Shown here one piece after another: positions 1 to 64,000 of a DNA stretch of 64,000 nucleotides (positions are counted from its first letter, which is position 1; each line of letters begins with the position of its first letter). Below the pieces are notes generated by a model. The model made no database searches. It had not been told where the DNA came from and worked only from the letters and a program-made list of their open reading frames with translations. The DNA lies in the NCBI GenBank assembly GCA_016869975.1, contig VGCZ01000011.1:1-64000 (forward strand). Direction: 5' to 3'. A program made the translations under genes and the position numbers. This stretch comes from Alphaproteobacteria bacterium (GTDB lineage: Bacteria > Pseudomonadota > Alphaproteobacteria > Reyranellales > Reyranellaceae).

Positions 1-537
1 ATCGCGCGCATCATGGATATCGGCGCCGACGGCGTGATGGTGCCGATGGTGTCCTCGGTCGAGCAGGCCCGCTCGGTGCTCGACGCGGTGAAGTACTTCC
101 CCCAGGGCAAGCGCGGCGTGGCGCTGGGTCTGGCGATGGATCGTTACAGCATGAGCGGCGCCTCGCTCGCCGAACGCTTCGCCGCACAGAACGACCGTAC
201 GATCGTCATGCTGCAGATCGAGGATCCGGCCGGCGCGGAGTGCGCGGGTCAGATGGCGGCGATGGACGGTGTCGACGTGCTGTGGGTCGGCCACAACGAT
301 CTGTCGGTCGCCATGGGCATCCCCGGCGCCTTCGACGACCAACGTTTCCAGGCGCATGAGGGCGCGACCATCGAGGCCTGCCGCAAGCACGGCAAGTCCG
401 CCGGCCGCCTGGCGCGCGACGCCGAGGAAGCCGCCCGCTTCGTGGCGCGCGGCTACGATTTCATCTCGATCGCCACCGATGTCGGCCTGCTGCAGCAGGC
501 GATGGCCTCCGGCATCGCCCGCGTGCGCCGCGGTTAG
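1..537 (+). CDS. HpcH/HpaI aldolase family protein, 5' end outside window
   Basis: The frame is open from base 1, so the gene begins before the window; about 178 residues remain, ending in TAG at 535-537. The visible part carries the HpaI-family run GADGVMVPMVSSVEQAR, followed by the basic segment PQGKRG, and later the metal-site acidic residue in MLQIEDPAG. Members are class II, metal-dependent aldolases that cleave 4-hydroxy-2-oxo acids to pyruvate and an aldehyde in aromatic or sugar-acid catabolism, or citrate-lyase-like enzymes. The specific substrate cannot be told from this fragment. It is followed by a perfect 17-bp inverted repeat that probably ends transcription, and it converges with the cupin gene. 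Confidence 0.85.
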   Translation: MARIMDIGADGVMVPMVSSVEQARSVLDAVKYFPQGKRGVALGLAMDRYSMSGASLAERFAAQNDRTIVMLQIEDPAGAECAGQMAAMDGVDVLWVGHNDLSVAMGIPGAFDDQRFQAHEGATIEACRKHGKSAGRLARDAEEAARFVARGYDFISIATDVGLLQQAMASGIARVRRG

Positions 538-545
538 AAGCACCT

Positions 546-583
546 CTTGCTCCCTCTCCCCGCTCACGGGGAGAGGGAGCAAG
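546..583. terminator. Perfect 17-bp inverted repeat, bidirectional terminator / dispersed palindrome
   Basis: Arms 546-562 and 567-583 are perfect reverse complements around a 4-base loop (CTCA). It lies between two convergent genes, which suits a bidirectional terminator. There is no T-run. The core CCCTCTCCCCG recurs at 25304-25447 and, in diverged form, at 42055-42078, so this is also a member of a dispersed palindromic family. Confidence 0.7.
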
Positions 584-587
584 ACGC

Positions 588-896
588 TCAAGGCTTCAGT
601 TCGATCTCGATGAAGACGTACTCGTGGGGATTGGGGTTGATCACGTCGTGCTCGACGCCGATGGCGCGTGTGTACGACACGCCCTTCCTCATGTCGGACT
701 CGACGTACTGCGCGCCGGTCCATACGCCGAGCTTGCCGTCGACCAGCGGCACGACGATGTAGTCGTGCCCGTGGCGATGCCAGCCGGTGCGCGAGCCCGG
801 CGGCATGCGCCACTCCCAGACGATGGCGCGGTCGGTCTCGAGCTGCTTGGTGCCCGTGGCCATCGGCCTCGATTTGTCCTCGTCGCGCTCCGCCAT
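588..896 (-). CDS. Small cupin-domain protein
   Basis: This 102-residue protein is a single cupin barrel. Motif 1 is visible as GWHRHGHDYIVVPLVDGKL, with HxH metal ligands in RHGHD, and the second motif as IGVEHDVINPNPHEYVFIEIE. Small one-domain cupins of this kind bind a metal and act as isomerases, dioxygenases or binding proteins, so the reaction cannot be named. The reading frame stays open upstream to base 1387, but the Met at 896 gives a compact cupin and clears the MATE gene at 1002. The gene converges on the aldolase and is separated from it by the inverted repeat. Confidence 0.8.
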   Translation of the reverse strand: MAERDEDKSRPMATGTKQLETDRAIVWEWRMPPGSRTGWHRHGHDYIVVPLVDGKLGVWTGAQYVESDMRKGVSYTRAIGVEHDVINPNPHEYVFIEIELKP

Positions 897-1001
897 CGTC
901 TCGCCCTCGCTGTCGCGCTCACCCTAGCATGAGCGGAACGCGTATGGCGTTCGACGGCGATTCGTGCATATACACACATTAGTCCCGCCATCGAGTCCCG
1001 C

Positions 1002-2405
1002 ATGCCCGATTCCGCCTCCATCCCGCGCGTGCCGCCCGCGCCGCATCCGCTGCTCTCGGCGCCGCCGGTGCCGACCATCGCGCGGCTGGCGCTGCCGACC
1101 ACGGCGGTGATGATCGCGCAATCCGGCGTCAGCATCGCCGAGACCTGGGTGATCGGAAAGCTCGGCACCGAGGCGCTCGCCGGCTTCGCGCTGGTCTTCC
1201 CGCTGCTGATGCTGATGACCATGATGGCCGCCGGCGGCATCGGCGGCGGCATCGCCTCGGCGATCGCGCGCGCCGCGGGCGGCGGGCGCACCGCCGACGC
1301 GCGCGCGCTGGTCGTGCACGCGCTGATCGTCGCGCTGGGCTTCGCGCTGCTGTTCACCCTGGGCATGCGCGTCTTCGGCGCCGACATCTACCGCCTGCTC
1401 GGCAGCCTGCGCGGCGGTTCGGCCACCGGCGGCGATCCGGCCCGCGTGCTGGCTTTCGCCCTGACCTATTCCGACACGGTCTTCGCCGGCGCCGCCGCCC
1501 ACTGGGCGATGTTCGCGCTGTCGGCGATCCTCAGGGGCGCCGGCGACGCCGCCCTGCCCGGCAAGGCGATGCTGCTGAGCTCGCTGCTGCAGATTCCGCT
1601 GACCTACGTGCTCGCATTGGGCATTGGCGGCTGGGACGGCATGGGCATCGCCGGCGCCGCTGTCTCCTCGATCCTCACCGCGCTGCTCGCCGCAGGGCTG
1701 ATGCTTGTCGCGTTGCGCCGCGGCGCTGCCGGCGTCGCGCTCGATCTGCGCGGCGTCTCGCTGCGGGGCGCGCTGTTCGCGCCGATCCTGCGTGTCGGCC
1801 TGATCTCCTCGATCTCGGCGCTGACCGCCAACCTCGCCACCATCCTGGTCACCCTCATGGTCGCCGGCTTCGGCGTGGCGGCGCTGGCTGGCTACGGCGT
1901 CGGCTCGCGGCTGGAGTTCATGCTGGTGCCGCTGGCCTTCGGCATCGGCTCGGCGCTCACCACCCTGGTCGGCATCGCCGTCGGCGCCGGCCAGTGGCAG
2001 CGCGCGGTGCGCGTCGCCATCATCGGTTCGTTGATGGCCGCGGCGCTGACCGGCACCGTGGGCGTGCTCGCGGCGATCTTCCCGCAGGGCTGGATGTCGA
2101 TCTTCAGCGCCGATCCACTGGTGCAGCAGACCGGCGTGACCTACCTGACGCGCGCCGCCCCATTCTACGCCTTCTTCGGCCTGGGCATGGCGCTGAACTT
2201 CGCCTCGCAGGGCGCCGGCCGGCAGGGCGTGCCGTTGGCTATCGCCCTCGTGCGTCTGGCGCTGGTGGCCGGCGGCGGCTGGCTCGCGGTGCATGTCTGG
2301 GGCCTGGGCGAACGCGGCCTGTTCTGGGCCGTGGCCCTCTCCATCGTTGTCTTCGGCCTGGCCAATCTCGTGGCACTGATCGTCAGACCCTGGCGCGGAC
2401 GCTAG
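1002..2405 (+). CDS. MATE family efflux transporter
   Basis: A 467-residue inner-membrane protein with about 12 hydrophobic segments in two similar halves, as in the MATE (NorM/DinF-like) family. The first half shows IARLALPTTAVMIAQSGVSIAETWVIGKLG, typical of MATE helix 1-2, and the second half repeats the pattern around residue 260. Family members export cationic drugs or metabolites in exchange for Na+ or H+; the substrate is unknown here. The stop codon TAG (2403-2405) shares two bases with the TAG of the convergent DHA2 exporter gene, so there is no terminator space between them. Confidence 0.88.
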   Translation: MPDSASIPRVPPAPHPLLSAPPVPTIARLALPTTAVMIAQSGVSIAETWVIGKLGTEALAGFALVFPLLMLMTMMAAGGIGGGIASAIARAAGGGRTADARALVVHALIVALGFALLFTLGMRVFGADIYRLLGSLRGGSATGGDPARVLAFALTYSDTVFAGAAAHWAMFALSAILRGAGDAALPGKAMLLSSLLQIPLTYVLALGIGGWDGMGIAGAAVSSILTALLAAGLMLVALRRGAAGVALDLRGVSLRGALFAPILRVGLISSISALTANLATILVTLMVAGFGVAALAGYGVGSRLEFMLVPLAFGIGSALTTLVGIAVGAGQWQRAVRVAIIGSLMAAALTGTVGVLAAIFPQGWMSIFSADPLVQQTGVTYLTRAAPFYAFFGLGMALNFASQGAGRQGVPLAIALVRLALVAGGGWLAVHVWGLGERGLFWAVALSIVVFGLANLVALIVRPWRGR

Positions 2406-3937
2406 AGCGCGCCGCGCCGGCGCCGCGGGATGAAAGGCACCATCAGCAGCGCCAGCACGAAGGTGGCGCCCACCGCCAGCCAGGCCTCGTTGAACGACAG
2501 GGTCATCGCCGCGCGTTCGACCAGCGGACGCACAGTCTCCTGCGTCCCGACGTCGACGGCTCCGATCGGCACGCCGGTGAAGCGCTCCAGCGGCAGGCCG
2601 ACGAAGCGCGCGGCCTCGCGGTCGCCAGCCATCAGGCGTTCGGCCAGCCGCGCGCCATGCAGCGGCGCGCGCTGCTCGAGGATGGTGTCGATCAGCGCGA
2701 TGCCGATGGCGCCGCCCAGCACGCGCGTCAGGTTGAACACGCCGCTGGCTTCGGCCGATTCAGCGTCGTTCCAGCCATCGAGCGCCAGTCGCGTGATCGG
2801 CAGCAGGCAGAGCAGCATGGCCACGCCGCGCAGCACCTGCGGCCAGAACAGCTCGTCGAAGCCCGCGCGCGGCGTGGTGAAGCCATTGGCGATCAGGCCC
2901 GCCGCGAACAGCGCGAAGCCGAAGGCGGTCAGGCCGCGGGCGTCGAGGCGAGGCTCGATCCACGCGGCAAGCGGCGCCACCAGCAGCTGCACGGCGCCGG
3001 TCACGGCCATGACCGTGCCGATCTCCAGCGGCCCCATATCGCGCACCAGGCCGAGGAATACCGCGAGCAGGTAGGTGGCGCCGTACAGGCCAACGCCGAG
3101 GACGAAGTTCAGGCCGCAGCCCAACGAGAAGGCGCGATCGCCGAAACGGCGCAGGTCGACCAGCGGATGCGCGCGCGTCAGGCAGAGCCAGAGGCCGGCC
3201 GCCGCCGCCAGCGGACAGACGACATAGAGCGCGACCACGACCGGGCCGCGCCAGCCGTCGCGCGGGCCGGTCTTCAGCAGCAGTTCCAGACCGCCGAGAA
3301 AGATCGCCGCGCACAGCACGGTCGACACGCTGATGCGCCACAGCGTCGGCCAGTCCGGCTTCGCGCCGCGCACGAAGAGCGCCACCAGCGCCACGACGAT
3401 CAGCCCGGGCGGCAGGTTGATCAGGAACATCCAGTGCCACGACGCGGTCTCGGTCAACCAGCCGCCCAGCGCCGGGCCGATGGTCGGCGCGATCATCGCG
3501 AAGCTGCCGGCGATGGTCGCCACCTTGGTGTGATGCGCGGGCGGAAAGAGCGTGAAGCCGGCGGTGAACACGCCGGGGATCAGCAGGCCACCGAACAGGC
3601 CCTGCACGGTCCGCAAGGCGATCAGCGTCGCGAAGTCGCCGGCCAAGGCGCAGCCGACGCTGCTGACGGTGAAGCCCATGGTCGCGCCGGCCATCAGCCA
3701 GCGAAGCCCGAACGCGCGCGTCAGCCAGCCCGACAGCGGAATGGCGACCACCTCGGCCACGAGATAGGCGGTCTGGATCCAGCTCAGATCGTCATGCGCG
3801 ATGCCGAGCGCGCCGCCGATGGCGGTGAGCGAGCTGGCGACGATCTGGATATCGAGGATCGCCATGAACATGGCGACGCACATCGCCAGGAAGCCGATCC
3901 ACGTGCCGACACCGACGCGCGCCGTCGCTTCAGGCAC
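2402..3937 (-). CDS. DHA2 family MFS exporter (14-helix type)
   Basis: A multidrug-type major facilitator exporter of about 511 residues with roughly 14 membrane segments. The start of the family shows as FMAILDIQIVASSLTAIGGA, followed by LSWIQTAYLVAEVVAIPLSGWL and motif C-like helix 5. An ATG at 4036 is in frame but adds a basic, non-membrane N-terminus overlapping the upstream gene. The GTG at 3937 is preferred because it overlaps the methyltransferase stop by 8 bases and has GGGAG about 8 bases upstream. Third gene of the type III PKS operon, so a role in exporting the polyketide product or an intermediate is plausible but inferred. Confidence 0.87.
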   Translation of the reverse strand: MPEATARVGVGTWIGFLAMCVAMFMAILDIQIVASSLTAIGGALGIAHDDLSWIQTAYLVAEVVAIPLSGWLTRAFGLRWLMAGATMGFTVSSVGCALAGDFATLIALRTVQGLFGGLLIPGVFTAGFTLFPPAHHTKVATIAGSFAMIAPTIGPALGGWLTETASWHWMFLINLPPGLIVVALVALFVRGAKPDWPTLWRISVSTVLCAAIFLGGLELLLKTGPRDGWRGPVVVALYVVCPLAAAAGLWLCLTRAHPLVDLRRFGDRAFSLGCGLNFVLGVGLYGATYLLAVFLGLVRDMGPLEIGTVMAVTGAVQLLVAPLAAWIEPRLDARGLTAFGFALFAAGLIANGFTTPRAGFDELFWPQVLRGVAMLLCLLPITRLALDGWNDAESAEASGVFNLTRVLGGAIGIALIDTILEQRAPLHGARLAERLMAGDREAARFVGLPLERFTGVPIGAVDVGTQETVRPLVERAAMTLSFNEAWLAVGATFVLALLMVPFIPRRRRGAL

Positions 3938-4439
3938 CCGCCCGCTCCCGCCGTGCCCGCAGCGCCTCATCCTCAATGCGGATGCGCCACCACAGCAGCG
4001 CCGCGTTGAGGATCGAGAAAACGATGGCGACGCCAACCTGCCCGAACACCAGCGGCAGAACCGCGATCTCGCCGACGACCACGGCGTAATTGGGATGGCG
4101 CAGGAAGCGATAGGGCCCGCCGCGCACCAGCGGCGCGCCCGGCAAGGTGACGATGCGCGTCGTCCAGTACGGACCCAGGGTGGCGATCACCCACAGCCTC
4201 AGCGCCTGCAGGACGACGAGCACCACCAGCGCCGGCCAATGGATCGGCGGCGACGGCGGCAGCATCGCCACGATCGCCACCAGCCACGATCCGTGCAGCA
4301 GCACGAACAGCGGATAGTGGGCGCGGCCGACCTCGACCGCGCCTTTCGCCAGGAGCGCGCGGGTGTTGCGCCGCGCGTACGCCAGCTCGCCCAGCCGCTG
4401 CGCCGCCACCAGGCCGATGATGATCAACGCTGCGATCAT
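3930..4439 (-). CDS. ICMT-like integral membrane methyltransferase of the PKS operon
   Basis: A 169-residue membrane protein with four to five hydrophobic segments. The isoprenylcysteine carboxyl methyltransferase signature is present at the C-terminal half: GPYRFLRHPNYAVVVGEI, then a C-terminal helix and the ILNAALLWWRIRIEDEAL tail with conserved Arg/Glu. Bacterial ICMT-like enzymes next to type III PKS genes (Bacillus BpsB, Streptomyces SrsB context) O-methylate alkylpyrones or alkylresorcinols using SAM. Here it overlaps the PKS gene by 4 bases (ATGA) and the exporter by 8, so the three are translationally coupled. Function as polyketide O-methyltransferase is inferred from context. Confidence 0.85.
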   Translation of the reverse strand: MIAALIIIGLVAAQRLGELAYARRNTRALLAKGAVEVGRAHYPLFVLLHGSWLVAIVAMLPPSPPIHWPALVVLVVLQALRLWVIATLGPYWTTRIVTLPGAPLVRGGPYRFLRHPNYAVVVGEIAVLPLVFGQVGVAIVFSILNAALLWWRIRIEDEALRARRERAGA

Positions 4440-5479
4440 CGGCCGTCGAGCATCAGGAAGCTGGCCGAGAAGCCCGGCCCCAGCGCGCTCAGCAGCGTGC
4501 TTTGCGTGGCCAGCCTCGCCTTCATGCGTTGCAGCACGAAGAGGGCGGTGGCCGCCGACATGTTGCCGTAGTCGCGCAGGGTGGCGCGGCTGTCCTCGAG
4601 CGAACCGCGCTGCAGCTCCAGCGAATCCTCGAGCGCGTCGAGCACCTTCGCGCCGCCGGGATGGCAGGCGAAGCCATCGACCGACGATATGCAGCGATCG
4701 TTGCGCGCGAGGTAGTCGTCGAAGACGACGCGCAGGCCGTTCTCGATCAGGCCAGGAATGCTCTGCGCGAAGATCGCCTTCAGCCCATCGTCACGCACGT
4801 CCCAGCCCATGATGCCCAGCGAATCCGGCCAGGTGTGCTCGCCGGCTGGCCCGAAGGCCGGACCGTCGCCGTCGCTCGACACGATGGCGCCGGCCGCGCC
4901 GTCGCCGAACAGCGCGGTGGCGACGATGTTGCTGCGATCGAAATCGTCGCGCCGGAAGGTCAGCGCGCAGAGCTCGACGACCAGGAACAGCACGCGCGAA
5001 CCGGGCGTCGCGCGCGCCAGGTCGACGGCGCGGGCCAGGCCGGTGACGCCGCCGGCGCAGCCCAGGCCGAAGATCGGCAGGCGGCGGATGTCGCGGCGCA
5101 GGCCCAGCCGTTCGATCAGCAGCGCGTCGAGGCTGGGCGTGGCGATGCCGGTGGTCGAGGCGACGACGATGGCGTCGAGGTCCTCGCGCCGCAGCCCGGC
5201 CTCGTCGAGGCAGTCGAGCGTGATGCGCTCCAGCAACGCCACGGCGTTGTCGATGAACAGCCGCGTGCGCTCCGCCCAGCCATGCGTTCGCTCGTACCAT
5301 TCGATCGGCACGCAGGAATAGCGCCGCTCGATGCCGGCATTGCCGAACACCGGCAGCAGCTTCTCGACATCGAGACGGCCGCCCAGCGCGTGCGCCACGC
5401 GCGCGCAGACCGCGCGCTGGTCGAGCGTGTAAGGCGGAACGGCCGTGCTCAACGCGAGCAGGCGTGGACGTTCGGACAT
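4436..5479 (-). CDS. Type III polyketide synthase (chalcone/stilbene synthase family)
   Basis: A 347-residue homodimeric-type condensing enzyme. The catalytic triad is complete: Cys141 in FGLGCAGG, His273 in FACHPGG and Asn306 in DYGNMSAAT. N-terminal thiolase-like half about residues 5-225, C-terminal half 230-345. Bacterial relatives extend long-chain acyl-CoA or acyl-ACP with malonyl-CoA to alkylpyrones or alkylresorcinols, usually membrane-associated lipids. Start ATG at 5479 has GGGAGAG about 8 bases upstream. First gene of a minus-strand operon with the methyltransferase and DHA2 exporter, 73 bases downstream of the ModE-like regulator gene. Chain length and product cannot be read from sequence. 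Confidence 0.92.
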   Translation of the reverse strand: MSERPRLLALSTAVPPYTLDQRAVCARVAHALGGRLDVEKLLPVFGNAGIERRYSCVPIEWYERTHGWAERTRLFIDNAVALLERITLDCLDEAGLRREDLDAIVVASTTGIATPSLDALLIERLGLRRDIRRLPIFGLGCAGGVTGLARAVDLARATPGSRVLFLVVELCALTFRRDDFDRSNIVATALFGDGAAGAIVSSDGDGPAFGPAGEHTWPDSLGIMGWDVRDDGLKAIFAQSIPGLIENGLRVVFDDYLARNDRCISSVDGFACHPGGAKVLDALEDSLELQRGSLEDSRATLRDYGNMSAATALFVLQRMKARLATQSTLLSALGPGFSASFLMLDGR

Positions 5480-5552
5480 GGACTACTCTCCCGACGACGG
5501 CGCCGATCCCACCAGTATCATCGTCGGGTGCCAGCGGCTGTGCCCCGGGACA

Positions 5553-5918
5553 CTACACGATTTGGCGGGAGGCGTTTCGGCGCGCCTGCAGTTGGCGATT
5601 GAGCGCGCGCAAATGTGGCGTCGCGGCGGCGGCGGCTTTGGCCTCGATGGCGCGATAGTGCGTGACAAGGGCGCGGCCGAACGGCGTCAGCGCGGCGCCG
5701 CCGCCGCCATCGCCGCCGGCGCGCTTCTCGACCACCGGCTTGCGGAAGCAGCGGTTGACCTCGTCGATCAGCAACCAGGCGCGACGATACGACATTCCCA
5801 TGTCGCGGCCGGCGGCGGCGATCGAGCCGCTGGAGTCGATCAGCTCCAGCAGCCGGATCTTTCCCGGACCCACCGCGTCCTGCCCGCCGAACTCGATGCG
5901 CAGATTGAGCGTCGCCAT
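5553..5918 (-). CDS. ModE-like winged-helix regulator lacking the molybdate-binding domain
   Basis: The ATG at 5918 gives 121 residues that match the N-terminal winged-helix domain of ModE: GKIRLLELIDSSGSIAAAG (helix 1-2), MSYRRAWLLIDEVNR (recognition region) and LTPFGRALVTHYRAIE (wing and dimer helix). The frame is open to 6191, but that extension crosses the divergent modA promoter. No C-terminal Mop/TOBE domains follow, so molybdate sensing must differ from E. coli ModE, as in short ModE proteins of other alphaproteobacteria. Divergent from modABC, with Mo-box-like palindromes between them. Confidence 0.85.
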   Translation of the reverse strand: MATLNLRIEFGGQDAVGPGKIRLLELIDSSGSIAAAGRDMGMSYRRAWLLIDEVNRCFRKPVVEKRAGGDGGGGAALTPFGRALVTHYRAIEAKAAAAATPHLRALNRQLQARRNASRQIV

Positions 5919-5987
5919 CGCGCGATTAGACGCCGAACGCGCCCTCAAGCCAAGCCGGCGGCGCTTGCGTCGCCGCGCGACGGCGTG

Positions 5988-6031
5988 CGATATATTCGCG
6001 CGGATATAACGATATTCGCGCGGATATAACG
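5988..6031. promoter_or_regulatory. Two tandem Mo-box-like palindromes between modE-like gene and modA
   Basis: Site 1 (5988-6011) reads CGATATAT, 8 bases, ATATAACG. Site 2 (6010-6031) reads CGATAT, 8 bases, ATATAACG and shares two bases with site 1. Both share the spacer TCGCGCGG. The half-sites match the CGTTATAT-type arms bound by ModE. They lie 18 bases before the modA start, so occupancy would block modABC transcription and may also control the divergent regulator. Confidence 0.75.
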
Positions 6032-6048
6032 GCTGGCGGAGTCGTAGC

Positions 6049-6816
6049 ATGCGCTTGGCGTGGGGTCTGGGTCTCGCGGTGAGTCTGTCGCTCACTGTAG
6101 CGATTCCGGCTGCGGCGCAGGAAATCCGCGTGCTGGCGGCGGCCAGCCTGTCGAACGTGCTCGACGGGCTATGCGCGGCCTGGTTCGCCAAGGGCGAGCC
6201 TCGATGCGTTGCGGTCTACGCCGCTTCCTCGGCGCTGGCGCGCCAGATCGAGAACGGCGCGCCGGGCGATGTGTTCATCTCCGCCGACGAGCCCTGGATG
6301 AAGCACGTCGTCGACAGGAAAGTGGTCAGGCCGGAGACTCAACGCGCGCTCGCCACCAACCTGCTGGCGATCATCGCGCCGGCCGGCAGCAAGGTCGCGC
6401 TCGCACCGGCGCCGAACTTCCCGATTGCCGCCGCGCTGGGCGAAGGCCGGCTGTCCTTGGCCGACCCCGACTCGGTGCCCGCCGGCCGCTACGCCAAGGC
6501 GGCGCTCCAGCATTTCGGCGTCTGGGAGCAGGTGTCGGGCAAGATCGCGCGGGCGGAGAACGCGCGCGACGCGCTGGCCTTCGTGGCGCGCGGCGTGGCG
6601 CCGCTGGGCATCGTCTACGGCACCGACGCCAGGGTCGAGCCGAAGGTCCGCGTCGTCGCCAGCTTCCCCGTCGGCAGCCACCCGCCGGTGGTCTATCCCA
6701 TGGCCGTGACCGCCAACGCCAGGAGCCCGCGCGCCCAGGCCTTCCTCGATTTCCTGCTGAGCCCGCCATCGCAAGCGGCGCTCCAGGAGGCGGGCTTCGG
6801 CCCGCCACCGAAGTAA
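6049..6816 (+). CDS. modA: Molybdate ABC transporter, periplasmic binding protein ModA
   Basis: A 255-residue periplasmic protein. It has a signal peptide (hydrophobic core LGLAVSLSLTVAIPAAAQ, cleavage after about residue 24). The ModA core follows: IRVLAAASLSNVLD with the oxyanion-binding serine, the FISADEPWMKHVVDR segment, and YGTDARV near the hinge. It binds molybdate or tungstate and delivers it to ModB. Start ATG at 6049 is preceded by GGCGGAG. First gene of modABC; modB begins 9 bases after its stop. Regulation by the divergent ModE-like protein is indicated by the palindromes just upstream. Confidence 0.93.
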   Translation: MRLAWGLGLAVSLSLTVAIPAAAQEIRVLAAASLSNVLDGLCAAWFAKGEPRCVAVYAASSALARQIENGAPGDVFISADEPWMKHVVDRKVVRPETQRALATNLLAIIAPAGSKVALAPAPNFPIAAALGEGRLSLADPDSVPAGRYAKAALQHFGVWEQVSGKIARAENARDALAFVARGVAPLGIVYGTDARVEPKVRVVASFPVGSHPPVVYPMAVTANARSPRAQAFLDFLLSPPSQAALQEAGFGPPPK

Positions 6817-6825
6817 CGGCGCGGC

Positions 6826-7521
6826 ATGCTCCTGTCGCCCGAGGAAGTCGGCATTCTCCTGCTGAGCGTGAAGGTCGCGGCGTGGAGCGTCGCGATCAGT
6901 CTCGCGCCGGCGATCGCGGTGGGCTGGGCGCTGGCGCGTTACAGCTTCCCGGGCAAGGCGGCGATCGACGCCATCTTGCATCTGCCGCTTGTGCTGCCGC
7001 CGGTGGTCGTGGGCTATGTGCTGCTGATCCTGTTCGCGCCCAAAGGTCCGTTGGGCGCGCCGCTGCGCGACTGGTTCGGCATCGACTTCGCGTTTTCCTG
7101 GCGCGGCGCGGTGCTGGCGGCGGCCGTCATGGGCTTTCCGCTGATGACGCAGGCGATCCGACTCTCGGCCCAGACCGTCGACCGCAAGCTCGAGCAAGCC
7201 GCGCGCACCCTGGGCGCGCCGCCCTGGCAGGTCTTCCTCACCATCACCCTGCCGCTGATGGCGCCGGGCGTGCTGGCCGGCACCGTGCTCAGCTTCGCGC
7301 GCTCGCTGGGCGAGTTCGGCGCCACCATCACCTTCGTCTCCAGCATCCCCGGCGAGACGCGCACCCTGCCGCTGGCGATCTACGCCTACACGCAGGTGCC
7401 CGGCGGCGACGGCCCAGCGCTGCGCCTGACCCTGATCTCCGTCGCCGTCGCGCTGGCGGCGCTGGCCGGCGCGGAACTCCTCAATCGCGCCTTGGCACGC
7501 CGCGTCGGAGCGCCGGCGTGA
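6826..7521 (+). CDS. modB: Molybdate ABC transporter permease ModB
   Basis: A 231-residue inner-membrane permease with five to six membrane spans. The EAA-type coupling motif appears as EQAARTLGAPPWQVFLTITLP around residues 123-143, and SLGEFGATITFVSS follows, a run typical of ModB/CysT permeases. It forms the transmembrane channel for molybdate taken from ModA and is energised by ModC. The start is 9 bases after modA and the stop overlaps the modC GTG start by 4 bases (GTGA), consistent with translational coupling. Confidence 0.93.
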   Translation: MLLSPEEVGILLLSVKVAAWSVAISLAPAIAVGWALARYSFPGKAAIDAILHLPLVLPPVVVGYVLLILFAPKGPLGAPLRDWFGIDFAFSWRGAVLAAAVMGFPLMTQAIRLSAQTVDRKLEQAARTLGAPPWQVFLTITLPLMAPGVLAGTVLSFARSLGEFGATITFVSSIPGETRTLPLAIYAYTQVPGGDGPALRLTLISVAVALAALAGAELLNRALARRVGAPA

Positions 7522-8579
7522 TCGAGGTCGATATCGCGCTGAACCTCGACGGCTTCGATCTCGCCGCCGCCTTCGACGTACCTGACGGCAGCGTCACGGC
7601 GCTGTTCGGCCGCTCGGGCTCGGGCAAGTCAACGATCATCGATTGCGTCGCCGGCCTGCGCCGCCCCGATCGCGGCCGCGTCGTCGTCGCGGGCGAGACG
7701 CTGTTCGATGGCACCATCAACGTGCCGCCCGAGCGACGCCATCTAGGCTATGTGTTCCAGGACGCGCGCCTGTTCCCGCATCTGAGCGTCGAGACCAATT
7801 TGCGCTACGGCGAGCGCCGGGCGCGCACCGACCGGCGGATCGCCACCTTCGACGATGTCGTGACCTTGCTGGGCATCGGCCATCTGCTGGCGCGCCGGCC
7901 CGGCACGCTCTCGGGCGGCGAGCGCCAGCGTGTCGCCATCGGCCGCGCCTTGCTCGCGCAGCCGCGCGCGCTGTTGATGGACGAGCCGCTGGCGGCGCTC
8001 GATCGCGAACGCAAGGCCGAGGTGCTGCCCTATATCGAGCGCCTGCGCGACCGTTTCGGCCTGCCGATCCTCTATGTCAGCCACGCCGTCGAGGAGGTCG
8101 TGCGCCTGGCGCGGACGGTCGTGCGCATCGAGCATGGCCGCATCACCGGCATCGGGCCGGTCGAGGAGATGCTGAGCGGCGGCGCCATTGGCGACGAGCA
8201 TGGCCCGGCCACGGTGCTGCGCGCCATCGTGAAGCGGCACGACGCCCGCTTCGGATTGACGGCGCTGGAGGTCGGCGCCGGCCGCGAGCTGGTGACGCCG
8301 GCGGTCGAGCGGCCGATCGGCGGCGAGGTGCGCGTGCGCATCCTGGCGCGCGACGTGTCGCTGGCGCTCGAGCGGCCCACGGGTATCAGCATCCAGAACA
8401 GGCTCGAGGCGAGCGTCGCGGAGATCACGCGACCCAGCCCGTTCATCGTCGACGTGCGGCTCGATATCGGCGCGCCGCTATGGTCGCGCGTCAGCGCCAA
8501 GGCGGCGGAGGAACTCGCGCTCGCACCGGGCAAGCGCGTGGTCGCGTTGATCAAGACCGTGGCGTTGGAGCGCGAATAG
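7518..8579 (+). CDS. modC: Molybdate ABC transporter ATP-binding protein ModC
   Basis: A 353-residue ATPase starting at GTG 7518. Walker A GRSGSGKST is at residues 31-39, the Q-loop region is in YVFQDARLFPHL, the signature LSGGERQRVAIGRAL begins near residue 131, and Walker B is ALLMDEPLAALD. The C-terminal 60-70 residues form a Mop/TOBE domain (RILARDVSLALERPTGISIQN), which binds molybdate and is typical of ModC. It completes the modABC importer that supplies molybdenum for molybdopterin enzymes, a need supported by moaB at 43.6 kb. Confidence 0.93.
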   Translation: MIEVDIALNLDGFDLAAAFDVPDGSVTALFGRSGSGKSTIIDCVAGLRRPDRGRVVVAGETLFDGTINVPPERRHLGYVFQDARLFPHLSVETNLRYGERRARTDRRIATFDDVVTLLGIGHLLARRPGTLSGGERQRVAIGRALLAQPRALLMDEPLAALDRERKAEVLPYIERLRDRFGLPILYVSHAVEEVVRLARTVVRIEHGRITGIGPVEEMLSGGAIGDEHGPATVLRAIVKRHDARFGLTALEVGAGRELVTPAVERPIGGEVRVRILARDVSLALERPTGISIQNRLEASVAEITRPSPFIVDVRLDIGAPLWSRVSAKAAEELALAPGKRVVALIKTVALERE

Positions 8580-8598
8580 CGCGCGATCCGCGAGAACT

Positions 8599-8629
8599 CT
8601 GTCATCCCTCGCTGCGCTCGGGATGACAG
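8599..8629. repeat. Hairpin of the TGTCATCCC dispersed repeat, likely modC terminator
   Basis: Arms CTGTCATCCC (8599-8608) and GGGATGACAG (8620-8629) are perfect reverse complements around an 11-base loop, TCGCTGCGCTC. It sits between convergent modC and the C13-like gene. The same element occurs, larger, at 36116-36246 and 54748-54815. Confidence 0.7.
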
Positions 8630-8644
8630 CGGAGGCTATTCAGC

Positions 8645-9454
8645 TCAGCGCGCCGGCAGCCTGAGGTCGGCGACGGCGGCGCCGAACGAAGCCTGGGGCC
8701 GCGACGCCCTCACGCCGAGCCACGCCTCGCGTTCGGCGACGCAGGGCAACAGATTCTGGAACAGCTGGCGCCAGGTGGTGGCACCCGAATCGTAAGCGCC
8801 GATCAGGCAGCGGTCGAAGGCGCCGTGGCGCTCGTCCAGCTTCGCGGCGTAGGTCACGCGGCCGCGCGCGGCGGCGGCGATGATGATGCGGTTGGGCCGC
8901 TCCAGCTGCGCGGTGATGAACGAGCCGGTCTCGCAGCCCGACAGCACCAATACCGTCGGCCGATCGCCGCAGGCCAGGGTCGCCAGCCGATCGATGTCGG
9001 CGAGCGAGGCCTTGCGACCGTTGGGCTCGTCCACCAAGCGCAGCGTGCCCTGCTCGCCATGCGAGCTGAAATAGAGCAGGCAGGCCTCGCTGTCGCGCGT
9101 GCCCAGGGCGGAGAGCGACTGGCGCAGGCTGGAGAGCCGCGCCGGTGGCCGGGCGCCGCCATCGGGCGCCGTCAGCGAGGCGGTGTGCAGGGCGACGCGC
9201 GTGACGCCCGCGCCGCGCAGACGGCCGGCGATATCCTCGGCGGCGAAATCGTAGATCGGCCGGTCGGCAGCGCCGCCGACGACCAGCGCCTTCCAATCGG
9301 CGACCGCGATCGCCGGTAGCCCTGAAGTGACCAGCGCTGGCGGAACGGGGGCCGAACCATGCCCCCCCGAATCGTGCGGCACGCAAGCCGCCACGGCCGC
9401 GGCGATCAGCCCGACCACGCTCCAACGGACGGCCGTTTCCGCCGTGCCGCGCAT
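8645..9454 (-). CDS. Caspase-fold (peptidase C13-like) lipoprotein
   Basis: A 269-residue protein with a lipoprotein signal peptide; the lipobox Cys is residue 24 (AAAVAAC). The caspase/legumain-type dyad is visible: His132 in LLYFSSHGEQG and Cys174 in VLVLSGCETGSFI, each after a hydrophobic beta strand, as in clan CD proteases. The remainder resembles bacterial C13 proteins. It probably acts at the outer or inner membrane facing the periplasm; the substrate is unknown. Start ATG 9454 has a G-rich ribosome site about 7 bases upstream. It stands alone between modC and kup, so context gives no clue. Whether it is an active protease is not certain. Confidence 0.72.
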   Translation of the reverse strand: MRGTAETAVRWSVVGLIAAAVAACVPHDSGGHGSAPVPPALVTSGLPAIAVADWKALVVGGAADRPIYDFAAEDIAGRLRGAGVTRVALHTASLTAPDGGARPPARLSSLRQSLSALGTRDSEACLLYFSSHGEQGTLRLVDEPNGRKASLADIDRLATLACGDRPTVLVLSGCETGSFITAQLERPNRIIIAAAARGRVTYAAKLDERHGAFDRCLIGAYDSGATTWRQLFQNLLPCVAEREAWLGVRASRPQASFGAAVADLRLPAR

Positions 9455-9566
9455 GACGTCCCCCCGTCAATGCTTCCCCGCCGATATGATCCGGGAACCA
9501 CATTGGCGGCACAAACGAGGAGTCTTGAAGCCGAGCAACGCTCGAAAGGTCAAGAAAATCAGAACC

Positions 9567-9644
9567 TTATCCACAGTTTCACGGCACACAGGACGGACTT
9601 ATCCGCATCAGCTCTGAAACGACTCTAAGATGAGGTCGCCTCAT
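9567..9644. promoter_or_regulatory. Gene-free region before kup with two DnaA-box-like sites and a palindrome
   Basis: The 256 bases between the C13-like gene and kup hold no convincing gene. They contain TTATCCACA (9567-9575), a perfect DnaA box consensus, and TTATCCGCA (9599-9607), one mismatch, spaced 32 bases start to start. A palindrome ATGAGG-TCG-CCTCAT follows at 9630-9644, 67 bases before the kup start. The palindrome looks like an operator; the DnaA sites may be chance or a DnaA-controlled promoter. Confidence 0.4.
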
Positions 9645-9710
9645 GCGCGCCTCCCTTGACTCATCTTCGGCCCGGGTGCATCACCCGGCCCCGCCGCGAC
9701 CCGGTCTGGA

Positions 9711-11777
9711 ATGACCGTCAGCGCTGGGGAAGGTCACGGCCAGGAGTTCGTTCGCGACATGGAGAAGACCCCAGGCGGTCCCCCTGCGACGGATCCGGCG
9801 AACGGTAACGGGCATCGCCCGACCGACGCCTTCGCCGACAACGTCCGCCCCTCCCTGCTGGCAGACGAGACCCTTCAGCACGAGCAAGGCGACCACGGCG
9901 ACGACCCGCATCACCCCAAGGGACCGGTCGGCGTGCTGGCGCTGGGGGCGCTGGGCGTGGTTTTCGGCGATATCGGCACCAGCCCGATCTACACCATGCG
10001 CGAGATCTTCGCGCATGCCGGCGAGGCCGGCACGGGCGAGGCCGCCGTGCTCGGCGCGCTGTCGCTGGTGTTTTGGGCGCTCATCCTCACCGTCAGCGTC
10101 AAATACCTCGTGCTCATCCTGCGCGCCGACAACAAGGGCGAGGGCGGCGTGCTGGCGCTGGCGCGCCTGGCCGGCAACGCCCTGCCGCCCGGCGCCGTCG
10201 GCCGGCGCGGGCTGATCATGCTGCTGTCGATAGTCGGACTGGCGCTGTTCTTCGGCGACGCGCTGATCACGCCGGCGATCTCCGTGCTCGGCGCCATCGA
10301 GGGCCTGCAAAAGGTCGAGCCCGGCTTCAAGCCCTTCATCGTGCCGGTGACGGTTGGCATCCTCACAGCGCTGTTCTTCTTTCAGTCGCGCGGCACGGGA
10401 CGCGTCGGCCGGTTGTTCGGCCCTGTCATGATGGTGTGGTTTATCGTGCTCGCCACGACAGGCCTGTGGCAGATCACGACCTATCCCAGCGTGCTGGCGG
10501 CGATCAATCCGCGACACGGCATCGCCTTCATGTCGGTGCTGGGCTGGAAAACCTTCGTCGTGCTGGGCGCCGTGATCCTGGCGGTGACCGGCGGCGAGGC
10601 GCTCTACGCCGATATGGGCCATTTCGGCCGCAAGCCGATCCGGTTGGCCTGGTTCGGCCTCGTGCTGCCGGCGCTGGTGCTGAACTATTTCGGCCAGGGC
10701 GCGCTCCTGCTGCGCGAGCCGGGCACGCACGAGCATCTGTTCTTCGAGATGGTGCCGCACTGGGCGCTGATCCCGATGATCGTGCTGTCGACGGCGGCGG
10801 CGATCATCGCCTCGCAGGCCACCATCTCGGGCGTCTTCTCGCTCAGCCAGCAGGCGATCCAGCTCGGCCTGCTGCCGCGCATGACCATCCTGCACACCTC
10901 GGAGACGGCGATCGGCCAGATCTACGTGCCGCGGATGAACTGGCTGCAGATGATCGGCGTCATCACCCTGGTCGTCACCTTCGGCTCCTCGAGCGATCTC
11001 GCCGCCGCCTACGGCATTGCCGTCACCGGCGCGATGTCCATCGACACCATCCTCGCCTGCGTCGTCGCCATCCTGATCTGGCGCTGGCATCCGCTGCTGG
11101 CGATCGGCGCCTTCGGCGGGCTGCTGCTGATCGACCTGGCGCTCTTCTCCTCGACGGTGCTGAAGATTCCGGAAGGCGCCTGGTTCCCGTTGGCGATGGC
11201 GGTAATCTCCTGGTACCTGATCTCGTCCTGGCGGCGCGGCCGCGCGCTGCTCTACGAGCAGCTGCAGGGCAGCTCGCTGCCGATCGAGCAGTTCCTCGAG
11301 CGCATGGAGCGCGCGCCGCTGCGCGTGGCCGGCACGGCGGTGTTCATGACCGGCGACGTCGCCACCGTGCCGCTCGCCCTGCTGCACAACCTCAAGCACA
11401 ACAAGGTCATGCACGAGCGCGTCATCCTGATGCACGTGCTGACCATGGACATACCCCGAGTCGCCGAGACGCGGCGCGTCGAGGTGCGGCGCCTGGGCAA
11501 GGGCTTCCACACCGTGGTGGCGCGCTACGGCTTCATGGAGCAGCCCGACGTGCCGGCGGCGCTCGCACGCTGTCGCCTGCACGGTCTGCCCTACGACGAG
11601 ATGCAGACCTCGTTCTTCCTCGGCCGCGAGACGCTGGTGCCCTCGGCCAAGTCGCCGCTGGGCCGGGCGCGACAGAGCATCTTCATCGCGCTCTCGACCA
11701 CGGCGGCGGCGACCAAGATCTTCTTCCGCATTCCCCCCAACCGGGCGGTGGAGCTAGGCGCACAAGTCGAGGTTTGA
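9711..11777 (+). CDS. kup: Kup low-affinity potassium transporter
   Basis: A 688-residue KUP/HAK/KT potassium:proton symporter. A hydrophilic N-terminal extension of about 70 residues precedes the family signature LGALGVVFGDIGTSPIYT. About 12 membrane segments follow (GDALITPAISVLGAIEGL is the second conserved block), then a cytoplasmic C-terminal domain of about 200 residues from RGRALLYEQLQ onward. The length matches the family (620-690) with a long N-terminus; an alternative ATG at 9759 would shorten it by 16 residues. Monocistronic, preceded by a palindrome at 9630-9644. Confidence 0.93.
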   Translation: MTVSAGEGHGQEFVRDMEKTPGGPPATDPANGNGHRPTDAFADNVRPSLLADETLQHEQGDHGDDPHHPKGPVGVLALGALGVVFGDIGTSPIYTMREIFAHAGEAGTGEAAVLGALSLVFWALILTVSVKYLVLILRADNKGEGGVLALARLAGNALPPGAVGRRGLIMLLSIVGLALFFGDALITPAISVLGAIEGLQKVEPGFKPFIVPVTVGILTALFFFQSRGTGRVGRLFGPVMMVWFIVLATTGLWQITTYPSVLAAINPRHGIAFMSVLGWKTFVVLGAVILAVTGGEALYADMGHFGRKPIRLAWFGLVLPALVLNYFGQGALLLREPGTHEHLFFEMVPHWALIPMIVLSTAAAIIASQATISGVFSLSQQAIQLGLLPRMTILHTSETAIGQIYVPRMNWLQMIGVITLVVTFGSSSDLAAAYGIAVTGAMSIDTILACVVAILIWRWHPLLAIGAFGGLLLIDLALFSSTVLKIPEGAWFPLAMAVISWYLISSWRRGRALLYEQLQGSSLPIEQFLERMERAPLRVAGTAVFMTGDVATVPLALLHNLKHNKVMHERVILMHVLTMDIPRVAETRRVEVRRLGKGFHTVVARYGFMEQPDVPAALARCRLHGLPYDEMQTSFFLGRETLVPSAKSPLGRARQSIFIALSTTAAATKIFFRIPPNRAVELGAQVEV

Positions 11778-11870
11778 CCCTATATCAAGGCAAGACATGC
11801 TTGTTTGAACCCCCGGGTTCGACGGGCTAGACTGAGAACGTTCGTACACTAACGATCGGCCTTCTACCTG

Positions 11871-14800
11871 ATGTCCGCCCTCTCCCTCAGGCACGGCCTG
11901 TTTTTTGAGGACCTCTACGCGCGCGACGGGCTTACGCGGCTCGACGCGGCGTTCGTGGCTCGCCTTGCCGATATCGATGTCGCCCTGCACAACCGCCTGC
12001 TGACCGCGCGTACGGCGCCCGACGCGCTGACCGACAAGGACGAGTCGGCCCTGCTGATCGAGCTGGCGCCGCATCTCGACGATTTCCTCGCCGACCTCTT
12101 CGGCGTCACCACGCCCAACCTCGCCCTGCGCGCGGCCCATTCCAGGCTGATGCCGCTCTACGACTGCAAGCGGCTCTTCGTGCAGCGCCACGCCGCGCGC
12201 GCGATCAAGCAGCCGGCGGCCGAGGCGCTCGACGGCGCGTCCGTCACGACGGCGGCCAACGCCGTGGTCGGCATCGACCTCGGCGACGCGTCGATCGATC
12301 TGGAAACGCGTGAACTGGCCTTCGCCACTATCGTGCCACGCCATCTCGACGCCGAATACAAGATCGCTGCGCCGTCACAGGACATCGAGGCGCTGACTTG
12401 CTACGCCGCCTGGGCGCTGTTCGCCAGGGAGGGCAAGGCGCGCCACCGCGCCGGCGCGCTGTTCAAGCAGCCGCACAAGCTCGACTTCGAGAGACTGGTT
12501 CCGGTCGAGACCGAGACGGTCGACGGCGTGGTAAAGATGAAGCTGCCCAAGGCGCTGATGCGCCCGCGCGACGGCTTCCACCTCACCGACCAGGGCGGCG
12601 ACCTCGCCTACGCGCTCGATCACACCCAGTACTGCATCTGGTGCCACAACCAGGGCAAGGACAGCTGCTCGCGCGGCTACAAGGATCGCAAGACCGGCGC
12701 CTTCACCAGGAGTCCGTTCGGCGTGACCCTGGCCGGCTGCCCGCTCGAGGAGAAGATCTCCGAGATGAACCTGGTCAAGGGCCAGGGCTTCACCTTGGGG
12801 GCGCTGGCCATCGTCGCCGTCGACAATCCGCTCTGCGCCGCCACAGGGCATCGCATCTGCAACGACTGCATGAAGGCCTGCATCTTCCAGAAGCAGGAGC
12901 CGGTCGACATCCCACAGATCGAGACGCGCACCTTGAAGGACGCGCTGTCGCTGCCCTGGGGCTTCGAGATCTATTCGCTGCTGACCCGCTGGAACCCGAT
13001 GAATCTGCGCCGGCCGCTGCCGAAACCCTCGACCGGCCGCAGCGTGCTGGTGGTCGGGCTGGGTCCGGCGGGCTTCAACCTCGCGCATCACCTGATCAAC
13101 GACGGCCACCACGTCGTCGCCATCGACGGGCTGAAAATCGAGCCGATCGAGCCGGCGATGTGCGGCGTCGATGAGACCGGTGGTCGTGTGCCTTTCGCGC
13201 CGCTGCGCGACTTCGAGGAGCTGCGCGAGGATCTCGGCGAGCGCGTGCTGGCGGGCTTCGGCGGCGTGGCCGAGTACGGCATCACCGTGCGCTGGGACAA
13301 GAACTTCCTGAAGACCGTGCGCCTGCTGCTGGAGCGGCGGCCCGAGTTCGCGATGGTCGGCGGCACGCGCTTCGGCGGCGCACTCACCGTCGAGAGCGCC
13401 TTCGCGATGGGCTTCGACCACATCGCGCTGTGCATGGGCGCCGGCAAGCCCACCGTGCTCGACATGCCCAATGGCCTGACGCGCGGTGTGCGGCAGGCCT
13501 CGGACTTCCTGATGGCGTTGCAGCTCACGGGTGCCGCCAAGAAGGACAGCCTCGCCAACCTGCAGATCCGCCTGCCCGTGGTGGTGATCGGCGGCGGCCT
13601 CACGGCGATCGACACCGCCACTGAATCGCTTGCCTACTACACGCTGCAGGTCGAGAAGTTTCTGGCGCGCCACGAGACCCTGGTCGCCGAGCGCGGCGAG
13701 GACGCGGTGCGCGCATCCTGGACCGCCGAAGAACGCGAGATCGCCGACGAGTACCTCGCCCACGCGCGCGCGCTGCATGCCGAGCGCGAGGCGGCTGAGC
13801 GCGCCGGGCGCGCGCCGGATTTCGCGCCGCTGATCGAACGCTGGGGCGGCGTCACCATCGCCTATCGCCGCCGCCTGATCGACTCGCCCTCCTATACGTT
13901 GAACCACGAGGAGGTTCACAAGGGCCTCGAGGAGGGCATCCGCTTCGCCGAAGGCTTGACCCCCGTCGCCGTCGAGATCGATGCCTACGGCCACGCCAAG
14001 GGCTTGAAGGTCAAGGGCGAGAGGGACGGCGTCGCGTTCGAGACGGTGCTGCCGGCGCGCTCGATCCTGGTCGCCGCCGGCACGCAGCCCAACACCGTGC
14101 TGGCGCGCGAAGACGGCGCGCACGCCATGCTCGACGGCAAGTATTTCCGCGCGCTCGACGAGGATGGCAACCCGGTCTCGCCCGAGCGCATCGCCAAGCC
14201 GGCGACGCCCGAGGTGCTGATGTACAAGCACGGCCATGGCCGCGCGGTGTCGTTCTGGGGCGACCTGCATCCCTCCTTCGCCGGCAACGTGGTCAAGGCG
14301 ATGGGCGGCACTAAGCAGGGCTATCCCGTGGTGTCGCGCATGCTGGCCAAGGTGCCGGCGGCGTCGACGCCGCGGACCTTGATCGACCGCGCCAACGCCG
14401 AGCTGCGCGCCACGGTGCACGCGGTGCATCGCCTGACGCCGACCATCGTCGAGGTCGTGGTCAAGGCGCCGGCGGCGGCGCGCGCCTTCGAGCCCGGGCA
14501 GTTCTATCGCCTGCAGAATTTCGAGGCGCATGCGCGGCGCGTCGAGGGCACGGTGCTGGCGATGGAGGGCCTCGCGCTCACCGGCGCCTGGGTCGACAAG
14601 GACAGCGGCCTGCTGTCGACCATCGTGCTGGAGATGGGCGGCTCGTCCGATCTGTGCGCGCACCTGAAGCCGGGCGAGCCGGTGATCCTGATGGGTCCGA
14701 CCGGTACGCCTACCGAGGTCGAGGCGGGCGAGACGGTGGTGCTGGCGGGCGGCGGCCTGGGCAACGCCGTGCTGTTCTCGATCGGCGCCGCGTTGCGCGC

Positions 14801-15389
14801 CGCCGGATCGAAGGTGCTGTACTTCGCCGGCTACAAGCACGTGATCGACCGCTACAAGGTGGCCGAGATCGAGGCCGCCGCCGACGTCGTGGTGTGGTGC
14901 TGCGACGAGGCGCCGGGCTTCGCGCCCGGCCGGCCGCAGGACCACGCCATCGTCGCCAACATCGTCGAAGCCATGCGCGCCTACGCCTCGGGCGAGCTCG
15001 GCGAGCAGGTCATTCCGTACCGCGCGCTCGACCGCATCATCGCCATCGGCTCCGACGGCATGATGAACGCCGTGCGCATGGCGCGTCACGGCGCGCTGGC
15101 GCCCTTCATCGCGCGCGCCGATCACCACGCCATCGCCAGCATCAATTCCCCGATGCAGTGCATGATGAAGGAGATCTGCGCCCAGTGCCTGCAGCGGCAG
15201 GTCGATCCTGTGACCGGCAAGGAGACCGTGGTGTTCTCCTGCTTCAACCAGGATCAGCGCATGGACCTGGTCGACTTCGCCAACCTGCGCCAGCGGCTGG
15301 CGCAGCAGGGCCTGCAGGAGAAGCTGTCGAAGCTCTGGCTCGACCGCGCGCTCAAGGCCGAGGGCGTACGCGCGCTCGCGGCGGAGTAG
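11871..15389 (+). CDS. Fused Nfn-like flavin/iron-sulfur oxidoreductase (GltD-like + PyrK-like)
   Basis: 1172 residues in four parts. Residues 1-230 match nothing I recognise. Residues 250-340 are a GltD-type Fe-S domain: Cys255, 258, 266 and 290 (YCIWCHNQ, AGCPLEEK) and Cys330, 333 and 337 (RICNDCMKAC). Residues 390-830 are the GltD-like FAD/NAD(P) module: VLVVGLGPAGFN at 392-403 and a second dinucleotide site VVVIGGGLTAIDTATE. Residues 840-1170 are a PyrK/FNR-like FAD and NAD domain ending in a [2Fe-2S]-type motif, Cys1097, 1103, 1106 and 1124. NfnB and NfnA of anaerobes have these two halves as separate subunits and bifurcate electrons between NAD, NADP and ferredoxin. The role here is inferred; no glutamate synthase large subunit is adjacent. 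Confidence 0.8.
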   Translation: MSALSLRHGLFFEDLYARDGLTRLDAAFVARLADIDVALHNRLLTARTAPDALTDKDESALLIELAPHLDDFLADLFGVTTPNLALRAAHSRLMPLYDCKRLFVQRHAARAIKQPAAEALDGASVTTAANAVVGIDLGDASIDLETRELAFATIVPRHLDAEYKIAAPSQDIEALTCYAAWALFAREGKARHRAGALFKQPHKLDFERLVPVETETVDGVVKMKLPKALMRPRDGFHLTDQGGDLAYALDHTQYCIWCHNQGKDSCSRGYKDRKTGAFTRSPFGVTLAGCPLEEKISEMNLVKGQGFTLGALAIVAVDNPLCAATGHRICNDCMKACIFQKQEPVDIPQIETRTLKDALSLPWGFEIYSLLTRWNPMNLRRPLPKPSTGRSVLVVGLGPAGFNLAHHLINDGHHVVAIDGLKIEPIEPAMCGVDETGGRVPFAPLRDFEELREDLGERVLAGFGGVAEYGITVRWDKNFLKTVRLLLERRPEFAMVGGTRFGGALTVESAFAMGFDHIALCMGAGKPTVLDMPNGLTRGVRQASDFLMALQLTGAAKKDSLANLQIRLPVVVIGGGLTAIDTATESLAYYTLQVEKFLARHETLVAERGEDAVRASWTAEEREIADEYLAHARALHAEREAAERAGRAPDFAPLIERWGGVTIAYRRRLIDSPSYTLNHEEVHKGLEEGIRFAEGLTPVAVEIDAYGHAKGLKVKGERDGVAFETVLPARSILVAAGTQPNTVLAREDGAHAMLDGKYFRALDEDGNPVSPERIAKPATPEVLMYKHGHGRAVSFWGDLHPSFAGNVVKAMGGTKQGYPVVSRMLAKVPAASTPRTLIDRANAELRATVHAVHRLTPTIVEVVVKAPAAARAFEPGQFYRLQNFEAHARRVEGTVLAMEGLALTGAWVDKDSGLLSTIVLEMGGSSDLCAHLKPGEPVILMGPTGTPTEVEAGETVVLAGGGLGNAVLFSIGAALRAAGSKVLYFAGYKHVIDRYKVAEIEAAADVVVWCCDEAPGFAPGRPQDHAIVANIVEAMRAYASGELGEQVIPYRALDRIIAIGSDGMMNAVRMARHGALAPFIARADHHAIASINSPMQCMMKEICAQCLQRQVDPVTGKETVVFSCFNQDQRMDLVDFANLRQRLAQQGLQEKLSKLWLDRALKAEGVRALAAE

Positions 15390-15395
15390 AAGCGC

Positions 15396-15794
15396 TCAGA
15401 GCTGGCGCGCGGTGATCAGCAGCAGCCAGATCGCCGCCACCAGCATCGGCACGAAGGTCAGGACGACACCGATGCCGCGCCCGGCGCTCGGGCCGGCGTT
15501 ACCCGTGATGCCGATCGCGTGGGCGATACGCCCGACGACGAAGCCGCCGGCGCACAGGTGAATCGCCAGCCGCGGCCCGCCGCAGAGCTCGAGCAGCACG
15601 AACAGCGCCAGGGCAAGCGGCGCGTACTCGGCGAAATTGCCGAAGGCGCGGCCCGCCAGCGCCAGCCGCTGGTCGCCGCCATCGCCGATGCCGACATGCG
15701 TGCGTCGCCGCTGGTTGATCACCAGCACCGCCAGCACGATGGCCAGAACGCCGAGCAGCCCGCCGTAGAACGCGGAAATCACCGGTACCGCCAT
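15396..15794 (-). CDS. MAPEG family membrane protein
   Basis: A 132-residue protein with four membrane segments. The MAPEG signature lies in the first cytoplasmic loop and second helix: INQRRRTHVGIGDGG then GRAFGNFAEYAPLALAL. The family includes membrane glutathione transferases and YecN-like proteins that act on lipophilic or peroxide substrates. The frame extends to 15929, but ATG 15794 gives the normal length and has GGGGAGAGG upstream. It converges on the Nfn-like gene with only 6 bases between stops. Substrate unknown. Confidence 0.85.
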   Translation of the reverse strand: MAVPVISAFYGGLLGVLAIVLAVLVINQRRRTHVGIGDGGDQRLALAGRAFGNFAEYAPLALALFVLLELCGGPRLAIHLCAGGFVVGRIAHAIGITGNAGPSAGRGIGVVLTFVPMLVAAIWLLLITARQL

Positions 15795-15985
15795 GATCGC
15801 CTCTCCCCGTTTCGCGTCCGGTGCCGGGCGTAAGCCGAACCGGCACCTTGTCGATCGTATCGTAGCGGCTGAGGTCGACGATACGACGATCGTGTTGGTC
15901 GCCGAGACCGACAGGCAGGAAGTTCTCACACTCCCGCCAGCCTCCCCGCGCTGTCACGCCCGACATCGGTCGACCCGCCTTCGGC

Positions 15986-16117
15986 TCAAAGATCCCGCAA
16001 CACGCGTCGCACATCGCGGGCATGATGGACGACGGCCAGTATGTCGACACCGTCTTCGAGAACGCGATAAGCGACGATGTCCCGGCGGGCGCGGGGCGCC
16101 CACGTCAGCGTCGGCAT
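15986..16117 (-). pseudogene. ParE-type toxin remnant with internal in-frame deletion
   Basis: Starting at ATG 16117, which overlaps the antitoxin stop (TGATG), a 43-codon frame reads to TGA at 15986. Residues 2-14 (PTLTWAPRARRDI) resemble the first strand and helix of ParE. Residues 15-43 (VAYRVLEDGVDILAVVHHAR, then a basic tail) resemble its last two strands and C-terminus. ParE toxins are usually 90-100 residues, so about 45-50 central residues, including the two long helices, appear to be deleted cleanly in frame. The product is unlikely to poison gyrase. The expected ParDE gene order is kept. Confidence 0.65.
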
Positions 16118-16374
16118 CAGCCGCCCGAGCCACTGAGACCCGAACGCAGTTCTCGTTTCAGCTCGGCGAAATCGATCGGCGCGCTCTCGCCGCGCAATGA
16201 CTGCGCCAGCCCTTCGGCGACGGCGGCGCGCAACTCTTCCGACAGCGGTTGCGTCAGGTCGAAATGACGGACCGCCTCGCTCACGGCGGCTTCGAGCGAG
16301 GCGAATTCGCCGGCGGCGACACGTGCGCGCAGCCGGTCCTCGAGATCGGGTGGCAGATTGACGATCACGCCCAT
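16117..16374 (-). CDS. ParD-like antitoxin (ribbon-helix-helix)
   Basis: An 85-residue protein. The N-terminal VIVNLPPDLEDRLRARVAAG has the strand and first helix of a ribbon-helix-helix fold, followed by EFASLEAAVSEAVRHF, as in ParD/CopG antitoxins, and an acidic toxin-binding C-terminus. ParD binds its own promoter and neutralises ParE. Its stop overlaps the start of the truncated ParE frame. With the toxin broken it is effectively an orphan antitoxin that may still repress its promoter or neutralise toxins from other loci. Confidence 0.78.
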   Translation of the reverse strand: MGVIVNLPPDLEDRLRARVAAGEFASLEAAVSEAVRHFDLTQPLSEELRAAVAEGLAQSLRGESAPIDFAELKRELRSGLSGSGG

Positions 16375-16404
16375 GGTGATCTCCTTTTCCTGGCCGATCC
16401 TACA

Positions 16405-17571
16405 CTATCCCTCCGCCAGCGGCTTCATCACCGCCCAGAGATCGGCCTTGCGTTCGAAGCCGATGCCTGGCACGTCGGGCAGGCGCACGCGGCTGTCCTC
16501 GACGGGGCAATCGTCGGCGAAGCCGCCGAAGGGCGCGAAGACCTGCGGGTAGGATTCGTTGCCGCCCAGGCCCAGGCCGACGGCGATGTTGAGCGCGAAT
16601 TGATGCCCGCCATGCGGCACGCAGCGGCGCGGCGACCAGCCATTGGCGCGCAGCATGTCGAGCGTGCGCAGGTATTCGACCAGGCCGTAGCTGAGCGCCG
16701 GATCGAACTGCAGGATGTCGCGATCGGGCCGCAGCCCGCCGTGGCGGATCAGGTTGCGCGCGTCCTGCATCGAGAACAGGTTCTCGCCGGTCGCCAGCGG
16801 CGGCGCGTAGTGCGTCGCCAGCGCGGCGTGCGCGAGGTAGTCGAGCGGATCGAGCGGCTCCTCGTACCAGCGCAGGCCATAGCCGGCGATGGCCTCGCCG
16901 CAGGCGATCGCTTCCTTGAGCTCGTAGCGGCCGTTGACATCGACCGCCAGCCGCTCGCCCTTGCCGACGATCCTCAGCACCGCCTCGATGCGGCGCAGAT
17001 CGTCGGCCAGCGGCACGCCGCCGATCTTCATCTTCACGCAGGAATAGCCGAGGTCGAGATAGCGCTTCATCTCGTCCTGCAATTGCTCGAGATCCTTGCC
17101 CGGATAGTAGTAGCCGCCAGCGGCGTAGACCCAGGCGCGCGCGTCGGCTTGGCCGCCGTTGTAGCGGTCGGCCAGCAGCTTCCACAGCGGCAGGCGCTTG
17201 GCCTTGGCGACGGCGTCCCACAGCGCCATGTCGAGCACGCCCACCGCCACGGAGCGCTCGCCATGGCCGCCGGGCTTCTCGTTCTTCATCATCGCCGCCC
17301 AGCACTTGGCCGGACTCAGCAGGCCATCGTTGTCGAGCAACGATTGTGGGTCGGCGAGCTGCAGGCGCGGGATGAAGCGCTCCTCGAGCAGCCCCTTCTG
17401 CGCGTAGCGGCCGTTGGAGTTGAAGCCGAAACCGATCACCGGCTTGCCGTCGACGACCTGGTCGGTGACCACGGCCACGACGCTGGCCGTCATCTGGCTG
17501 AAGTCGATATAGGCGTTGGCGATCGCCGAGCGGATCGGCGAAACGATGGAGCGGATGGCGACGATACGCAT
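16405..17571 (-). CDS. tarD: D-tartrate dehydratase (enolase superfamily)
   Basis: A 388-residue enolase-superfamily enzyme that closely follows the characterised Bradyrhizobium D-tartrate dehydratase along its length (MMKNEKPGGHGERSVAVG, YAAGGYYYPGK, GLGLGGNESYP). Metal ligands are Asp211, Glu237 and Glu263. The general bases are Lys182 in KMKIGG and His320 in PHGGHQ. All are offset by two from the Bradyrhizobium numbering I recall (K184, D213, E239, E265, H322). It dehydrates D-tartrate to oxaloacetate. The gene is followed by a ParD-like gene and preceded, on the same strand, by a TauE-type transporter that may move the substrate. Confidence 0.85.
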   Translation of the reverse strand: MRIVAIRSIVSPIRSAIANAYIDFSQMTASVVAVVTDQVVDGKPVIGFGFNSNGRYAQKGLLEERFIPRLQLADPQSLLDNDGLLSPAKCWAAMMKNEKPGGHGERSVAVGVLDMALWDAVAKAKRLPLWKLLADRYNGGQADARAWVYAAGGYYYPGKDLEQLQDEMKRYLDLGYSCVKMKIGGVPLADDLRRIEAVLRIVGKGERLAVDVNGRYELKEAIACGEAIAGYGLRWYEEPLDPLDYLAHAALATHYAPPLATGENLFSMQDARNLIRHGGLRPDRDILQFDPALSYGLVEYLRTLDMLRANGWSPRRCVPHGGHQFALNIAVGLGLGGNESYPQVFAPFGGFADDCPVEDSRVRLPDVPGIGFERKADLWAVMKPLAEG

Positions 17572-17583
17572 CGGGGCGCCTTT

Positions 17584-18357
17584 CTAAGGCATGACGTAGT
17601 CGCGCAGCAGCCCGAAGGCGCCGGCGCAGAAAAGAATGAGGAGCGCGACGTTGCGGTAGAGCCGTTCGTTCTCGGGCTGGAACAGCTTGGCGCCGATCCA
17701 CGAGCCCAGCAGCATCAACGGCAGCAGCACGACGCCGCGCGCCAGCGAGTCCCAGCCGGCGAGGCCGCTCCAGAACAGGATGGCGATCAGCGGGATCTGC
17801 GTCGCCATGTAGTAGGTGATGATGTTGGCGCGGTGGCGCGCCGGCGGGTCGTTGCCGGCCAGCAGGTAGATCAGCACCGGCGGGCCGCCGACGCTGGTGA
17901 CCGACATCATCATGCCGGAGATCACGCCGACGGCCGAGCCGGCGACGACCGAGCGCTCGCCCTTCCAGCGCACGCCGGTGGCCAGCACCGCGACGAACAG
18001 CACGATGATCGCCGATACGATCTTGACGATCAGCCCCTTGTCGACGCTGGCCAGCAGCCAGACGCCGAACGGCATGGCGAGGCAGGCGACGAGGCTCATC
18101 GGCCCGATGATCCGCCAGTCGCACTCCCGCCTCGCCTGAGGGAACAGCTGCAGGCTGACCGCGAGCTCGATGGCGACCACGGTGGCGATCATGTCGGTGG
18201 GGCCGAACAGGATGGCGAAGATCGGCGCCATCAGCATCGCCGAGCCGAAGCCGGCGAAGCCGCGCATCAGCCCGGCCACGAGCACGACGGCGGCGGGCAG
18301 CCAGAAGCCGGTGCTTGCGAACAGCGATGTGAGGTAGGCGAACGCCGATTGCAGCAT
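17584..18357 (-). CDS. TauE/SafE family membrane transporter
   Basis: A 257-residue inner-membrane protein with about eight hydrophobic segments and the TauE/SafE features GLMRGFAGFGSAMLMAPIFAILFGP near the N-terminus and a repeat of this pattern, GMMMSVTSVGGPPVLIYLLAG, in the second half. Family members export sulfite, sulfoacetate or related organic anions. It lies 12 bases upstream of the D-tartrate dehydratase gene on the same strand, so it may carry tartrate or a related acid; that is inference from spacing. Confidence 0.82.
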   Translation of the reverse strand: MLQSAFAYLTSLFASTGFWLPAAVVLVAGLMRGFAGFGSAMLMAPIFAILFGPTDMIATVVAIELAVSLQLFPQARRECDWRIIGPMSLVACLAMPFGVWLLASVDKGLIVKIVSAIIVLFVAVLATGVRWKGERSVVAGSAVGVISGMMMSVTSVGGPPVLIYLLAGNDPPARHRANIITYYMATQIPLIAILFWSGLAGWDSLARGVVLLPLMLLGSWIGAKLFQPENERLYRNVALLILFCAGAFGLLRDYVMP

Positions 18358-18368
18358 GCCGTGCGGTT

Positions 18369-19070
18369 CTACCCCGCCACCAGCAGATCGGCCACCGCCT
18401 CCGGCGTCAGCCCGGCGGCCGGGCCGCGATGCGCCACGCCGCCGCGCGCCAGCACCAGGGCCTCGTCGGCGATCATGAGCGCGCGCGCGGCGTTCTGCTC
18501 GGCCAGCAGCACCGCCACGCCGTCATCGGCGATGGCGCGCAGGCGGCCGAAGACCTCGCGCGCGATGATCGGCGCCAACCCCAGCGACGGCTCGTCGAGC
18601 AACAGCACCGGCGGTCGCATCGCCAGCGCGCGCGCGATCGCCAGCATCTGCTGCTGGCCGCCCGACAGCCGCCAGGCGCGCTCGGCCGATTTTTCCGCCA
18701 GCGCGGGGAAGAGCGCGAACATCTCCTCGATCCGCCGTCCGCGCGACGCCGCGCCACCGGCAGCCGCGACCTCGATGTTTTCGCGCACGGTCAAGCCGGC
18801 GAAGACGCGCCGGCCTTCCGGCACATAGCCCAGGCCCGCGCGCGCGCGCCGTTCGGGCGACAGCCCGCCGATCTCGCGATCGCCCAGATGAATACGACCG
18901 TCGCCGCGCACCAACCCCATCACCGCGCGCAGCAAGCTTGTCTTGCCCGCGCCATTGGCGCCCAGCAACGCCATGACGTGGCCGGGCTCGACCGTGAGCG
19001 AGACATCGCGCAGCACCGGCGCGCCGCCATGGCCGACGGTCAGCGCCTCGATATGAAGCGCCGCCCTCAC
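18369..19070 (-). CDS. Branched-chain-type ABC transporter ATP-binding protein (LivF)
   Basis: A 233-residue ATPase of the LivF group. Walker A is GANGAGKTS, the Q-loop region is GYVPEGRRVF (typical of LivF), the signature is LSGGQQQMLAIARAL and Walker B is VLLLDEPSLGLAP. It pairs with the LivG-like half of the fused protein encoded just upstream. Its ATG overlaps the stop of that gene by 4 bases. The transporter class imports branched-chain amino acids, amides, urea or aromatic acids; the substrate cannot be set without the binding protein, which is absent here. Confidence 0.9.
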   Translation of the reverse strand: MRAALHIEALTVGHGGAPVLRDVSLTVEPGHVMALLGANGAGKTSLLRAVMGLVRGDGRIHLGDREIGGLSPERRARAGLGYVPEGRRVFAGLTVRENIEVAAAGGAASRGRRIEEMFALFPALAEKSAERAWRLSGGQQQMLAIARALAMRPPVLLLDEPSLGLAPIIAREVFGRLRAIADDGVAVLLAEQNAARALMIADEALVLARGGVAHRGPAAGLTPEAVADLLVAG

Positions 19071-20800
19071 GCCCTGTCCCCGACATAGGCGGCGAGCACG
19101 GCGGGATCGCGCCGCAGCGCGGCGAAGGGCGCCGCGGCGATCACCCGGCCGCGGTCGAGGCAGATGCCGCGGGCGCAGAATCGCGCCAGGAAATCGAGAT
19201 CGTGCTCGACGACGATGATGCCCAGGCCATCGGCGGCGAGGCGGGCCAGCGCGTCGGCCAGCGTCGCGCGCTCGGCCGGCGACAGGCCGGCGGCCGGCTC
19301 GTCGAGCGCCAGCAGCCAGGGCTGCGTCGCCAGCGCGCGGGCGATCTCGACCAGCCGCCGCTGGCCGGCCGGCAATGCGCCGACCGGCGTCGCGGCGACG
19401 GCGTCGAGACCCAATCGGCGCAACGCCCGCCAGGCGACATCACGGGCGGCCTCGTCGGGCTGTCGATGCGCGCCGACAGCGACGGCGTCGAGGATCGTGA
19501 GCGCCCCGGGCAGATCGGCGGTCTGGAAGCTGCGCGCGAGGCCGGCACGCGCCACGGCGTCCGCCGACGCCCGCTCCACCGACAGACCGCCCAAGGTGAC
19601 GGTGCCCGAGTCCGGTCGCGCCACCGCGGTCAGGAGGTTGAGCAGCGTGGTCTTGCCGGAGCCGTTCGGCCCGATCACTGCCAACGTGTCGCGCGGCGCG
19701 AACCGCAGCGACACGTCGTCGACCGCCCTTACGCCGCCATAGCTCTTCGACAGATGCCAGGCCTGCACGGCGGGCGCGCCAATCCTCGCGCGCCGGGCGG
19801 CGCTCTGCGTGGCGGGTCGCGGCGCCGGCGCACGGCGACGCGGCCATATCCACCGCAGCGCGCGGTCGATCAACGACACCAGCCCCTCGGGCGCCAGCAC
19901 GACCATCAACAGCGTCGCGAGGCCATAGGCGATAAGCTGGCGGTTCTCCAGCCAGCGGAACCATTCCGGCAGATGCACGAGCAGGATCGCGCCGAGGATC
20001 GCGCCACTGACCCGCGTGCGGCCGCCGACGACCACGGCGGTGAGGCAGCCGATCATGACCGCGATATCCGCGCCATCGGGCGACACCACGCCCACGACAT
20101 GCGCCTGCAAGCCGCCCGCCAGGCCGGCGAGCGCGGCGCCGGCGACGAATTCGACATAGCGCAGGCGCGCCACGTCGAGGCCGATCGAGGACGCCGCCAG
20201 CGGATGATCGCGCGCGAGATCCTGCGCCGCGCCGCGCAGGCCGGCGCGCCGCCACGCGGTGTCCAGCGCGATCAGCACCACCAGCCCCCAGGTCACCAGC
20301 AGCATCGGCCAGCCGCGCGCGACGTCGGCGCCGATCAGCGACAAGGTGGGAATCCCCGACAGGCCGTTGGCGCCGCCCGACACGCTTTCCCAGTTGACCG
20401 CGCCGAGATGGATGAGCTGGGCCAACGCCAGGGTGGCGAGCGCGAAATAGTGCGTTTCCAGGCGCAGCACGACGGCGCCGACGACCGCCGCCAACAACGC
20501 CGGCGCGATCATCGCCGCCGGCAGCGACAGCGTCGCCCAGGCGCCGCCGCCGGCAGACAGCGCGACCAACGCCGCGACGTAGGCGCCCAGACCGAACAGC
20601 GCGCCCTGCGCCAGCGACAACGCGCCGGCGTGGCCAAACACCATCTGGTAGCCGAGGGCCAGCAGCGCCTGGATGCCGGCCAGCGTCGCCAGCCTGATGG
20701 CGTAGGAATCGCCACCGCTCGCGAGCGCGATGCCCGCGATGACGAGGAAGACCGACAGCAACGCGCCGGACGGCGTCGCCATCTCGCGCAGGCGGTTCAC
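19067..20800 (-). CDS. Fused LivM permease - LivG ATPase of a branched-chain-type ABC importer
   Basis: From GTG 20800 (overlapping the LivH stop as GTGA) the frame codes 577 residues. Residues 1-330 are a LivM-type permease: LGYQMVFGHAGALSLAQGALFGLG and VVVGGRTRVSGAILGA. A basic, Pro/Arg-rich linker of about 25 residues leads to a LivG-type ATPase from about residue 345: Walker A GPNGSGKTT, a degenerate signature LPAGQRRLVEIARAL and Walker B LLALDEPAAGLSP. LivM-LivG fusions are known in this transporter class. The open frame continues to 21823 through the LivH region, which is an artefact of high GC. Confidence 0.88.
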   Translation of the reverse strand: MNRLREMATPSGALLSVFLVIAGIALASGGDSYAIRLATLAGIQALLALGYQMVFGHAGALSLAQGALFGLGAYVAALVALSAGGGAWATLSLPAAMIAPALLAAVVGAVVLRLETHYFALATLALAQLIHLGAVNWESVSGGANGLSGIPTLSLIGADVARGWPMLLVTWGLVVLIALDTAWRRAGLRGAAQDLARDHPLAASSIGLDVARLRYVEFVAGAALAGLAGGLQAHVVGVVSPDGADIAVMIGCLTAVVVGGRTRVSGAILGAILLVHLPEWFRWLENRQLIAYGLATLLMVVLAPEGLVSLIDRALRWIWPRRRAPAPRPATQSAARRARIGAPAVQAWHLSKSYGGVRAVDDVSLRFAPRDTLAVIGPNGSGKTTLLNLLTAVARPDSGTVTLGGLSVERASADAVARAGLARSFQTADLPGALTILDAVAVGAHRQPDEAARDVAWRALRRLGLDAVAATPVGALPAGQRRLVEIARALATQPWLLALDEPAAGLSPAERATLADALARLAADGLGIIVVEHDLDFLARFCARGICLDRGRVIAAAPFAALRRDPAVLAAYVGDRA

Positions 20801-21669
20801 GCGCGCCGTCCCGCCGGCTCGCCGAACAGGCCCTGCGGACGCAGCAGCAGCACCAGCAGCACCGCGATGAACAGCAGCGCCTGGGCCCACACCGCCGACA
20901 GCGACGCGGCGACGAAGGTCTCGAACAACGCGATCAGCAGCGCGCCAGCCAGCGCGCCGGGCACGCTGCCCCAGCCGCCGATCACCACCGCGATATAGGC
21001 CTTGAGCATGTAGCCAGGGCCCTGGTTGGCGACGACGAAGAACTGATGGCCAAGCAGCGCGCCGGCCAGCCCCGCCAGCCCGCCGCCAGCGGCGAAGGCG
21101 GCGGCGATCAAGGGCGTCGCCGGGATGCCCAGCGCGCGCGCCATCTCGCGATCCTGCGCCAGCGCGCGGAAGCGCCGACCGAGCTGGGTCCGTTCGAGCA
21201 CGACGTAGACCGCGCCCAGCACCAGCGCGGCGACGGCGATCATCGCCAGGGGCTGCGCCGTGCCCTCGCGCCACACAGGCGGCGCCGAGCGCGGCGCCGG
21301 GCCGAAGAACGCCGTCGCCGATTGCTCGAAGATCGAGGCGATGGCGATCGTGGCGACGAACACGGCCGAGGGCGGCCGGTCCTTCAGCGGCAGGAATCCG
21401 GCCGCGCCGATCGCCAGGCCAAGCGCAGCGCCGAGCAGGATCACGAGCGGCAGCAGCACCACGCCGGGCACGCGCCATCCCGCGGCCTGCGCCGCGACGC
21501 CGAGCAGCACGGCGGCGACGCCGCCCAGCATCACCGAGTCGCCGTGCGCGAAATTCACCGCGCCGGCGGCGTTCAGGGTCAGCACGAAGCCGACCGCGAC
21601 CAGCGCGTAGGCGGCACCCAGCGCCAGCGCGCTGAGCAGGAGATGCGGCGTGTCCACGGTCGCCATCAT
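20797..21669 (-). CDS. Branched-chain-type ABC transporter permease (LivH)
   Basis: A 290-residue permease with about eight membrane segments. LivH features are LALGAAYALVAVGFVLTLNAA, GAVNFAHGDSVMLGG and AYIAVVIGGWGSVPGALAGA. Upstream ATGs lie in the ctaA promoter and repeat region, so adjacent ATGs at 21669/21666 are taken as the start. First gene of the livH-livMG-livF operon, which is divergent from ctaA. No periplasmic binding protein is encoded on either side. Confidence 0.88.
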   Translation of the reverse strand: MMATVDTPHLLLSALALGAAYALVAVGFVLTLNAAGAVNFAHGDSVMLGGVAAVLLGVAAQAAGWRVPGVVLLPLVILLGAALGLAIGAAGFLPLKDRPPSAVFVATIAIASIFEQSATAFFGPAPRSAPPVWREGTAQPLAMIAVAALVLGAVYVVLERTQLGRRFRALAQDREMARALGIPATPLIAAAFAAGGGLAGLAGALLGHQFFVVANQGPGYMLKAYIAVVIGGWGSVPGALAGALLIALFETFVAASLSAVWAQALLFIAVLLVLLLRPQGLFGEPAGRRA

Positions 21670-21693
21670 ACCAAGCGAACGCCCCCCGGGACT

Positions 21694-21739
21694 GCCGGCG
21701 CCCCGCCGGCTCGGAAAAAGATGCCGGCGGGGCGCCGGC
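21694..21739. repeat. Inverted repeat of the GCCGGCG family between livH and ctaA
   Basis: Perfect 17-base arms at 21694-21710 and 21723-21739 flank 12 bases. The core GCCGGCGnnCCGCCGGC recurs at 32148-32201, 40554-40572, 50756-50780 and 57025-57048. It lies in the promoter space of two divergent genes, so termination is unlikely to be its job here. Confidence 0.7.
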
Positions 21740-21804
21740 GCTCCCGAGGGCGCGGCCGCCGGTCCGATTGACAGGGGCCGACCCCGCCGCCACAACCCCG
21801 CGCC

Positions 21805-22881
21805 ATGAGCGTGCTGCCCTCAACGCTGGCCGGATCGTCGGTGCTGTCGCGCGCCCACGAGCGCGCCATTGGCCGCTGGCTGGCGGTGGTCGCAGCCATG
21901 ATCTTCGCCATGATCGTGATCGGCGCGCTGACGAGGCTCACCGAATCCGGCCTGTCGATGGTCGAATGGCGGCCGGTGACCGGCTGGCTGCCGCCGCTCA
22001 GCGAGGCCGCCTGGCAGGCCGAGCTGGCGAGGTACGCCGCCTCGCCGCAGGGCCGCCTCGTCAACCAGGGCATGAGCCTGGCCGAGTTCAAGCAGATCTT
22101 CTGGTTTGAATATTTCCATCGCCTGTGGGGCCGCATCATCGGCCTCGCCTTCGCGCTGCCCCTGGCCTGGTTCCTGGTCCGCCGCCACGTGCCGCGCTGG
22201 CTGGTGCCGCGCCTTGTCATGCTGCTGCTGCTCGGCGGCCTGCAAGGCGCGATCGGCTGGATCATGGTGGCGAGCGGGCTGCGCGACCAGCCGGCGGTCA
22301 GCCACTACAAGCTGGCGATGCACCTGACGCTCGCCGTGGCGCTCTACGCCTATATCCTGTGGCTGGTGCTGACCCTGCTGGCGCCATCGCGGCCCGAACA
22401 TCACCGGCGCGGCGACCTCGGCATCGCCCTCGGCGCACGCGCGCTGATCGGTGCGCTGTTCGTCGTGATCACCTGGGGCGCCTTCGTCGCCGGGCTGCGC
22501 GCCGGACAGGTGCACACCACCTTCCCCACCATGTCTGGCTACTGGCTGCCGCCGGGCCTGTTCGATCTCTCACCGGTCTGGCTGAATTTCGTGGAGACGC
22601 AGGCCGGCACGCAGTTCGCCCATCGCTGGCTCGCCGCGGCGCTGGTCCTGGGCGTCGCGTTGTTCTGGTGGCGCGCACGGCGCGGCGACGTCTCCCAGCC
22701 GGTGCGCCGCGCCACCAACATGGTCGCCGCCATGACGGCGCTGCAGTTCGCGCTCGGGGTCGCCACGATCCTGAGCGGCGCGCAGATCGCGCTGGCCACC
22801 CTGCACCAGGTCGGCGCGGTGCTACTATTGTCCTCCCTCGTGCTAACTCTGCGGCGCAGCGTCATGACGCTGTCACGATGA
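21805..22881 (+). CDS. ctaA: Heme A synthase CtaA (COX15 family, type 2)
   Basis: A 358-residue inner-membrane protein with eight membrane segments and the proteobacterial COX15/CtaA pattern. The first-half heme ligands lie in FWFEYFHRLWGRIIG and SHYKLAMHLTLA; the second-half ones lie in QFAHRWLAA and TLHQVGAVLLL. The early motif VIGALTRLTESGLSMVEWRPVTG is diagnostic. The enzyme oxidises the C8 methyl of heme O to a formyl group to make heme A for aa3-type cytochrome oxidases, which indicates aerobic respiration. Divergent from the liv operon. Confidence 0.95.
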   Translation: MSVLPSTLAGSSVLSRAHERAIGRWLAVVAAMIFAMIVIGALTRLTESGLSMVEWRPVTGWLPPLSEAAWQAELARYAASPQGRLVNQGMSLAEFKQIFWFEYFHRLWGRIIGLAFALPLAWFLVRRHVPRWLVPRLVMLLLLGGLQGAIGWIMVASGLRDQPAVSHYKLAMHLTLAVALYAYILWLVLTLLAPSRPEHHRRGDLGIALGARALIGALFVVITWGAFVAGLRAGQVHTTFPTMSGYWLPPGLFDLSPVWLNFVETQAGTQFAHRWLAAALVLGVALFWWRARRGDVSQPVRRATNMVAAMTALQFALGVATILSGAQIALATLHQVGAVLLLSSLVLTLRRSVMTLSR

Positions 22882-22948
22882 ATTGCGTTTCATCGCACGG
22901 GGCTGTGCTAGGCTTTTGCCACGCCGGTTCCCGATCAAGCCCGAGACA

Positions 22949-24388
22949 ATGACCGAGGACAGCCCCAACGCGACGCCGACGACGGACAAGACCGACGCCG
23001 ACGCCAAGGCGAAGGGGACGCGCACCCTGGCCGCCGGCGAACGCGACGCGCTGTCCGATTCGGCGCGCCGGCACAGCGTGTCGGGCGTCGCCGTCGGCAT
23101 CCTGATCGCGTCCTTCGCCATCGGCGGCGGCTGGTGGTGGTGGCAGGAGCGCGGTGCCGCGAAGATGCCGGACGAGTCGAAGCAAGCGGCGGCGCCGGCG
23201 AAACCCGACGTCGCCGCGGTCAAGCCGGTCAAGGCGCCGCCGCCAGCCAGGCCCGTCGAGACGGCCGCCGCGCCCAAGCCGGCCGATACCACGGCCCCCG
23301 CGAAGCCCGTCGGAGAACCGGCCCCGCCGAAGCCGGCCGACAGCGCCGAGCCGCCCAAGCCCGCGGACACCGCCGAGCCGAAGCCGCCAGCGCCCGTATC
23401 AGCACCGCCCGTGTCGGCACCGCCCGCGACCGCCGATACGGCCAAGCCACCGGCCGCGCCCGTCGTCGAGAACCAGAACGACAGGCTGCGCCGGCTCGCC
23501 GACGCGGGCGATGTCGATGCGATGGAGGAGCTCGGCCGCCGCTACATCCAGGGTGCCGGCGTGGCGCCCGATGCGGCCGAGGGCGCGAAGTGGATGCTGC
23601 GTGCCGCCGCCAAGGGCTCGCCGCGCGCCATGTTCAACGTCGGCGTGATGTATGAGCGCGGCTTCGAGGTGCCGACGGATCCGGTGAAGGCGGTCGAGTG
23701 GTACCGCAAGGCGGTAGCCGCCGGGGTGCCGATGGCGCAGCACAACCTTTCGCTCCTGATGCGCGACGGCAGCGGCACGCGCGCCGATCCGGTCGGCGCC
23801 TTCGAGATGATGCGCGCGGCGGCGCGCGCCGGCGTGCCCAACTCGATGCTGGCGCTCGCGATCATGCACGAGAACGGCCAGGGCACGCGCCGCGACAACG
23901 TGGCGGCGATCGTCTGGTACGCCATGGCAGCGGAGTTCGCGAAGTTCACTGAAGGCGAGAAGAGCGAAATCTATCTCTCGGCGTCGGCCAAGCAGGCCGA
24001 CCTGTCGAAGCGCCTGCCGGCCGCCGATCTGCAGCGCGCCCAGACGATCGGCGAAGGCGAATACAAGTCCATCGTCGACGCCATGCGGCTCGCCGCGCGC
24101 GGCGCGCCGCCGTCGAGCGGGCCGGCGACGCCACCGGGCGCCGCCGCGCCCGCCCTGCCGGCCAGGACGGTAAAGCCGATCGACACCCGGGAGCAGCTGG
24201 TCGAGATCCAGAAGATGCTGTTCGCGCTGAAGTTCTACAACGGCCCGCCCGACGGGATCATCGGGCCAGGCACGGCGACGGCGATTCGTGAATTCCAGAA
24301 GACCGCGGGGTTGCCGGTCAACGGCGAGATTTCGCAGGACCTCTTCGATCTGCTGCGCGACATGGTGAAAAGTACCGGCGCGAATTAG
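22949..24388 (+). CDS. Membrane-anchored Sel1-repeat protein with peptidoglycan-binding domain
   Basis: About 479 residues from ATG 22949; a TTG at 22883 is also in frame. One membrane segment (VAVGILIASFAIGGGWWWW, about residues 47-65) is followed by a long Ala/Pro/Lys linker to about residue 170. Then come at least four Sel1-like repeats (DAMEELGRRYIQGAGVAPDA, AMFNVGVMYERGFEVPTDP and so on). The C-terminal 70 residues form a peptidoglycan-binding domain 1 (IQKMLFALKFYNGPPDGIIG). It probably spans the periplasm to bind the cell wall and assemble partner proteins, as in the PodJ/ExoR-like group. Specific role unknown. Confidence 0.8.
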   Translation: MTEDSPNATPTTDKTDADAKAKGTRTLAAGERDALSDSARRHSVSGVAVGILIASFAIGGGWWWWQERGAAKMPDESKQAAAPAKPDVAAVKPVKAPPPARPVETAAAPKPADTTAPAKPVGEPAPPKPADSAEPPKPADTAEPKPPAPVSAPPVSAPPATADTAKPPAAPVVENQNDRLRRLADAGDVDAMEELGRRYIQGAGVAPDAAEGAKWMLRAAAKGSPRAMFNVGVMYERGFEVPTDPVKAVEWYRKAVAAGVPMAQHNLSLLMRDGSGTRADPVGAFEMMRAAARAGVPNSMLALAIMHENGQGTRRDNVAAIVWYAMAAEFAKFTEGEKSEIYLSASAKQADLSKRLPAADLQRAQTIGEGEYKSIVDAMRLAARGAPPSSGPATPPGAAAPALPARTVKPIDTREQLVEIQKMLFALKFYNGPPDGIIGPGTATAIREFQKTAGLPVNGEISQDLFDLLRDMVKSTGAN

Positions 24389-24394
24389 GTGCGG

Positions 24395-25261
24395 TCAGGT
24401 GAGCGTACCGGCGTGCGTCCACCACCCCGCGTGGTCACGGCGGATCGCGATCATCGCCGCCCGCGCTGTGTCGGGCTCGTCGTACAGCGCGAAACAGGTG
24501 GCGCCGCTGCCGCTCATCTGCGCGACGCGACAGCCCTTGGTCCCCGACAACACGCGCAGCACATCGGCGATCGCCGGCACCACCGCGCGCGCGGCGTCGG
24601 TGAGGTCGTTGCCGCGCGCGGCCAGCGAGCTGCCGAGCGTCGCGGCATCGGTCGGCGCCACTTCGAGCGGCGCGGCGCGGCTGTGGGCGGCGCCGGGGCG
24701 CGCATAGGCGGCGAAGACAGCGGGCGTCGGCAACGGCGCGCCGGGATTGACCAGCAGAACGGCAGCGGCGGGCAGGGCGACCGCCGGCGCGACGCGTTCA
24801 CCGACGCCGGAGACTTGCGCCGTGCGGCCGGCGAGGCACATCGGCACGTCGGCGCCCAGACTCGCGGCGAGATCGAACAACTCGTCCTCGGGCATCGCCA
24901 CGCGCCACAGATCGACGAGCGCCAGAAGCGTGGCGGCAGCGTCGGCCGAACCGCCGCCGAGGCCGGCGGCGACCGGGATGCGCTTGGTGAGGCGGATCGC
25001 CGCCTTGGGCGCGACGCCGGCGCGGCCCGCCAGAGCGCGCGCAGCGCGCAGCACCAGATTGCGCTCCGGCGGCTCGCCCGCGAGCGCACCGGCCAACGGG
25101 CCGTCGATCGTCAGCGTTAGCTCGCCCGCCGGCGCGACGGCAATGGTGTCGGCCAGATCGCAGAACGCGATCAGCGAATCGAGCAAATGATAACCGTCGG
25201 CCCTTCGGCCGACTACCCGCAGATAGAGGTTCAACTTGGCGCGCGCCTCGCGCGTGATCAT
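24395..25261 (-). CDS. ispE: 4-diphosphocytidyl-2-C-methyl-D-erythritol kinase IspE
   Basis: A 288-residue GHMP kinase of the MEP isoprenoid pathway. Motif 1 is ARAKLNLYLRVVGRRADGYHLLDSL with the catalytic-site Lys and His. The ATP-binding motif 2 is PVAAGLGGGSADAAATLLAL. Motif 3 near the C-terminus is VAQMSGSGATCFALYD. It phosphorylates CDP-methylerythritol at O2. It converges with the Sel1 gene and lies downstream of the TPR gene on the same strand, an arrangement common in alphaproteobacteria. Confidence 0.95.
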   Translation of the reverse strand: MITREARAKLNLYLRVVGRRADGYHLLDSLIAFCDLADTIAVAPAGELTLTIDGPLAGALAGEPPERNLVLRAARALAGRAGVAPKAAIRLTKRIPVAAGLGGGSADAAATLLALVDLWRVAMPEDELFDLAASLGADVPMCLAGRTAQVSGVGERVAPAVALPAAAVLLVNPGAPLPTPAVFAAYARPGAAHSRAAPLEVAPTDAATLGSSLAARGNDLTDAARAVVPAIADVLRVLSGTKGCRVAQMSGSGATCFALYDEPDTARAAMIAIRRDHAGWWTHAGTLT

Positions 25262-25303
25262 TTGGCCGACCTTCCCTCGGTAGGCTGGGCTATCGCGGAC
25301 GAT

Positions 25304-25447
25304 CCCTCGCCCCGACTGCGGGGAGAGGGAGGGACCCGTCGCGCGTAGCGCGATGGGAGGGTGAGAGGTTCGTGCGACGAACCGCGGCCGAGGTCAGATG
25401 GGTGCCAGCCCCTCACCCCGACCCTCTCCCCGCTCGCCGGGAGAGGG
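25304..25447. repeat. Two copies of the CCCTCTCCCCG palindromic repeat
   Basis: The 214 bases between ispE and the TPR gene hold no gene. They contain CCCTCGCCCCG / CGGGGAGAGGG (25304-25329, one mismatch) and CCCTCTCCC / GGGAGAGGG (25422-25447, perfect 9-bp arms). Both belong to the family seen at 546-583. Between them lies GTGCGACGAACCGCGGCC, with no further structure noted. Confidence 0.65.
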
Positions 25448-25475
25448 AGAAAGACGCCTTATGCGGACGAGTCGA

Positions 25476-27332
25476 TCACTTCTTCTCGGCCGGCGCGTCG
25501 GGCGTCTTGGGCTGCTCGCTGGCGGCGGCGCCGACGGTCGGCTGGTCAAGCTCGGGGGTCAGGCCTTCGACCAGCTTGCGCTTGATGATGTCGATGCGGT
25601 CGGGTTCGGGCTTGCCGGCCAGCGCGCGTTCCCACTGGAAGCGCGCCTCGCGGCGGCGGCCGACATGCCAGTAGGCGTCGCCCAGATGGTCGACGATGGT
25701 GGCGTCGTCGGCCTTGAGCTGGATGGCGCGCTCCAGATACTCGACGGCGAGGTCGTACCTGCCCATCCGGTAATAGGCCCAGCCCACCGAGTCGGTGATC
25801 GCGCCATCGTCCGGCCGCTGCTTCAGCGCCCGCTGCAGCAGCGCCATGCCCTCCTCGAGGTTCTCGCCGCGGTCGATCCAGGTATAGCCGAGGTAGTTCA
25901 GCACGTAGGGCTGCTCGGGCAGCAGCTCGAGCGCACGCTTCAGGTCGGCCTCGGCGCCGGGCCAGTTCTTGGTGCGCTCGCGGCACATGCCGCGGCCGAA
26001 CCACAGCGCGGCATGGCGCGGCCCCGGTACGGTAACGCGCGCGATGGCAACATCGAAGGCCTTGGCCGCCTCGGCATAGCGCTCCTTGCTGCGCAGCAGG
26101 TCGCCCAGGGTCCAGGCCGCGTCGATGCGGTCGGGGCGCTCGTCGACCATGGTTTGCAGCGCTTTCACCGCGTCGTCGAGGCGTTCGGCCTCGACCATCG
26201 CCAGCGACGCGCGCAGGCGCGCGCGCCAGTAGAGCGGCGAGGCCTTCGGCACGGCGTCCAAGGTTTCGATCGACTTGCGCGGCGCGCCAAAGCTCTCGTA
26301 GACGTCGGCGATCACCAGGCGCGCGGTGTCGAGGCCAGGATTCAGCTCGAGCGCCAGGCGCATGAACATCAACACGCGCTCCTCGACACCCTCGATGCGC
26401 TGGCCGTTGATCACGCCGCCCGAACCGGCGAGCAGCGCGCCGAGATCGAACAGCGTCTCGCCGATCATGTCGGCCGGGCTCGGCGCCCTGGGCGTCTCGG
26501 TGCTGGCGATCAGCGCGTCCATCAGCACGGCTTCGGGATTGGCGTCGGCGAATTTCTTGAGGATCGCGCGTGCCTCGTCGGCCTTGCCGTTGCGGCGCAG
26601 GAAGGCCGTCAGCGTCATGACCGGCCGCAGCGCCGGGACCTCGCCTCTGGTTGCCGCGCGCAGGCCCTCCTCGGCGGCCGACTTGTCGCCCGCCATCTCG
26701 TCGATCAGGGCGGCATGCGTGCGCCAGGCGGGCATGAAGGGATCGTCGTCGCCCGGCTTCACCGTCGCCAGCCGCTCGCGCGCCGCGGTGAAATCCTTCT
26801 GCCCGGCCTTGAGCCAGGCTTCCGAGAAGGGCCTGAGGATGCCCGAGCTGCCGCGATCGCCGAGTTGCTCGAAATGCCTCTCGGCGGCCTTGTAGTCGCC
26901 TTTCTTGATCAGCGGCAGCGCCAGGACGAGGTTGGCGAAGCCGTCATCGGCCTTGCGCGCCAGCATCTTGGGCGCCAGTTCGGCGGCGGCCGTCAACCGC
27001 CCGCCGATGACGCGCTGGCGGAACGCCATGGTGAAGATCTCGGGATCGTCGGGCGCCTTGGCCAGCGCCGCCTCGGCCATGGTCAACGCAGTCTCGTGAT
27101 CGCGCCGCACCTCCGCCGCACGGCCGGCAAGGAACAGCCCGTCGACGCTCTGCTCGCGCCGCCCACGCGAACGCGCCGGCGGATCGGAGGCTTTGCTCGA
27201 CTGAGTAGTCTGGCTCTGCGCCAGGGCCGGCGCAGCCGGGCCCCGCCACTCCAGCCAGCCCCACACCGCGGCGCCGCCGGCCGCCACGAGAACCACCGCC
27301 GCGGCCGTCAAGCGTCCCAGCCTGTCCGTCAT
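25476..27332 (-). CDS. Tetratricopeptide-repeat protein, membrane-anchored
   Basis: A 618-residue protein. It has an N-terminal membrane segment (TAAAVVLVAAGGAAVWGW, about residues 9-26), then roughly ten TPR-like helical pairs to residue about 590, such as LNYLGYTWIDRGENLEEGMAL and DSVGWAYYRMGRYDLAVEYL, and a charged tail. It is predicted to face the periplasm and act as a scaffold. The gene precedes ispE on the same strand, a neighbourhood seen in other alphaproteobacteria. Start ATG 27332 has GGAGAGG upstream. No enzymatic motif is visible. Confidence 0.85.
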   Translation of the reverse strand: MTDRLGRLTAAAVVLVAAGGAAVWGWLEWRGPAAPALAQSQTTQSSKASDPPARSRGRREQSVDGLFLAGRAAEVRRDHETALTMAEAALAKAPDDPEIFTMAFRQRVIGGRLTAAAELAPKMLARKADDGFANLVLALPLIKKGDYKAAERHFEQLGDRGSSGILRPFSEAWLKAGQKDFTAARERLATVKPGDDDPFMPAWRTHAALIDEMAGDKSAAEEGLRAATRGEVPALRPVMTLTAFLRRNGKADEARAILKKFADANPEAVLMDALIASTETPRAPSPADMIGETLFDLGALLAGSGGVINGQRIEGVEERVLMFMRLALELNPGLDTARLVIADVYESFGAPRKSIETLDAVPKASPLYWRARLRASLAMVEAERLDDAVKALQTMVDERPDRIDAAWTLGDLLRSKERYAEAAKAFDVAIARVTVPGPRHAALWFGRGMCRERTKNWPGAEADLKRALELLPEQPYVLNYLGYTWIDRGENLEEGMALLQRALKQRPDDGAITDSVGWAYYRMGRYDLAVEYLERAIQLKADDATIVDHLGDAYWHVGRRREARFQWERALAGKPEPDRIDIIKRKLVEGLTPELDQPTVGAAASEQPKTPDAPAEKK

Positions 27333-27365
27333 GCCAACCCTCTCCGCCCGCGCGATCCCGGGCCG

Positions 27366-29021
27366 TCACATCCCTGGGTAATTGGGGCCTCCGCCGCCTT
27401 CCGGCACCGACCAATCGATGTTCTGCGACGGGTCCTTGATGTCGCAGGTCTTGCAGTGCACGCAGTTCTGCGCGTTGATCTGGAAGCGCGGCTGGTTGTT
27501 GTCGCCCTGGACGACCTCATACACGCCCGCCGGGCAATAGCGCTGCGCCGGCTCCGCCCAGCGCGGCAGGTTCACGCCGATCGGGATCGACGGATCGCGC
27601 AGCCGCAGATGGACCGGCTGATCCTCCTCGTGGTTGGTGCTCGACAGGAACACCGAGCTGAGCTTGTCGAAGCTCACCACGTTGTCCGGCTTGGGATACT
27701 GAATCGGCTTGAACTCGCTGGCCGGCTTGAGCGATTCGTGATCGGCCTTGCCGTGCTTGAGCGTCCACGGCAGGCGCATGCCGAGATCGTGCATCCACAT
27801 GTCGAAGCCGCCATAGAGCGTGCCCAGCGCCGTGCCCCATTTCAACGCCGGCTTGACGTTGCGTACCTTGTCGAGGTCCTTCCACAGCCAGGATCCGCGC
27901 AGCTTCTCGGGATAGTCGGCGAGTTCGTCGTGGCCGGTGCGGCCGGCCTTCAGCGCCTCGAAGGCCGACTCGGCGGCCAGCATGCCGCTCTTCATCGCGT
28001 TGTGGCTGCCCTTGATGCGCGGCACGTTGACGAAGCCGGCCGAGCAGCCGATCAGCGCGCCGCCGGGGAAGGTCAGCTTGGGAATCGACTGGAGGCCGCC
28101 TTCGTTGATGGCGCGCGCGCCATAGGCCAGCCGCTTGCCGCCCTCCAGATACTGGCGCACGTCGGGATGGGTCTTGAAGCGCTGGAACTCGTCAAACGGC
28201 GAGAGGTACGGGTTCTCGTAGTTGAGATGCACCACGAAGCCGACCGAGACCAGGTTCTCGCCGTAGTGGTACATGAACGAGCCGCCGCCGGTCTTGGTCT
28301 CGCTGAGCGGCCAGCCCTGCGTGTGCACGACCAGGCCCTTGCGGTGCTTGTCGGCGGGAATCTCCCAGACCTCCTTCATGCCGATGCCGAATTTCTGCGG
28401 CTCCACGCCCTCGCGCAGGTTGAACTTGGCGAACAGCATTTTCGCCAGCGAGCCGCGCACGCCCTCGGCGATAAAGGTGTACTTGGCGCGCAGCTCCATG
28501 CCCGGCGTGTAGCTGTCCTTCTTCTGGCCGTCCTTGCCAATGCCCATGTCGCCCGTCGCCACGCCGACGACGCTGCCGTCCTCGTCGTAGAGCACCTCGG
28601 CGGCGGCGAAGCCGGGATAGATCTCGACACCCAGCGCCTCGGCCTGGCCGGCGAGCCATTTGCAGAGGTTGCCCAGGCTGACGATGTAGTTGCCGTGGTT
28701 GCTCATCAGCCGCGGCATCAGGAATTCGGGAAACGTGATCGAGTTGGGCTGGGTCAGAAAGATGAAGCGGTCGTCGGTGACCTCGGTCTCGATCGGCGCG
28801 TCCTTGTCCTTCCAGTCCGGGATCAGCTCGTTGAGCGCGATCGGGTCGATCACGGCGCCCGAGAGGATATGCGCGCCGACCTCCGAGCCCTTCTCGATCA
28901 GACAGACCGAGACCTCGTGGCCTTGCTCGGCCGAGAGCTGCTTCAGCCGGATCGCCGCCGCCAGCCCGGCCGGGCCGCCGCCGACGATCACCACGTCATA
29001 CTCCATAGACTCGCGCGACAT
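27366..29021 (-). CDS. Electron transfer flavoprotein-ubiquinone oxidoreductase
   Basis: A 551-residue FAD and [4Fe-4S] enzyme of the inner membrane that passes electrons from ETF, reduced by acyl-CoA and other dehydrogenases, to ubiquinone. The FAD site is [17 protein letters not shown] near the N-terminus. The hallmark [20 protein letters not shown] follows. The C-terminal cluster ligands are in RYCPAGVYE and [14 protein letters not shown]. The length matches the family. It is followed on the same strand by the TPR and ispE genes, though coupling is doubtful. Supports fatty acid or amino acid oxidation. Confidence 0.95.
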
Positions 29022-29131
29022 TCGCGATCTCCTGCAGCCCCATCTATGGCCGGCATCCGGCCGGCCGTTCCATCCGTCAGTTCGTCGCGGACTGATAGCT
29101 TACCCGGCGCCGCGACGCCACCGCCGCCCCC

Positions 29132-29776
29132 TCACTCCGTACGGGCGGAGAATTCCTGATCCCTTTTGGGGATCAGGTCGTACGGCAGGGCGAATCCGGC
29201 CATGGCCTGCAGCCGCGTCGCCCAGTTCCGTAGGTTGGGCCGCCCATCCATCGACATCCCGCCCTCGGCCATGAACACCATGCGGCCCCAACAACCGATG
29301 TCAGCGATCGTGCAAGATTCGCCCACCAGCCAATCACGGCCCTCCAACGCCTTGTCGATGAAGTCCAGCGCGCCCTCAGCCAGCGGGCGGAAATAGTCCA
29401 TCACCGCCGGGTCGACCTGCCGGAAGCGGCTGTAGTGGCGCACCTTGGCGACATTGGTGATGGCGTCGTTCTCCCACGACAGCCATTCGCGTGCGCGCCA
29501 GCGATCCTGCTCTGTGCGGCCCTCGAAACGGCCCGTCGTGCGCGCGAGGTAGTCGAGCACCACGTTGGACTGCACGATCAGCAGGCCGCGATGGGCCAGG
29601 ACGGGCACCTGGCCATAGCGATTGATCGCCAGGTGGGCGGCCTCCTTCTGCGCGCCCTTCTTCAGGTTGACGGTGCGGAAGGAGAACGGCAGGCCGCTCA
29701 GCGACAGGAACAACATCGGCTTGTAGGACGAGCTCGAGGTGAAGCTGCCGTACAGGGTCAGGCGATCATCGGTCAT
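29132..29776 (-). CDS. Glutathione S-transferase family protein
   Basis: A 214-residue cytosolic GST. The N-terminal thioredoxin-like domain has the cis-proline loop YGQVPVLAHRG and the glutathione gamma-Glu contact in LIVQSNVVLDYLA. The C-terminal helical domain follows from about residue 85. Start ATG 29776 is preceded by GGAGG. A catalytic Ser or Tyr is suggested by the N-terminal YGSFTSSSSYKPM. The substrate is not evident; neighbours are unrelated. Confidence 0.85.
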   Translation of the reverse strand: MTDDRLTLYGSFTSSSSYKPMLFLSLSGLPFSFRTVNLKKGAQKEAAHLAINRYGQVPVLAHRGLLIVQSNVVLDYLARTTGRFEGRTEQDRWRAREWLSWENDAITNVAKVRHYSRFRQVDPAVMDYFRPLAEGALDFIDKALEGRDWLVGESCTIADIGCWGRMVFMAEGGMSMDGRPNLRNWATRLQAMAGFALPYDLIPKRDQEFSARTE

Positions 29777-29855
29777 GCGACCTCCGGGTCATCGACTATC
29801 GTAGCCCGACATGCCATGAGGCGGCACGCACCACGCCCAGCCCGGGAGTCCAGCC

Positions 29856-30278
29856 ATGATCGGCAAGCTGAACCATGTCGGCGTCGCCACGCCCTCGATC
29901 GAGCAATCGGTGAAGCTCTATCGCGAAGTGTTCGGCGCCACCTCAGTGACGGAGAAGTGGTCGATGCCCGAGCAGGGCGTCTGGGTCTGCTTCGTCAACC
30001 TGCCCAATGCGCAGATCGAGCTGATCGAGCCCTATGGCGAGAATTCGCCGATCACGGCGTTCCTGGCCAAGAATCCCAAAGGCGGCCAGCACCATGTCTG
30101 CTTCGAGGTCGAGAACATCTATGCCGCGCGCGACGAGATGCGCGCCAAGGGCATGACCGTGCTGGGCACGGGCGAGCCGCGCATCGGCGCGCATGGCACG
30201 CCGGTGATCTTCCTGCATCCGAAGGATCTGGGCGGCGTCCTCATCGAGCTGATGGAGACACCGAAAGCGGCGCACTGA
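29856..30278 (+). CDS. mce: Methylmalonyl-CoA epimerase
   Basis: A 140-residue vicinal-oxygen-chelate protein. Metal ligands are His7 in KLNHVGVAT, Glu in AQIELIEPYG, His in GGQHHVCFEV and Glu in VLIELMET. It interconverts (2S)- and (2R)-methylmalonyl-CoA between propionyl-CoA carboxylase and methylmalonyl-CoA mutase. Divergent from the GST gene; the small DUF6481 gene converges on it. Confidence 0.93.
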   Translation: MIGKLNHVGVATPSIEQSVKLYREVFGATSVTEKWSMPEQGVWVCFVNLPNAQIELIEPYGENSPITAFLAKNPKGGQHHVCFEVENIYAARDEMRAKGMTVLGTGEPRIGAHGTPVIFLHPKDLGGVLIELMETPKAAH

Positions 30279-30300
30279 ACGCGCGCCGCTCAGCCGACGC

Positions 30301-30702
30301 CTACGCGTCCTGGCTGGCGCCGCCGGAGAGCCAAGACAGGTCGCGGACCTTGCGGCCCTTGCGCGCCGCCAGCTGGGCCTCGCGCTTCGCCTGACGTTCA
30401 GCTTCGAGAGCCGCCGCGCGCGCCTCGCGTTCCGCCTTATCGGCGGCCTCGCGCGCGGCCTTGTCGGCGGCGATGCGCTCTTCCTCGGCCTTGCGGGCGG
30501 CTTCGGCCGCGAGCCGCTCGGACTCCTTGGCGGCGAGGCGCTCGTTGCGCGCCTTGATGATCGCCTCTCGGGCGGCACGCCTCTCCAGCGTGGCCGGGTC
30601 GTCGGCGTTGAGCTTCGCCTTCGCCTTTTCCAGCAGGGCCTTCTTGGCCTGCGCGGCCGCGCTCAAGCGGTCCTGGAAACCCCTGTCATTCGGTGAAAAC
30701 AT
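30301..30702 (-). CDS. DUF6481-type charged coiled-coil protein
   Basis: A 133-residue protein, almost entirely a highly charged helix rich in Ala, Glu, Lys and Arg (residues 15-115), ending in a conserved-looking KVRDLSWLSGG. This matches the small alphaproteobacterial DUF6481 family of unknown function. The coiled coil suggests oligomerisation or nucleic-acid contact by its basic face. It lies downstream of the cold shock gene on the same strand, but a terminator hairpin stands between them. Confidence 0.75.
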   Translation of the reverse strand: MFSPNDRGFQDRLSAAAQAKKALLEKAKAKLNADDPATLERRAAREAIIKARNERLAAKESERLAAEAARKAEEERIAADKAAREAADKAEREARAAALEAERQAKREAQLAARKGRKVRDLSWLSGGASQDA

Positions 30703-30796
30703 TCAATCCGATCCTGACCGTTGTCGATGACGATGCGCTGCATAGCGTATCGCCGGTCTGTTACGGAAGGGTGTAAGTGTAAGACCTTCCATGCAA

Positions 30797-30820
30797 AAGC
30801 CGCCCCTCGCGGGGCGGCTT
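30797..30820 (-). terminator. Rho-independent terminator after the cold shock gene
   Basis: On the minus strand AAGCCGCCCC, loop GCGA and GGGGCGGCTT form a perfect 10-bp stem followed by TTTTGC. It begins 15 bases after the cold shock stop codon. Confidence 0.85.
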
Positions 30821-30834
30821 CGCTGTCTTCGGAC

Positions 30835-31044
30835 TTACGCCAGCTCGATGGTCGAGACGGCGATCTTGCCGCTGCGGCGGTCCTCGGCGGTGTCGAACGA
30901 CACCTTCTGGCCGTCGGCCAGGCCGCGGATGCCGGCGCGCTCCAGGGCGGTGGCGTGGACGAAGACGTCCTTGCCGCCGTTGTCCGGCTGGATGAAGCCG
31001 AAGCCCTTGGTGGCGTTGTAGAACTTGACGGTACCCGTGATCAT
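30835..31044 (-). CDS. Cold shock protein (CspA family)
   Basis: A 69-residue single cold shock domain. RNP1 is KGFGFIQ and RNP2 is VFVHATAL, both used to bind single-stranded RNA or DNA. It serves as an RNA chaperone at low temperature or in stationary phase. The 204-base gap upstream to the next gene is long enough for the structured 5' leader usual for csp mRNAs, though no specific fold was resolved. Terminated by the hairpin at 30797-30820. Start ATG 31044 has AAAGGG upstream. Confidence 0.95.
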   Translation of the reverse strand: MITGTVKFYNATKGFGFIQPDNGGKDVFVHATALERAGIRGLADGQKVSFDTAEDRRSGKIAVSTIELA

Positions 31045-31248
31045 GGGAACCCTTTCGATTGAAAACAGTCGTTACGATGAGCCGAACGCGCGCCAAAGCG
31101 CGCGTGCGGCCCGGTTAGTCGATGTTTGGAGAGCGTCTGATCGTGCGCCTGGCATCACGCTTCAGGCGAAACGGCCCGATAGTCCGGCCAAATGTCGATA
31201 GCGCCCATATAGGCAGTTCCGCGCGATCTGACAAGGGCTTGGGAAAAC

Positions 31249-32175
31249 ATGCCGATGGACGTGTTAACTCGGCCGGATCATCCTGCGCGGCCGATGAACG
31301 TGTACCCTCCCCTCACCGATCCCGTCGCCCTGCTGCGCTGGTACGCCGATGCCGGCGTCGAGGACTGCAGCCTGGAGGAGGCGCAGGATCGCTATGCGCT
31401 CTCGGCCCGCCCGGCGGCGGCCGCGACCGCACCGCCACCGGTCCAGCCGGCACCGGCGCGCGGCATGGGCGAGACGCCGTCGGCGCCGACTGCACCCGTC
31501 GAACCGCCGCGACGCGCCCCGGTACCGCTGGAGTCGCCGCGCCAGGTCGAGGACGCTCGTGCCGCGGCGGCCAGCGCCACCACCTTGGCCGAACTCGAGG
31601 CTGTGATCCGCGCCTTCGAGGGCTGCACGCTCAAGCGCCTGGCCAAGAACACCGTGTTCGCCGACGGCGTACCCGGCGCGCCCGTGATGATCGTGGGCGA
31701 GGCGCCGGGCGAGGACGAGGACCGACTGGGCAAGCCCTTCGTCGGCGTCAGCGGCCAGTTGATGGACCGCATGTTCGCGGCCATCGGCATGAGCCGCGAG
31801 CGCGATCTCTACATCACCAACATCCTGCCCTGGCGGCCACCGGGCAATCGCACACCCAGCGTCGGCGACAGCGCCATCTGCGTCGCCTTCGCGCGCCGCC
31901 ATGTCGAGCTGGCGCGGCCCAAGATCCTGGTGCTGGCTGGCGGCGTGGCGGCCAAGAACATGCTGGAGACCGAGCAGGGCATCACCCGGCTGCGCGGCAA
32001 GTGGTTCGACTACACCCTGCCCGATGGCACGCGCATCCCCGCCATGCCGCTCTACCACCCCGCCTATCTGCTGCGCACTCCGGGCGGCAAGCGGCAGGCG
32101 TGGATGGACTTGATCGCGGTGGCGAAACGGCTGGAAGTTCTTGCTGGGACCGCCGGCGTCTCGCCGGCATCATAA
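31249..32175 (+). CDS. Uracil-DNA glycosylase family 4
   Basis: A 308-residue protein. The first 110 residues are a variable, Ala/Pro-rich extension. The catalytic domain has GEAPGEDEDRLGKPFVG (motif A, with the loop typical of family 4), the LPWRPPGNRTP segment and the C-terminal HPAYLLR motif. Family 4 enzymes excise uracil from DNA and carry a [4Fe-4S] cluster; Cys in EGCTLKRLAKN and others could be ligands. The last nine residues (GTAGVSPAS) are encoded by a dispersed GCCGGCG repeat, so the ancestral stop was probably slightly different. An alternative start is ATG 31294. Confidence 0.88.
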   Translation: MPMDVLTRPDHPARPMNVYPPLTDPVALLRWYADAGVEDCSLEEAQDRYALSARPAAAATAPPPVQPAPARGMGETPSAPTAPVEPPRRAPVPLESPRQVEDARAAAASATTLAELEAVIRAFEGCTLKRLAKNTVFADGVPGAPVMIVGEAPGEDEDRLGKPFVGVSGQLMDRMFAAIGMSRERDLYITNILPWRPPGNRTPSVGDSAICVAFARRHVELARPKILVLAGGVAAKNMLETEQGITRLRGKWFDYTLPDGTRIPAMPLYHPAYLLRTPGGKRQAWMDLIAVAKRLEVLAGTAGVSPAS

Positions 32176-32201
32176 AGAGGGCCGGCGAAACGCCGGCGGT
32201 C
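32148..32201. repeat. 21-base inverted repeat of the GCCGGCG family overlapping the UDG stop
   Basis: Arms 32148-32168 and 32181-32201 are complementary with one mismatch around 12 bases. The left arm lies inside the coding end of the UDG gene and the right arm 28 bases before the next start. Same family as 21694-21739. Confidence 0.75.
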
Positions 32202-32228
32202 GCAAAGAGCGAAACGGAGGAACGGTCG

Positions 32229-33416
32229 ATGCCCTACGCCACGGGACGCGTGATTCACGACGCCGACGCGCACATCATGGAGACGCCGGGCTTCCTGAAC
32301 GACTATCTCGACGCGCGATCGCGCGCGATCGTTACCGACACGGTGCTGTTCCCGCGCCGCGAGGGCTTTCATGCGGCGCGCGAGAAGCGCGCGGCGGAGA
32401 TGGGCGCGGAGGCCTTCGACGACACGCAGGTCATGCTGCGCAAGAACTGGGATGCGCTGGGCTCGTACAAGAAGCAGGACCGGCCGCGCTCGATCGACCT
32501 GCTGGGTTTCGCCAGCCAGCTGATGTTCACCACGGCGCTGCTCAACTACTCCAACGTGCTGGAGGGCGGCGACGATCTCGACCTGACCTACGCCGTGGCC
32601 AACGCGCACACGCGGCACATGATCGATTTCTGCGCCGTCGACCGCCGCCTGCTGCCCACCGCCTATATCCCGCTGGCCGATTTTGAGCGCACGGCCAAGG
32701 CCGCGGGTGAGGCGCTGAAGCTGGGCGCCAAGGCGCTGATGATCCCCTCGCGCTGCCCGACGCACCACTCGCCCAGCCACATCGCCTTCGATCCGCTGTG
32801 GGCGCAGGCGCAGGAGGCGGGCATCCCAATCGTCTTCCATGTCGGCGGCGGCGGAAAGCTCATCGATCCGGCCTATTTCAACAACGGCCTGCCGCCGGTG
32901 CCCGACTTCCACGGCGGCGACGACAATTTCAAGTCGATCGACTACATGGCGATCGGCATCCCGCCGATGCAGGCGCTGACCGCGCTGATCATCGACCGCG
33001 TGCTCGACCGCTTCCCTGGGCTGATGATCGGCGTGATCGAGCAGGGCGCCTCGTGGGTGCCGGGCTGGATGCGCAACATGGACAGCGCGCACAACGCCTT
33101 CTTCAAGAACGAGGAGCGGCTGCAGAAGATGTCGCTGAAGCCCTCGGAATTCGTGAAGCGCCAGGTGCGAGTCACGCCCTATCCGCACGAGGACACCGGC
33201 TGGATCATCGCCAATAGCGGCGACGGCGTCTGCCTGTTCTCCTCCGACTACCCGCATGTCGAGGGCGGCCGCAATCCGATCAAGCGCTTTGAAGTCTCGA
33301 TGGACGCGGCGAACATCACGCCGCGCCAGCGCGACCTGTTCTATCGCGACAATTTCATCGAGCTGATGGGTGAAGGCTTGGCAGAAGACCTGCGCTATCC
33401 GAGGGTCGCGGCCTGA
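32229..33416 (+). CDS. Amidohydrolase family 2 protein
   Basis: A 395-residue TIM-barrel metalloenzyme. The N-terminal metal motif DADAHIMETP stands where most members have DxHxH. Further barrel ligands are His in PIVFHVGGGG and Asp in LFSSDYPHVEGG near the C-terminus. Family 2 amidohydrolases include aromatic acid decarboxylases and hydrolases of ring-cleavage products; the substrate is not evident. GGAGG precedes the ATG at 32229. It follows the UDG gene by 53 bases across a repeat and may be independently transcribed. Confidence 0.82.
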   Translation: MPYATGRVIHDADAHIMETPGFLNDYLDARSRAIVTDTVLFPRREGFHAAREKRAAEMGAEAFDDTQVMLRKNWDALGSYKKQDRPRSIDLLGFASQLMFTTALLNYSNVLEGGDDLDLTYAVANAHTRHMIDFCAVDRRLLPTAYIPLADFERTAKAAGEALKLGAKALMIPSRCPTHHSPSHIAFDPLWAQAQEAGIPIVFHVGGGGKLIDPAYFNNGLPPVPDFHGGDDNFKSIDYMAIGIPPMQALTALIIDRVLDRFPGLMIGVIEQGASWVPGWMRNMDSAHNAFFKNEERLQKMSLKPSEFVKRQVRVTPYPHEDTGWIIANSGDGVCLFSSDYPHVEGGRNPIKRFEVSMDAANITPRQRDLFYRDNFIELMGEGLAEDLRYPRVAA

Positions 33417-33419
33417 TCC

Positions 33420-33866
33420 TCACCGGATGGTCGCCCAGAAGGCGAGCTGGTCGGAGAAATCGTTGTCCGCGGATGGACCGCTCCAGGTCGTCAAGCCGGC
33501 ATTGCCCTGCGTGAGGTCGTTGCGCGCGCTCGACACGCGCAGCAGGTGCGTGTCGGTGCGGTGCATGATGAACAGCTGCCGCGCCGGATCGTGCGAGAAG
33601 AACACCAGCCCATCGCTTTGCCGCGGCGTGACGACAGCGAGACTGTATTCGATGCCGCCGCGCTTGTAGCTGGTCTGGTGGGTGACGATCTTGTGGGTGA
33701 AGCCCAGGGGTTCCGGCCGTGCAAACGTCACCGTCTGTGGATCGCCAAGCGCCTCCCTGATCAAGCGCTCCATTTGTGCCGCACTGGGCCTCGACTGGGC
33801 CAACGCCGCGGACGACAGGGCCAGCAGCGCCGTGGCCAGGAACGCGAGCGCCATTCGTCTCATCAT
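33420..33866 (-). CDS. Secreted protein of unknown function
   Basis: I do not recognise this 148-residue protein. It has a clear signal peptide (MMRRMALAFLATALLALSSA, cleaved after ALAQ), so it is periplasmic or secreted. The mature part of about 120 residues is mostly predicted beta with no cysteines and no evident catalytic motif; VFFSHDPARQLFIMHRTDTH is its most distinctive stretch. GAGGAGA lies about 8 bases before the tandem ATGs at 33866. It is 11 bases downstream of the persulfide dioxygenase-rhodanese gene on the same strand, so the two are probably co-transcribed. Confidence 0.7.
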   Translation of the reverse strand: MMRRMALAFLATALLALSSAALAQSRPSAAQMERLIREALGDPQTVTFARPEPLGFTHKIVTHQTSYKRGGIEYSLAVVTPRQSDGLVFFSHDPARQLFIMHRTDTHLLRVSSARNDLTQGNAGLTTWSGPSADNDFSDQLAFWATIR

Positions 33867-33877
33867 CGCGTGTCTCC

Positions 33878-34951
33878 TCAAATCCCCTCGCCGTCGGTGC
33901 CGTGACCGTCGGTGCGCCAGCGCAGCATGCCGCCGGCGAGGTTGGCAGTATCGGTGAAGCCGGCGCCGCGCAAGATGGCGATGGCCTGCGCCGAGCGGCT
34001 GCCCGCGCGGCACACCGCGACGATCGGCTTGTCGCGAGAAAGCTCGCCCGCGCGCGCCTTGAGCTGGCCCAGCGGAATCAGCGTGGCGCCAGGAACGTGA
34101 CCCAGCGGCCCGTCGAACTCCTCCGGCTCGCGCACGTCGAGTACCTGGACCTTGCCGAGATGCTCCTCCAGCGCGTGGCCCTGGATCTCCCAGATGCCGC
34201 CGAAGGTATAGCGCAGCGGCGCCCAGTCGGGGTCGGCGAGCGCGTTGGCTTCGTTCTCCGGCCGGCCGCATTTGAGGTTGGCCGGCACCGCCACATCGAG
34301 CTGCTTGGGATGCGGCAGGTTGAGGTTGGCCATGTGGCCGGCGAAATCGCCGATCGCCACGTCGCCGCCCAGCCGCGGATTGAAGCGGCTTTCCTCGCGT
34401 ACCGAGGTGACGGTGTGCCCCTTGTAGTCGTGCGCCGGATACAGCAGGCAGCCGGCCGGCAAGGTGAGAATGCGATCGTGCACCGAGCGGTACATCGCGC
34501 GCGCGTCGCCCTGCTGGAAATCGGTGCGGCCGCTGCCGCGGATCAGCAGGCAGTCGCCGGTGAAGGCCATCGCATGATCGTCGAGGACGTAAGTCAGGCA
34601 GCCATTGGTGTGGCCCGGCGTGGCGCGCACCTCCAGGTACCGGCGGCCGAAGGCGACGCGATCGCCATGCTCAAGGCAGCGGTCCGCGCCCTCGGCGCCA
34701 CTGGCTTTCGACAGCGCGATGGCGCCGCCCAGCCGGCGGCGCAGCAGCCACGCGCCGGTGACATGGTCGGCGTGCACGTGGGTCTCCAGGATCGCCACCA
34801 GCTTCAGCTCGAGCTCACTGATCAGCGCGGCGTCGCGACGCGCCTGCTCGAAGACCGGATCGATGATCACCGCCTCGCGCGTGTCGGCGCAGCCCAGAAG
34901 GTAGGTGTAGGTCGACGAGACGGGGTCGAAGAGCTGACGAAACACAAGCAT
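33878..34951 (-). CDS. Persulfide dioxygenase-rhodanese fusion (ETHE1-like + rhodanese)
   Basis: 357 residues from ATG 34951; GTG 34960 is also possible. Residues 1-235 are a metallo-beta-lactamase-fold ETHE1-like domain: THVHADH (His58, His60, Asp62, His63), His114 in TPGHTNG, Asp133 in FTGDCL and His174 in YPAHDYKG. The single-iron site of persulfide dioxygenases uses two His and one Asp. Residues 255-350 are a rhodanese domain with active Cys in VAVCRAGSRSAQ. Such fusions oxidise glutathione persulfide to sulfite and pass sulfane sulfur to sulfite or thiols. It supports a sulfide or thiol detoxification role. Confidence 0.88.
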   Translation of the reverse strand: MLVFRQLFDPVSSTYTYLLGCADTREAVIIDPVFEQARRDAALISELELKLVAILETHVHADHVTGAWLLRRRLGGAIALSKASGAEGADRCLEHGDRVAFGRRYLEVRATPGHTNGCLTYVLDDHAMAFTGDCLLIRGSGRTDFQQGDARAMYRSVHDRILTLPAGCLLYPAHDYKGHTVTSVREESRFNPRLGGDVAIGDFAGHMANLNLPHPKQLDVAVPANLKCGRPENEANALADPDWAPLRYTFGGIWEIQGHALEEHLGKVQVLDVREPEEFDGPLGHVPGATLIPLGQLKARAGELSRDKPIVAVCRAGSRSAQAIAILRGAGFTDTANLAGGMLRWRTDGHGTDGEGI

Positions 34952-35028
34952 GGGCGCCACGTCAGCACCGCGCGCGCGGGCTGTCCAGCGTCACGCGAGG
35001 CTTGCATGCGGGCGCCTGACAGTGTGCG

Positions 35029-36111
35029 ATGCGCGCCATGACACACAAGCTCGACGCCGTTGAAGGCCTGACCTTCGCCACCAAGGATTTCGCTCTCGAG
35101 AAGGGCGGCACCTTGCCGCTCTGCGAGGTCGCCTACGAAACGCACGGCAAGCTCAACGCCGCCGGCGACAACGCCATCCTCGTGGTCCACGGCTACACCT
35201 CGAGCGGCCATGTCGCGGGCGTGCATGCCGAAGGCAAGGAGGCGCGCGGCGTGGCGCCCGGCACGGCGGGCTGGTGGGACGCGCTGATCGGGCCGGGCAA
35301 GGCGGTCGACACCGACAAGTTCTTCGTCGTCGGTGTCAATGCGCTGGGCTCGTGCCACGGCTCGACCGGGCCGGCCAGCCTCGATCCGCGCACCGGCAAG
35401 CCCTACGGTCCGACCTTCCCCGAGGTGACGATCCGCGACATCGTGCGCTCGCAGAAGCTGCTGCTCGACTCGCTGGGCGTGAAGCACCTGGTGGCGGTGT
35501 GCGGCCCTTCGATGGGCGGCTTCCAGTCCTTCCAGTGGGGCGTCAGCTACCCCGATTTCATGCACGGTGTCGTCGCCACGGTGACCGCGCCCAAGATGCG
35601 CGCGGGCACGATCGACGCCGCCGAGCAGTTGCGCCAGCGGCTCGCGAGCCATCCCAACTGGAACAATGGCTGGTACTACGAGAACGGCGGCATCGCCTCG
35701 ATCCTCGCGGACATAAGGCACGAGACCTTGGTGGGCTACGGCCAGCGCGAAATCCTCGCGGCGACGATCCCCGATCCGGCCAAGCGCGAGGAGGCGATCC
35801 GCGCCAACGCGCGCGAATGGGCGAAGACCTATGACGGTCATTCGATGGTCGTGCTGCGCCGCGCCATCGGCACTTTCGACATCACCGCCGACTACGCCAA
35901 GCTGAAGGCCAAGGTGCTCTACGTGATCGCGCCCAACGACACGCTGTTTCCCGCCAAGATGGGCGTGTCCTACGCCAAGGAGATGCGCGAGGCCGGCGTC
36001 GACCTCACCTATGTCGAGCTGGTCACCGACAAAGGCCACATGGCGAGCCACGCCGACGCCCTGCAATGGGCCCCGGCGCTGGCCGCGTTCATCGAGCGGT
36101 TGGGGAAGTAG
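35029..36111 (+). CDS. MetX-like alpha/beta-hydrolase acyltransferase
   Basis: 360 residues (357 if the second ATG at 35038 is used) with the homoserine O-acetyltransferase fold. NALGSCHGSTGP is the MetX oxyanion-region motif, the nucleophile is Ser161 in CGPSMGG, and the acid and base are in IAPNDTLFP and DKGHMASH. True MetX makes O-acetylhomoserine for methionine synthesis, but many paralogs act on other acyl donors or are hydrolases. The sulfur-rich neighbourhood fits a role in sulfur amino acid metabolism. Divergent from the persulfide dioxygenase gene. Confidence 0.8.
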   Translation: MRAMTHKLDAVEGLTFATKDFALEKGGTLPLCEVAYETHGKLNAAGDNAILVVHGYTSSGHVAGVHAEGKEARGVAPGTAGWWDALIGPGKAVDTDKFFVVGVNALGSCHGSTGPASLDPRTGKPYGPTFPEVTIRDIVRSQKLLLDSLGVKHLVAVCGPSMGGFQSFQWGVSYPDFMHGVVATVTAPKMRAGTIDAAEQLRQRLASHPNWNNGWYYENGGIASILADIRHETLVGYGQREILAATIPDPAKREEAIRANAREWAKTYDGHSMVVLRRAIGTFDITADYAKLKAKVLYVIAPNDTLFPAKMGVSYAKEMREAGVDLTYVELVTDKGHMASHADALQWAPALAAFIERLGK

Positions 36112-36115
36112 TTCG

Positions 36116-36246
36116 CTGTCATCCTGAGCGCAACGAGGGACCTTGCGGTTGATCGTTCAAACGCAAGCGGCGCCGGAAACCGTCCGGCGCCGCTGGTGAC
36201 TGATACTTCGACCGCAAGGTCCTTCGCCGCGCTCAGGACGACGGTG
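36116..36246. repeat. Nested inverted repeats of the TGTCATCC family between convergent genes
   Basis: Outer arms TGTCATCCTGAGCGCAACGA (from 36118) and GCGCTCAGGACGACGG (to about 36244) are diverged copies in opposite orientation, both followed by an inner CCTTGCGG/CCGCAAGG pair. At the centre, GCGGCGCCGG (36167-36176) and CCGGCGCCGC (36184-36193) form a perfect 10-bp hairpin. It may end both convergent transcripts. Confidence 0.65.
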
Positions 36247-36250
36247 CGTT

Positions 36251-38455
36251 TCAAATCGTCAGCACGGTGAACCGCGAATCGCCATCGCGCTTGACCTGGC
36301 CAACGAGGTCGACCTCCCATTCGAGGTACTGGTTCATCGCCGCCTCGACGCCTTCCTTGCGGTCGTAGGGGCGGTACCAGACGTCGGTCGGCGGGTCGGC
36401 CATGCGGGTGTGCTCGTTCTCCAGCGGCAGGCCGGCCTCCTTCCACGCCTTCATGCCGCCGGCGAGCGTCGCCACCTTCCACGCTGCCATCGCCGCGACC
36501 TCGGCCGAGGCGAGCCGCGCCAGCACGCCGTCAGGCGAGACCAGCACGATGCGCCGGGCCTTGGGCGCCTCGGCCACCATCTTCGGCAGGGTCTCGGCGA
36601 GGTTGGCGCGGGTGGCGAACCAGGCGCCGGGGACGTGGCCGTCGCGGTACCGAAGACTGGTGTCGAGATCGATCACCAGCGCCTCGCCACGCTCGACCAG
36701 CCCATTGAGCTCCTTGGGCGACAGAGTCGGCGTCTTGATCGCACCCAGCCCGGGCACGCCGCGCTTCTCCGGTCCGGTCTCGATCTGGTTCTTGCCCGGC
36801 CGGTGGTCGAGCACGAAGACCTTCTTCCAGCCCATTTGCAGCAGCCAGTGCGCCGTCATGGTCGCGCGCACGCCGTCATTGTCGTGCAGCACGATCGTGG
36901 CGTTGCGCACGCCGACGTATTGATCGGTCGCCTGCACGAGCTGGCCGCCCGCCGCGTGGCGCAGGCCGATCAAATGGCCGGCCTTGTACTCTGCCGGATC
37001 GCGCACGTCGAAGGCGTAGAGGCAGCCGCCTTTCGCGGCCGCGTCGTCGGCCATGTCGCGCAAGGTGTTGAGGCCGATCTTCTTCACGCCGACCTTCTCG
37101 GCCACCTTGGCGGCGGCCTCGCGCGCCCACTGCGCGGCCTCCTTGCTTTGCGGCTTGAAGCTGTCGGTCTTGCCGCGCGCCACTTCGAGGCCTGCGAGAT
37201 GCCAGCCCATGGTGCCGTTCTTCAGCGCGATCACCTTGTTGGGTACGCCGGCGTTGATCAGCGACTGCGCGCCGATGATCGAGCGCGTGCGGCCGGCGCA
37301 GTTCACCACCACCAGGGTCTCGGGGTTGGGCGCCATGTCCTTGACGCGGTAGACCAGCTCGGCGCCGGGGCAGTCGATCCCGCCGGGGATCGACATGTTG
37401 TGGAACTCCTCGTAGGGCCGCGAATCGAGGATCACCATGTCGCGACCCTCGTCCTGCATCTTCTTGATCTCGGCGGCGTCGACGCGCGGCGTATCGCGGT
37501 CGTGCTCGACGATCTCGCCGAAGGCCTTGCTCGGCACGTTGACGCCCGTGAAGATCTCGTAGCCCGCCTCGCGCCACGCCTTCAGCCCGCCATCCATCAC
37601 GGCGACGTTGGTGTAGCCCAGCAGCGTGAGCTTGGAGGCGGCGCGGCCGGCGCGGCCGAGCTGGCCTTCCTCGCCGGTGTCCATGACGACGATGCGCGCG
37701 GCGAAGTTGGGCACGAGTGGCAGGATACGCAGTTCCAGCTTCGACAAGGGCACGCAGATCGCGAACAGCGGATGGCCGTCGGACGAGAACTGGCCCTCCT
37801 CGCGCACGTCGACGAAGCAGACCTCCTCCTCCGTGCCCATCAGCGCCTTGACGTCGGCGACACTGATCAGCGGCGTCAGGATCTTCGGCGGTGCGGCGAA
37901 CTCGGCCGCCTGCTTGGTCTCCAGCTCGACCATCACGCGGCGTGGCAGGTGCTCGAGGCTCAGCCCGTACAGATGCAGATGCAGCGCCGGCCCGCCGCCC
38001 ACCGGCACCTGGATGGTGTGGAAATCGTCGGGCAGGAACTGGATCGAGTTGCCCTTCACCACCGTCAGCTCCGAGCCCTTGGCCAGCTCGACGCTGTTGG
38101 GATCGTTGACGCCCTCGCTCGCCACGCGGTCGTAGCGCACGTTGTGCTCCTGGCCGTGCACGCCAGCGATCACCGCCCAGGTCGTGTGATTGTGCGGCTG
38201 CACCAGCTTGCCCTCGAGGCCCGCCGAGGCGTAGAGCGCGAAGCGGTGGTCGGGATCCTCGGCCAGGCGGTAGATGCCGCCTTCCTTGCGCACCGGGAAC
38301 TGCTCAAGCGGGAACAGCTCGGTGCGCGTGGCCAGCCCGACCAGGCTCTCGCCGATCTTCGCCAAGCCCTCGCGCGTCACACCCTCGGCCTCGATGGCGC
38401 GCACCGCCTCGACCGTCTCGCGCACCGCCTGCGCCCGCTCGTTCCACACCGACAT
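36251..38455 (-). CDS. Thiol-dioxygenase-like cupin fused to four rhodanese domains
   Basis: A 734-residue protein. Residues 1-170 are a cysteine-dioxygenase-like cupin with the three-His iron site His88 and His90 (QPHNHTTW) and His146 (DDFHTIQV), and the late HLHLYG that matches the Ser-His-Tyr region of thiol dioxygenases. Four rhodanese domains follow at about 197-303, 325-430, 472-580 and 600-700. Only the second has the catalytic Cys (Cys386 in VVNCAGRTRS); the others have Asp or Ser at that loop (VMDTGEE, LHDNDGV, VSPDGVL). This suggests oxidation of a thiol coupled to sulfane sulfur transfer. GGAGG precedes ATG 38455. Confidence 0.85.
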   Translation of the reverse strand: MSVWNERAQAVRETVEAVRAIEAEGVTREGLAKIGESLVGLATRTELFPLEQFPVRKEGGIYRLAEDPDHRFALYASAGLEGKLVQPHNHTTWAVIAGVHGQEHNVRYDRVASEGVNDPNSVELAKGSELTVVKGNSIQFLPDDFHTIQVPVGGGPALHLHLYGLSLEHLPRRVMVELETKQAAEFAAPPKILTPLISVADVKALMGTEEEVCFVDVREEGQFSSDGHPLFAICVPLSKLELRILPLVPNFAARIVVMDTGEEGQLGRAGRAASKLTLLGYTNVAVMDGGLKAWREAGYEIFTGVNVPSKAFGEIVEHDRDTPRVDAAEIKKMQDEGRDMVILDSRPYEEFHNMSIPGGIDCPGAELVYRVKDMAPNPETLVVVNCAGRTRSIIGAQSLINAGVPNKVIALKNGTMGWHLAGLEVARGKTDSFKPQSKEAAQWAREAAAKVAEKVGVKKIGLNTLRDMADDAAAKGGCLYAFDVRDPAEYKAGHLIGLRHAAGGQLVQATDQYVGVRNATIVLHDNDGVRATMTAHWLLQMGWKKVFVLDHRPGKNQIETGPEKRGVPGLGAIKTPTLSPKELNGLVERGEALVIDLDTSLRYRDGHVPGAWFATRANLAETLPKMVAEAPKARRIVLVSPDGVLARLASAEVAAMAAWKVATLAGGMKAWKEAGLPLENEHTRMADPPTDVWYRPYDRKEGVEAAMNQYLEWEVDLVGQVKRDGDSRFTVLTI

Positions 38456-38658
38456 GGCATCCTCCAGATACGCTCTCGGCGCGCATCATAGTCGATCTTA
38501 ACCTTCGACCGGAGGGGGAAGGTAAACCAGACATCATATGCGATCGACCCGCACCCCGAGCGAGGGCGCGACGCTGAGCGCGCTTGCCGGCTTCGCCGGG
38601 TTCCAGTAACCAAGGGGCAGCTCCTCCGGGGGGAGAGGCCTTGACGGGAGTTCCATCG

Positions 38659-40545
38659 ATGAAGCGCATCGTCGCGCTCTTGGGCGCGCTGGCCATCTGC
38701 GCGCCGGCGTCAGACGCTCTTGCCCAGGCGGCGGCCAAGCCGGCGGCGACCAAGCCGCCCGCGCCGGCCAGGCCGGCCGCCGCCGCGCCCACCGCCAAGC
38801 CGCCCGCCGCCAAGCCCGCCGCGGCCCAGCCGCAGCGCGCGACCGTGCGGCCGGCGGCGCGGCCGGTGTGGCGGCCCGCGGCGCAGCCGCGGCAGGCCTA
38901 TGTGCCGCCGCCACCGGTGATCGATATCGATCCCAGCTTCTCCTTGCCCTCCGACCTGCCGACCGTGCTGTCGTCGGCCGATGTCGAGCGGTACCAGCGG
39001 ATCATCGCCGCGCAGGCCGGCGGCAACTTCGCCGACGCCGACGCCGACATCCGCGAGCTGCGCGACAAGACGCTGCTGGGCTACATGCTGGCGCAGCGCT
39101 ACCTCTCGGCCTCGTACCGGCCGACGCAGGACGAGCTCGCGTCCTGGCTGCGCGAATACAACGACCATCCCGACGCGCCCGGCGTCTATCGGCTCGCCGC
39201 CTCGCGCGGCGCGGCGGACTTGACGCCCTCCAGCTTCGTCGGATCGTCGCGCGGCGGCCGCGGCATCGCCCCCGATACGCACACCATGGGCGGCGGCTCG
39301 GTGCAGGCCGAGACCACGCGCGCGCGGCTGGCTCGCATGATCGAGGATCAGGGCTTCGACGCCGCGCGCCGCCTGCTGGCAGCCTCGCAGGGCGTCCTGC
39401 CGGCCGACGAGGTCGCGCGCTGGCAGAGCGAAATCGCCAATCGCCAGCTGCAGGCCGGCAACGTCGACCAGCCGGTCGGCGAGATCTCCGACGAGCGGCC
39501 CTCGGCGACCTGGACCGCCGGCATCGCCGCCTTCCGCAAGGGTTCCTACAGCCAGGCGGCGCGGCTCTTCGAGCAGGTCGCCGACGCCTCGTCCAGCCGC
39601 GCCTATTCGTCGGTGCTCTCGGCCGGCGCCTTCTGGGCGGCGCGCGCGCACCTGCTGGCCGGCAATCCCGAGCGCTTCTCGCTGTGGATGAAGCGCGCGG
39701 CGATCTACGACCGCACCTTCTACGGCCTGCTGGCGCTGAAGACCCTGGGCGTCGACCTCAAGCCGCAATGGAAGCCGGCCGAGCTCGACCGCGAGCGCCG
39801 TCGGCTGCTGCTCGACAGCGCCGCCGGCAAGCGCGGCGTCGCGTTGCTTCAGTTGCGCGCCATCAGCAACGCCGAGACCGAGTTCTTCGCCGCCGCGATC
39901 GACGCCGACGTCAAGATCGTCGAGGCGGTGCTGGCGATCGCAGAGAAAGCGCGCCTGCCGGCGCTGGCGCTGCGCGTCGGCAACGCCTCGCGCGAGCGGC
40001 CCGAGCGCATCGAGGGCCTCGACAACGCGCTCTTCCCGCTGCCGCCCTACACGCCGCGCGAAGGCTTCGTCGTCGAGCCGGCGCTGGTCTACGGCTTCAT
40101 GCGCCAGGAATCGGCGTTCAACCCGCGCGCCCGCTCCTATGTCGGCGCCATGGGCCTGATGCAGTTGATGCCCGGCACGGCCAACGAGGTCGTGCGTCAG
40201 TTCCTGCCCGACCGTGCCGGCACCAACCCCTACGAGCCCAGCTTCAACGTCTCGATGGGCCAACAATACATCCGCTCGCTGCTCGGCGGCAGCGGCTACA
40301 GCAACGACCTGATCAAGGTCGTCGCCGCCTACAACGCCGGCCCGGGCAACGTGAACCGCTGGATGGTGAGCGACACGGCCAACGATCCGCTGCTCTTCGC
40401 CGCCTCGATCCCGCTCAACGAGACGCGCGGCTTCGTCGAGGCGGTGATGTCGAACTTCTGGATCTACCAGCTGCGCACCGGCAAGCCGACGCCGACGCTC
40501 GACCAGCTGGCGCAGAATCAGTGGCCGCGATACGAGGGCAGGTAG
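38659..40545 (+). CDS. Soluble lytic murein transglycosylase (Slt family)
   Basis: 628 residues from ATG 38659. Signal peptide MKRIVALLGALAICAPASDA, then an Ala/Pro/Lys-rich linker to about residue 90, an alpha-superhelical domain to about residue 470, and a C-terminal GEWL/SLT domain. The catalytic Glu is in FMRQESAFNPRARS; the GAMGLMQLMPGTA and VAAYNAGPGNVNRW motifs are complete. It cleaves the MurNAc-GlcNAc bond to give anhydromuropeptides in the periplasm. In-frame ATG 38584 would place residues before the signal peptide and is rejected. Confidence 0.93.
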   Translation: MKRIVALLGALAICAPASDALAQAAAKPAATKPPAPARPAAAAPTAKPPAAKPAAAQPQRATVRPAARPVWRPAAQPRQAYVPPPPVIDIDPSFSLPSDLPTVLSSADVERYQRIIAAQAGGNFADADADIRELRDKTLLGYMLAQRYLSASYRPTQDELASWLREYNDHPDAPGVYRLAASRGAADLTPSSFVGSSRGGRGIAPDTHTMGGGSVQAETTRARLARMIEDQGFDAARRLLAASQGVLPADEVARWQSEIANRQLQAGNVDQPVGEISDERPSATWTAGIAAFRKGSYSQAARLFEQVADASSSRAYSSVLSAGAFWAARAHLLAGNPERFSLWMKRAAIYDRTFYGLLALKTLGVDLKPQWKPAELDRERRRLLLDSAAGKRGVALLQLRAISNAETEFFAAAIDADVKIVEAVLAIAEKARLPALALRVGNASRERPERIEGLDNALFPLPPYTPREGFVVEPALVYGFMRQESAFNPRARSYVGAMGLMQLMPGTANEVVRQFLPDRAGTNPYEPSFNVSMGQQYIRSLLGGSGYSNDLIKVVAAYNAGPGNVNRWMVSDTANDPLLFAASIPLNETRGFVEAVMSNFWIYQLRTGKPTPTLDQLAQNQWPRYEGR

Positions 40546-40553
40546 TTTGGGAT

Positions 40554-40572
40554 CGCCGGCGTCCCGCCGGCG
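40554..40572. repeat. Single GCCGGCG-family repeat unit after slt
   Basis: CGCCGGCG-TCC-CGCCGGCG; each half is itself palindromic. It lies 9 bases after the slt stop. Confidence 0.6.
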
Positions 40573-40590
40573 CTTCCTCTCGGGACAACG

Positions 40591-40745
40591 ACGACACCGC
40601 TGAAGCTCAGCGAATACCGCATCGACCCCGACCGCCCGCAGGGCGAGGCGCTGCGCAGCTGATCGCCCAGATGGCCGAGCAGGTGCCGATCGAGATCGGC
40701 TGCTACTGCGACGTGCTGACCTGCCATCGCTTGACGCATCGCGGC
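40591..40745 (+). pseudogene. Frameshifted fragment resembling the C-terminus of a DUF488-type protein
   Basis: The 311 bases between slt and the CoA-transferase gene contain two abutting frames that read well together: TPLKLSEYRIDPDRPQGEAL ending in TGA at 40660-40662, then in the next frame LIAQMAEQVPIEIGCYCDVL and TCHR. The GCYC...CHR pattern resembles the C-terminal motif of DUF488 proteins. One missing base near 40657 would join them. No start or N-terminal half is visible, so it looks like a degraded gene end. Family assignment is tentative. Confidence 0.35.
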
Positions 40746-40856
40746 GCGCGCTCGTCGTCGGCACCGCAAGTGCGCAGAGCAGCATCGCCGCCATCGGGCT
40801 TGATCGCGCACCATGCGCGCAGTGACAGTGGCGTCATGCAAGGAGACTCCCGCCCG

Positions 40857-42050
40857 ATGACCAAACCCTTCGCCGGAATCCGCATCCTCGATTTCACCCG
40901 CGTGCTCGCCGGACCATACGGGACCTATCAGTTCGCGCTGATGGGCGCCGACGTGGTCAAGATCGAGTCCAAGGAAGGCGACGACATGCGCTATGGCGGC
41001 GTCGCCAAGGAATGGTCGGCGCGCGGCATGGCGCCGGGCTGGATGGCGGTCAACGCCAACAAGCGCTCGATCACGCTCGACCTGAAGAAGCCCGAGGCGA
41101 TCGCGGTCGTGAAGAAGCTGGTCGAGAGCGCCGACATCGTCTGGGAGAATTTCCGCCCCGGCGTGATGGACGGTCTGGGCATCGGCTACCAGGCGCTGTC
41201 GGCGATCAATCCCAGGCTGATCTATTGCGCAGTGTCGGGCTTCGGCCAGACCGGGCCGGAGAGCAAGGCGGCGGCGTTCGACGGCATGGTGCAGGCGATG
41301 TCCGGCCTGATGTCGATCACCGGCCATCCTGAGATGGGACCAACGCGCGTCGGCTATCCGGCCTGCGATGTCACCGCCGGCGCCACGGCGGCCTTCGGCG
41401 TCGCGACCGCGCTGTTCCAGCGCACGCATACCGGCCGGGGCCAGCTCGTCGATATCGCCATGCTCGACGCGACCATGGCCTTCATCGGCACCTCGATCGC
41501 CGAATACACCTTCACCGGCAAGCGCCCGCCGCAGGCGGCCAACCAGTCGGTGACGCGCAAGCCGACCGGCGACATGTTCCCGACCAAGGACGGCTTCATC
41601 GTGCTCGCGGTGATGACCGACAAGCAGTTCGGCAACCTGATGCGCGAGATCGGCCGGCCCGATGTCGCCCTCGATCCTGGCTTCAGCGACTGGGACAAGC
41701 GCATCGCGCGCGCCAAGGAGCTCAAGGCGATCATCACCGAGGCGTTGGCCGCCGATACGTCGACCAATTGGGCGCGGCGTCTGCGCAAGGCCGACGCGCC
41801 CTGCGGCAAGGTCTACGCCATCGACGAGATCATGGCGCACCCGCAGCTCGAGCACCGCACCATCGTGCAGAAGATCGACACGCAGTACGGACCGGTGACC
41901 CTGGCCGGCAGCGGCGTGAAGCTGGAGCACGGCGGCCCCTCGGTCGAGCGCGCGCCGCCGGCGCTGGGCCAGCACACCGAGGAGGTGCTGCGCGAGGCGG
42001 GCTACGACGCGGCCGCGATCGCGAAGCTGAAGGCGGCCGGCGCGGCGTAG
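40857..42050 (+). CDS. Class III CoA-transferase (CaiB/BaiF family)
   Basis: 397 residues from ATG 40857, with AAGGAG 11 bases upstream; an in-frame ATG at 40836 lies before that site. The N-terminal hallmark is RILDFTRVLAGPYGTYQFALMGADVVKIE, and the catalytic Asp is expected in the GQLVDIAMLDATMAF segment. These enzymes move CoA between carboxylic acids through an aspartyl-CoA intermediate. It is the first gene of a set with a thiol dioxygenase (91 bases on) and an enoyl-CoA hydratase, which points to activation of a thiol-derived or sulfinic acid. Substrate inferred only from context. Confidence 0.88.
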   Translation: MTKPFAGIRILDFTRVLAGPYGTYQFALMGADVVKIESKEGDDMRYGGVAKEWSARGMAPGWMAVNANKRSITLDLKKPEAIAVVKKLVESADIVWENFRPGVMDGLGIGYQALSAINPRLIYCAVSGFGQTGPESKAAAFDGMVQAMSGLMSITGHPEMGPTRVGYPACDVTAGATAAFGVATALFQRTHTGRGQLVDIAMLDATMAFIGTSIAEYTFTGKRPPQAANQSVTRKPTGDMFPTKDGFIVLAVMTDKQFGNLMREIGRPDVALDPGFSDWDKRIARAKELKAIITEALAADTSTNWARRLRKADAPCGKVYAIDEIMAHPQLEHRTIVQKIDTQYGPVTLAGSGVKLEHGGPSVERAPPALGQHTEEVLREAGYDAAAIAKLKAAGAA

Positions 42051-42054
42051 TTCT

Positions 42055-42078
42055 CTCTCTCCCCGCGAGTGGAGAGAG
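42055..42078. repeat. Short hairpin of the CTCTCTCC type
   Basis: Arms CTCTCTCC (42055-42062) and GGAGAGAG (42071-42078) around CCGCGAGT, directly after the CoA-transferase stop. A diverged member of the CCCTCTCCCCG family. It could reduce read-through into the dioxygenase gene. Confidence 0.55.
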
Positions 42079-42140
42079 GGAACTTGACGCGCCACACAGG
42101 CGACCGGCACGCTACGACGATCCATCACGAGGCATCCCTC

Positions 42141-42755
42141 ATGCCCACGCTCAACCACGCCCGCCTGCGCCGCTTCCTCGCGGACATGACGTCGCTTGTC
42201 GGCGGCGCGCAGCAGGACAAGGACGAGAAAGCGATCGTCGACGTCGGCGGCAAACTGCTGGGCGATCTCGTCGCGCATGACGACTGGCTGCCGGAGTCGT
42301 GCGCCGACGCCAAGGCCGGCACCTACCAGCAGCATCTGCTGTACTGCGATCCGCAGGAGCGTTTCTCGGTCGTGAGCTTCGTCTGGGCGCCGGGCGCCTT
42401 CACGCCGGTGCACGATCATCTCACCTGGGGCCTGATCGGCATGCTGCGCGGCGCCGAGAGCGAGGAGCGCTACGAGCGCTGCGCCGAGAATGGCTGCCTC
42501 GAGCCGGTGGCGCAGACGATCCTGCGCCCGGGCGAGGTTGGCGTCGTCTCGCCGACCATCGGCGACATCCACAGGGTCAGCAACGCGCTCGTCGACCGCG
42601 CCTCGATCAGCATCCACGTCTATGGCGGCAATATCGGCGCCATCCGCCGCCACAAGTTCGACCTCGCGCACAACAAGGCCGAGGACTTCATCTCTGGCTA
42701 CAGCGCCACGCCGCTGCCCAACATCTGGGATCGCTCGAAGGATACGGGGCAATGA
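42141..42755 (+). CDS. Gln-type thiol dioxygenase (3-mercaptopropionate dioxygenase-like)
   Basis: 204 residues from ATG 42141; in-frame ATG 42069 overlaps a repeat. Cysteine-dioxygenase superfamily cupin with the iron ligands His91 and His93 (PVHDHLTWG) and His144 (GDIHRVS). The Ser157-His159-Tyr161 triad lies in SISIHVYGG. Where true cysteine dioxygenases have a substrate-binding Arg (Arg60 in mammals), this protein has Gln64 in TYQQHLLYCD, the mark of Gln-type enzymes that prefer 3-mercaptopropionate. It would add O2 to the thiol to give a sulfinic acid. Lies between a CoA-transferase and an enoyl-CoA hydratase. Confidence 0.83.
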   Translation: MPTLNHARLRRFLADMTSLVGGAQQDKDEKAIVDVGGKLLGDLVAHDDWLPESCADAKAGTYQQHLLYCDPQERFSVVSFVWAPGAFTPVHDHLTWGLIGMLRGAESEERYERCAENGCLEPVAQTILRPGEVGVVSPTIGDIHRVSNALVDRASISIHVYGGNIGAIRRHKFDLAHNKAEDFISGYSATPLPNIWDRSKDTGQ

Positions 42756-42795
42756 TGGCCGTCCCCCGGCGGGAAGGCATGACGGGGATCACACT

Positions 42796-43533
42796 ATGAG
42801 CGAGCCGGTCGTCGTCGTGCGCGAGCACGGCGTGACGCATGTCACGCTGAACCGGCCGGAGCGCGGCAACGCCTTCGCGCTCGACATGGTCGAGGCGGCG
42901 CTGGCGGCGGTGCAGTCAGCCTACAGCGACGGCACGCGCCTGCTGGTGATCGCCGGCGCCGGCAAGAATTTCTGCACCGGCCTGGACCTCGGCGATCTCG
43001 ACACCGCCAGCGACGGTGACCTGCTGCTGCGGCTGGTGCGCATCGAGACCCTGCTCGACGCGGTGTGGTGCGCGCCCTGCGTTACCATGGGCATCGGCCG
43101 CGGCCGCGTCATGGGCGCCGGCGCCGATCTCTTCACCGCCTGTGACCGGCGCGTGGCGATCGAGGGCTCGAGCTACACCTTCCCCGGCGCGGTGTTCGGC
43201 GTGGCCCTGGGCACGCGCCGCCTGATGGAGCGCATCGGCGCCGACCTGGCGCGCGACATGGTGCGCTCCGGCCGCGTGCTGCCGCACGACGAGGCGCTGC
43301 GCGTCGGGCTGGCGACCATCGCCGTGCCACCCGATGCCGTCGAGCCCGAGATCATCGCCGCACAGCAGGCCGCGAGCCGACTCGATATCGAGACCAACGC
43401 CACCATCCACCGCCTGGCGCGGCGCGACGATTCCGACGCCGACCTCGCCGGGCTGGTGCGCTCGGCGGCACGCCCGGGATTGAAGGCCCGCATCCTCGCG
43501 TATCGGGCGCGGACGTTGCCGCCGAAGCGGTGA
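42796..43533 (+). CDS. Enoyl-CoA hydratase/isomerase family protein
   Basis: 245 residues from ATG 42796 in the crotonase fold. VTHVTLNRPERGNAFALDMV starts the domain and AGAGKNFCTGLDLGDL is the first oxyanion-hole loop. The second loop is GIGRGRVMGAGADLFTACD, where the usual GxxxGGG is altered. One of the two usual catalytic Glu positions is not obvious. It begins 40 bases after the dioxygenase stop, so co-transcription with the CoA-transferase and dioxygenase is likely. Acts on an enoyl- or acyl-CoA whose identity is unknown. Confidence 0.82.
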   Translation: MSEPVVVVREHGVTHVTLNRPERGNAFALDMVEAALAAVQSAYSDGTRLLVIAGAGKNFCTGLDLGDLDTASDGDLLLRLVRIETLLDAVWCAPCVTMGIGRGRVMGAGADLFTACDRRVAIEGSSYTFPGAVFGVALGTRRLMERIGADLARDMVRSGRVLPHDEALRVGLATIAVPPDAVEPEIIAAQQAASRLDIETNATIHRLARRDDSDADLAGLVRSAARPGLKARILAYRARTLPPKR

Positions 43534-43595
43534 GGCGCGCGTCCCGTCATTGACTCCATCTGTTATAAAGTCGCCCCACCCGCGTGGAGCGCGTC

Positions 43596-44156
43596 ATGAC
43601 CAACCCCGCCGACCGCATCGACCAGTCCAAGCCGTTCAAGCCGGTGAACATCGCCATCCTCACCGTCTCCGACACGCGCACGCTTGAGACCGACAAGTCG
43701 GGCGACACGCTGGTCGAGCGCCTCACCGCGGCCGGCCACAAACTGGCCGACCGCGCCATCGTCACCGACGACGTCGAGAAGATCCGCGCGGTGGTCGGCA
43801 AGTGGATCGCCGATCCCGCCATCGAGGCAGTGATCACCACCGGCGGCACCGGCGTGACGGGCCGCGATGTGACGCCGGAGGCGCTGGAGGGGCTGTTCGA
43901 GAAGAAGATCGAGGGCTTCGGCGAGACCTTCCGCTGGGTGAGCTTCCAGAAGATCGGCACCTCAACCATGCAGAGCCGCGCCACGGCCGGCGTCGCCAAC
44001 GGCACCTACATCTTCGCCCTGCCCGGCTCGACCGGCGCCTGCAGGGATGGCTGGGACGAGATCCTGCGCTGGCAGCTCGACATCCGCTTCCGGCCCTGCA
44101 ACTTCGCGGAGCTGATGCCGCGGCTGAACGAGGGCAAGATCCCGCGCAGCGGCTGA
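43596..44156 (+). CDS. moaB: Molybdenum cofactor biosynthesis protein MoaB
   Basis: 186 residues from ATG 43596 (GGAGCG about 7 bases upstream); a GTG at 43584 is in frame. MoaB/MogA fold with NIAILTVSDTRTLETDKSGD at the N-terminus and ITTGGTGVTGRDVTPEAL, the molybdopterin-binding loop, near residue 80. The GTYIFALPGSTGACRDGWDEI segment is typical of MoaB. MoaB-type proteins adenylylate molybdopterin or have a related role in Mo insertion. It fits with modABC in this window. Confidence 0.92.
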   Translation: MTNPADRIDQSKPFKPVNIAILTVSDTRTLETDKSGDTLVERLTAAGHKLADRAIVTDDVEKIRAVVGKWIADPAIEAVITTGGTGVTGRDVTPEALEGLFEKKIEGFGETFRWVSFQKIGTSTMQSRATAGVANGTYIFALPGSTGACRDGWDEILRWQLDIRFRPCNFAELMPRLNEGKIPRSG

Positions 44157-44167
44157 CGCGAGCCTCG

Positions 44168-45223
44168 ATGGATCTCGCGCCCGTCCTCACCGCCTTGCGC
44201 ACGCGGCCGGCGCTTGCGCATCTGACCGAAGGCGACCTCGCGCCGCTGCCCGCGACCGGCACCGCCCATGGCCATGTGCGCATCGTGCCGGCCATCGAAG
44301 GCCGACGCCTGCTGGCGCGCGTCGCCTATGCCCATCCCGGCGATCGCGGCGCGGCGGCGCGCCTGCACCGGCAGGCGGCGGCGTTCCGCCATGTCGCGCC
44401 GTCGGGGCTCACGCCCCGGCTGTTCGACCTTGTCGAGCCCGGCGAGCGCCTGCCCGGCGGTGCGTTGATCGTCGATGCGATCGACGGCCGCGCGCCGCGC
44501 CTGCCGCGCGAGATGACGGCGATCGCCGAGACCCTGGCGGCGTTGCATCGTCTGCCGACGCCGGCCGCCGCCTCGCCGCTGCCGCGTCAGGACAATCCTT
44601 TCCTCGCGACATTGGCGGTGGTCGAGCACCACGCCGCGCGCTTTCTCGACCACGCCGTGCCCGAGGCACGCGCGCGCGCCGAACTTGGCGAGGAGCTGAG
44701 CGAGCTGCGCGGCATGGGCCTGGCGCTGGGCAAGCGCGCGCAGCCGATCAGCCTGGCGCTGGGCGACACCCACCCCGGCAATTTCGTCGTCGATCAAACG
44801 GGCAAGGCCTGGTTCGTCGATCTCGAGAAGGTCCATGCCGGCTCGGCCGCGATCGACCTGGCGCATGCCAGCCTGCCAACCTCGACGCGCTGGAGCCCGG
44901 GCGAGGGCTGCGTGCTCAGCCCGGACGCGCTGAGACTTTTCCACAGCCACTACCTTGCCCGTATCGACGGCGCCGTCGCCAAGGCCTTGAAGCCCTGGTT
45001 GATGCCGATGCGGCGGCTGACCTGGCTGCGCGGCATGGTGTTTTTCTGCCGCTGGCGGGTACAGACCCGCGCGCCGCGCGATCCCCAGGATCCCGACCAG
45101 TGGAGCGACGCTGGCATGGCGCCGGCGATGAAGGCGCATCTCGACGAGCGTATTGATGATTGCTTCAGAGCCGACTCGATCAGGGCCATGCGCACGGAAT
45201 GGCAGGGTGATTTCTTTCAATAG
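44168..45223 (+). CDS. Aminoglycoside phosphotransferase-fold kinase
   Basis: 351 residues from ATG 44168, 11 bases after moaB. The protein-kinase-like APH fold is shown by the catalytic loop SLALGDTHPGNFVVD (Brenner-type HxxxxN) and the metal-binding Asp in AWFVDLEK. The N-terminal lobe has no clear nucleotide Lys motif but GGALIVDAIDGRAP follows the hinge pattern. The family phosphorylates small molecules (aminoglycosides, choline, homoserine); the substrate is unknown. Read-through from moaB is probable, but a link to molybdenum cofactor is not established. Confidence 0.75.
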   Translation: MDLAPVLTALRTRPALAHLTEGDLAPLPATGTAHGHVRIVPAIEGRRLLARVAYAHPGDRGAAARLHRQAAAFRHVAPSGLTPRLFDLVEPGERLPGGALIVDAIDGRAPRLPREMTAIAETLAALHRLPTPAAASPLPRQDNPFLATLAVVEHHAARFLDHAVPEARARAELGEELSELRGMGLALGKRAQPISLALGDTHPGNFVVDQTGKAWFVDLEKVHAGSAAIDLAHASLPTSTRWSPGEGCVLSPDALRLFHSHYLARIDGAVAKALKPWLMPMRRLTWLRGMVFFCRWRVQTRAPRDPQDPDQWSDAGMAPAMKAHLDERIDDCFRADSIRAMRTEWQGDFFQ

Positions 45224-45270
45224 AATCTGTATGATGCGGGAAGTCTTTTGACAGTCGAGATCATCGCCCG

Positions 45271-45504
45271 ATGGATTGGGAAGTTATCCGCAGCCGCATC
45301 ATGATGTTCCTGATGGCTGACGCCGCAGGCTTCGTCCTGTTCTGGATCTACCGCGCCTTCGGCGCTCCCGGCGGCCGTATCGAGGAAATCCTGCTGCTGA
45401 CCCTGGGTGTCGCCAACGGCATCATCATCCTCGCGGCCTTGGGCGCCGGCCTGCTGCTGCTGCCCGGCCATCTCTACCGCCGTTTCCAGGTCTGGTTCGG
45501 CTGA
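45271..45504 (+). CDS. Small two-helix membrane protein of unknown function
   Basis: 77 residues. Two hydrophobic segments are visible, MMFLMADAAGFVLFWIYRAF (about 11-30) and ILLLTLGVANGIIILAALGA (about 40-60), joined by a short acidic loop, with a basic C-terminus. I do not recognise a family. It stands alone between the kinase and radical SAM genes in the same direction. Confidence 0.6.
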   Translation: MDWEVIRSRIMMFLMADAAGFVLFWIYRAFGAPGGRIEEILLLTLGVANGIIILAALGAGLLLLPGHLYRRFQVWFG

Positions 45505-45559
45505 TCGCCCACCGCCGTTTGTTCTTGTTTTGTTCACAACGAGGCACTAGCGTCCGGGT

Positions 45560-46717
45560 ATGGCCCGGTCGCTCAAAATCCCGGCGGAGATCGACGCGCT
45601 GGAGGCCCGCGCCCACAAGGGCCGCGGCGCGATCAGCAATCCGCCGGTGCGCTACGATTCGCAGAGCACGGTGGCGGTCGACGACGGCTGGGGCTCGGCC
45701 AACACGCGCGACCCGGTCAGGGTCAATTCGCATCCCGACGACGAGGAGCCGCCGCGTCTGGCGACCACGCTGACGCGCGACGCATCGCGCACGGTGATCG
45801 CGCGCAACACCTCGCCCGACGTGCCCTTCGACCGCTCGATCAATCCCTATCGGGGCTGCGAGCATGGCTGCGTCTATTGCTTCGCGCGGCCGACGCACGC
45901 CTATCTCGGCCTGTCGCCCGGCCTCGATTTCGAGACCAAGCTGCTGTTCAAGCCCGACGCGCCGGCGCTCCTGCGCCAGGAGCTGGCGAAGCGCGGCTAT
46001 CGTTGCGACGTGATGGCGATGGGCACCAACACCGATCCCTACCAGCCGGTCGAGCGCGAGCTGAAGCTGATGCGCCGCATCCTGGAGGTGCTGGCCGAGT
46101 TCAATCACCCCGTGGGCATCGTCACCAAGAACGCGCTGGTCACGCGCGACATCGACATCCTGGGACCGATGGCGAAGAAGAACCTTGTGCAGGTGTTCCT
46201 CTCCGTCACCACGCTCGATCGCCGCCTCGCCAACATCATGGAGCCGCGCGCCTCGACGCCTCTCAAGCGCGTGGCGGCGATCCGCACGCTCAACGAGGCC
46301 GGCGTGCCCTGCGGCGTGATGGCCGCGCCGATGATCCCGGCGATCAATGACCATGAGATGGAGGCGATCCTCGAGGCGGCGCACCAGGCCGGCGCGCAAC
46401 GCGCCGGCTACACCGTGCTGCGCCTGCCGCTGGAGATCGCCCAGCTCTTCGAGGAATGGCTGCGCGAGCATTTCCCCGACAGGGCCGATCGCGTGCTGTC
46501 GCTGGTCAAGCAGATGCGCGGCGGCAAGATCTACGATTCCGACTGGAGCCAGCGCATGACCGGCACCGGCGCGCTCGCGCAACTGATCCGCCAGCGCTTC
46601 GAGCTGGCGGCGAAGAAGTTCGACTTCAACAAGTTCCGCTACCAGCTCGACGTCACGCAGTTCCGCGTGCCGGAGTCGGCGAGCGGCAAGGATACGCGGC
46701 AGATGTCGCTGTTTTGA
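45560..46717 (+). CDS. PA0069-family radical SAM protein
   Basis: 385 residues. The radical SAM cluster motif is NPYRGCEHGCVYCFARPTHA, with Cys100, Cys104 and Cys107 binding the [4Fe-4S] cluster that cleaves SAM. The first 90 residues, with RGAISNPPVRYDS and the late FDRSINPYRG, match the spore-photolyase-like PA0069/SplB-related family. The C-terminal part ends in an unstructured tail. The family's reaction is undefined; a DNA or nucleotide repair role has been suggested from the SplB similarity. Confidence 0.85.
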   Translation: MARSLKIPAEIDALEARAHKGRGAISNPPVRYDSQSTVAVDDGWGSANTRDPVRVNSHPDDEEPPRLATTLTRDASRTVIARNTSPDVPFDRSINPYRGCEHGCVYCFARPTHAYLGLSPGLDFETKLLFKPDAPALLRQELAKRGYRCDVMAMGTNTDPYQPVERELKLMRRILEVLAEFNHPVGIVTKNALVTRDIDILGPMAKKNLVQVFLSVTTLDRRLANIMEPRASTPLKRVAAIRTLNEAGVPCGVMAAPMIPAINDHEMEAILEAAHQAGAQRAGYTVLRLPLEIAQLFEEWLREHFPDRADRVLSLVKQMRGGKIYDSDWSQRMTGTGALAQLIRQRFELAAKKFDFNKFRYQLDVTQFRVPESASGKDTRQMSLF

Positions 46718-46733
46718 CGCGTCCTCCGCGCCG

Positions 46734-47258
46734 TCAGGGCAGGCCGAGCTCGCGCCGCGCGGCTTCGCGCATCTCGTTGAAGGCGCCGTAGAGGGCGAAG
46801 GTCTGCCGTTCGGGATACGCCCAACCCGGTCCCTTGATGTCGAGCCGCAGGACGAGGCCGGATTGCATCTGTGCCAGCAGGGGCTGGCTGCGGATGGTGC
46901 AGATCCGGCCCGGGCAGGTCATCGCCAGCGGCGGATTGTCGTCGACCTGGATGCGGACGGTGTTAGGCTAGGCGCGCAGCGCCAGGCTGAAGCGGTCGCC
47001 TGGCACACTGTGGATCAGCGTCGCCGTGACGGTGTTGTGGCGATAGCGGCCGATATAGCTGACGTCGAGCTCGACCGTGCAGCTCTTGCGGTCCTTGGCG
47101 CAGCGCACGTACCAGCCCTCGCGGGTCGACGCCCGGGCGTCGGCCGGAAGGTTGCGCTTGACGATCGGCGTATAGGACTCGGGAACATAGCGCTTGTCCG
47201 AATCCGAGCACCCGGCGATCGCGCAGGCGATCATCGCCACCGTCAACAATCTGGCCAT
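46734..47258 (-). pseudogene. IalB-like lipoprotein gene interrupted by an in-frame TAG
   Basis: ATG 47258 opens a lipoprotein signal peptide with lipobox IAGC (Cys17), with GGGGA 9 bases upstream. The first 96 codons include EGWYVRCAKDRKSCTVELDV and end at TAG (46970-46968). The same frame then stays open for 77 more codons to TGA at 46734. It continues the pattern expected of invasion-associated locus B proteins: VRIQVDDNPPLAMTCPGRIC, SGLVLRLDIKGPG and QTFALYGAFNEM. The domain only looks complete if the TAG is ignored. Either a nonsense mutation, amber read-through or a sequencing error. IalB-type proteins are periplasmic, of unclear function. Confidence 0.65.
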
Positions 47259-47389
47259 TTCCGTGATCCCCAAGAAGACTTGGGCGATACGCTACAACCA
47301 CGCGAAGCGCAGGGCTATGGCGTTTACCGCCCGCGTCGGACGATATCGGCGTAGGCTATCGTCGAAACGGCCACCACGGGGAGCGCGTC

Positions 47390-48238
<849 letters not shown>

Positions 48239-48284
48239 AGATCGCGTCGGTGGCGGCCCGGTCGCCGGGACGATACTGTCACGC

Positions 48285-48833
48285 ATGCTCCGACACCTTG
48301 CCGCCGCCGCGTTGTTCGTGCTTGTCGCGCTGGGTCCGCCGACACCGGCGATGGCCCAGCTGCAATTCAGGGACGTGATCCACGAGGTCCGTGGCGGCGT
48401 GCTGGCGCACGACATCTCGTTCTGGGCGGCGGGCCATGTCGAGCGCGGCGTCGCACTGAACGCCGAGATCGCCTTCGCCCCGTCCTTCGGCGTCCTCTTC
48501 GGCCGCGTCCGGCCGGTACTGGGCGGCAGCTTCGCGACCCACAACGGTACCAGCCTGGTCTATCTCGACGTGCGCTTCGAGTTCACCATCGACCGCTTCT
48601 TCTTCGCGCTCGGTGTCGGTCCGGCGATCCATACCGGCGGAACCGAGCGCCGGGTCGATGGCCGCAAGGCGCTGGGCTCGCGCGTGCTGTTCCATCCCTC
48701 GTTCCAGTTCGGCCTGCAGCTCACGCCACACAGCCGCGTCGAGGCCTATTACGAGCACGTCTCCAACGCCTACCTCGCGAAACCCAATCCCGGCCTCGAC
48801 AATATCGGCCTGCGCCTGGCGCACCGCTTCTGA
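48285..48833 (+). CDS. PagL-like acyloxyacyl hydrolase (outer-membrane lipid A 3-O-deacylase)
   Basis: 182 residues with signal peptide MLRHLAAAALFVLVALGPPT (cleavage after AMAQ) and alternating hydrophobic strands of an eight-stranded outer-membrane barrel ending in Phe. The C-terminal active-site block is EHVSNAYLAKPNPGLDNIGL with His158 and Ser160, the positions of the PagL His126/Ser128 pair. The third catalytic residue, Glu140 in Pseudomonas PagL (14 after the His), aligns with Asp172. It would remove the 3-O acyl chain of lipid A. Activity with Asp is not certain. Confidence 0.78.
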   Translation: MLRHLAAAALFVLVALGPPTPAMAQLQFRDVIHEVRGGVLAHDISFWAAGHVERGVALNAEIAFAPSFGVLFGRVRPVLGGSFATHNGTSLVYLDVRFEFTIDRFFFALGVGPAIHTGGTERRVDGRKALGSRVLFHPSFQFGLQLTPHSRVEAYYEHVSNAYLAKPNPGLDNIGLRLAHRF

Positions 48834-49877
48834 TCACCAGGCGGCGCCGTAGCCGGCGAAGCTCGTCGGGATGCGCTGGATGTCCTGGATGACGTCGGGC
48901 GGCAGGTCCGAGCCTTCCTCCGAGGTGGCGCTGGCCGAGACCGAGTCCGAACCGGCGAAGCGCGCGCGGATCGCCTTGGCGATCTCGCGATGCGTGCCGA
49001 CGGCTGCGAACAGGCGTACGACATCGTCGGAGATCTCCCTCGTCATGTCCGACCACTGACCCTGCTTCGACATCGCGTTGAGCTTGCGCCCGAGATCGCC
49101 CAGGCCATGCGCCTCGAGCACCGGCCAATAGGCAGGCGTCGAGCCGTAGAAACCGACGCGCATGCGCACCCAGTCGACCTTTTTGGCCACCTCCTCCTCG
49201 GTCGCGCCCGTGGCGACGAAGCCGCCGCCATGAATCTCGAAATTCTCGCGCGTGCGCCCACTCTTGGCCCAACCCTCGGCGAGCCTGGGCATCACCATCT
49301 CCTCGAGATACTTGCGCGTGCAGAAAGCATGCAGGCGCACGCCGTCGGCCACCTCGCCGGCAAGCCGCAAGGTGTGCGGCCCGACGGCGGCGAGCTCAAC
49401 CGGCACCATCGGCAGGTGCAGCGAGGGCGGCGTGAAGTTCGGCGTCATCAGGGTGAAGCGATAGTGCTCGCCCTCGAACTTCAGCTTCTCGCCCTTCTCC
49501 CAGCAGCGCCAGATCGCGCGCATCGCCTTCACATACTCGCGCAGCCTGGGTGCCGGCGGCGACCATTTCACCGAGAAGCGGTTCTCGTTGTGCGCCCGCA
49601 CCTGCGGGCCGATGCCCAGCACGAAGCGGCCACGCGAGGCGAGCTGCAGATCCCACGCCGTGCTGGCCGTCACCATCGGGCTGCGCGGAAAGGCGATGGC
49701 CACACCGGTGGCGAGCTGCAGTCTCTCGGTCGCCACCGCCGCCACGCCCAGGGACAGAAACGGCTCGTGCCGGTTCTCCAAGGTCACCACGCCGTCATAG
49801 CCCTGCGCTTCCGCGGCCCGCGCCGCGTCGGCCACCAGGCGCAGATCGCGCTGCGGCAGGGTCGTCATGATGCGCAT
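48834..49877 (-). CDS. Luciferase-like (LLM class) flavin oxidoreductase
   Basis: 347 residues from ATG 49877, which has a strong GGAGGAGG site. TIM-barrel luciferase-like fold: AARAAEAQGYDGVVTLENRH, then GVAIAFPRSPMVTASTAWDL and SRGRFVLGIGPQVRAHNENRF, which match the TIGR03617-type F420-dependent group. Members use FMN or F420 to oxidise or desulfurise small molecules. The stop abuts the PagL-like stop base for base (convergent). It is divergent from a second LLM gene 57 bases away, so the two may share control. Confidence 0.82.
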   Translation of the reverse strand: MRIMTTLPQRDLRLVADAARAAEAQGYDGVVTLENRHEPFLSLGVAAVATERLQLATGVAIAFPRSPMVTASTAWDLQLASRGRFVLGIGPQVRAHNENRFSVKWSPPAPRLREYVKAMRAIWRCWEKGEKLKFEGEHYRFTLMTPNFTPPSLHLPMVPVELAAVGPHTLRLAGEVADGVRLHAFCTRKYLEEMVMPRLAEGWAKSGRTRENFEIHGGGFVATGATEEEVAKKVDWVRMRVGFYGSTPAYWPVLEAHGLGDLGRKLNAMSKQGQWSDMTREISDDVVRLFAAVGTHREIAKAIRARFAGSDSVSASATSEEGSDLPPDVIQDIQRIPTSFAGYGAAW

Positions 49878-49934
49878 TGGGTCCTCCTCCAGATGGCCGC
49901 TACGATAACACCGGCCAATGACCGTGGAGCCACC

Positions 49935-50750
49935 ATGCAGTTCGGAATTGTCGGCATTCCTACCGTGCGCGAGGCGGATGGACTCATCGACCGCGCCATC
50001 ACCTTCGCCCGGCGCGTCGAGCGGCTGGGGTTCAGCGGCCTGTGGACCACCGACGCCCTGGGCCGCGGCTTCGTCACCGTCGATCCGCTGATCTTCCTGA
50101 GCACACTGTGCGTGGCCACCGAGCGCATCGAGATCGGCACCTGCGTCACCCAGGTGCCGTTGCGCCACCCGGTCGAGCTCGCCCATCGCGCCCAGACACT
50201 CAACATCCTCTCCCGTGGCCGCTTCCGCTTCGGTGTCGGCAGCGGCTCGACCAAGCACGATTTCGACACAGTGCAGGTCGACTACGATCGGCGATTCAAG
50301 CTGCTGCCGGAGTACCTCGCGGTCATGCGCAGGGTCTGGGCCGGCGAGAAGGTGTTCGGACCCGCGCTCTCCGTGTGGCCCGGCACCGAAGGCGGCCCAC
50401 CGGTCTATCTCGGCGCCTGGCGCAGCCAGCGCTGGATCGATCTCGCCGCGCATCATTGCCACGGCTGGATCGCATCAGGAATCCACGGCGCGATGGAGGA
50501 TTTGCCGATCGGCCTCGACATGTTCCGCAAGGCCGGCGGCAAGCGCGCCATCCTCGCCAACATCTTCACCGACCTGCGCCCCGATCCGCCGCATATCCCG
50601 GCCCACGCGAAGGTGACGGTCACCGGCGGCAAGGCCGAAGCCCGCGACCGCCTGCGCCGGATCGCCGATCTGGGCTTCGACGACGCGCTGCTGATCGTGC
50701 CGATGGGCGCGCCCGACATGCTCGACGAGATTCGCGACCTGCTGCCGTAG
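49935..50750 (+). CDS. Luciferase-like (LLM class) flavin oxidoreductase
   Basis: 271 residues from ATG 49935. LLM features are RRVERLGFSGLWTTDALGRG, the strand ERIEIGTCVTQVPLRHP and LSRGRFRFGVGSGSTKHDFD. It is shorter than most (300-350) and lacks the usual insertion segments. Divergent from the larger LLM gene at 48834-49877, to which it is only distantly similar. Substrate and cofactor (FMN versus F420) unknown. Confidence 0.82.
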   Translation: MQFGIVGIPTVREADGLIDRAITFARRVERLGFSGLWTTDALGRGFVTVDPLIFLSTLCVATERIEIGTCVTQVPLRHPVELAHRAQTLNILSRGRFRFGVGSGSTKHDFDTVQVDYDRRFKLLPEYLAVMRRVWAGEKVFGPALSVWPGTEGGPPVYLGAWRSQRWIDLAAHHCHGWIASGIHGAMEDLPIGLDMFRKAGGKRAILANIFTDLRPDPPHIPAHAKVTVTGGKAEARDRLRRIADLGFDDALLIVPMGAPDMLDEIRDLLP

Positions 50751-50755
50751 GCGCG

Positions 50756-50780
50756 GAGCGCCGGCGGGACGCCGGCGCTC
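50756..50780. terminator. GCCGGCG-family hairpin between convergent genes
   Basis: GAGCGCCGGC (50756-50765) and GCCGGCGCTC (50771-50780) form a perfect 10-bp stem with a GGGAC loop, 6 bases after the LLM stop and 8 bases before the end of the ABC exporter gene. No T-run. Confidence 0.6.
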
Positions 50781-50787
50781 CTATCGA

Positions 50788-52596
50788 TCACGCCGCGAAC
50801 AGGCCATCCGCGACGCCTTCCGCCTGGCGCTGCACCAGGCGGCGGTAAGTGCCGTCCTTGCGTCGCATCAGGTCGGCGTGGCTGCCATCCTCGACGATGT
50901 GGCCCTCGTCGAACACCAGGATGCGATCGAGCGTGCGCACCGTCGACAGGCGATGGGCGATCACCAGCGTCGTGCGTCCGCGCATCAGCCGTTCCATCGC
51001 GTCCTGGATCAGCGCCTCGGATTCGCTGTCCAGGCTCGACGTCGCCTCGTCGAGGATCAGGATCGGCGTGTCGGCCAGGAAGGCGCGCGCCAACGCCACA
51101 CGCTGACGCTCGCCGCCCGACAGCTTGACGCCGCGCTCGCCCACCAGGGTGGCGTAGCCCTTGGGCTGGCGCATGATGAAGCCGTCGGCATGCGCCATAC
51201 GGGCCGCCGCGCGGATCTTCTCGCGCGACGCCTCGGGCCTGCCGTAGGCGATGTTCTCGGCCAGCGAGCGGTGGAACAGGATCGGCTCCTGCTGCACGAT
51301 CGCCACCTGGCGGCGCAGGCTGTCCTGCGTCACCTCGGCGATGTCCTGGCCGTCGATGGCGATGCGGCCGCCATCGATGTCGTGCAGGCGCTGCACCAGC
51401 TTGACGAACGTCGTCTTGCCAGAGCCCGATACGCCCACCAGACCGACGCGCTGGCCGGCCGGGATGCGCACCGACAGGCCGTCGTAGACCTGCCGTCCCT
51501 GCGCGCGATAGCCGAAGGCGACATCGTCGAAGACGATCTCGCCCCTGGGCACCAGGATGTCGCGCGCGCCCACGCGATCGACCACGCCGATCGGCTCGTC
51601 GTGCAGCGCCACCAGCTCGTCGAGGTCGTTCACGCAACGGCGGAAGACGTCGATGTGATAGCCGATGTCGCGCAGATAGCCGTGGATCACGCCATAGGCG
51701 GTGATCACGAACACCACCTCGCCGACGCTGGCCGCACCCTGCCACCAGAACACGAGCACCAGGCCGACCACCGTCAGGCGCAGCAGCACCAGCACGGCGT
51801 TCTGCGCCGTGCCGGCCCAGGTGGCGCGCAGCCACAGCACGCGCGCCCGCGCGCGCCAGCGATCGACGATGCGCGACAGGCGCTCGTCTTCGCGCGCCTC
51901 GGCGCCGAACGACTTGACGACGGGGTTGGCCGACACCGCGTCGGCCAGCGCGCCGCCCAGCCGGCTGTCCCAGGCGTTCGCCAGGGTCGCTGCCGGCGTG
52001 ACGTAGCGCAGCGCCAGCCACACGGTGAGCCCGACATAGATCGCGCTGCCCAGCGCCACCGCTAGGCCCATCAGCGGCCAGTGCAGCGCGAAGAGCAGCG
52101 AGGCGCCCAGCAGCACCGTCAGCGACGGCCACAGCGAGATCATGACCGTGTCGTTGAGGTTGTCGAAGGCCCACATGCCGCGGCTGACCTTGCGCACCGT
52201 CGAGCCGGCGAAGGCGTTGGCATGCCACTCGGTCGACAGGCGCTGCACGCGCGCGAAGCTCTCGCGCGCCACCTCGGACATCATGCGCAGGGTGAAGTCG
52301 ATGATCAGGATGAACACGCCCTGGCGCAGCACGACGACGAACGCACCGGCGCCGACCATCATGGCCAGCACCAGCAGCGCGTCGTTGAGCGCCGCGTCGC
52401 GCTCGGCGACCACGCCGCCGATGATGTCGACCAGCTTTCCGGCCAAGGTCGGCAACAGCAGCTCGACGCCGGCGATCACCAGCGAGCCGAGGCCGATCAG
52501 GGCGGCGAAGCCGGGCTGTCGCCGCCATTGACCGGCGACGTAGCGGAGTGTGTGCAGGAACGGGTCGCGCCCGCCGCTTTTCTTGCGAACTTTCAT
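50788..52596 (-). CDS. ABC exporter with fused membrane and ATPase domains
   Basis: 602 residues. Six membrane segments lie in residues 20-320 and the ATPase in about 345-590. Walker A is GVSGSGKTTF, the signature LSGGERQRVALARAF, Walker B ILILDEATSSLDSE and the H-loop IAHRLSTVRTLD. MsbA/MDR-type half-transporters like this work as homodimers to export lipids, drugs or peptides. There is no good ribosome site just before ATG 52596; a GGAAGGGG lies inside a predicted stem about 18 bases upstream. A 162-base leader with a small reading frame precedes it. Confidence 0.9.
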   Translation of the reverse strand: MKVRKKSGGRDPFLHTLRYVAGQWRRQPGFAALIGLGSLVIAGVELLLPTLAGKLVDIIGGVVAERDAALNDALLVLAMMVGAGAFVVVLRQGVFILIIDFTLRMMSEVARESFARVQRLSTEWHANAFAGSTVRKVSRGMWAFDNLNDTVMISLWPSLTVLLGASLLFALHWPLMGLAVALGSAIYVGLTVWLALRYVTPAATLANAWDSRLGGALADAVSANPVVKSFGAEAREDERLSRIVDRWRARARVLWLRATWAGTAQNAVLVLLRLTVVGLVLVFWWQGAASVGEVVFVITAYGVIHGYLRDIGYHIDVFRRCVNDLDELVALHDEPIGVVDRVGARDILVPRGEIVFDDVAFGYRAQGRQVYDGLSVRIPAGQRVGLVGVSGSGKTTFVKLVQRLHDIDGGRIAIDGQDIAEVTQDSLRRQVAIVQQEPILFHRSLAENIAYGRPEASREKIRAAARMAHADGFIMRQPKGYATLVGERGVKLSGGERQRVALARAFLADTPILILDEATSSLDSESEALIQDAMERLMRGRTTLVIAHRLSTVRTLDRILVFDEGHIVEDGSHADLMRRKDGTYRRLVQRQAEGVADGLFAA

Positions 52597-52758
52597 GTGT
52601 CGACGCCGGACCCCTTCCGACGGGGCCGGCCCTTCAAACTGCCGGCGTCGCGGACAGCGTCGAGAATCAACTCGACGCGCGCGAAAGCGCCTGGCGATGG
52701 ACGAACGGGGTGGAGATCGAGAGGGCGCCTGAAACGGTGGCGCCCGAGGCCGCTTTGG

Positions 52759-52818
52759 TTAGCGGAACCGCTCGTGTACGAACCCTGCAGCGGGAGTGAT
52801 GAACATCATGATCGACAT
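52759..52818 (-). CDS. Possible 19-residue leader peptide upstream of the ABC exporter
   Basis: ATG 52818 is preceded, five bases away, by AAAGGAGG, the strongest ribosome site in the neighbourhood. The frame codes MSIMMFITPAAGFVHERFR and ends in TAA at 52759. The following 162 bases to the exporter start contain a 7-bp hairpin (52658-52677) and an 8-bp long-range stem (52602-52609 with 52642-52649) that covers the exporter start region. The arrangement resembles translation-attenuation leaders, but the peptide is unknown and could be chance. The 354 bases between the two transporter genes hold nothing else convincing. Confidence 0.4.
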   Translation of the reverse strand: MSIMMFITPAAGFVHERFR

Positions 52819-52911
52819 CAACGCCTCCTTTCGCTGGGGTTTCGTCGAGGGCGCGCCTTGTACAGGAACTCGATGACACAAGCAAGACACAGGGTTATCG
52901 TGGACGGCTTT

Positions 52912-52947
52912 CTTCTCTTCTCCCCGCGCAGGCGGGGACAAGAGAAG
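52912..52947 (-). terminator. 16-bp hairpin after the Bcr/CflA gene
   Basis: CTTCTCTT-CTCCCCGC and GCGGGGAC-AAGAGAAG pair over 16 positions with one mismatch around a GCAG loop. It lies 4 bases past the stop of the minus-strand exporter gene. Loosely related to the CCCTCTCCCCG repeats. Confidence 0.65.
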
Positions 52948-52950
52948 ACG

Positions 52951-54135
52951 TTACCGCCGCACCAGCAGCGCCCAACCCGCGAAGCCCGCCAACCCGACCA
53001 GCGCGATGCCCAGGCCGATGTTGAGCTGCGACTCGTGCGGCAGGTAGCCCATCAGCACGGTGAGCGCCGCCGCCGTCAGCATCTGTACGAAGCCCATTAG
53101 CGCCGAGGCCGCGCCGACATGGTTGGCCGGCGCAGCGGCCAGCGCGTTGGCCATGGCGTTGGGCATGTTCAGCCCGTTGCCCAGGCCCATGATGATCAGC
53201 GGGATGATCAGCGCCAGCGGCGCCACGTAGCCGGCGAGCGCGGTGATCACCATGCCCAGCGCGCCGACGACCAGCACGAGCTGGCCCACGGCGATCAGGT
53301 TGATGCTCTTGATGTAGAGGTGCAGGCGGGTCTGCAGCAGGCTGCCGATGACGAAGTTGCCGGCCCAGGCCAGGGTGAACCAGCCGAACAGCGCCGCCGA
53401 CACGCCCATGACGTTGATCAGCAGGATCGGGCCGCCGGAGAAGAAGATGTTGAACGCCGCCGAGGCTGAGGTCGCCGCGATCATCAGGCCGACGAAGCGG
53501 CGCGAGCGGATGACGATGGCGAAGCCTTCGATCAGGCCACGCAGCCAGCTCGACGCGGTTTTCTGCCGGGGCGCGGTCTCGCCGAGGATCAGGAAGGTCA
53601 ACATCAGCACGAGCGCGCCGACGAGCGCGGTGACCCAGAACGTGGCACGCCAGTCCACCAGCACCAGCACCTGGCCGCCCAGCAATGGCGCCAGCGCCGG
53701 CCCGAGCGCCATGCCCGAGGCCATGTAGCCCATTGCCTTGGGCGCCTCCTGCGTCGTGCGGCTGTCGCGCACGATGGCGCGGCCTAGCACGACGCCGCCG
53801 CAGGCGCCGCAGGCCTGCAGCATGCGCGCGCCGATCAGCATCTCCACTGACACGGCGAGCGCGCAGGCGATCGAGGCGACGACGAAGATCACCAGCGCGC
53901 CCAGCAGCACCGGTCGGCGACCGATGCGATCGGAGAGCGGACCCACGGCCAATTGCGCGAAGGCGAAGGCCAGCAGGTAGATCGAGAGCGTGAGCTGGGC
54001 CGTGCCGTAGGGCACGTTGAAATGCTGGGCGATGCCGGGCAGCGCCGGCAGATAGATGGTCATCGCCAGCTGCGAAGCGATGGTCGCCATCATCAGCAGC
54101 CAGATCGGCGGCCGCGCGGTGCGCAACGAGGACAA
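52951..54135 (-). CDS. Bcr/CflA family drug exporter (MFS, 12-helix)
   Basis: 394 residues with 12 membrane segments. AMTIYLPALPGIAQHF in helix 1, LAVGPLSDRIGRRPVLLGAL (motif A) after helix 2 and the acidic GAR region are typical of Bcr/CflA. Members export sulfonamides, bicyclomycin, chloramphenicol or cysteine. The start is a TTG at 54135, four bases downstream of the nucleotidyltransferase stop with GGAG upstream; in-frame ATG at about 54093 is an alternative that would shorten the N-terminus. Confidence 0.87.
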   Translation of the reverse strand: MSSLRTARPPIWLLMMATIASQLAMTIYLPALPGIAQHFNVPYGTAQLTLSIYLLAFAFAQLAVGPLSDRIGRRPVLLGALVIFVVASIACALAVSVEMLIGARMLQACGACGGVVLGRAIVRDSRTTQEAPKAMGYMASGMALGPALAPLLGGQVLVLVDWRATFWVTALVGALVLMLTFLILGETAPRQKTASSWLRGLIEGFAIVIRSRRFVGLMIAATSASAAFNIFFSGGPILLINVMGVSAALFGWFTLAWAGNFVIGSLLQTRLHLYIKSINLIAVGQLVLVVGALGMVITALAGYVAPLALIIPLIIMGLGNGLNMPNAMANALAAAPANHVGAASALMGFVQMLTAAALTVLMGYLPHESQLNIGLGIALVGLAGFAGWALLVRR

Positions 54136-54139
54136 GGGA

Positions 54140-54706
54140 TCAGGGCTCCAGGAAACGCGCTTCCGGCCAGCGCGCCCGCCAGCCCTTGCTTGCCAGACGC
54201 CCTCGATAGTCGTCGGCGCGACGCAGGCCGGCGGGCGTCGGCCTGCAGGTGAGGTTCAATAGATCGTCGAGGCCGTAGGGCGCCAGCAGCTCGATGCGCC
54301 GATCGTCCGTCAGGCGGGCGGCGACGGCCGTGGGCGTCTCCAGCCAATAGCGCAGCGAATCCTCGGTGTCGCGATAGGGCGCATCGCCTTTGTTGCGGAA
54401 GAGATGCATGCGCCGCTGGTTGCGCGCCTGCCAGATCACGCCAGGAATCAGCGCCGCCAGCCGTGCCTCGATTGCCTGCTCGTGATCGCCGTCGGGATCG
54501 GCATCGTCGTAGTAGACGACATCGACGTCGTCCTGGTCGGTGCGCGTGATGCGCCCGATCAAGGTGTCCCAAACCCGATTGCGCACAAAGCCCGCGCCGA
54601 TCCACGCATCGGGCAGCGCCAGCGAGCGCAACGCCTCGAGCTGCGCGATGGCGTCCGCATCCGCCCACAGGACATCGACCACTGCGGCGATTTGCTTTTG
54701 ATCCAT
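54140..54706 (-). CDS. Nucleotidyltransferase family protein (DUF925 type)
   Basis: 188 residues from ATG 54706. It shows the minimal nucleotidyltransferase pattern of this family: WIGAGFVRNRVWDTLIG followed by the metal-binding acidic pair in DQDDVDVVYYDDAD, then NQRRMHLFRNKGDAPY. The family's substrate is unknown. The frame runs on to 55471 but only through rnhB antisense. Co-oriented with the Bcr/CflA gene, 4 bases apart. Confidence 0.83.
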   Translation of the reverse strand: MDQKQIAAVVDVLWADADAIAQLEALRSLALPDAWIGAGFVRNRVWDTLIGRITRTDQDDVDVVYYDDADPDGDHEQAIEARLAALIPGVIWQARNQRRMHLFRNKGDAPYRDTEDSLRYWLETPTAVAARLTDDRRIELLAPYGLDDLLNLTCRPTPAGLRRADDYRGRLASKGWRARWPEARFLEP

Positions 54707-54747
54707 GGTTTGCGATTCTAGAACCAGTTCAGGACGAACAGTACCCT

Positions 54748-54815
54748 CTGTCATCCCGAGCGCAGCAAGGGATCTGGAATTTCGCCCAGGTCCCTTGCTG
54801 CGCTCGGGATGACAG
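54748..54815. repeat. Perfect 25-base inverted repeat of the TGTCATCCC family
   Basis: Arms 54748-54772 and 54791-54815 are exact reverse complements over 25 bases, separated by 18 bases. It is the best copy of the element also seen at 8599-8629 and 36116-36246. It lies between divergently placed starts (nucleotidyltransferase and rnhB), so it is not serving as their terminator. Confidence 0.8.
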
Positions 54816-54835
54816 GCGCAGGTTGAACGAGGCGC

Positions 54836-55444
54836 ATGCCGGATTTTCGACTCGAAGCGCGGCATGACGGTCCGGTGGTCGGCATCGACGAGGCCGGCCG
54901 CGGTCCGTTGGCCGGTCCTGTGGTCGCCGCCGCCGTGATCATCGACCGCGCGCGCGTGCCGCGCCGGCTGCTGACACTGCTCGACGACTCCAAGCGACTC
55001 ACGCCCGCGCAACGCGCGCGCGCCTACGCGGCACTCAGCGACTGCGACGCCATCACCATCGGCATCGGCGCCGCCTCGGTACGCGTGATCGATCGCATCA
55101 ACGTGTTGCAGGCCGATTTCCAGGCCATGGCGCGCGCGGTGCGGGCATTGGGCGTCACGCCGCGCTTCGCGCTGGTCGACGGCGATCGCCTGCCCAAGCA
55201 GCTGCCTTGCCCGGGACTCGCGGTGGTGAAGGGCGATTCGAAGGTCTATTCGATCGCCGCCGCCTCGATCGTCGCCAAGGTGACGCGCGATCGCATCATG
55301 GAGCGGCTCGACAAGCGCTATCCCGACTATGGCTGGGGGCGGAACGCCGGCTACGGCACCGCCATCCACCTCGCGGCCATCGAGCGGCTGGGCGCCACGC
55401 CGCACCACCGTTTGACCTTCGCGCCCTTCAACCGGCTGCTCTGA
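54836..55444 (+). CDS. rnhB: Ribonuclease HII
   Basis: 202 residues. The RNase HII active site is complete: VGIDEAGRGPLAGPVV (Asp and Glu), the Asp in FALVDGDRLPK and the Asp in KVTRDRIME. It removes RNA from RNA-DNA hybrids, including single ribonucleotides in DNA. In alphaproteobacteria rnhB commonly precedes the CcrM gene, as here. Confidence 0.96.
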   Translation: MPDFRLEARHDGPVVGIDEAGRGPLAGPVVAAAVIIDRARVPRRLLTLLDDSKRLTPAQRARAYAALSDCDAITIGIGAASVRVIDRINVLQADFQAMARAVRALGVTPRFALVDGDRLPKQLPCPGLAVVKGDSKVYSIAAASIVAKVTRDRIMERLDKRYPDYGWGRNAGYGTAIHLAAIERLGATPHHRLTFAPFNRLL

Positions 55445-55540
55445 GCCCTCCCGGCAGTGTCCCCACCCCAATAGATAGTAGGTCGGGACCCCAGATATCC
55501 CCCAAATGTAGATTACTTTAAGATTGATAGATCAATATTT

Positions 55541-56748
<1,208 letters not shown>

Positions 56749-56783
56749 GTGGAGTCCCCTTCTCAATGGCCATGGAGACAACC

Positions 56784-56912
56784 ATGCGCATGCTGAAAAG
56801 ACTGATCCTCGCCATCCTGATCGTCACGCCGGTCGCCGCCTGCGGCACCGTCGAGGGCGCCGGCAAGGACGTGTCGAGCACGTCGCGCTGGATCAGAGAC
56901 AAGGTTTTCTAA
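56784..56912 (+). CDS. Entericidin A/B-type small lipoprotein
   Basis: 42 residues from ATG 56784 with GGAGA 8 bases upstream; in-frame ATGs at 56766 and 56772 are possible. The signal peptide MRMLKRLILAILIVTPVAAC places the lipobox Cys at residue 20. The mature peptide GTVEGAGKDVSSTSRWIRD has the amphipathic pattern of the entericidin family. These are small toxin/antidote-like or stress lipoproteins of the cell envelope. Too short to be certain, but the lipobox and family pattern agree. Confidence 0.8.
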   Translation: MRMLKRLILAILIVTPVAACGTVEGAGKDVSSTSRWIRDKVF

Positions 56913-57024
56913 ACGCCACGCCCCAAGCCAGGGAGCAGGTTCTGGGGAGTGAGGGTGTCGCGGGTCAAACCGCGGCACCCTTTGCGCTGCCTGAAGCGCA
57001 TCGATCGGCGTCGCCATCTCCCTG

Positions 57025-57048
57025 GGACCGCCGGCGTCCCGCCGGCCC
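57025..57048. repeat. GCCGGCG-family repeat unit at the end of mutY
   Basis: GACCGCCGGCGTCCCGCCGGC-type unit, 4 bases from the mutY stop. The 140 bases between the entericidin gene and mutY otherwise show only a weak GCGGCACC-rich stretch. Confidence 0.6.
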
Positions 57049-57051
57049 TTC

Positions 57052-58188
57052 TCACGCGTTAGCCGCCTTCACTGACGTTGCCATGATCGCGTGGCGCAGC
57101 ACCTTCTTCATCACCGTCGGCAGCGCCATCTCGCCCAGGCGGTCGACGCCGCACCACTGCGCGCCCTCCAGCGCGGCGGCGGCGCGCTCGGTCGGCAGGC
57201 GCGCGGTGACCAGCGACAGCTCGAGCTCGAAATGCGTGAAGACGTGGCGCACGATGCCGGGCAGCGCGCGCCAGCGCGTGTCGAGCGGCGCCTGCTGGAG
57301 CGCCGCCTCGCGATCGAGACGCCCCTCGCGCCAGTCGCTCGACGGCACCTCCATCATGCCGCCGAGCAGGCCGCGCGGCGGGCGTCGGCGCAGCAGGATC
57401 GCGCCGTCCTTGCGCAGCAGGAAGAAGGCGATGCCGCGGCGCACCGGCCGCGCCGCCTTCACGCGCTTGCGCGGCAGCTCGGCGGCGATGCCCAGGCGAC
57501 GCGACGCGCAGGCCTCCATCAGCGGACAGACCACGCAGCGCGGGTCGCCGGGAACGCAGACCGTGGCGCCCAGATCCATCATCGCCTGCGCGTAGTCGCC
57601 GGCGCGCCGCGATGGCACGAGAGCCGCGGCCAGAGCGCGGATCTCAGGCTTCATGTCGGGGATCGGCCGGTCCAGCGCGTGCAGGCGCGCGATGACGCGA
57701 TCGACGTTGCCGTCGACGGCGCTGGCCGGACGATCGAACGCGATCGCGGCGATGGCGGCCGAGGTGTATGCGCCAATGCCGGGCAGCGCGCGCAAGGTCT
57801 CCTCGTCGTCGGGGAAGACGCCACCATGGCGCTCGACCACGGCGCGGGCACAGGCGTGCAGATTGCGCGCGCGGGCGTAGTAGCCCAGCCCCTGCCATTG
57901 ATGCAGCACGTCGTCGAGCGGCGCTTCGGCGAGATCGCGCACCGAGGGCCAGCGTTCGATAAAGGCGACGAAGTAGCGCCCCACGGTCTGCACCGTGGTC
58001 TGCTGCAGCATGATCTCGCTCAGCCACACGTGGTAGGGATCGGCCGTCCGACCCGCCGGCGCGCGCCATGGCAGCACGCGGCGATGCCGGTCGTACCAGG
58101 CCAGCAGACGCTCGGCATGCAGGCGCGGGTCTGGGCCCTGTGGCACCCCCGCCGTTGTCTCGCTCTCGTCCTTGCGTCTGCGCGCCAC
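57052..58188 (-). CDS. mutY: Adenine DNA glycosylase MutY
   Basis: About 378 residues if the GTG at 58188 is used. The base-excision domain has LPWRAPAGRTADPYHVWLSEIMLQQTTV, the helix-hairpin-helix LPGIGAYTSAAIAAIAF with the catalytic Asp in DGNVDRVIAR, and the [4Fe-4S] motif Cys-x6-Cys-x2-Cys-x5-Cys in CVPGDPRCVVCPLMEAC. The C-terminal NUDIX-like domain recognises 8-oxoG. It excises A mispaired with 8-oxoG. The frame also opens at ATG 58242 and 58233, but those lie in a dispersed repeat and encode MTRHWSGAP, as the divergent gene's extension does; GTG 58146 is another option. Confidence 0.92.
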   Translation of the reverse strand: MARRRKDESETTAGVPQGPDPRLHAERLLAWYDRHRRVLPWRAPAGRTADPYHVWLSEIMLQQTTVQTVGRYFVAFIERWPSVRDLAEAPLDDVLHQWQGLGYYARARNLHACARAVVERHGGVFPDDEETLRALPGIGAYTSAAIAAIAFDRPASAVDGNVDRVIARLHALDRPIPDMKPEIRALAAALVPSRRAGDYAQAMMDLGATVCVPGDPRCVVCPLMEACASRRLGIAAELPRKRVKAARPVRRGIAFFLLRKDGAILLRRRPPRGLLGGMMEVPSSDWREGRLDREAALQQAPLDTRWRALPGIVRHVFTHFELELSLVTARLPTERAAAALEGAQWCGVDRLGEMALPTVMKKVLRHAIMATSVKAANA

Positions 58189-58206
58189 GCCTGACGTCTT
58201 TCTGCT

Positions 58207-58281
58207 GGGGGCGCCACTCCAGTGGCGCGTCATGGCATTCAACGGATATCATAATGACGCGCCACTGGAGTGGCGCGCCCC
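58207..58281. repeat. Nested inverted repeat between mutY and DUF721 gene
   Basis: Arms at 58211-58233 and 58254-58276 are exact 23-base reverse complements. Each contains the small palindrome GCGCCACTCCAGTGGCGC. Both arms end in ATG pointing outward, so they create open reading frame starts for both flanking genes that encode the same MTRHWSGAP. Confidence 0.8.
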
Positions 58282-58286
58282 GACCG

Positions 58287-58775
58287 ATGAACGACGACGA
58301 TCCCCAGGCCGAGATTACCTTGGACCGGCGCGGCCGGTTCAAGCGGCTGAGCGCGACCGTACCCGGGCTGATCCGGCCACTGGCCAAGGCGCGCGGCACC
58401 GCATTGGCCTCGCTGCTGGCGGAGTGGCCGCAGATTGTCGGCGACGAGCTCGCCCGGGCCTCGCTGCCCGACAAGCTCACCGGCACCACCTTGCGGCTGC
58501 TGGTCGTCCCCTCTGCCGCGCTGGTGTTCCAGCACGACGCACCGCGGATCGTGGCGCGCATCAACGCCTATTTCGGCCGCTCGGCCGTCGCGCGGCTCTC
58601 GCTCGTGCAAGGGCCATTGCCGGTGATCGCGCCTCAGCGCCGGCCGGTCCGGTCGAGCCTGCCAGCCGATCGCCAGGCGGCGCTGAAAAGCGCCACCGAG
58701 GGCATCTCCGATGACCGGCTGAAGGCGGCCCTGGAACGCCTTGGCGCCGCCATTCTCGCTCGCGACAAATCCTGA
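58287..58775 (+). CDS. DUF721 (DciA-like) protein
   Basis: 162 residues from ATG 58287. The N-terminal half (residues 15-100) is the DUF721/DciA fold: LASLLAEWPQIVGDELARAS and TTLRLLVVPSAALVFQHD. DciA proteins help load the replicative helicase in bacteria without DnaC, though short DUF721 proteins next to mutY may have other roles. An upstream frame through the inverted repeat adds MTRHWSGAPRP and is rejected as the start. Part of the conserved mutY-DUF721-DsbA-smc block. Confidence 0.82.
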   Translation: MNDDDPQAEITLDRRGRFKRLSATVPGLIRPLAKARGTALASLLAEWPQIVGDELARASLPDKLTGTTLRLLVVPSAALVFQHDAPRIVARINAYFGRSAVARLSLVQGPLPVIAPQRRPVRSSLPADRQAALKSATEGISDDRLKAALERLGAAILARDKS

Positions 58776-58930
58776 GCCGCGATCACGGCTTCGCGGTTTG
58801 ACGCTGCCCGGCCGTCTTGTTAGGCGAGCGGCAGTACCCGTTTCGGCGCCGGTGTGGAAAAGACCCGGACCGGCCTTCGTTGACTCTCCACAGGCCAGCA
58901 CCCCAAGATATTGGGGTATGAGGGGTTCCG

Positions 58931-59608
58931 ATGCGTAATATCTGGATACTCGGCGCGGGTGTGATCGCCGTGGTGGCGATCCTAGGTGGCGCCTACCTGA
59001 CCTCGCGGCCGGGTGGGACGTCGCCTGTCGCCTCCCCCGCCCAGGCGCAGACCCCGCCGGCCGCCCCGGGCGCCGTCCCGGCCGGTCTGCAGATCGGCGA
59101 GAAGGACCACGTGATGGGCAAGGCCGACGCGGCCGTGACCATCGTCGAGTACGCCTCGATGACCTGCAGCCACTGCGCCACGTTCCACAACGACATCCTG
59201 CCGGCGATCAAGACCAAGTTCATCGACACCGGCAAGGTGAAGCTCGTCTATCGCGACTTCCCGCTCGACCGCGTCGCCGCCCAGGCCGCCCAGCTCGCGG
59301 AATGCGTCGATCGCGACCGCTATTTCGGCGTCGTCGCCACCATCTTCCAGACCCAGGCGCAATGGGCCGCCAGCAAGGAGCCACTGGCCGACCTGCTGAA
59401 GCTCCTGCGGCTGGCCGGGCTGGGCGAGGCGCAGGCCAAGGCCTGCCTCGACGACCAGAAGGGGCTGGAGGCGATCCTCGCCGAGCAGCAGGGCGGCGTG
59501 GCGCTGGGCGTCGAGTCGACGCCGACGATTTTCATCAATGGCCAGCGCTTCGCCGGCCCGCGCACCGTGCAGGCCTTCGACGAGCACCTGTCCAAGCTCG
59601 TCAAGTAA
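58931..59608 (+). CDS. DsbA-family thiol-disulfide oxidoreductase
   Basis: 225 residues with an N-terminal membrane anchor or signal (WILGAGVIAVVAILGGAYL) and a Pro/Ala linker to about residue 50. The thioredoxin-fold domain has the redox motif Cys79-Ser-His-Cys82 in SMTCSHCATFH and the cis-Pro loop ESTPTIFING. CSHC is common in the BdbD/DsbA-like group. It acts in the periplasm to form or isomerise disulfides. It is 25 bases upstream of smc; this pairing is conserved in alphaproteobacteria. A CCCCAA-GATA-TTGGGG hairpin lies 15 bases before the start. Confidence 0.9.
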   Translation: MRNIWILGAGVIAVVAILGGAYLTSRPGGTSPVASPAQAQTPPAAPGAVPAGLQIGEKDHVMGKADAAVTIVEYASMTCSHCATFHNDILPAIKTKFIDTGKVKLVYRDFPLDRVAAQAAQLAECVDRDRYFGVVATIFQTQAQWAASKEPLADLLKLLRLAGLGEAQAKACLDDQKGLEAILAEQQGGVALGVESTPTIFINGQRFAGPRTVQAFDEHLSKLVK

Positions 59609-59633
59609 GCAACACCGACAGCGAGTACCCGAC

Positions 59634-62600
59634 GTGCAGTTCAAGTCCCTCCGTCTCTCCGGGTTCAAGTCGTTCGTCGACCCGACCGAGCTCGCCATCG
59701 AGCCCGGCCTGACCGGCATCGTCGGACCCAATGGCTGCGGCAAGTCGAACCTCGTCGAGGCCCTGAAGTGGGTCATGGGCGAGACCTCGGCCAAGCAGAT
59801 GCGTGGTTCGGAGATGGAGGACGTGATCTTCGGCGGCACGGGCCAGCGGCCGGCGCGCAATATCGCCGAGGTCGCGCTGCGTCTGGACAACAAGAACCGC
59901 GTGGCGCCGTCGGCGTTCAACGACGCCGACGAGCTCGAGGTGATCCGCCGCATCGAGCGCGGCCATGGCTCGCTCTACAAGGTCAACAGCCGTGAGACCC
60001 GCGCGCGCGATGTGCAGACCATGTTCGCCGACGCCGCCTCGGGCTCGCGCTCGACGGCGATGGTGAGCCAGGGCCGGATCGGCGCGCTGATCAACGCCAA
60101 GCCGGCCGACCGCCGCATGGTGATCGACGAAGCCGCCGGCATCACCGGACTCTTCGCCCGTCGCCACGAGGCCGAGCTGCGCCTGAAGGCGGCGGAGACC
60201 AACCTGCTGCGCGTGCAGGACGTGCTGGTGGCGCTCGACGAGCAGCACAAGCAGCTCAAGCGCCAGGCGCGCCAGGCCAGCCGCTACCGCAACCTCAGCG
60301 ACCATATCCGCCGCGCCGACGCCGTCGTGCTGGCGCTCCGGCTCGCGGCCGCCGAGAAGGAACTGAGCGAGGCGCAGGAGCGTCTGCGCGAGGCCGAGGC
60401 CACGGTCACCGATCTCACACGCCTTGCCGGCCTCGCCGCCACGGCGCAGGCCGACGCCACGACGGCGCTGCCGCCATTGCGCCTGGAAGAGGCGTCCGCC
60501 GCCGCCGCCTTGCAGCGCCTGCGTGTCGCCGCCGAGGCGTTGGCCGACGAGGCCGAGCGCATCGAGCTTGCGCGCGAGGAAGGCCGTACACGGCTGGCGC
60601 AGATCGAATCCGACGCCGCGCGTGAAGGCGAACGCCGCGGCGACGCCGACGCGGCGCTCACCGAACTGGGCGGCGAGCGCGGGCGCCTTGAGGCTGAGCA
60701 GGTCGGCGAGGATCAGCGCCAGGCCGACGCCGACGCAGCGCGCGACGCGGCGCATCAGGCGACCGTGCGGGCCGACGCCGAGCTCGATCGCCTGACCCGG
60801 CAGATCGCCGAGGACGAGGCCGTGCTGCAAAGCCTGCGCGGCGAGATCGCCGGCTTCAACGACCGCTTGGCGCACCTCGCGCGCCGGCGCAACGAGGCCC
60901 AGGCGCAGCACGCCCAAGTCGCCAGCGAGCTCTCGACCCTGCCGGCGCTTGGCGCCGTCCAGGCCGAGGTCGACGCCGCGCTGGCGGCGCTGGAGGAGAC
61001 GCGAGCGACGAGCACGGCCGCGCTGGAGCAAGCCCGTGCTGCCGAACGTGTCGCCGTCGAGGCCGCGCGCGGCGCGCAGGCCGAGGCCGCTGCCGCGACG
61101 CGCCAGGCGCAGGCCGCCGCCGCCGAGACCGTGCGCACGACACAGGCGGAATGGGCCGAGCGTGTGCGCGCGACGATGGCACGGGCGGACGCGGAACGGC
61201 AGGAAGCCGAGCAGGCACGCGCCGCCGAGCGTCTGGCCGCCGAGAACATCGCCGCCAAGATCGCCGACGCCCTGCAGAAGGCCAATGGCCGCGTCACCCG
61301 CCTGAAGGCCGAGGAGAGCGGTATCGCCGCCGCGCTGCGCTCGGCCGCCGACAGCCTGTGGCCGCCGCTGATCGACGCGCTGACCGTCGAGCCGGGCTAC
61401 GAGAAGGCGCTGGGCGCCGCGCTCGGCGACGACCTTGAGGCGTCCTACGACCGTGGCGCGCCAATCTACTGGCAGACCCTGCCGGCGCTGGGCGCGATCC
61501 CGGCCCTGCCCGAGGGCGCCGAGCTGCTGTCGTCGCGCGTGCGCGCGCCGGCCGAGCTCGATCGCGGCCTCGCCTTCATCGGCGTCGTCGCCGACGAGGA
61601 GACCGGCCAGCGCCTGCAGGCGGCGCTGAAGCCCGGCCAGCGCCTTGTGACCCGAGACGGCGCGGTGTGGCGCTGGGACGGACTGACGGTGAAGGCCGGT
61701 GCGCCGACCGTGGCGGCGACGCGTCTCAGCCAGCGCAACCGCCTGGTCGAGGTGCGCGCGGCTTTGGAGACGGCGCAGGCGGAGCTCCAGGAGATCGAGC
61801 GGCGCCACGCCGATACCCGCGCCGCGGTCGAGGCCGCGCGCACCGCCGAGCAGCGCGTTATCGCCCGCGTCCGCGCTGTCGGCGCCGAGCGCGTCGAGGC
61901 CACGCGCCACGAGGAGCGCCACGCGATCGAGGCCGCGCGTTCGGCCGAGCGCGAGGTCGCCGCCGTCGCCAGCGCGCGCGAACGCGAGGTGGTCGCCCAG
62001 GCCGCCGCCGCCGAGCGTGCTGCGCACGAGGCGGCGCGTGAGGCCGACCGCGCCACGCGTCTGGCCATCGCCGAGCACGAGAGCGTGCTGGCCCACGCCC
62101 GCGCGCATCACGCCGATATCGCCAGGCAGACCGCGGCGCTCTCCTCGCGCCAAGCCACGCTCGAGGACGCGCTGCGCCAGATCGTGGCCGAGCACACCGA
62201 CATCGAGCGTCATCGCACCTTCCGCGAGGCGCGCCGCTCCGCCATCGCCGATCCGTCGATCGACCGCGAGGCGGCCACGGCCCTGCGCGTCGGCTTGGCC
62301 GATCTGCGCGCCGAGTTGGTGACGCGCCAGACCGCGCGGGACGGCTTGGCGCGCGACGCCGAACTGCGCCGTGCCCGCCTGCGCCAGATCGACGGCGACA
62401 GCCAGGGCTGGCGCGTGCGACTGGAGACCGCCGAGCGTCAGCTCGCCGAACTCGGCGAGCGCCGCCAGGTCGTGCTCGCGCAGCTCGAGGAACTCGACGC
62501 CCGGCCCGCGGCCATCGCCCAGCAGCGCGCGGCGCTGTCGGGCCAGATCGACGAGGCCGAGGAGAAGCGCCGTGTCGCCGCCGCGCATCTGGCCGATGGC

Positions 62601-63500
62601 GAGAGCCGCCAGATCGCCGCCGACAAAGCGCTCAAGCGGGTCGAGCAAGATCTTGCCGAGGCGCGCGAGAGCCGCGTGCGCCGCGAGGGCCTGGTCGAGC
62701 AATCCCAGCACAACCGCGAGGCCACCGTCGCGCGCATCGAGGAGCGGCTGAAGGTCTCGCCGGAAGCGATCCTGCAGGCCGCCGAGGCGGCGTCGCTGGA
62801 GGAGCTGCCCGAGATCGAGCAGGCCGAGAAGCGGCTGGAGCGTCTCGTGCACGAGCGCGAGACCATGGGCGCGGTCAATCTGCGCGCCGAAGAAGAGGCC
62901 GCCGAGCTCGATCGCCAGATCGTCGCCATGACCAGCGAGCGCGACGACCTCACCGCGGCGATCAACCGCCTGCGCGGCGGCATCGGCAGCCTCAACCGCG
63001 AGGGCCGCGAGCGTTTCGTCGCCGCCTTCGAGAAGGTCAACAACCACTTCCAGGAGCTGTTCACCAAGCTCTTCGGCGGCGGCCGCGCCGAGCTGCGGCT
63101 CACCGAGTCGGAGGATCCGCTCGAAGCCGGCCTCGAGATCGCCGCCTCGCCGCCGGGCAAGAAGCTGCAGGTGATGTCGCTGCTGTCGGGCGGCGAGCAG
63201 GCGCTGACCGCGCTGGCGCTGCTCTTCGCGGTGTTCCTCACCAACCCGGCGCCGATCTGCGTGCTCGACGAGGTCGACGCGCCGCTCGACGACGCCAACG
63301 TCGAACGCTTCTGCGACCTGGTGCACGACATCGCCGGGCACAGCGACACGCGCTTCCTGATCATCACCCACCACCGCGTCACCATGGCCAAGATGCACCG
63401 GCTTTACGGTGTCACCATGGCCGAACGCGGCGTCTCCACCCTCGTCTCGGTCGACCTCGAGCAGGCCGACCGCATCGTCAACGAGACCATCGCCGCCTGA
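59634..63500 (+). CDS. smc: Chromosome segregation protein SMC
   Basis: 1288 residues from GTG 59634, which begins VQFKSLRLSGFKSFVDPTEL, the usual SMC N-terminus. Walker A GPNGCGKSN is at residues 31-39. Two long Ala/Glu/Arg-rich coiled coils flank a hinge at about 565-700. The C-terminal head has the signature LLSGGEQALTALALL (about 1183-1197) and Walker B VLDEVDAPLDDANV. It is longer than most bacterial SMCs (about 1150-1200), the excess being in the coiled coils (for example residues 480-560 and 720-830). It compacts and separates chromosomes with ScpAB. Confidence 0.95.
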   Translation: MQFKSLRLSGFKSFVDPTELAIEPGLTGIVGPNGCGKSNLVEALKWVMGETSAKQMRGSEMEDVIFGGTGQRPARNIAEVALRLDNKNRVAPSAFNDADELEVIRRIERGHGSLYKVNSRETRARDVQTMFADAASGSRSTAMVSQGRIGALINAKPADRRMVIDEAAGITGLFARRHEAELRLKAAETNLLRVQDVLVALDEQHKQLKRQARQASRYRNLSDHIRRADAVVLALRLAAAEKELSEAQERLREAEATVTDLTRLAGLAATAQADATTALPPLRLEEASAAAALQRLRVAAEALADEAERIELAREEGRTRLAQIESDAAREGERRGDADAALTELGGERGRLEAEQVGEDQRQADADAARDAAHQATVRADAELDRLTRQIAEDEAVLQSLRGEIAGFNDRLAHLARRRNEAQAQHAQVASELSTLPALGAVQAEVDAALAALEETRATSTAALEQARAAERVAVEAARGAQAEAAAATRQAQAAAAETVRTTQAEWAERVRATMARADAERQEAEQARAAERLAAENIAAKIADALQKANGRVTRLKAEESGIAAALRSAADSLWPPLIDALTVEPGYEKALGAALGDDLEASYDRGAPIYWQTLPALGAIPALPEGAELLSSRVRAPAELDRGLAFIGVVADEETGQRLQAALKPGQRLVTRDGAVWRWDGLTVKAGAPTVAATRLSQRNRLVEVRAALETAQAELQEIERRHADTRAAVEAARTAEQRVIARVRAVGAERVEATRHEERHAIEAARSAEREVAAVASAREREVVAQAAAAERAAHEAAREADRATRLAIAEHESVLAHARAHHADIARQTAALSSRQATLEDALRQIVAEHTDIERHRTFREARRSAIADPSIDREAATALRVGLADLRAELVTRQTARDGLARDAELRRARLRQIDGDSQGWRVRLETAERQLAELGERRQVVLAQLEELDARPAAIAQQRAALSGQIDEAEEKRRVAAAHLADGESRQIAADKALKRVEQDLAEARESRVRREGLVEQSQHNREATVARIEERLKVSPEAILQAAEAASLEELPEIEQAEKRLERLVHERETMGAVNLRAEEEAAELDRQIVAMTSERDDLTAAINRLRGGIGSLNREGRERFVAAFEKVNNHFQELFTKLFGGGRAELRLTESEDPLEAGLEIAASPPGKKLQVMSLLSGGEQALTALALLFAVFLTNPAPICVLDEVDAPLDDANVERFCDLVHDIAGHSDTRFLIITHHRVTMAKMHRLYGVTMAERGVSTLVSVDLEQADRIVNETIAA

Positions 63501-63538
63501 GGGCCAATAAGGACCAACCCTCTCTCGCAATCTCTCAG

Positions 63539-63569
63539 GCCCCGGCCACAACCCGGGGCTTTTTCTTTT
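63539..63569 (+). terminator. Rho-independent terminator after smc
   Basis: GCCCCGG (63539-63545) and CCGGGGC (63553-63559) pair around CCACAAC and are followed by TTTTTCTTTT. It lies 39 bases after the smc stop. The clearest T-run terminator in the window. Confidence 0.9.
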
Positions 63570-63640
63570 CGGGCGCCTCCCTCCCCCTGCCCGGACCGGA
63601 CCAGGACGAGTCCGGTGCCGGCGCGGTGCTGGAACCGTGA

Positions 63641-63695
63641 GGAAAGGAAAGGAAAGGAAGGGAACGGAAGGGAAGGGAACGGAACGGAACGGAAC
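63641..63695. repeat. GGAAN pentamer microsatellite, 11 tandem units
   Basis: Eleven consecutive pentamers start with GGAA: three GGAAA, then GGAAG, GGAAC, two GGAAG and four GGAAC. A twelfth degenerate unit (GGATA) follows. It is purine-only on the plus strand except for the C of GGAAC. The 500 bases from 63501 to 64000 otherwise hold the smc terminator and no convincing long gene. Confidence 0.9.
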
Positions 63696-63906
63696 GGATA
63701 TTCCGATGGAATCGGCCGCGTGGAGCGCGGCGGCGGCCGCCTCAAGTCAGGAGCAAAGACCGGCGGTGTATAGTCCCGACCGACGGTCGACCCGCACGGC
63801 CTCGCCTTGCGGCGCCATCTTCATGTCGAAGGCCGACACCAATCGCGCCGAGACGTCCGCTTCCGTCGCCGCGCGCCACCTTCCCTTTCGGCAGGAGGCA
63901 AGACGA

Positions 63907-63957
63907 TGGCAAAGAGCCGATTCGCACGACGCGCCAAGCTGTTGAAAAGCGCCTGAA
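63907..63957 (+). CDS. Possible 16-residue peptide with strong ribosome site
   Basis: ATG 63907 has AGGAGG 7 bases upstream and codes MAKSRFARRAKLLKSA before TGA at 63955-63957. The peptide is strongly basic. Such a site can be a leader peptide for a gene beyond the window or simply chance. A minus-strand frame across 63747-63962 also looks partly protein-like (DMKMAPQGEAVRVDRRSGLY) but has no recognised family. Confidence 0.25.
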
Positions 63958-64000
63958 AACATTGCGTTTTCCGGCGAAACTGTGTGACGCCTTGGCGCTT

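Follow-up and report, generated by a model that had tools for sequence, protein, structure and literature searches.

Fusion of a thiol dioxygenase-like cupin domain to a four-rhodanese protein in Reyranellaceae

One open reading frame in the window analysed here (the whole 64,000-nucleotide stretch of a Reyranellaceae contig, VGCZ01000011.1) encodes a thiol dioxygenase domain joined to four rhodanese domains. The frame lies on the minus strand, a detail not given in the first-pass annotation; it starts with an ATG at 38455, contains 734 codons and its stop codon ends at 36251 (Table 1). The N-terminal domain belongs to the clade of mercaptosuccinate dioxygenase (Msdo, PDB 8vni), and the remainder is a four-rhodanese protein of the type of PDB 1yt8 from P. 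aeruginosa, probably PA2603 ('thiosulfate sulfurtransferase'). The iron ligands and Cys386 are conserved, and in many relatives the two parts are adjacent separate genes. With moderate confidence, we read the protein as a natural fusion of an Msdo-clade dioxygenase and a PA2603/1yt8-type rhodanese, which would oxidise a thiol to sulfite and use Cys386 to transfer sulfane sulfur to or from sulfite.

Table 1. Features of the fusion gene; positions are those of the window.
Feature	Position	Strand	Basis
Whole fusion gene (734 aa): thiol dioxygenase domain of the Msdo clade, then four rhodanese domains	36251..38455	-	ORF, Pfam, PDB, AlphaFold2
GGAGG Shine-Dalgarno-like sequence, few bases 5' of the ATG	38461..38465	-	sequence read
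Cupin/thiol dioxygenase domain, residues 1-194, including a ~15-20-residue linker	37874..38455	-	8vni Z 27.4 (model), E 7.4e-29
Predicted iron ligand His88, codon	38192..38194	-	87/87 fused and 22/22 split cupins
Predicted iron ligand His90, codon	38186..38188	-	87/87 fused and 22/22 split cupins
Predicted iron ligand His146, codon	38018..38020	-	87/87 fused and 22/22 split cupins
Rhodanese domain 1, residues 194-303, Asp259 replaces Cys	37547..37876	-	fold matches; Asp in 169/171
Rhodanese domain 2, ~residues 320-428, catalytic loop CAGRTRS with Cys386	37172..37498	-	Cys in 171/171
Codon of Cys386, sole rhodanese-loop cysteine of the fusion	37298..37300	-	
Rhodanese domain 3, ~residues 450-552, Asp525 replaces Cys	36800..37108	-	Asp 166/171, Cys 5
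Rhodanese domain 4, ~residues 572-682, Ser640 replaces Cys	36410..36742	-	Pfam best stretch 579-674; loop comparison
Conserved C-terminal helix and tail, residues 683-734	36254..36409	-	full alignment with 1yt8; model helix 703-724

Compared with the copy in the nearest genome (96% identity), the fusion gene has 15, 14 and 117 substitutions at the first, second and third codon positions, and its changes are synonymous in 113 codons and non-synonymous in 26; this distribution over the codon positions shows that the frame is under protein-level selection. The plus-strand frame over the same interval was rejected as an antisense frame, as is typical for G+C-rich DNA. With its 96 contigs the source is apparently a draft genome, and an artefact of assembly or ORF calling might be suspected. 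However, the full-length fusion is present in 59 of the 76 genomes of the window's order, single-contig genomes included, and a Variovorax plasmid record contains one fusion as a single CDS, annotated 'sulfurtransferase'. The fusions in other genomes refute the artefact, which we give practically no credence. The AlphaFold2 model, computed from 27 sequences (the window protein and relatives), shows the whole fusion as one confident five-domain structure, with a mean pLDDT of 91 and a pTM of 0.90. Structural matches to the model were computed with VIA-align; the two best are 1yt8 and 8vni, followed by 3-mercaptopropionate dioxygenase (3MDO) and CDO.

In sequence comparison with the PDB, residues 5–179 match Msdo (8vni) with an E-value of 7.4e-29, and the cupin of the model superimposes on 8vni with a Z-score of 27.4 and 1.6 Å over 188 residues, at 33% identity. 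The Z-scores are ∼21 against 3MDO and ∼17.6 against CDO. On the basis of these matches, the N-terminal domain is a thiol dioxygenase on the Msdo side of the superfamily. The first-pass annotation had made its assignment to the thiol dioxygenase superfamily depend on profile results; the assignment holds through Msdo, both by sequence and by fold, but not through Pfam. The Pfam search of the fusion gave no match for the first 190 residues, and the isolated cupin domain gave none against CDO_I (PF05995) even at an E-value of 10; the CDO_I model misses the cupin clade of the fusion. Because this subgroup escapes CDO_I, such genes are likely to be annotated as sulfurtransferases only, of which the Variovorax record is one example. 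By Pfam and fold, Lactamase_B is absent from the N-terminal domain, which is a cupin.

The fusion shares with Msdo the fold, the motif PHNHTTWA, the three His ligands, the H-x-H-x-Y form of the triad and the equivalent of Arg173. His88, His90 and His146, the three predicted iron ligands, lie where the first-pass annotation placed them; like Trp93, Tyr163 and Arg173, they are invariant in 109 cupins (87 fused and 22 split). Where CDO and 3MDO have a Ser-His-Tyr triad, the fusion has His159-His161-Tyr163; the Ser is replaced by His159, as in 8vni. Different from the fusion, Msdo is a separate protein of 196 residues, and it has Arg61 and Leu63 where the fusion has Ile61 and Arg63. 3MDO (6xb9 and 4tlf) belongs to the same superfamily and has the three His ligands, but it shares only 16–17% identity with the fusion's cupin, retains the Ser-His-Tyr triad and has Gln at the position of Ile61.

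In an ungapped alignment, Ile61 thus stands at the position of the 3MDO Gln and the Msdo Arg, and Arg63 follows two residues further; the CDO equivalent of this position is Arg60. Arg is found at 63 in 80 of the 87 fused and 14 of the 22 split cupins. Two cupins have Arg at both 61 and 63, and those with Arg61 as in Msdo are a minority. Residues i and i+2 of a β-strand face the same side; possibly, the basic substrate residue was shifted from 61 to 63 in this subgroup. At the site used to define CDO, 3MDO and Msdo, the alignment shows neither Arg nor Gln in the Ile61/Arg63 cupins.

The other part of the protein contains four Rhodanese stretches (Pfam, E-value 2.8e-49). Residues 200–732 match 1yt8 with an E-value of 1.5e-128 in the PDB sequence comparison, and the rhodanese half of the model superimposes on 1yt8 with a Z-score of 58.4 and 1.8 Å over 525 residues, at 46% identity. 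Like the fusion, 1yt8 has four domains in the same order, Asp, Cys and Asp at loops 1–3 and the C-terminal tail; different from the fusion, it has no cupin and carries Cys in place of Ser640 in domain 4. The loop comparison agrees with the first-pass annotation that only the second of the four rhodanese domains has the Cys (Cys386) and that the others have Asp or Ser; these residues are Asp259, Asp525 and Ser640. All 171 rhodanese proteins compared have Cys386; the conservation of Asp259 and Asp525 is given in Table 1, and residue 640 is Ser or Ala in most of them and Cys in a few. By the Cys criterion, domain 2 alone is predicted to be able to carry sulfur.

The three domains described earlier as lacking the catalytic cysteine are strongly conserved and, judged from their loops, not decaying. 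Since the conservation extends over the 171 relatives, the non-Cys loops were already present in the common four-domain protein and were not lost in the window protein; domain 4, which has Cys in 1yt8, is the exception. Two-domain sulfurtransferases consist of one inactive and one active domain, and inactive rhodanese domains are generally regarded as interaction modules (PMC10135228). The D1D2 and D3D4 halves align co-linearly (hhalign E-value 1.4e-23), with Asp opposite Asp and Cys opposite Ser, which would fit an origin of the four-domain array by duplication of the classical inactive-active pair. This origin is not proven, because D1 is equally close to D4 and D3. In genomes of family code f172 (G592, G715 and others; loci L206 and L207), there is a shortened variant with frames of 429–442 aa; it matches residues ∼189–562 only and has three rhodanese domains, without domain 4.

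Beyond the 59 genomes with the full-length fusion, eight of the 76 genomes of the order contain the rhodanese part alone, at 65–69% identity. Of the eight cupin-less Reyranella loci (L092, L096, L097, L100, L103, L106, L163 and L164; rhodanese protein at 64–68% identity), six have a 3MDO-like gene within a few kb on the other strand. Separate, adjacent cupin and rhodanese genes are found in ∼20 genomes of a sample of 385 alphaproteobacterial genomes; the gap between them is 6–118 bases in nearly all loci examined, with the exception of one damaged locus and plasmid cases. A phylum-wide sample added two more genomes with the fusion from outside the class. The fusion is conserved in most Reyranellaceae and in several other proteobacterial groups.

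Fused, split and solo forms all fall within one rhodanese family tree. In the cupin tree, 56 fused rows cluster together with a support of 100/99, and a single further fused row stands apart, beside 8vni; therefore, at least two fusion events took place. This count was taken from the careful cupin tree; the rhodanese tree, a quick LG tree with long branches, agrees. Msdo itself groups with the second, independent fusion and not with the window's clade. The second fusion (L158 and L159, in genomes G333 and G108) has an Msdo-type cupin with Arg61, a longer linker to the four-rhodanese part and Cys in the loop of domain 3. In the rhodanese tree the cupin-less Reyranella proteins nest inside the fused clade, which suggests two losses of the cupin.

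A thiol dioxygenase-rhodanese fusion was absent from the literature searched, which was open-licence only, so that this absence is weak; the same open-licence literature contained nothing relevant on 1YT8 or on four-rhodanese proteins. Within that scope, the first-pass remark on the lack of a characterised enzyme with this order of domains remains valid, and the fusion is new to the literature searched, although both constituent families and their gene neighbourhood were already known. The first-pass annotation overlooked, however, that structures are known for a relative of each half (8vni and 1yt8) and that the halves form an operon pair elsewhere. As its parts are adjacent genes in other genomes, and published msdo and 3mdo genes likewise stand beside rhodanese genes, the protein represents the natural fusion of two genes known as a pair.

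Within the window, the fusion gene has a divergent gene on one side and a convergent gene on the other; it belongs to no operon and no sulfur operon. The convergent gene is a MetX-like acyltransferase/esterase (35029–36111, plus strand), which is also located beside the fusion in Vineibacter and other Reyranellaceae relatives; for none of the MetX models listed does its product reach the curated cut-off. An orthologue of PRF (persulfide dioxygenase-rhodanese fusion) is encoded at 33878–34960 on the minus strand (5ve3, E-value 2.4e-163). A specific pairing of the fusion with the MetX-like and PRF genes was considered and rejected: neither stays beside the fusion across the family, and the MetX-like gene is convergent. 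A true 3MDO orthologue lies at 42141–42752 on the plus strand (6xb9, E-value 2.2e-60), just behind a class III CoA-transferase gene (40683–42047); the two could belong to a 3-mercaptopropionate/3-sulfinopropionyl-CoA pathway. Three different sulfur dioxygenases, PRF, the fusion and 3MDO, are thus encoded within ∼9 kb. The gene order 3MDO, (CoA-transferase), lytic transglycosylase and fusion is largely kept in Reyranellaceae.

In other genomes, the pair or fusion is associated with organosulfur genes. A cystathionine β-lyase gene accompanies it in Stella (directly downstream; TIGR01324, 505.9 bits), in several split loci and in Caballeronia; the other neighbours include SsuD, a sulfite exporter of the TauE/SafE type and ABC transporters of the polar amino-acid, taurine-like or sulfonate kind. 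Known msdo genes likewise cluster with a rhodanese gene, a cystathionine β-lyase gene and an amino-acid ABC transporter (PMC5373536). In Pseudomonas, 3mdo and tst form a transcription unit (PMC12947264); the tst gene adjoining this thiol dioxygenase gene is homologous to 1yt8, whose dioxygenase partner, different from that of the fusion, is of the 3MDO clade. The dioxygenase adjacent to the four-rhodanese gene in Azospirillum and a Comamonadaceae bacterium is likewise 3MDO-like, not of the Msdo clade, with 56% and 52% identity to the window's 3MDO, respectively. In Pseudomonas and Azospirillum, 3MDO pairs with the same four-rhodanese protein as the cupin of the fusion. As two enzymes encoded as neighbours elsewhere are fused here, both are suggested to act in one pathway.

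The rhodanese could supply sulfur for cofactors or tRNA (molybdopterin, Fe-S assembly) while the cupin removes excess thiol, the link being regulatory. According to PMC5373536, Brandt and colleagues suggested a molybdenum-cofactor role for the msdo-adjacent rhodanese; our coarse search, however, found no cofactor or tRNA-thiolation gene recurrent among the conserved neighbours, and we consider this explanation highly improbable. Alternatively, the fusion may serve co-expression only: cupin and rhodanese would work in one organosulfur pathway at fixed stoichiometry, with no shared intermediate. Split pairs are frequent and are retained as such, some Reyranella lost the cupin and kept the rhodanese, and the four-rhodanese protein also pairs with the 3MDO-type clade. 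However, members of two dioxygenase clades are found as partners and fusion took place at least twice, which points to a functional link tighter than a chance neighbourhood; co-expression alone is a possible explanation, though not a likely one.

In the reading that we prefer, the cupin would act on a small organic thiol (a mercapto-carboxylate or a thiol amino-acid derivative is probable); the addition of O2 would give a sulfinate, which would release sulfite at once or after hydrolysis. Cys386 of domain 2 would hold sulfane sulfur as a persulfide and transfer it to sulfite to form thiosulfate, or catalyse the reverse; thiosulfate formation would remove toxic sulfite and save sulfur. Domains 1, 3 and 4 would shape the active-site cleft and the assembly and take no part in sulfur-transfer catalysis; they may bind substrate or partners. 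The fusion would hold both activities close together at 1:1. Sulfinosuccinate, the product of Msdo, is converted to succinate and sulfite by spontaneous hydrolysis (PMC5373536). In the sulfide-oxidation pathway, rhodanese (TST) works with persulfide dioxygenase and transfers sulfur from glutathione persulfide to the dioxygenase-made sulfite to form thiosulfate (PMC9369223). Since the Msdo product yields sulfite and rhodanese makes thiosulfate from glutathione persulfide and sulfite, the two chemistries connect. The earlier proposal that one polypeptide could oxidise and relay is plausible.

Two observations count against a tight coupling of cupin and rhodanese. In P. protegens, the one published deletion of the rhodanese gene (tst, adjoining 3mdo) had no significant effect on 3-mercaptopropionate (PMC12947264), which shows that thiol oxidation in this species does not require the rhodanese; and there are lineages with the rhodanese but without the cupin. 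As some Reyranella keep it after the loss of the cupin, the rhodanese protein has a role of its own. The location of the window's fusion gene outside any sulfur operon also weighs against the preferred reading.

PRF (5ve3) and CstB share with the fusion the concept of a non-haem iron sulfur dioxygenase joined to rhodanese. By their example, the rhodanese could first form or deliver a persulfide (or thiol), which the fusion's cupin would then oxidise. PRF is an established dioxygenase-rhodanese fusion with an orthologue encoded nearby in the window, and the fusion's cupin lacks the usual Arg or Gln substrate residue. However, the dioxygenase of PRF is of metallo-β-lactamase fold, has a persulfide substrate and is joined to one rhodanese; it is an unrelated fusion, whereas the dioxygenase domain here is an Msdo-clade cupin whose nearest characterised relative, Msdo, oxidises a free thiol. 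In addition, the window already encodes a true PRF. We therefore regard persulfide oxidation by the cupin as unlikely.

A bolder reading is that the clade of Ile61/Arg63 cupins is a thiol or persulfide dioxygenase with a substrate new to the superfamily, that in the fusion its sulfite would pass directly to the Cys386 persulfide and that the Asp-loop domains would provide a passage or docking surface. We consider it unlikely; if true, the protein would be a single-chain thiol-to-thiosulfate enzyme operating across a tandem rhodanese array.

Until now, the link between rhodanese and thiol dioxygenases was known from gene neighbourhood only. The fusion is evidence of the 'Rosetta stone' type that small-molecule thiol dioxygenases and the little-studied four-rhodanese protein work together, and it points to a thiol dioxygenase subgroup without the residue that separates CDO, 3MDO and Msdo. 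It is of moderate interest because it makes both the four-rhodanese protein and this subgroup testable; the function of the four-rhodanese protein becomes accessible to test in one soluble polypeptide.
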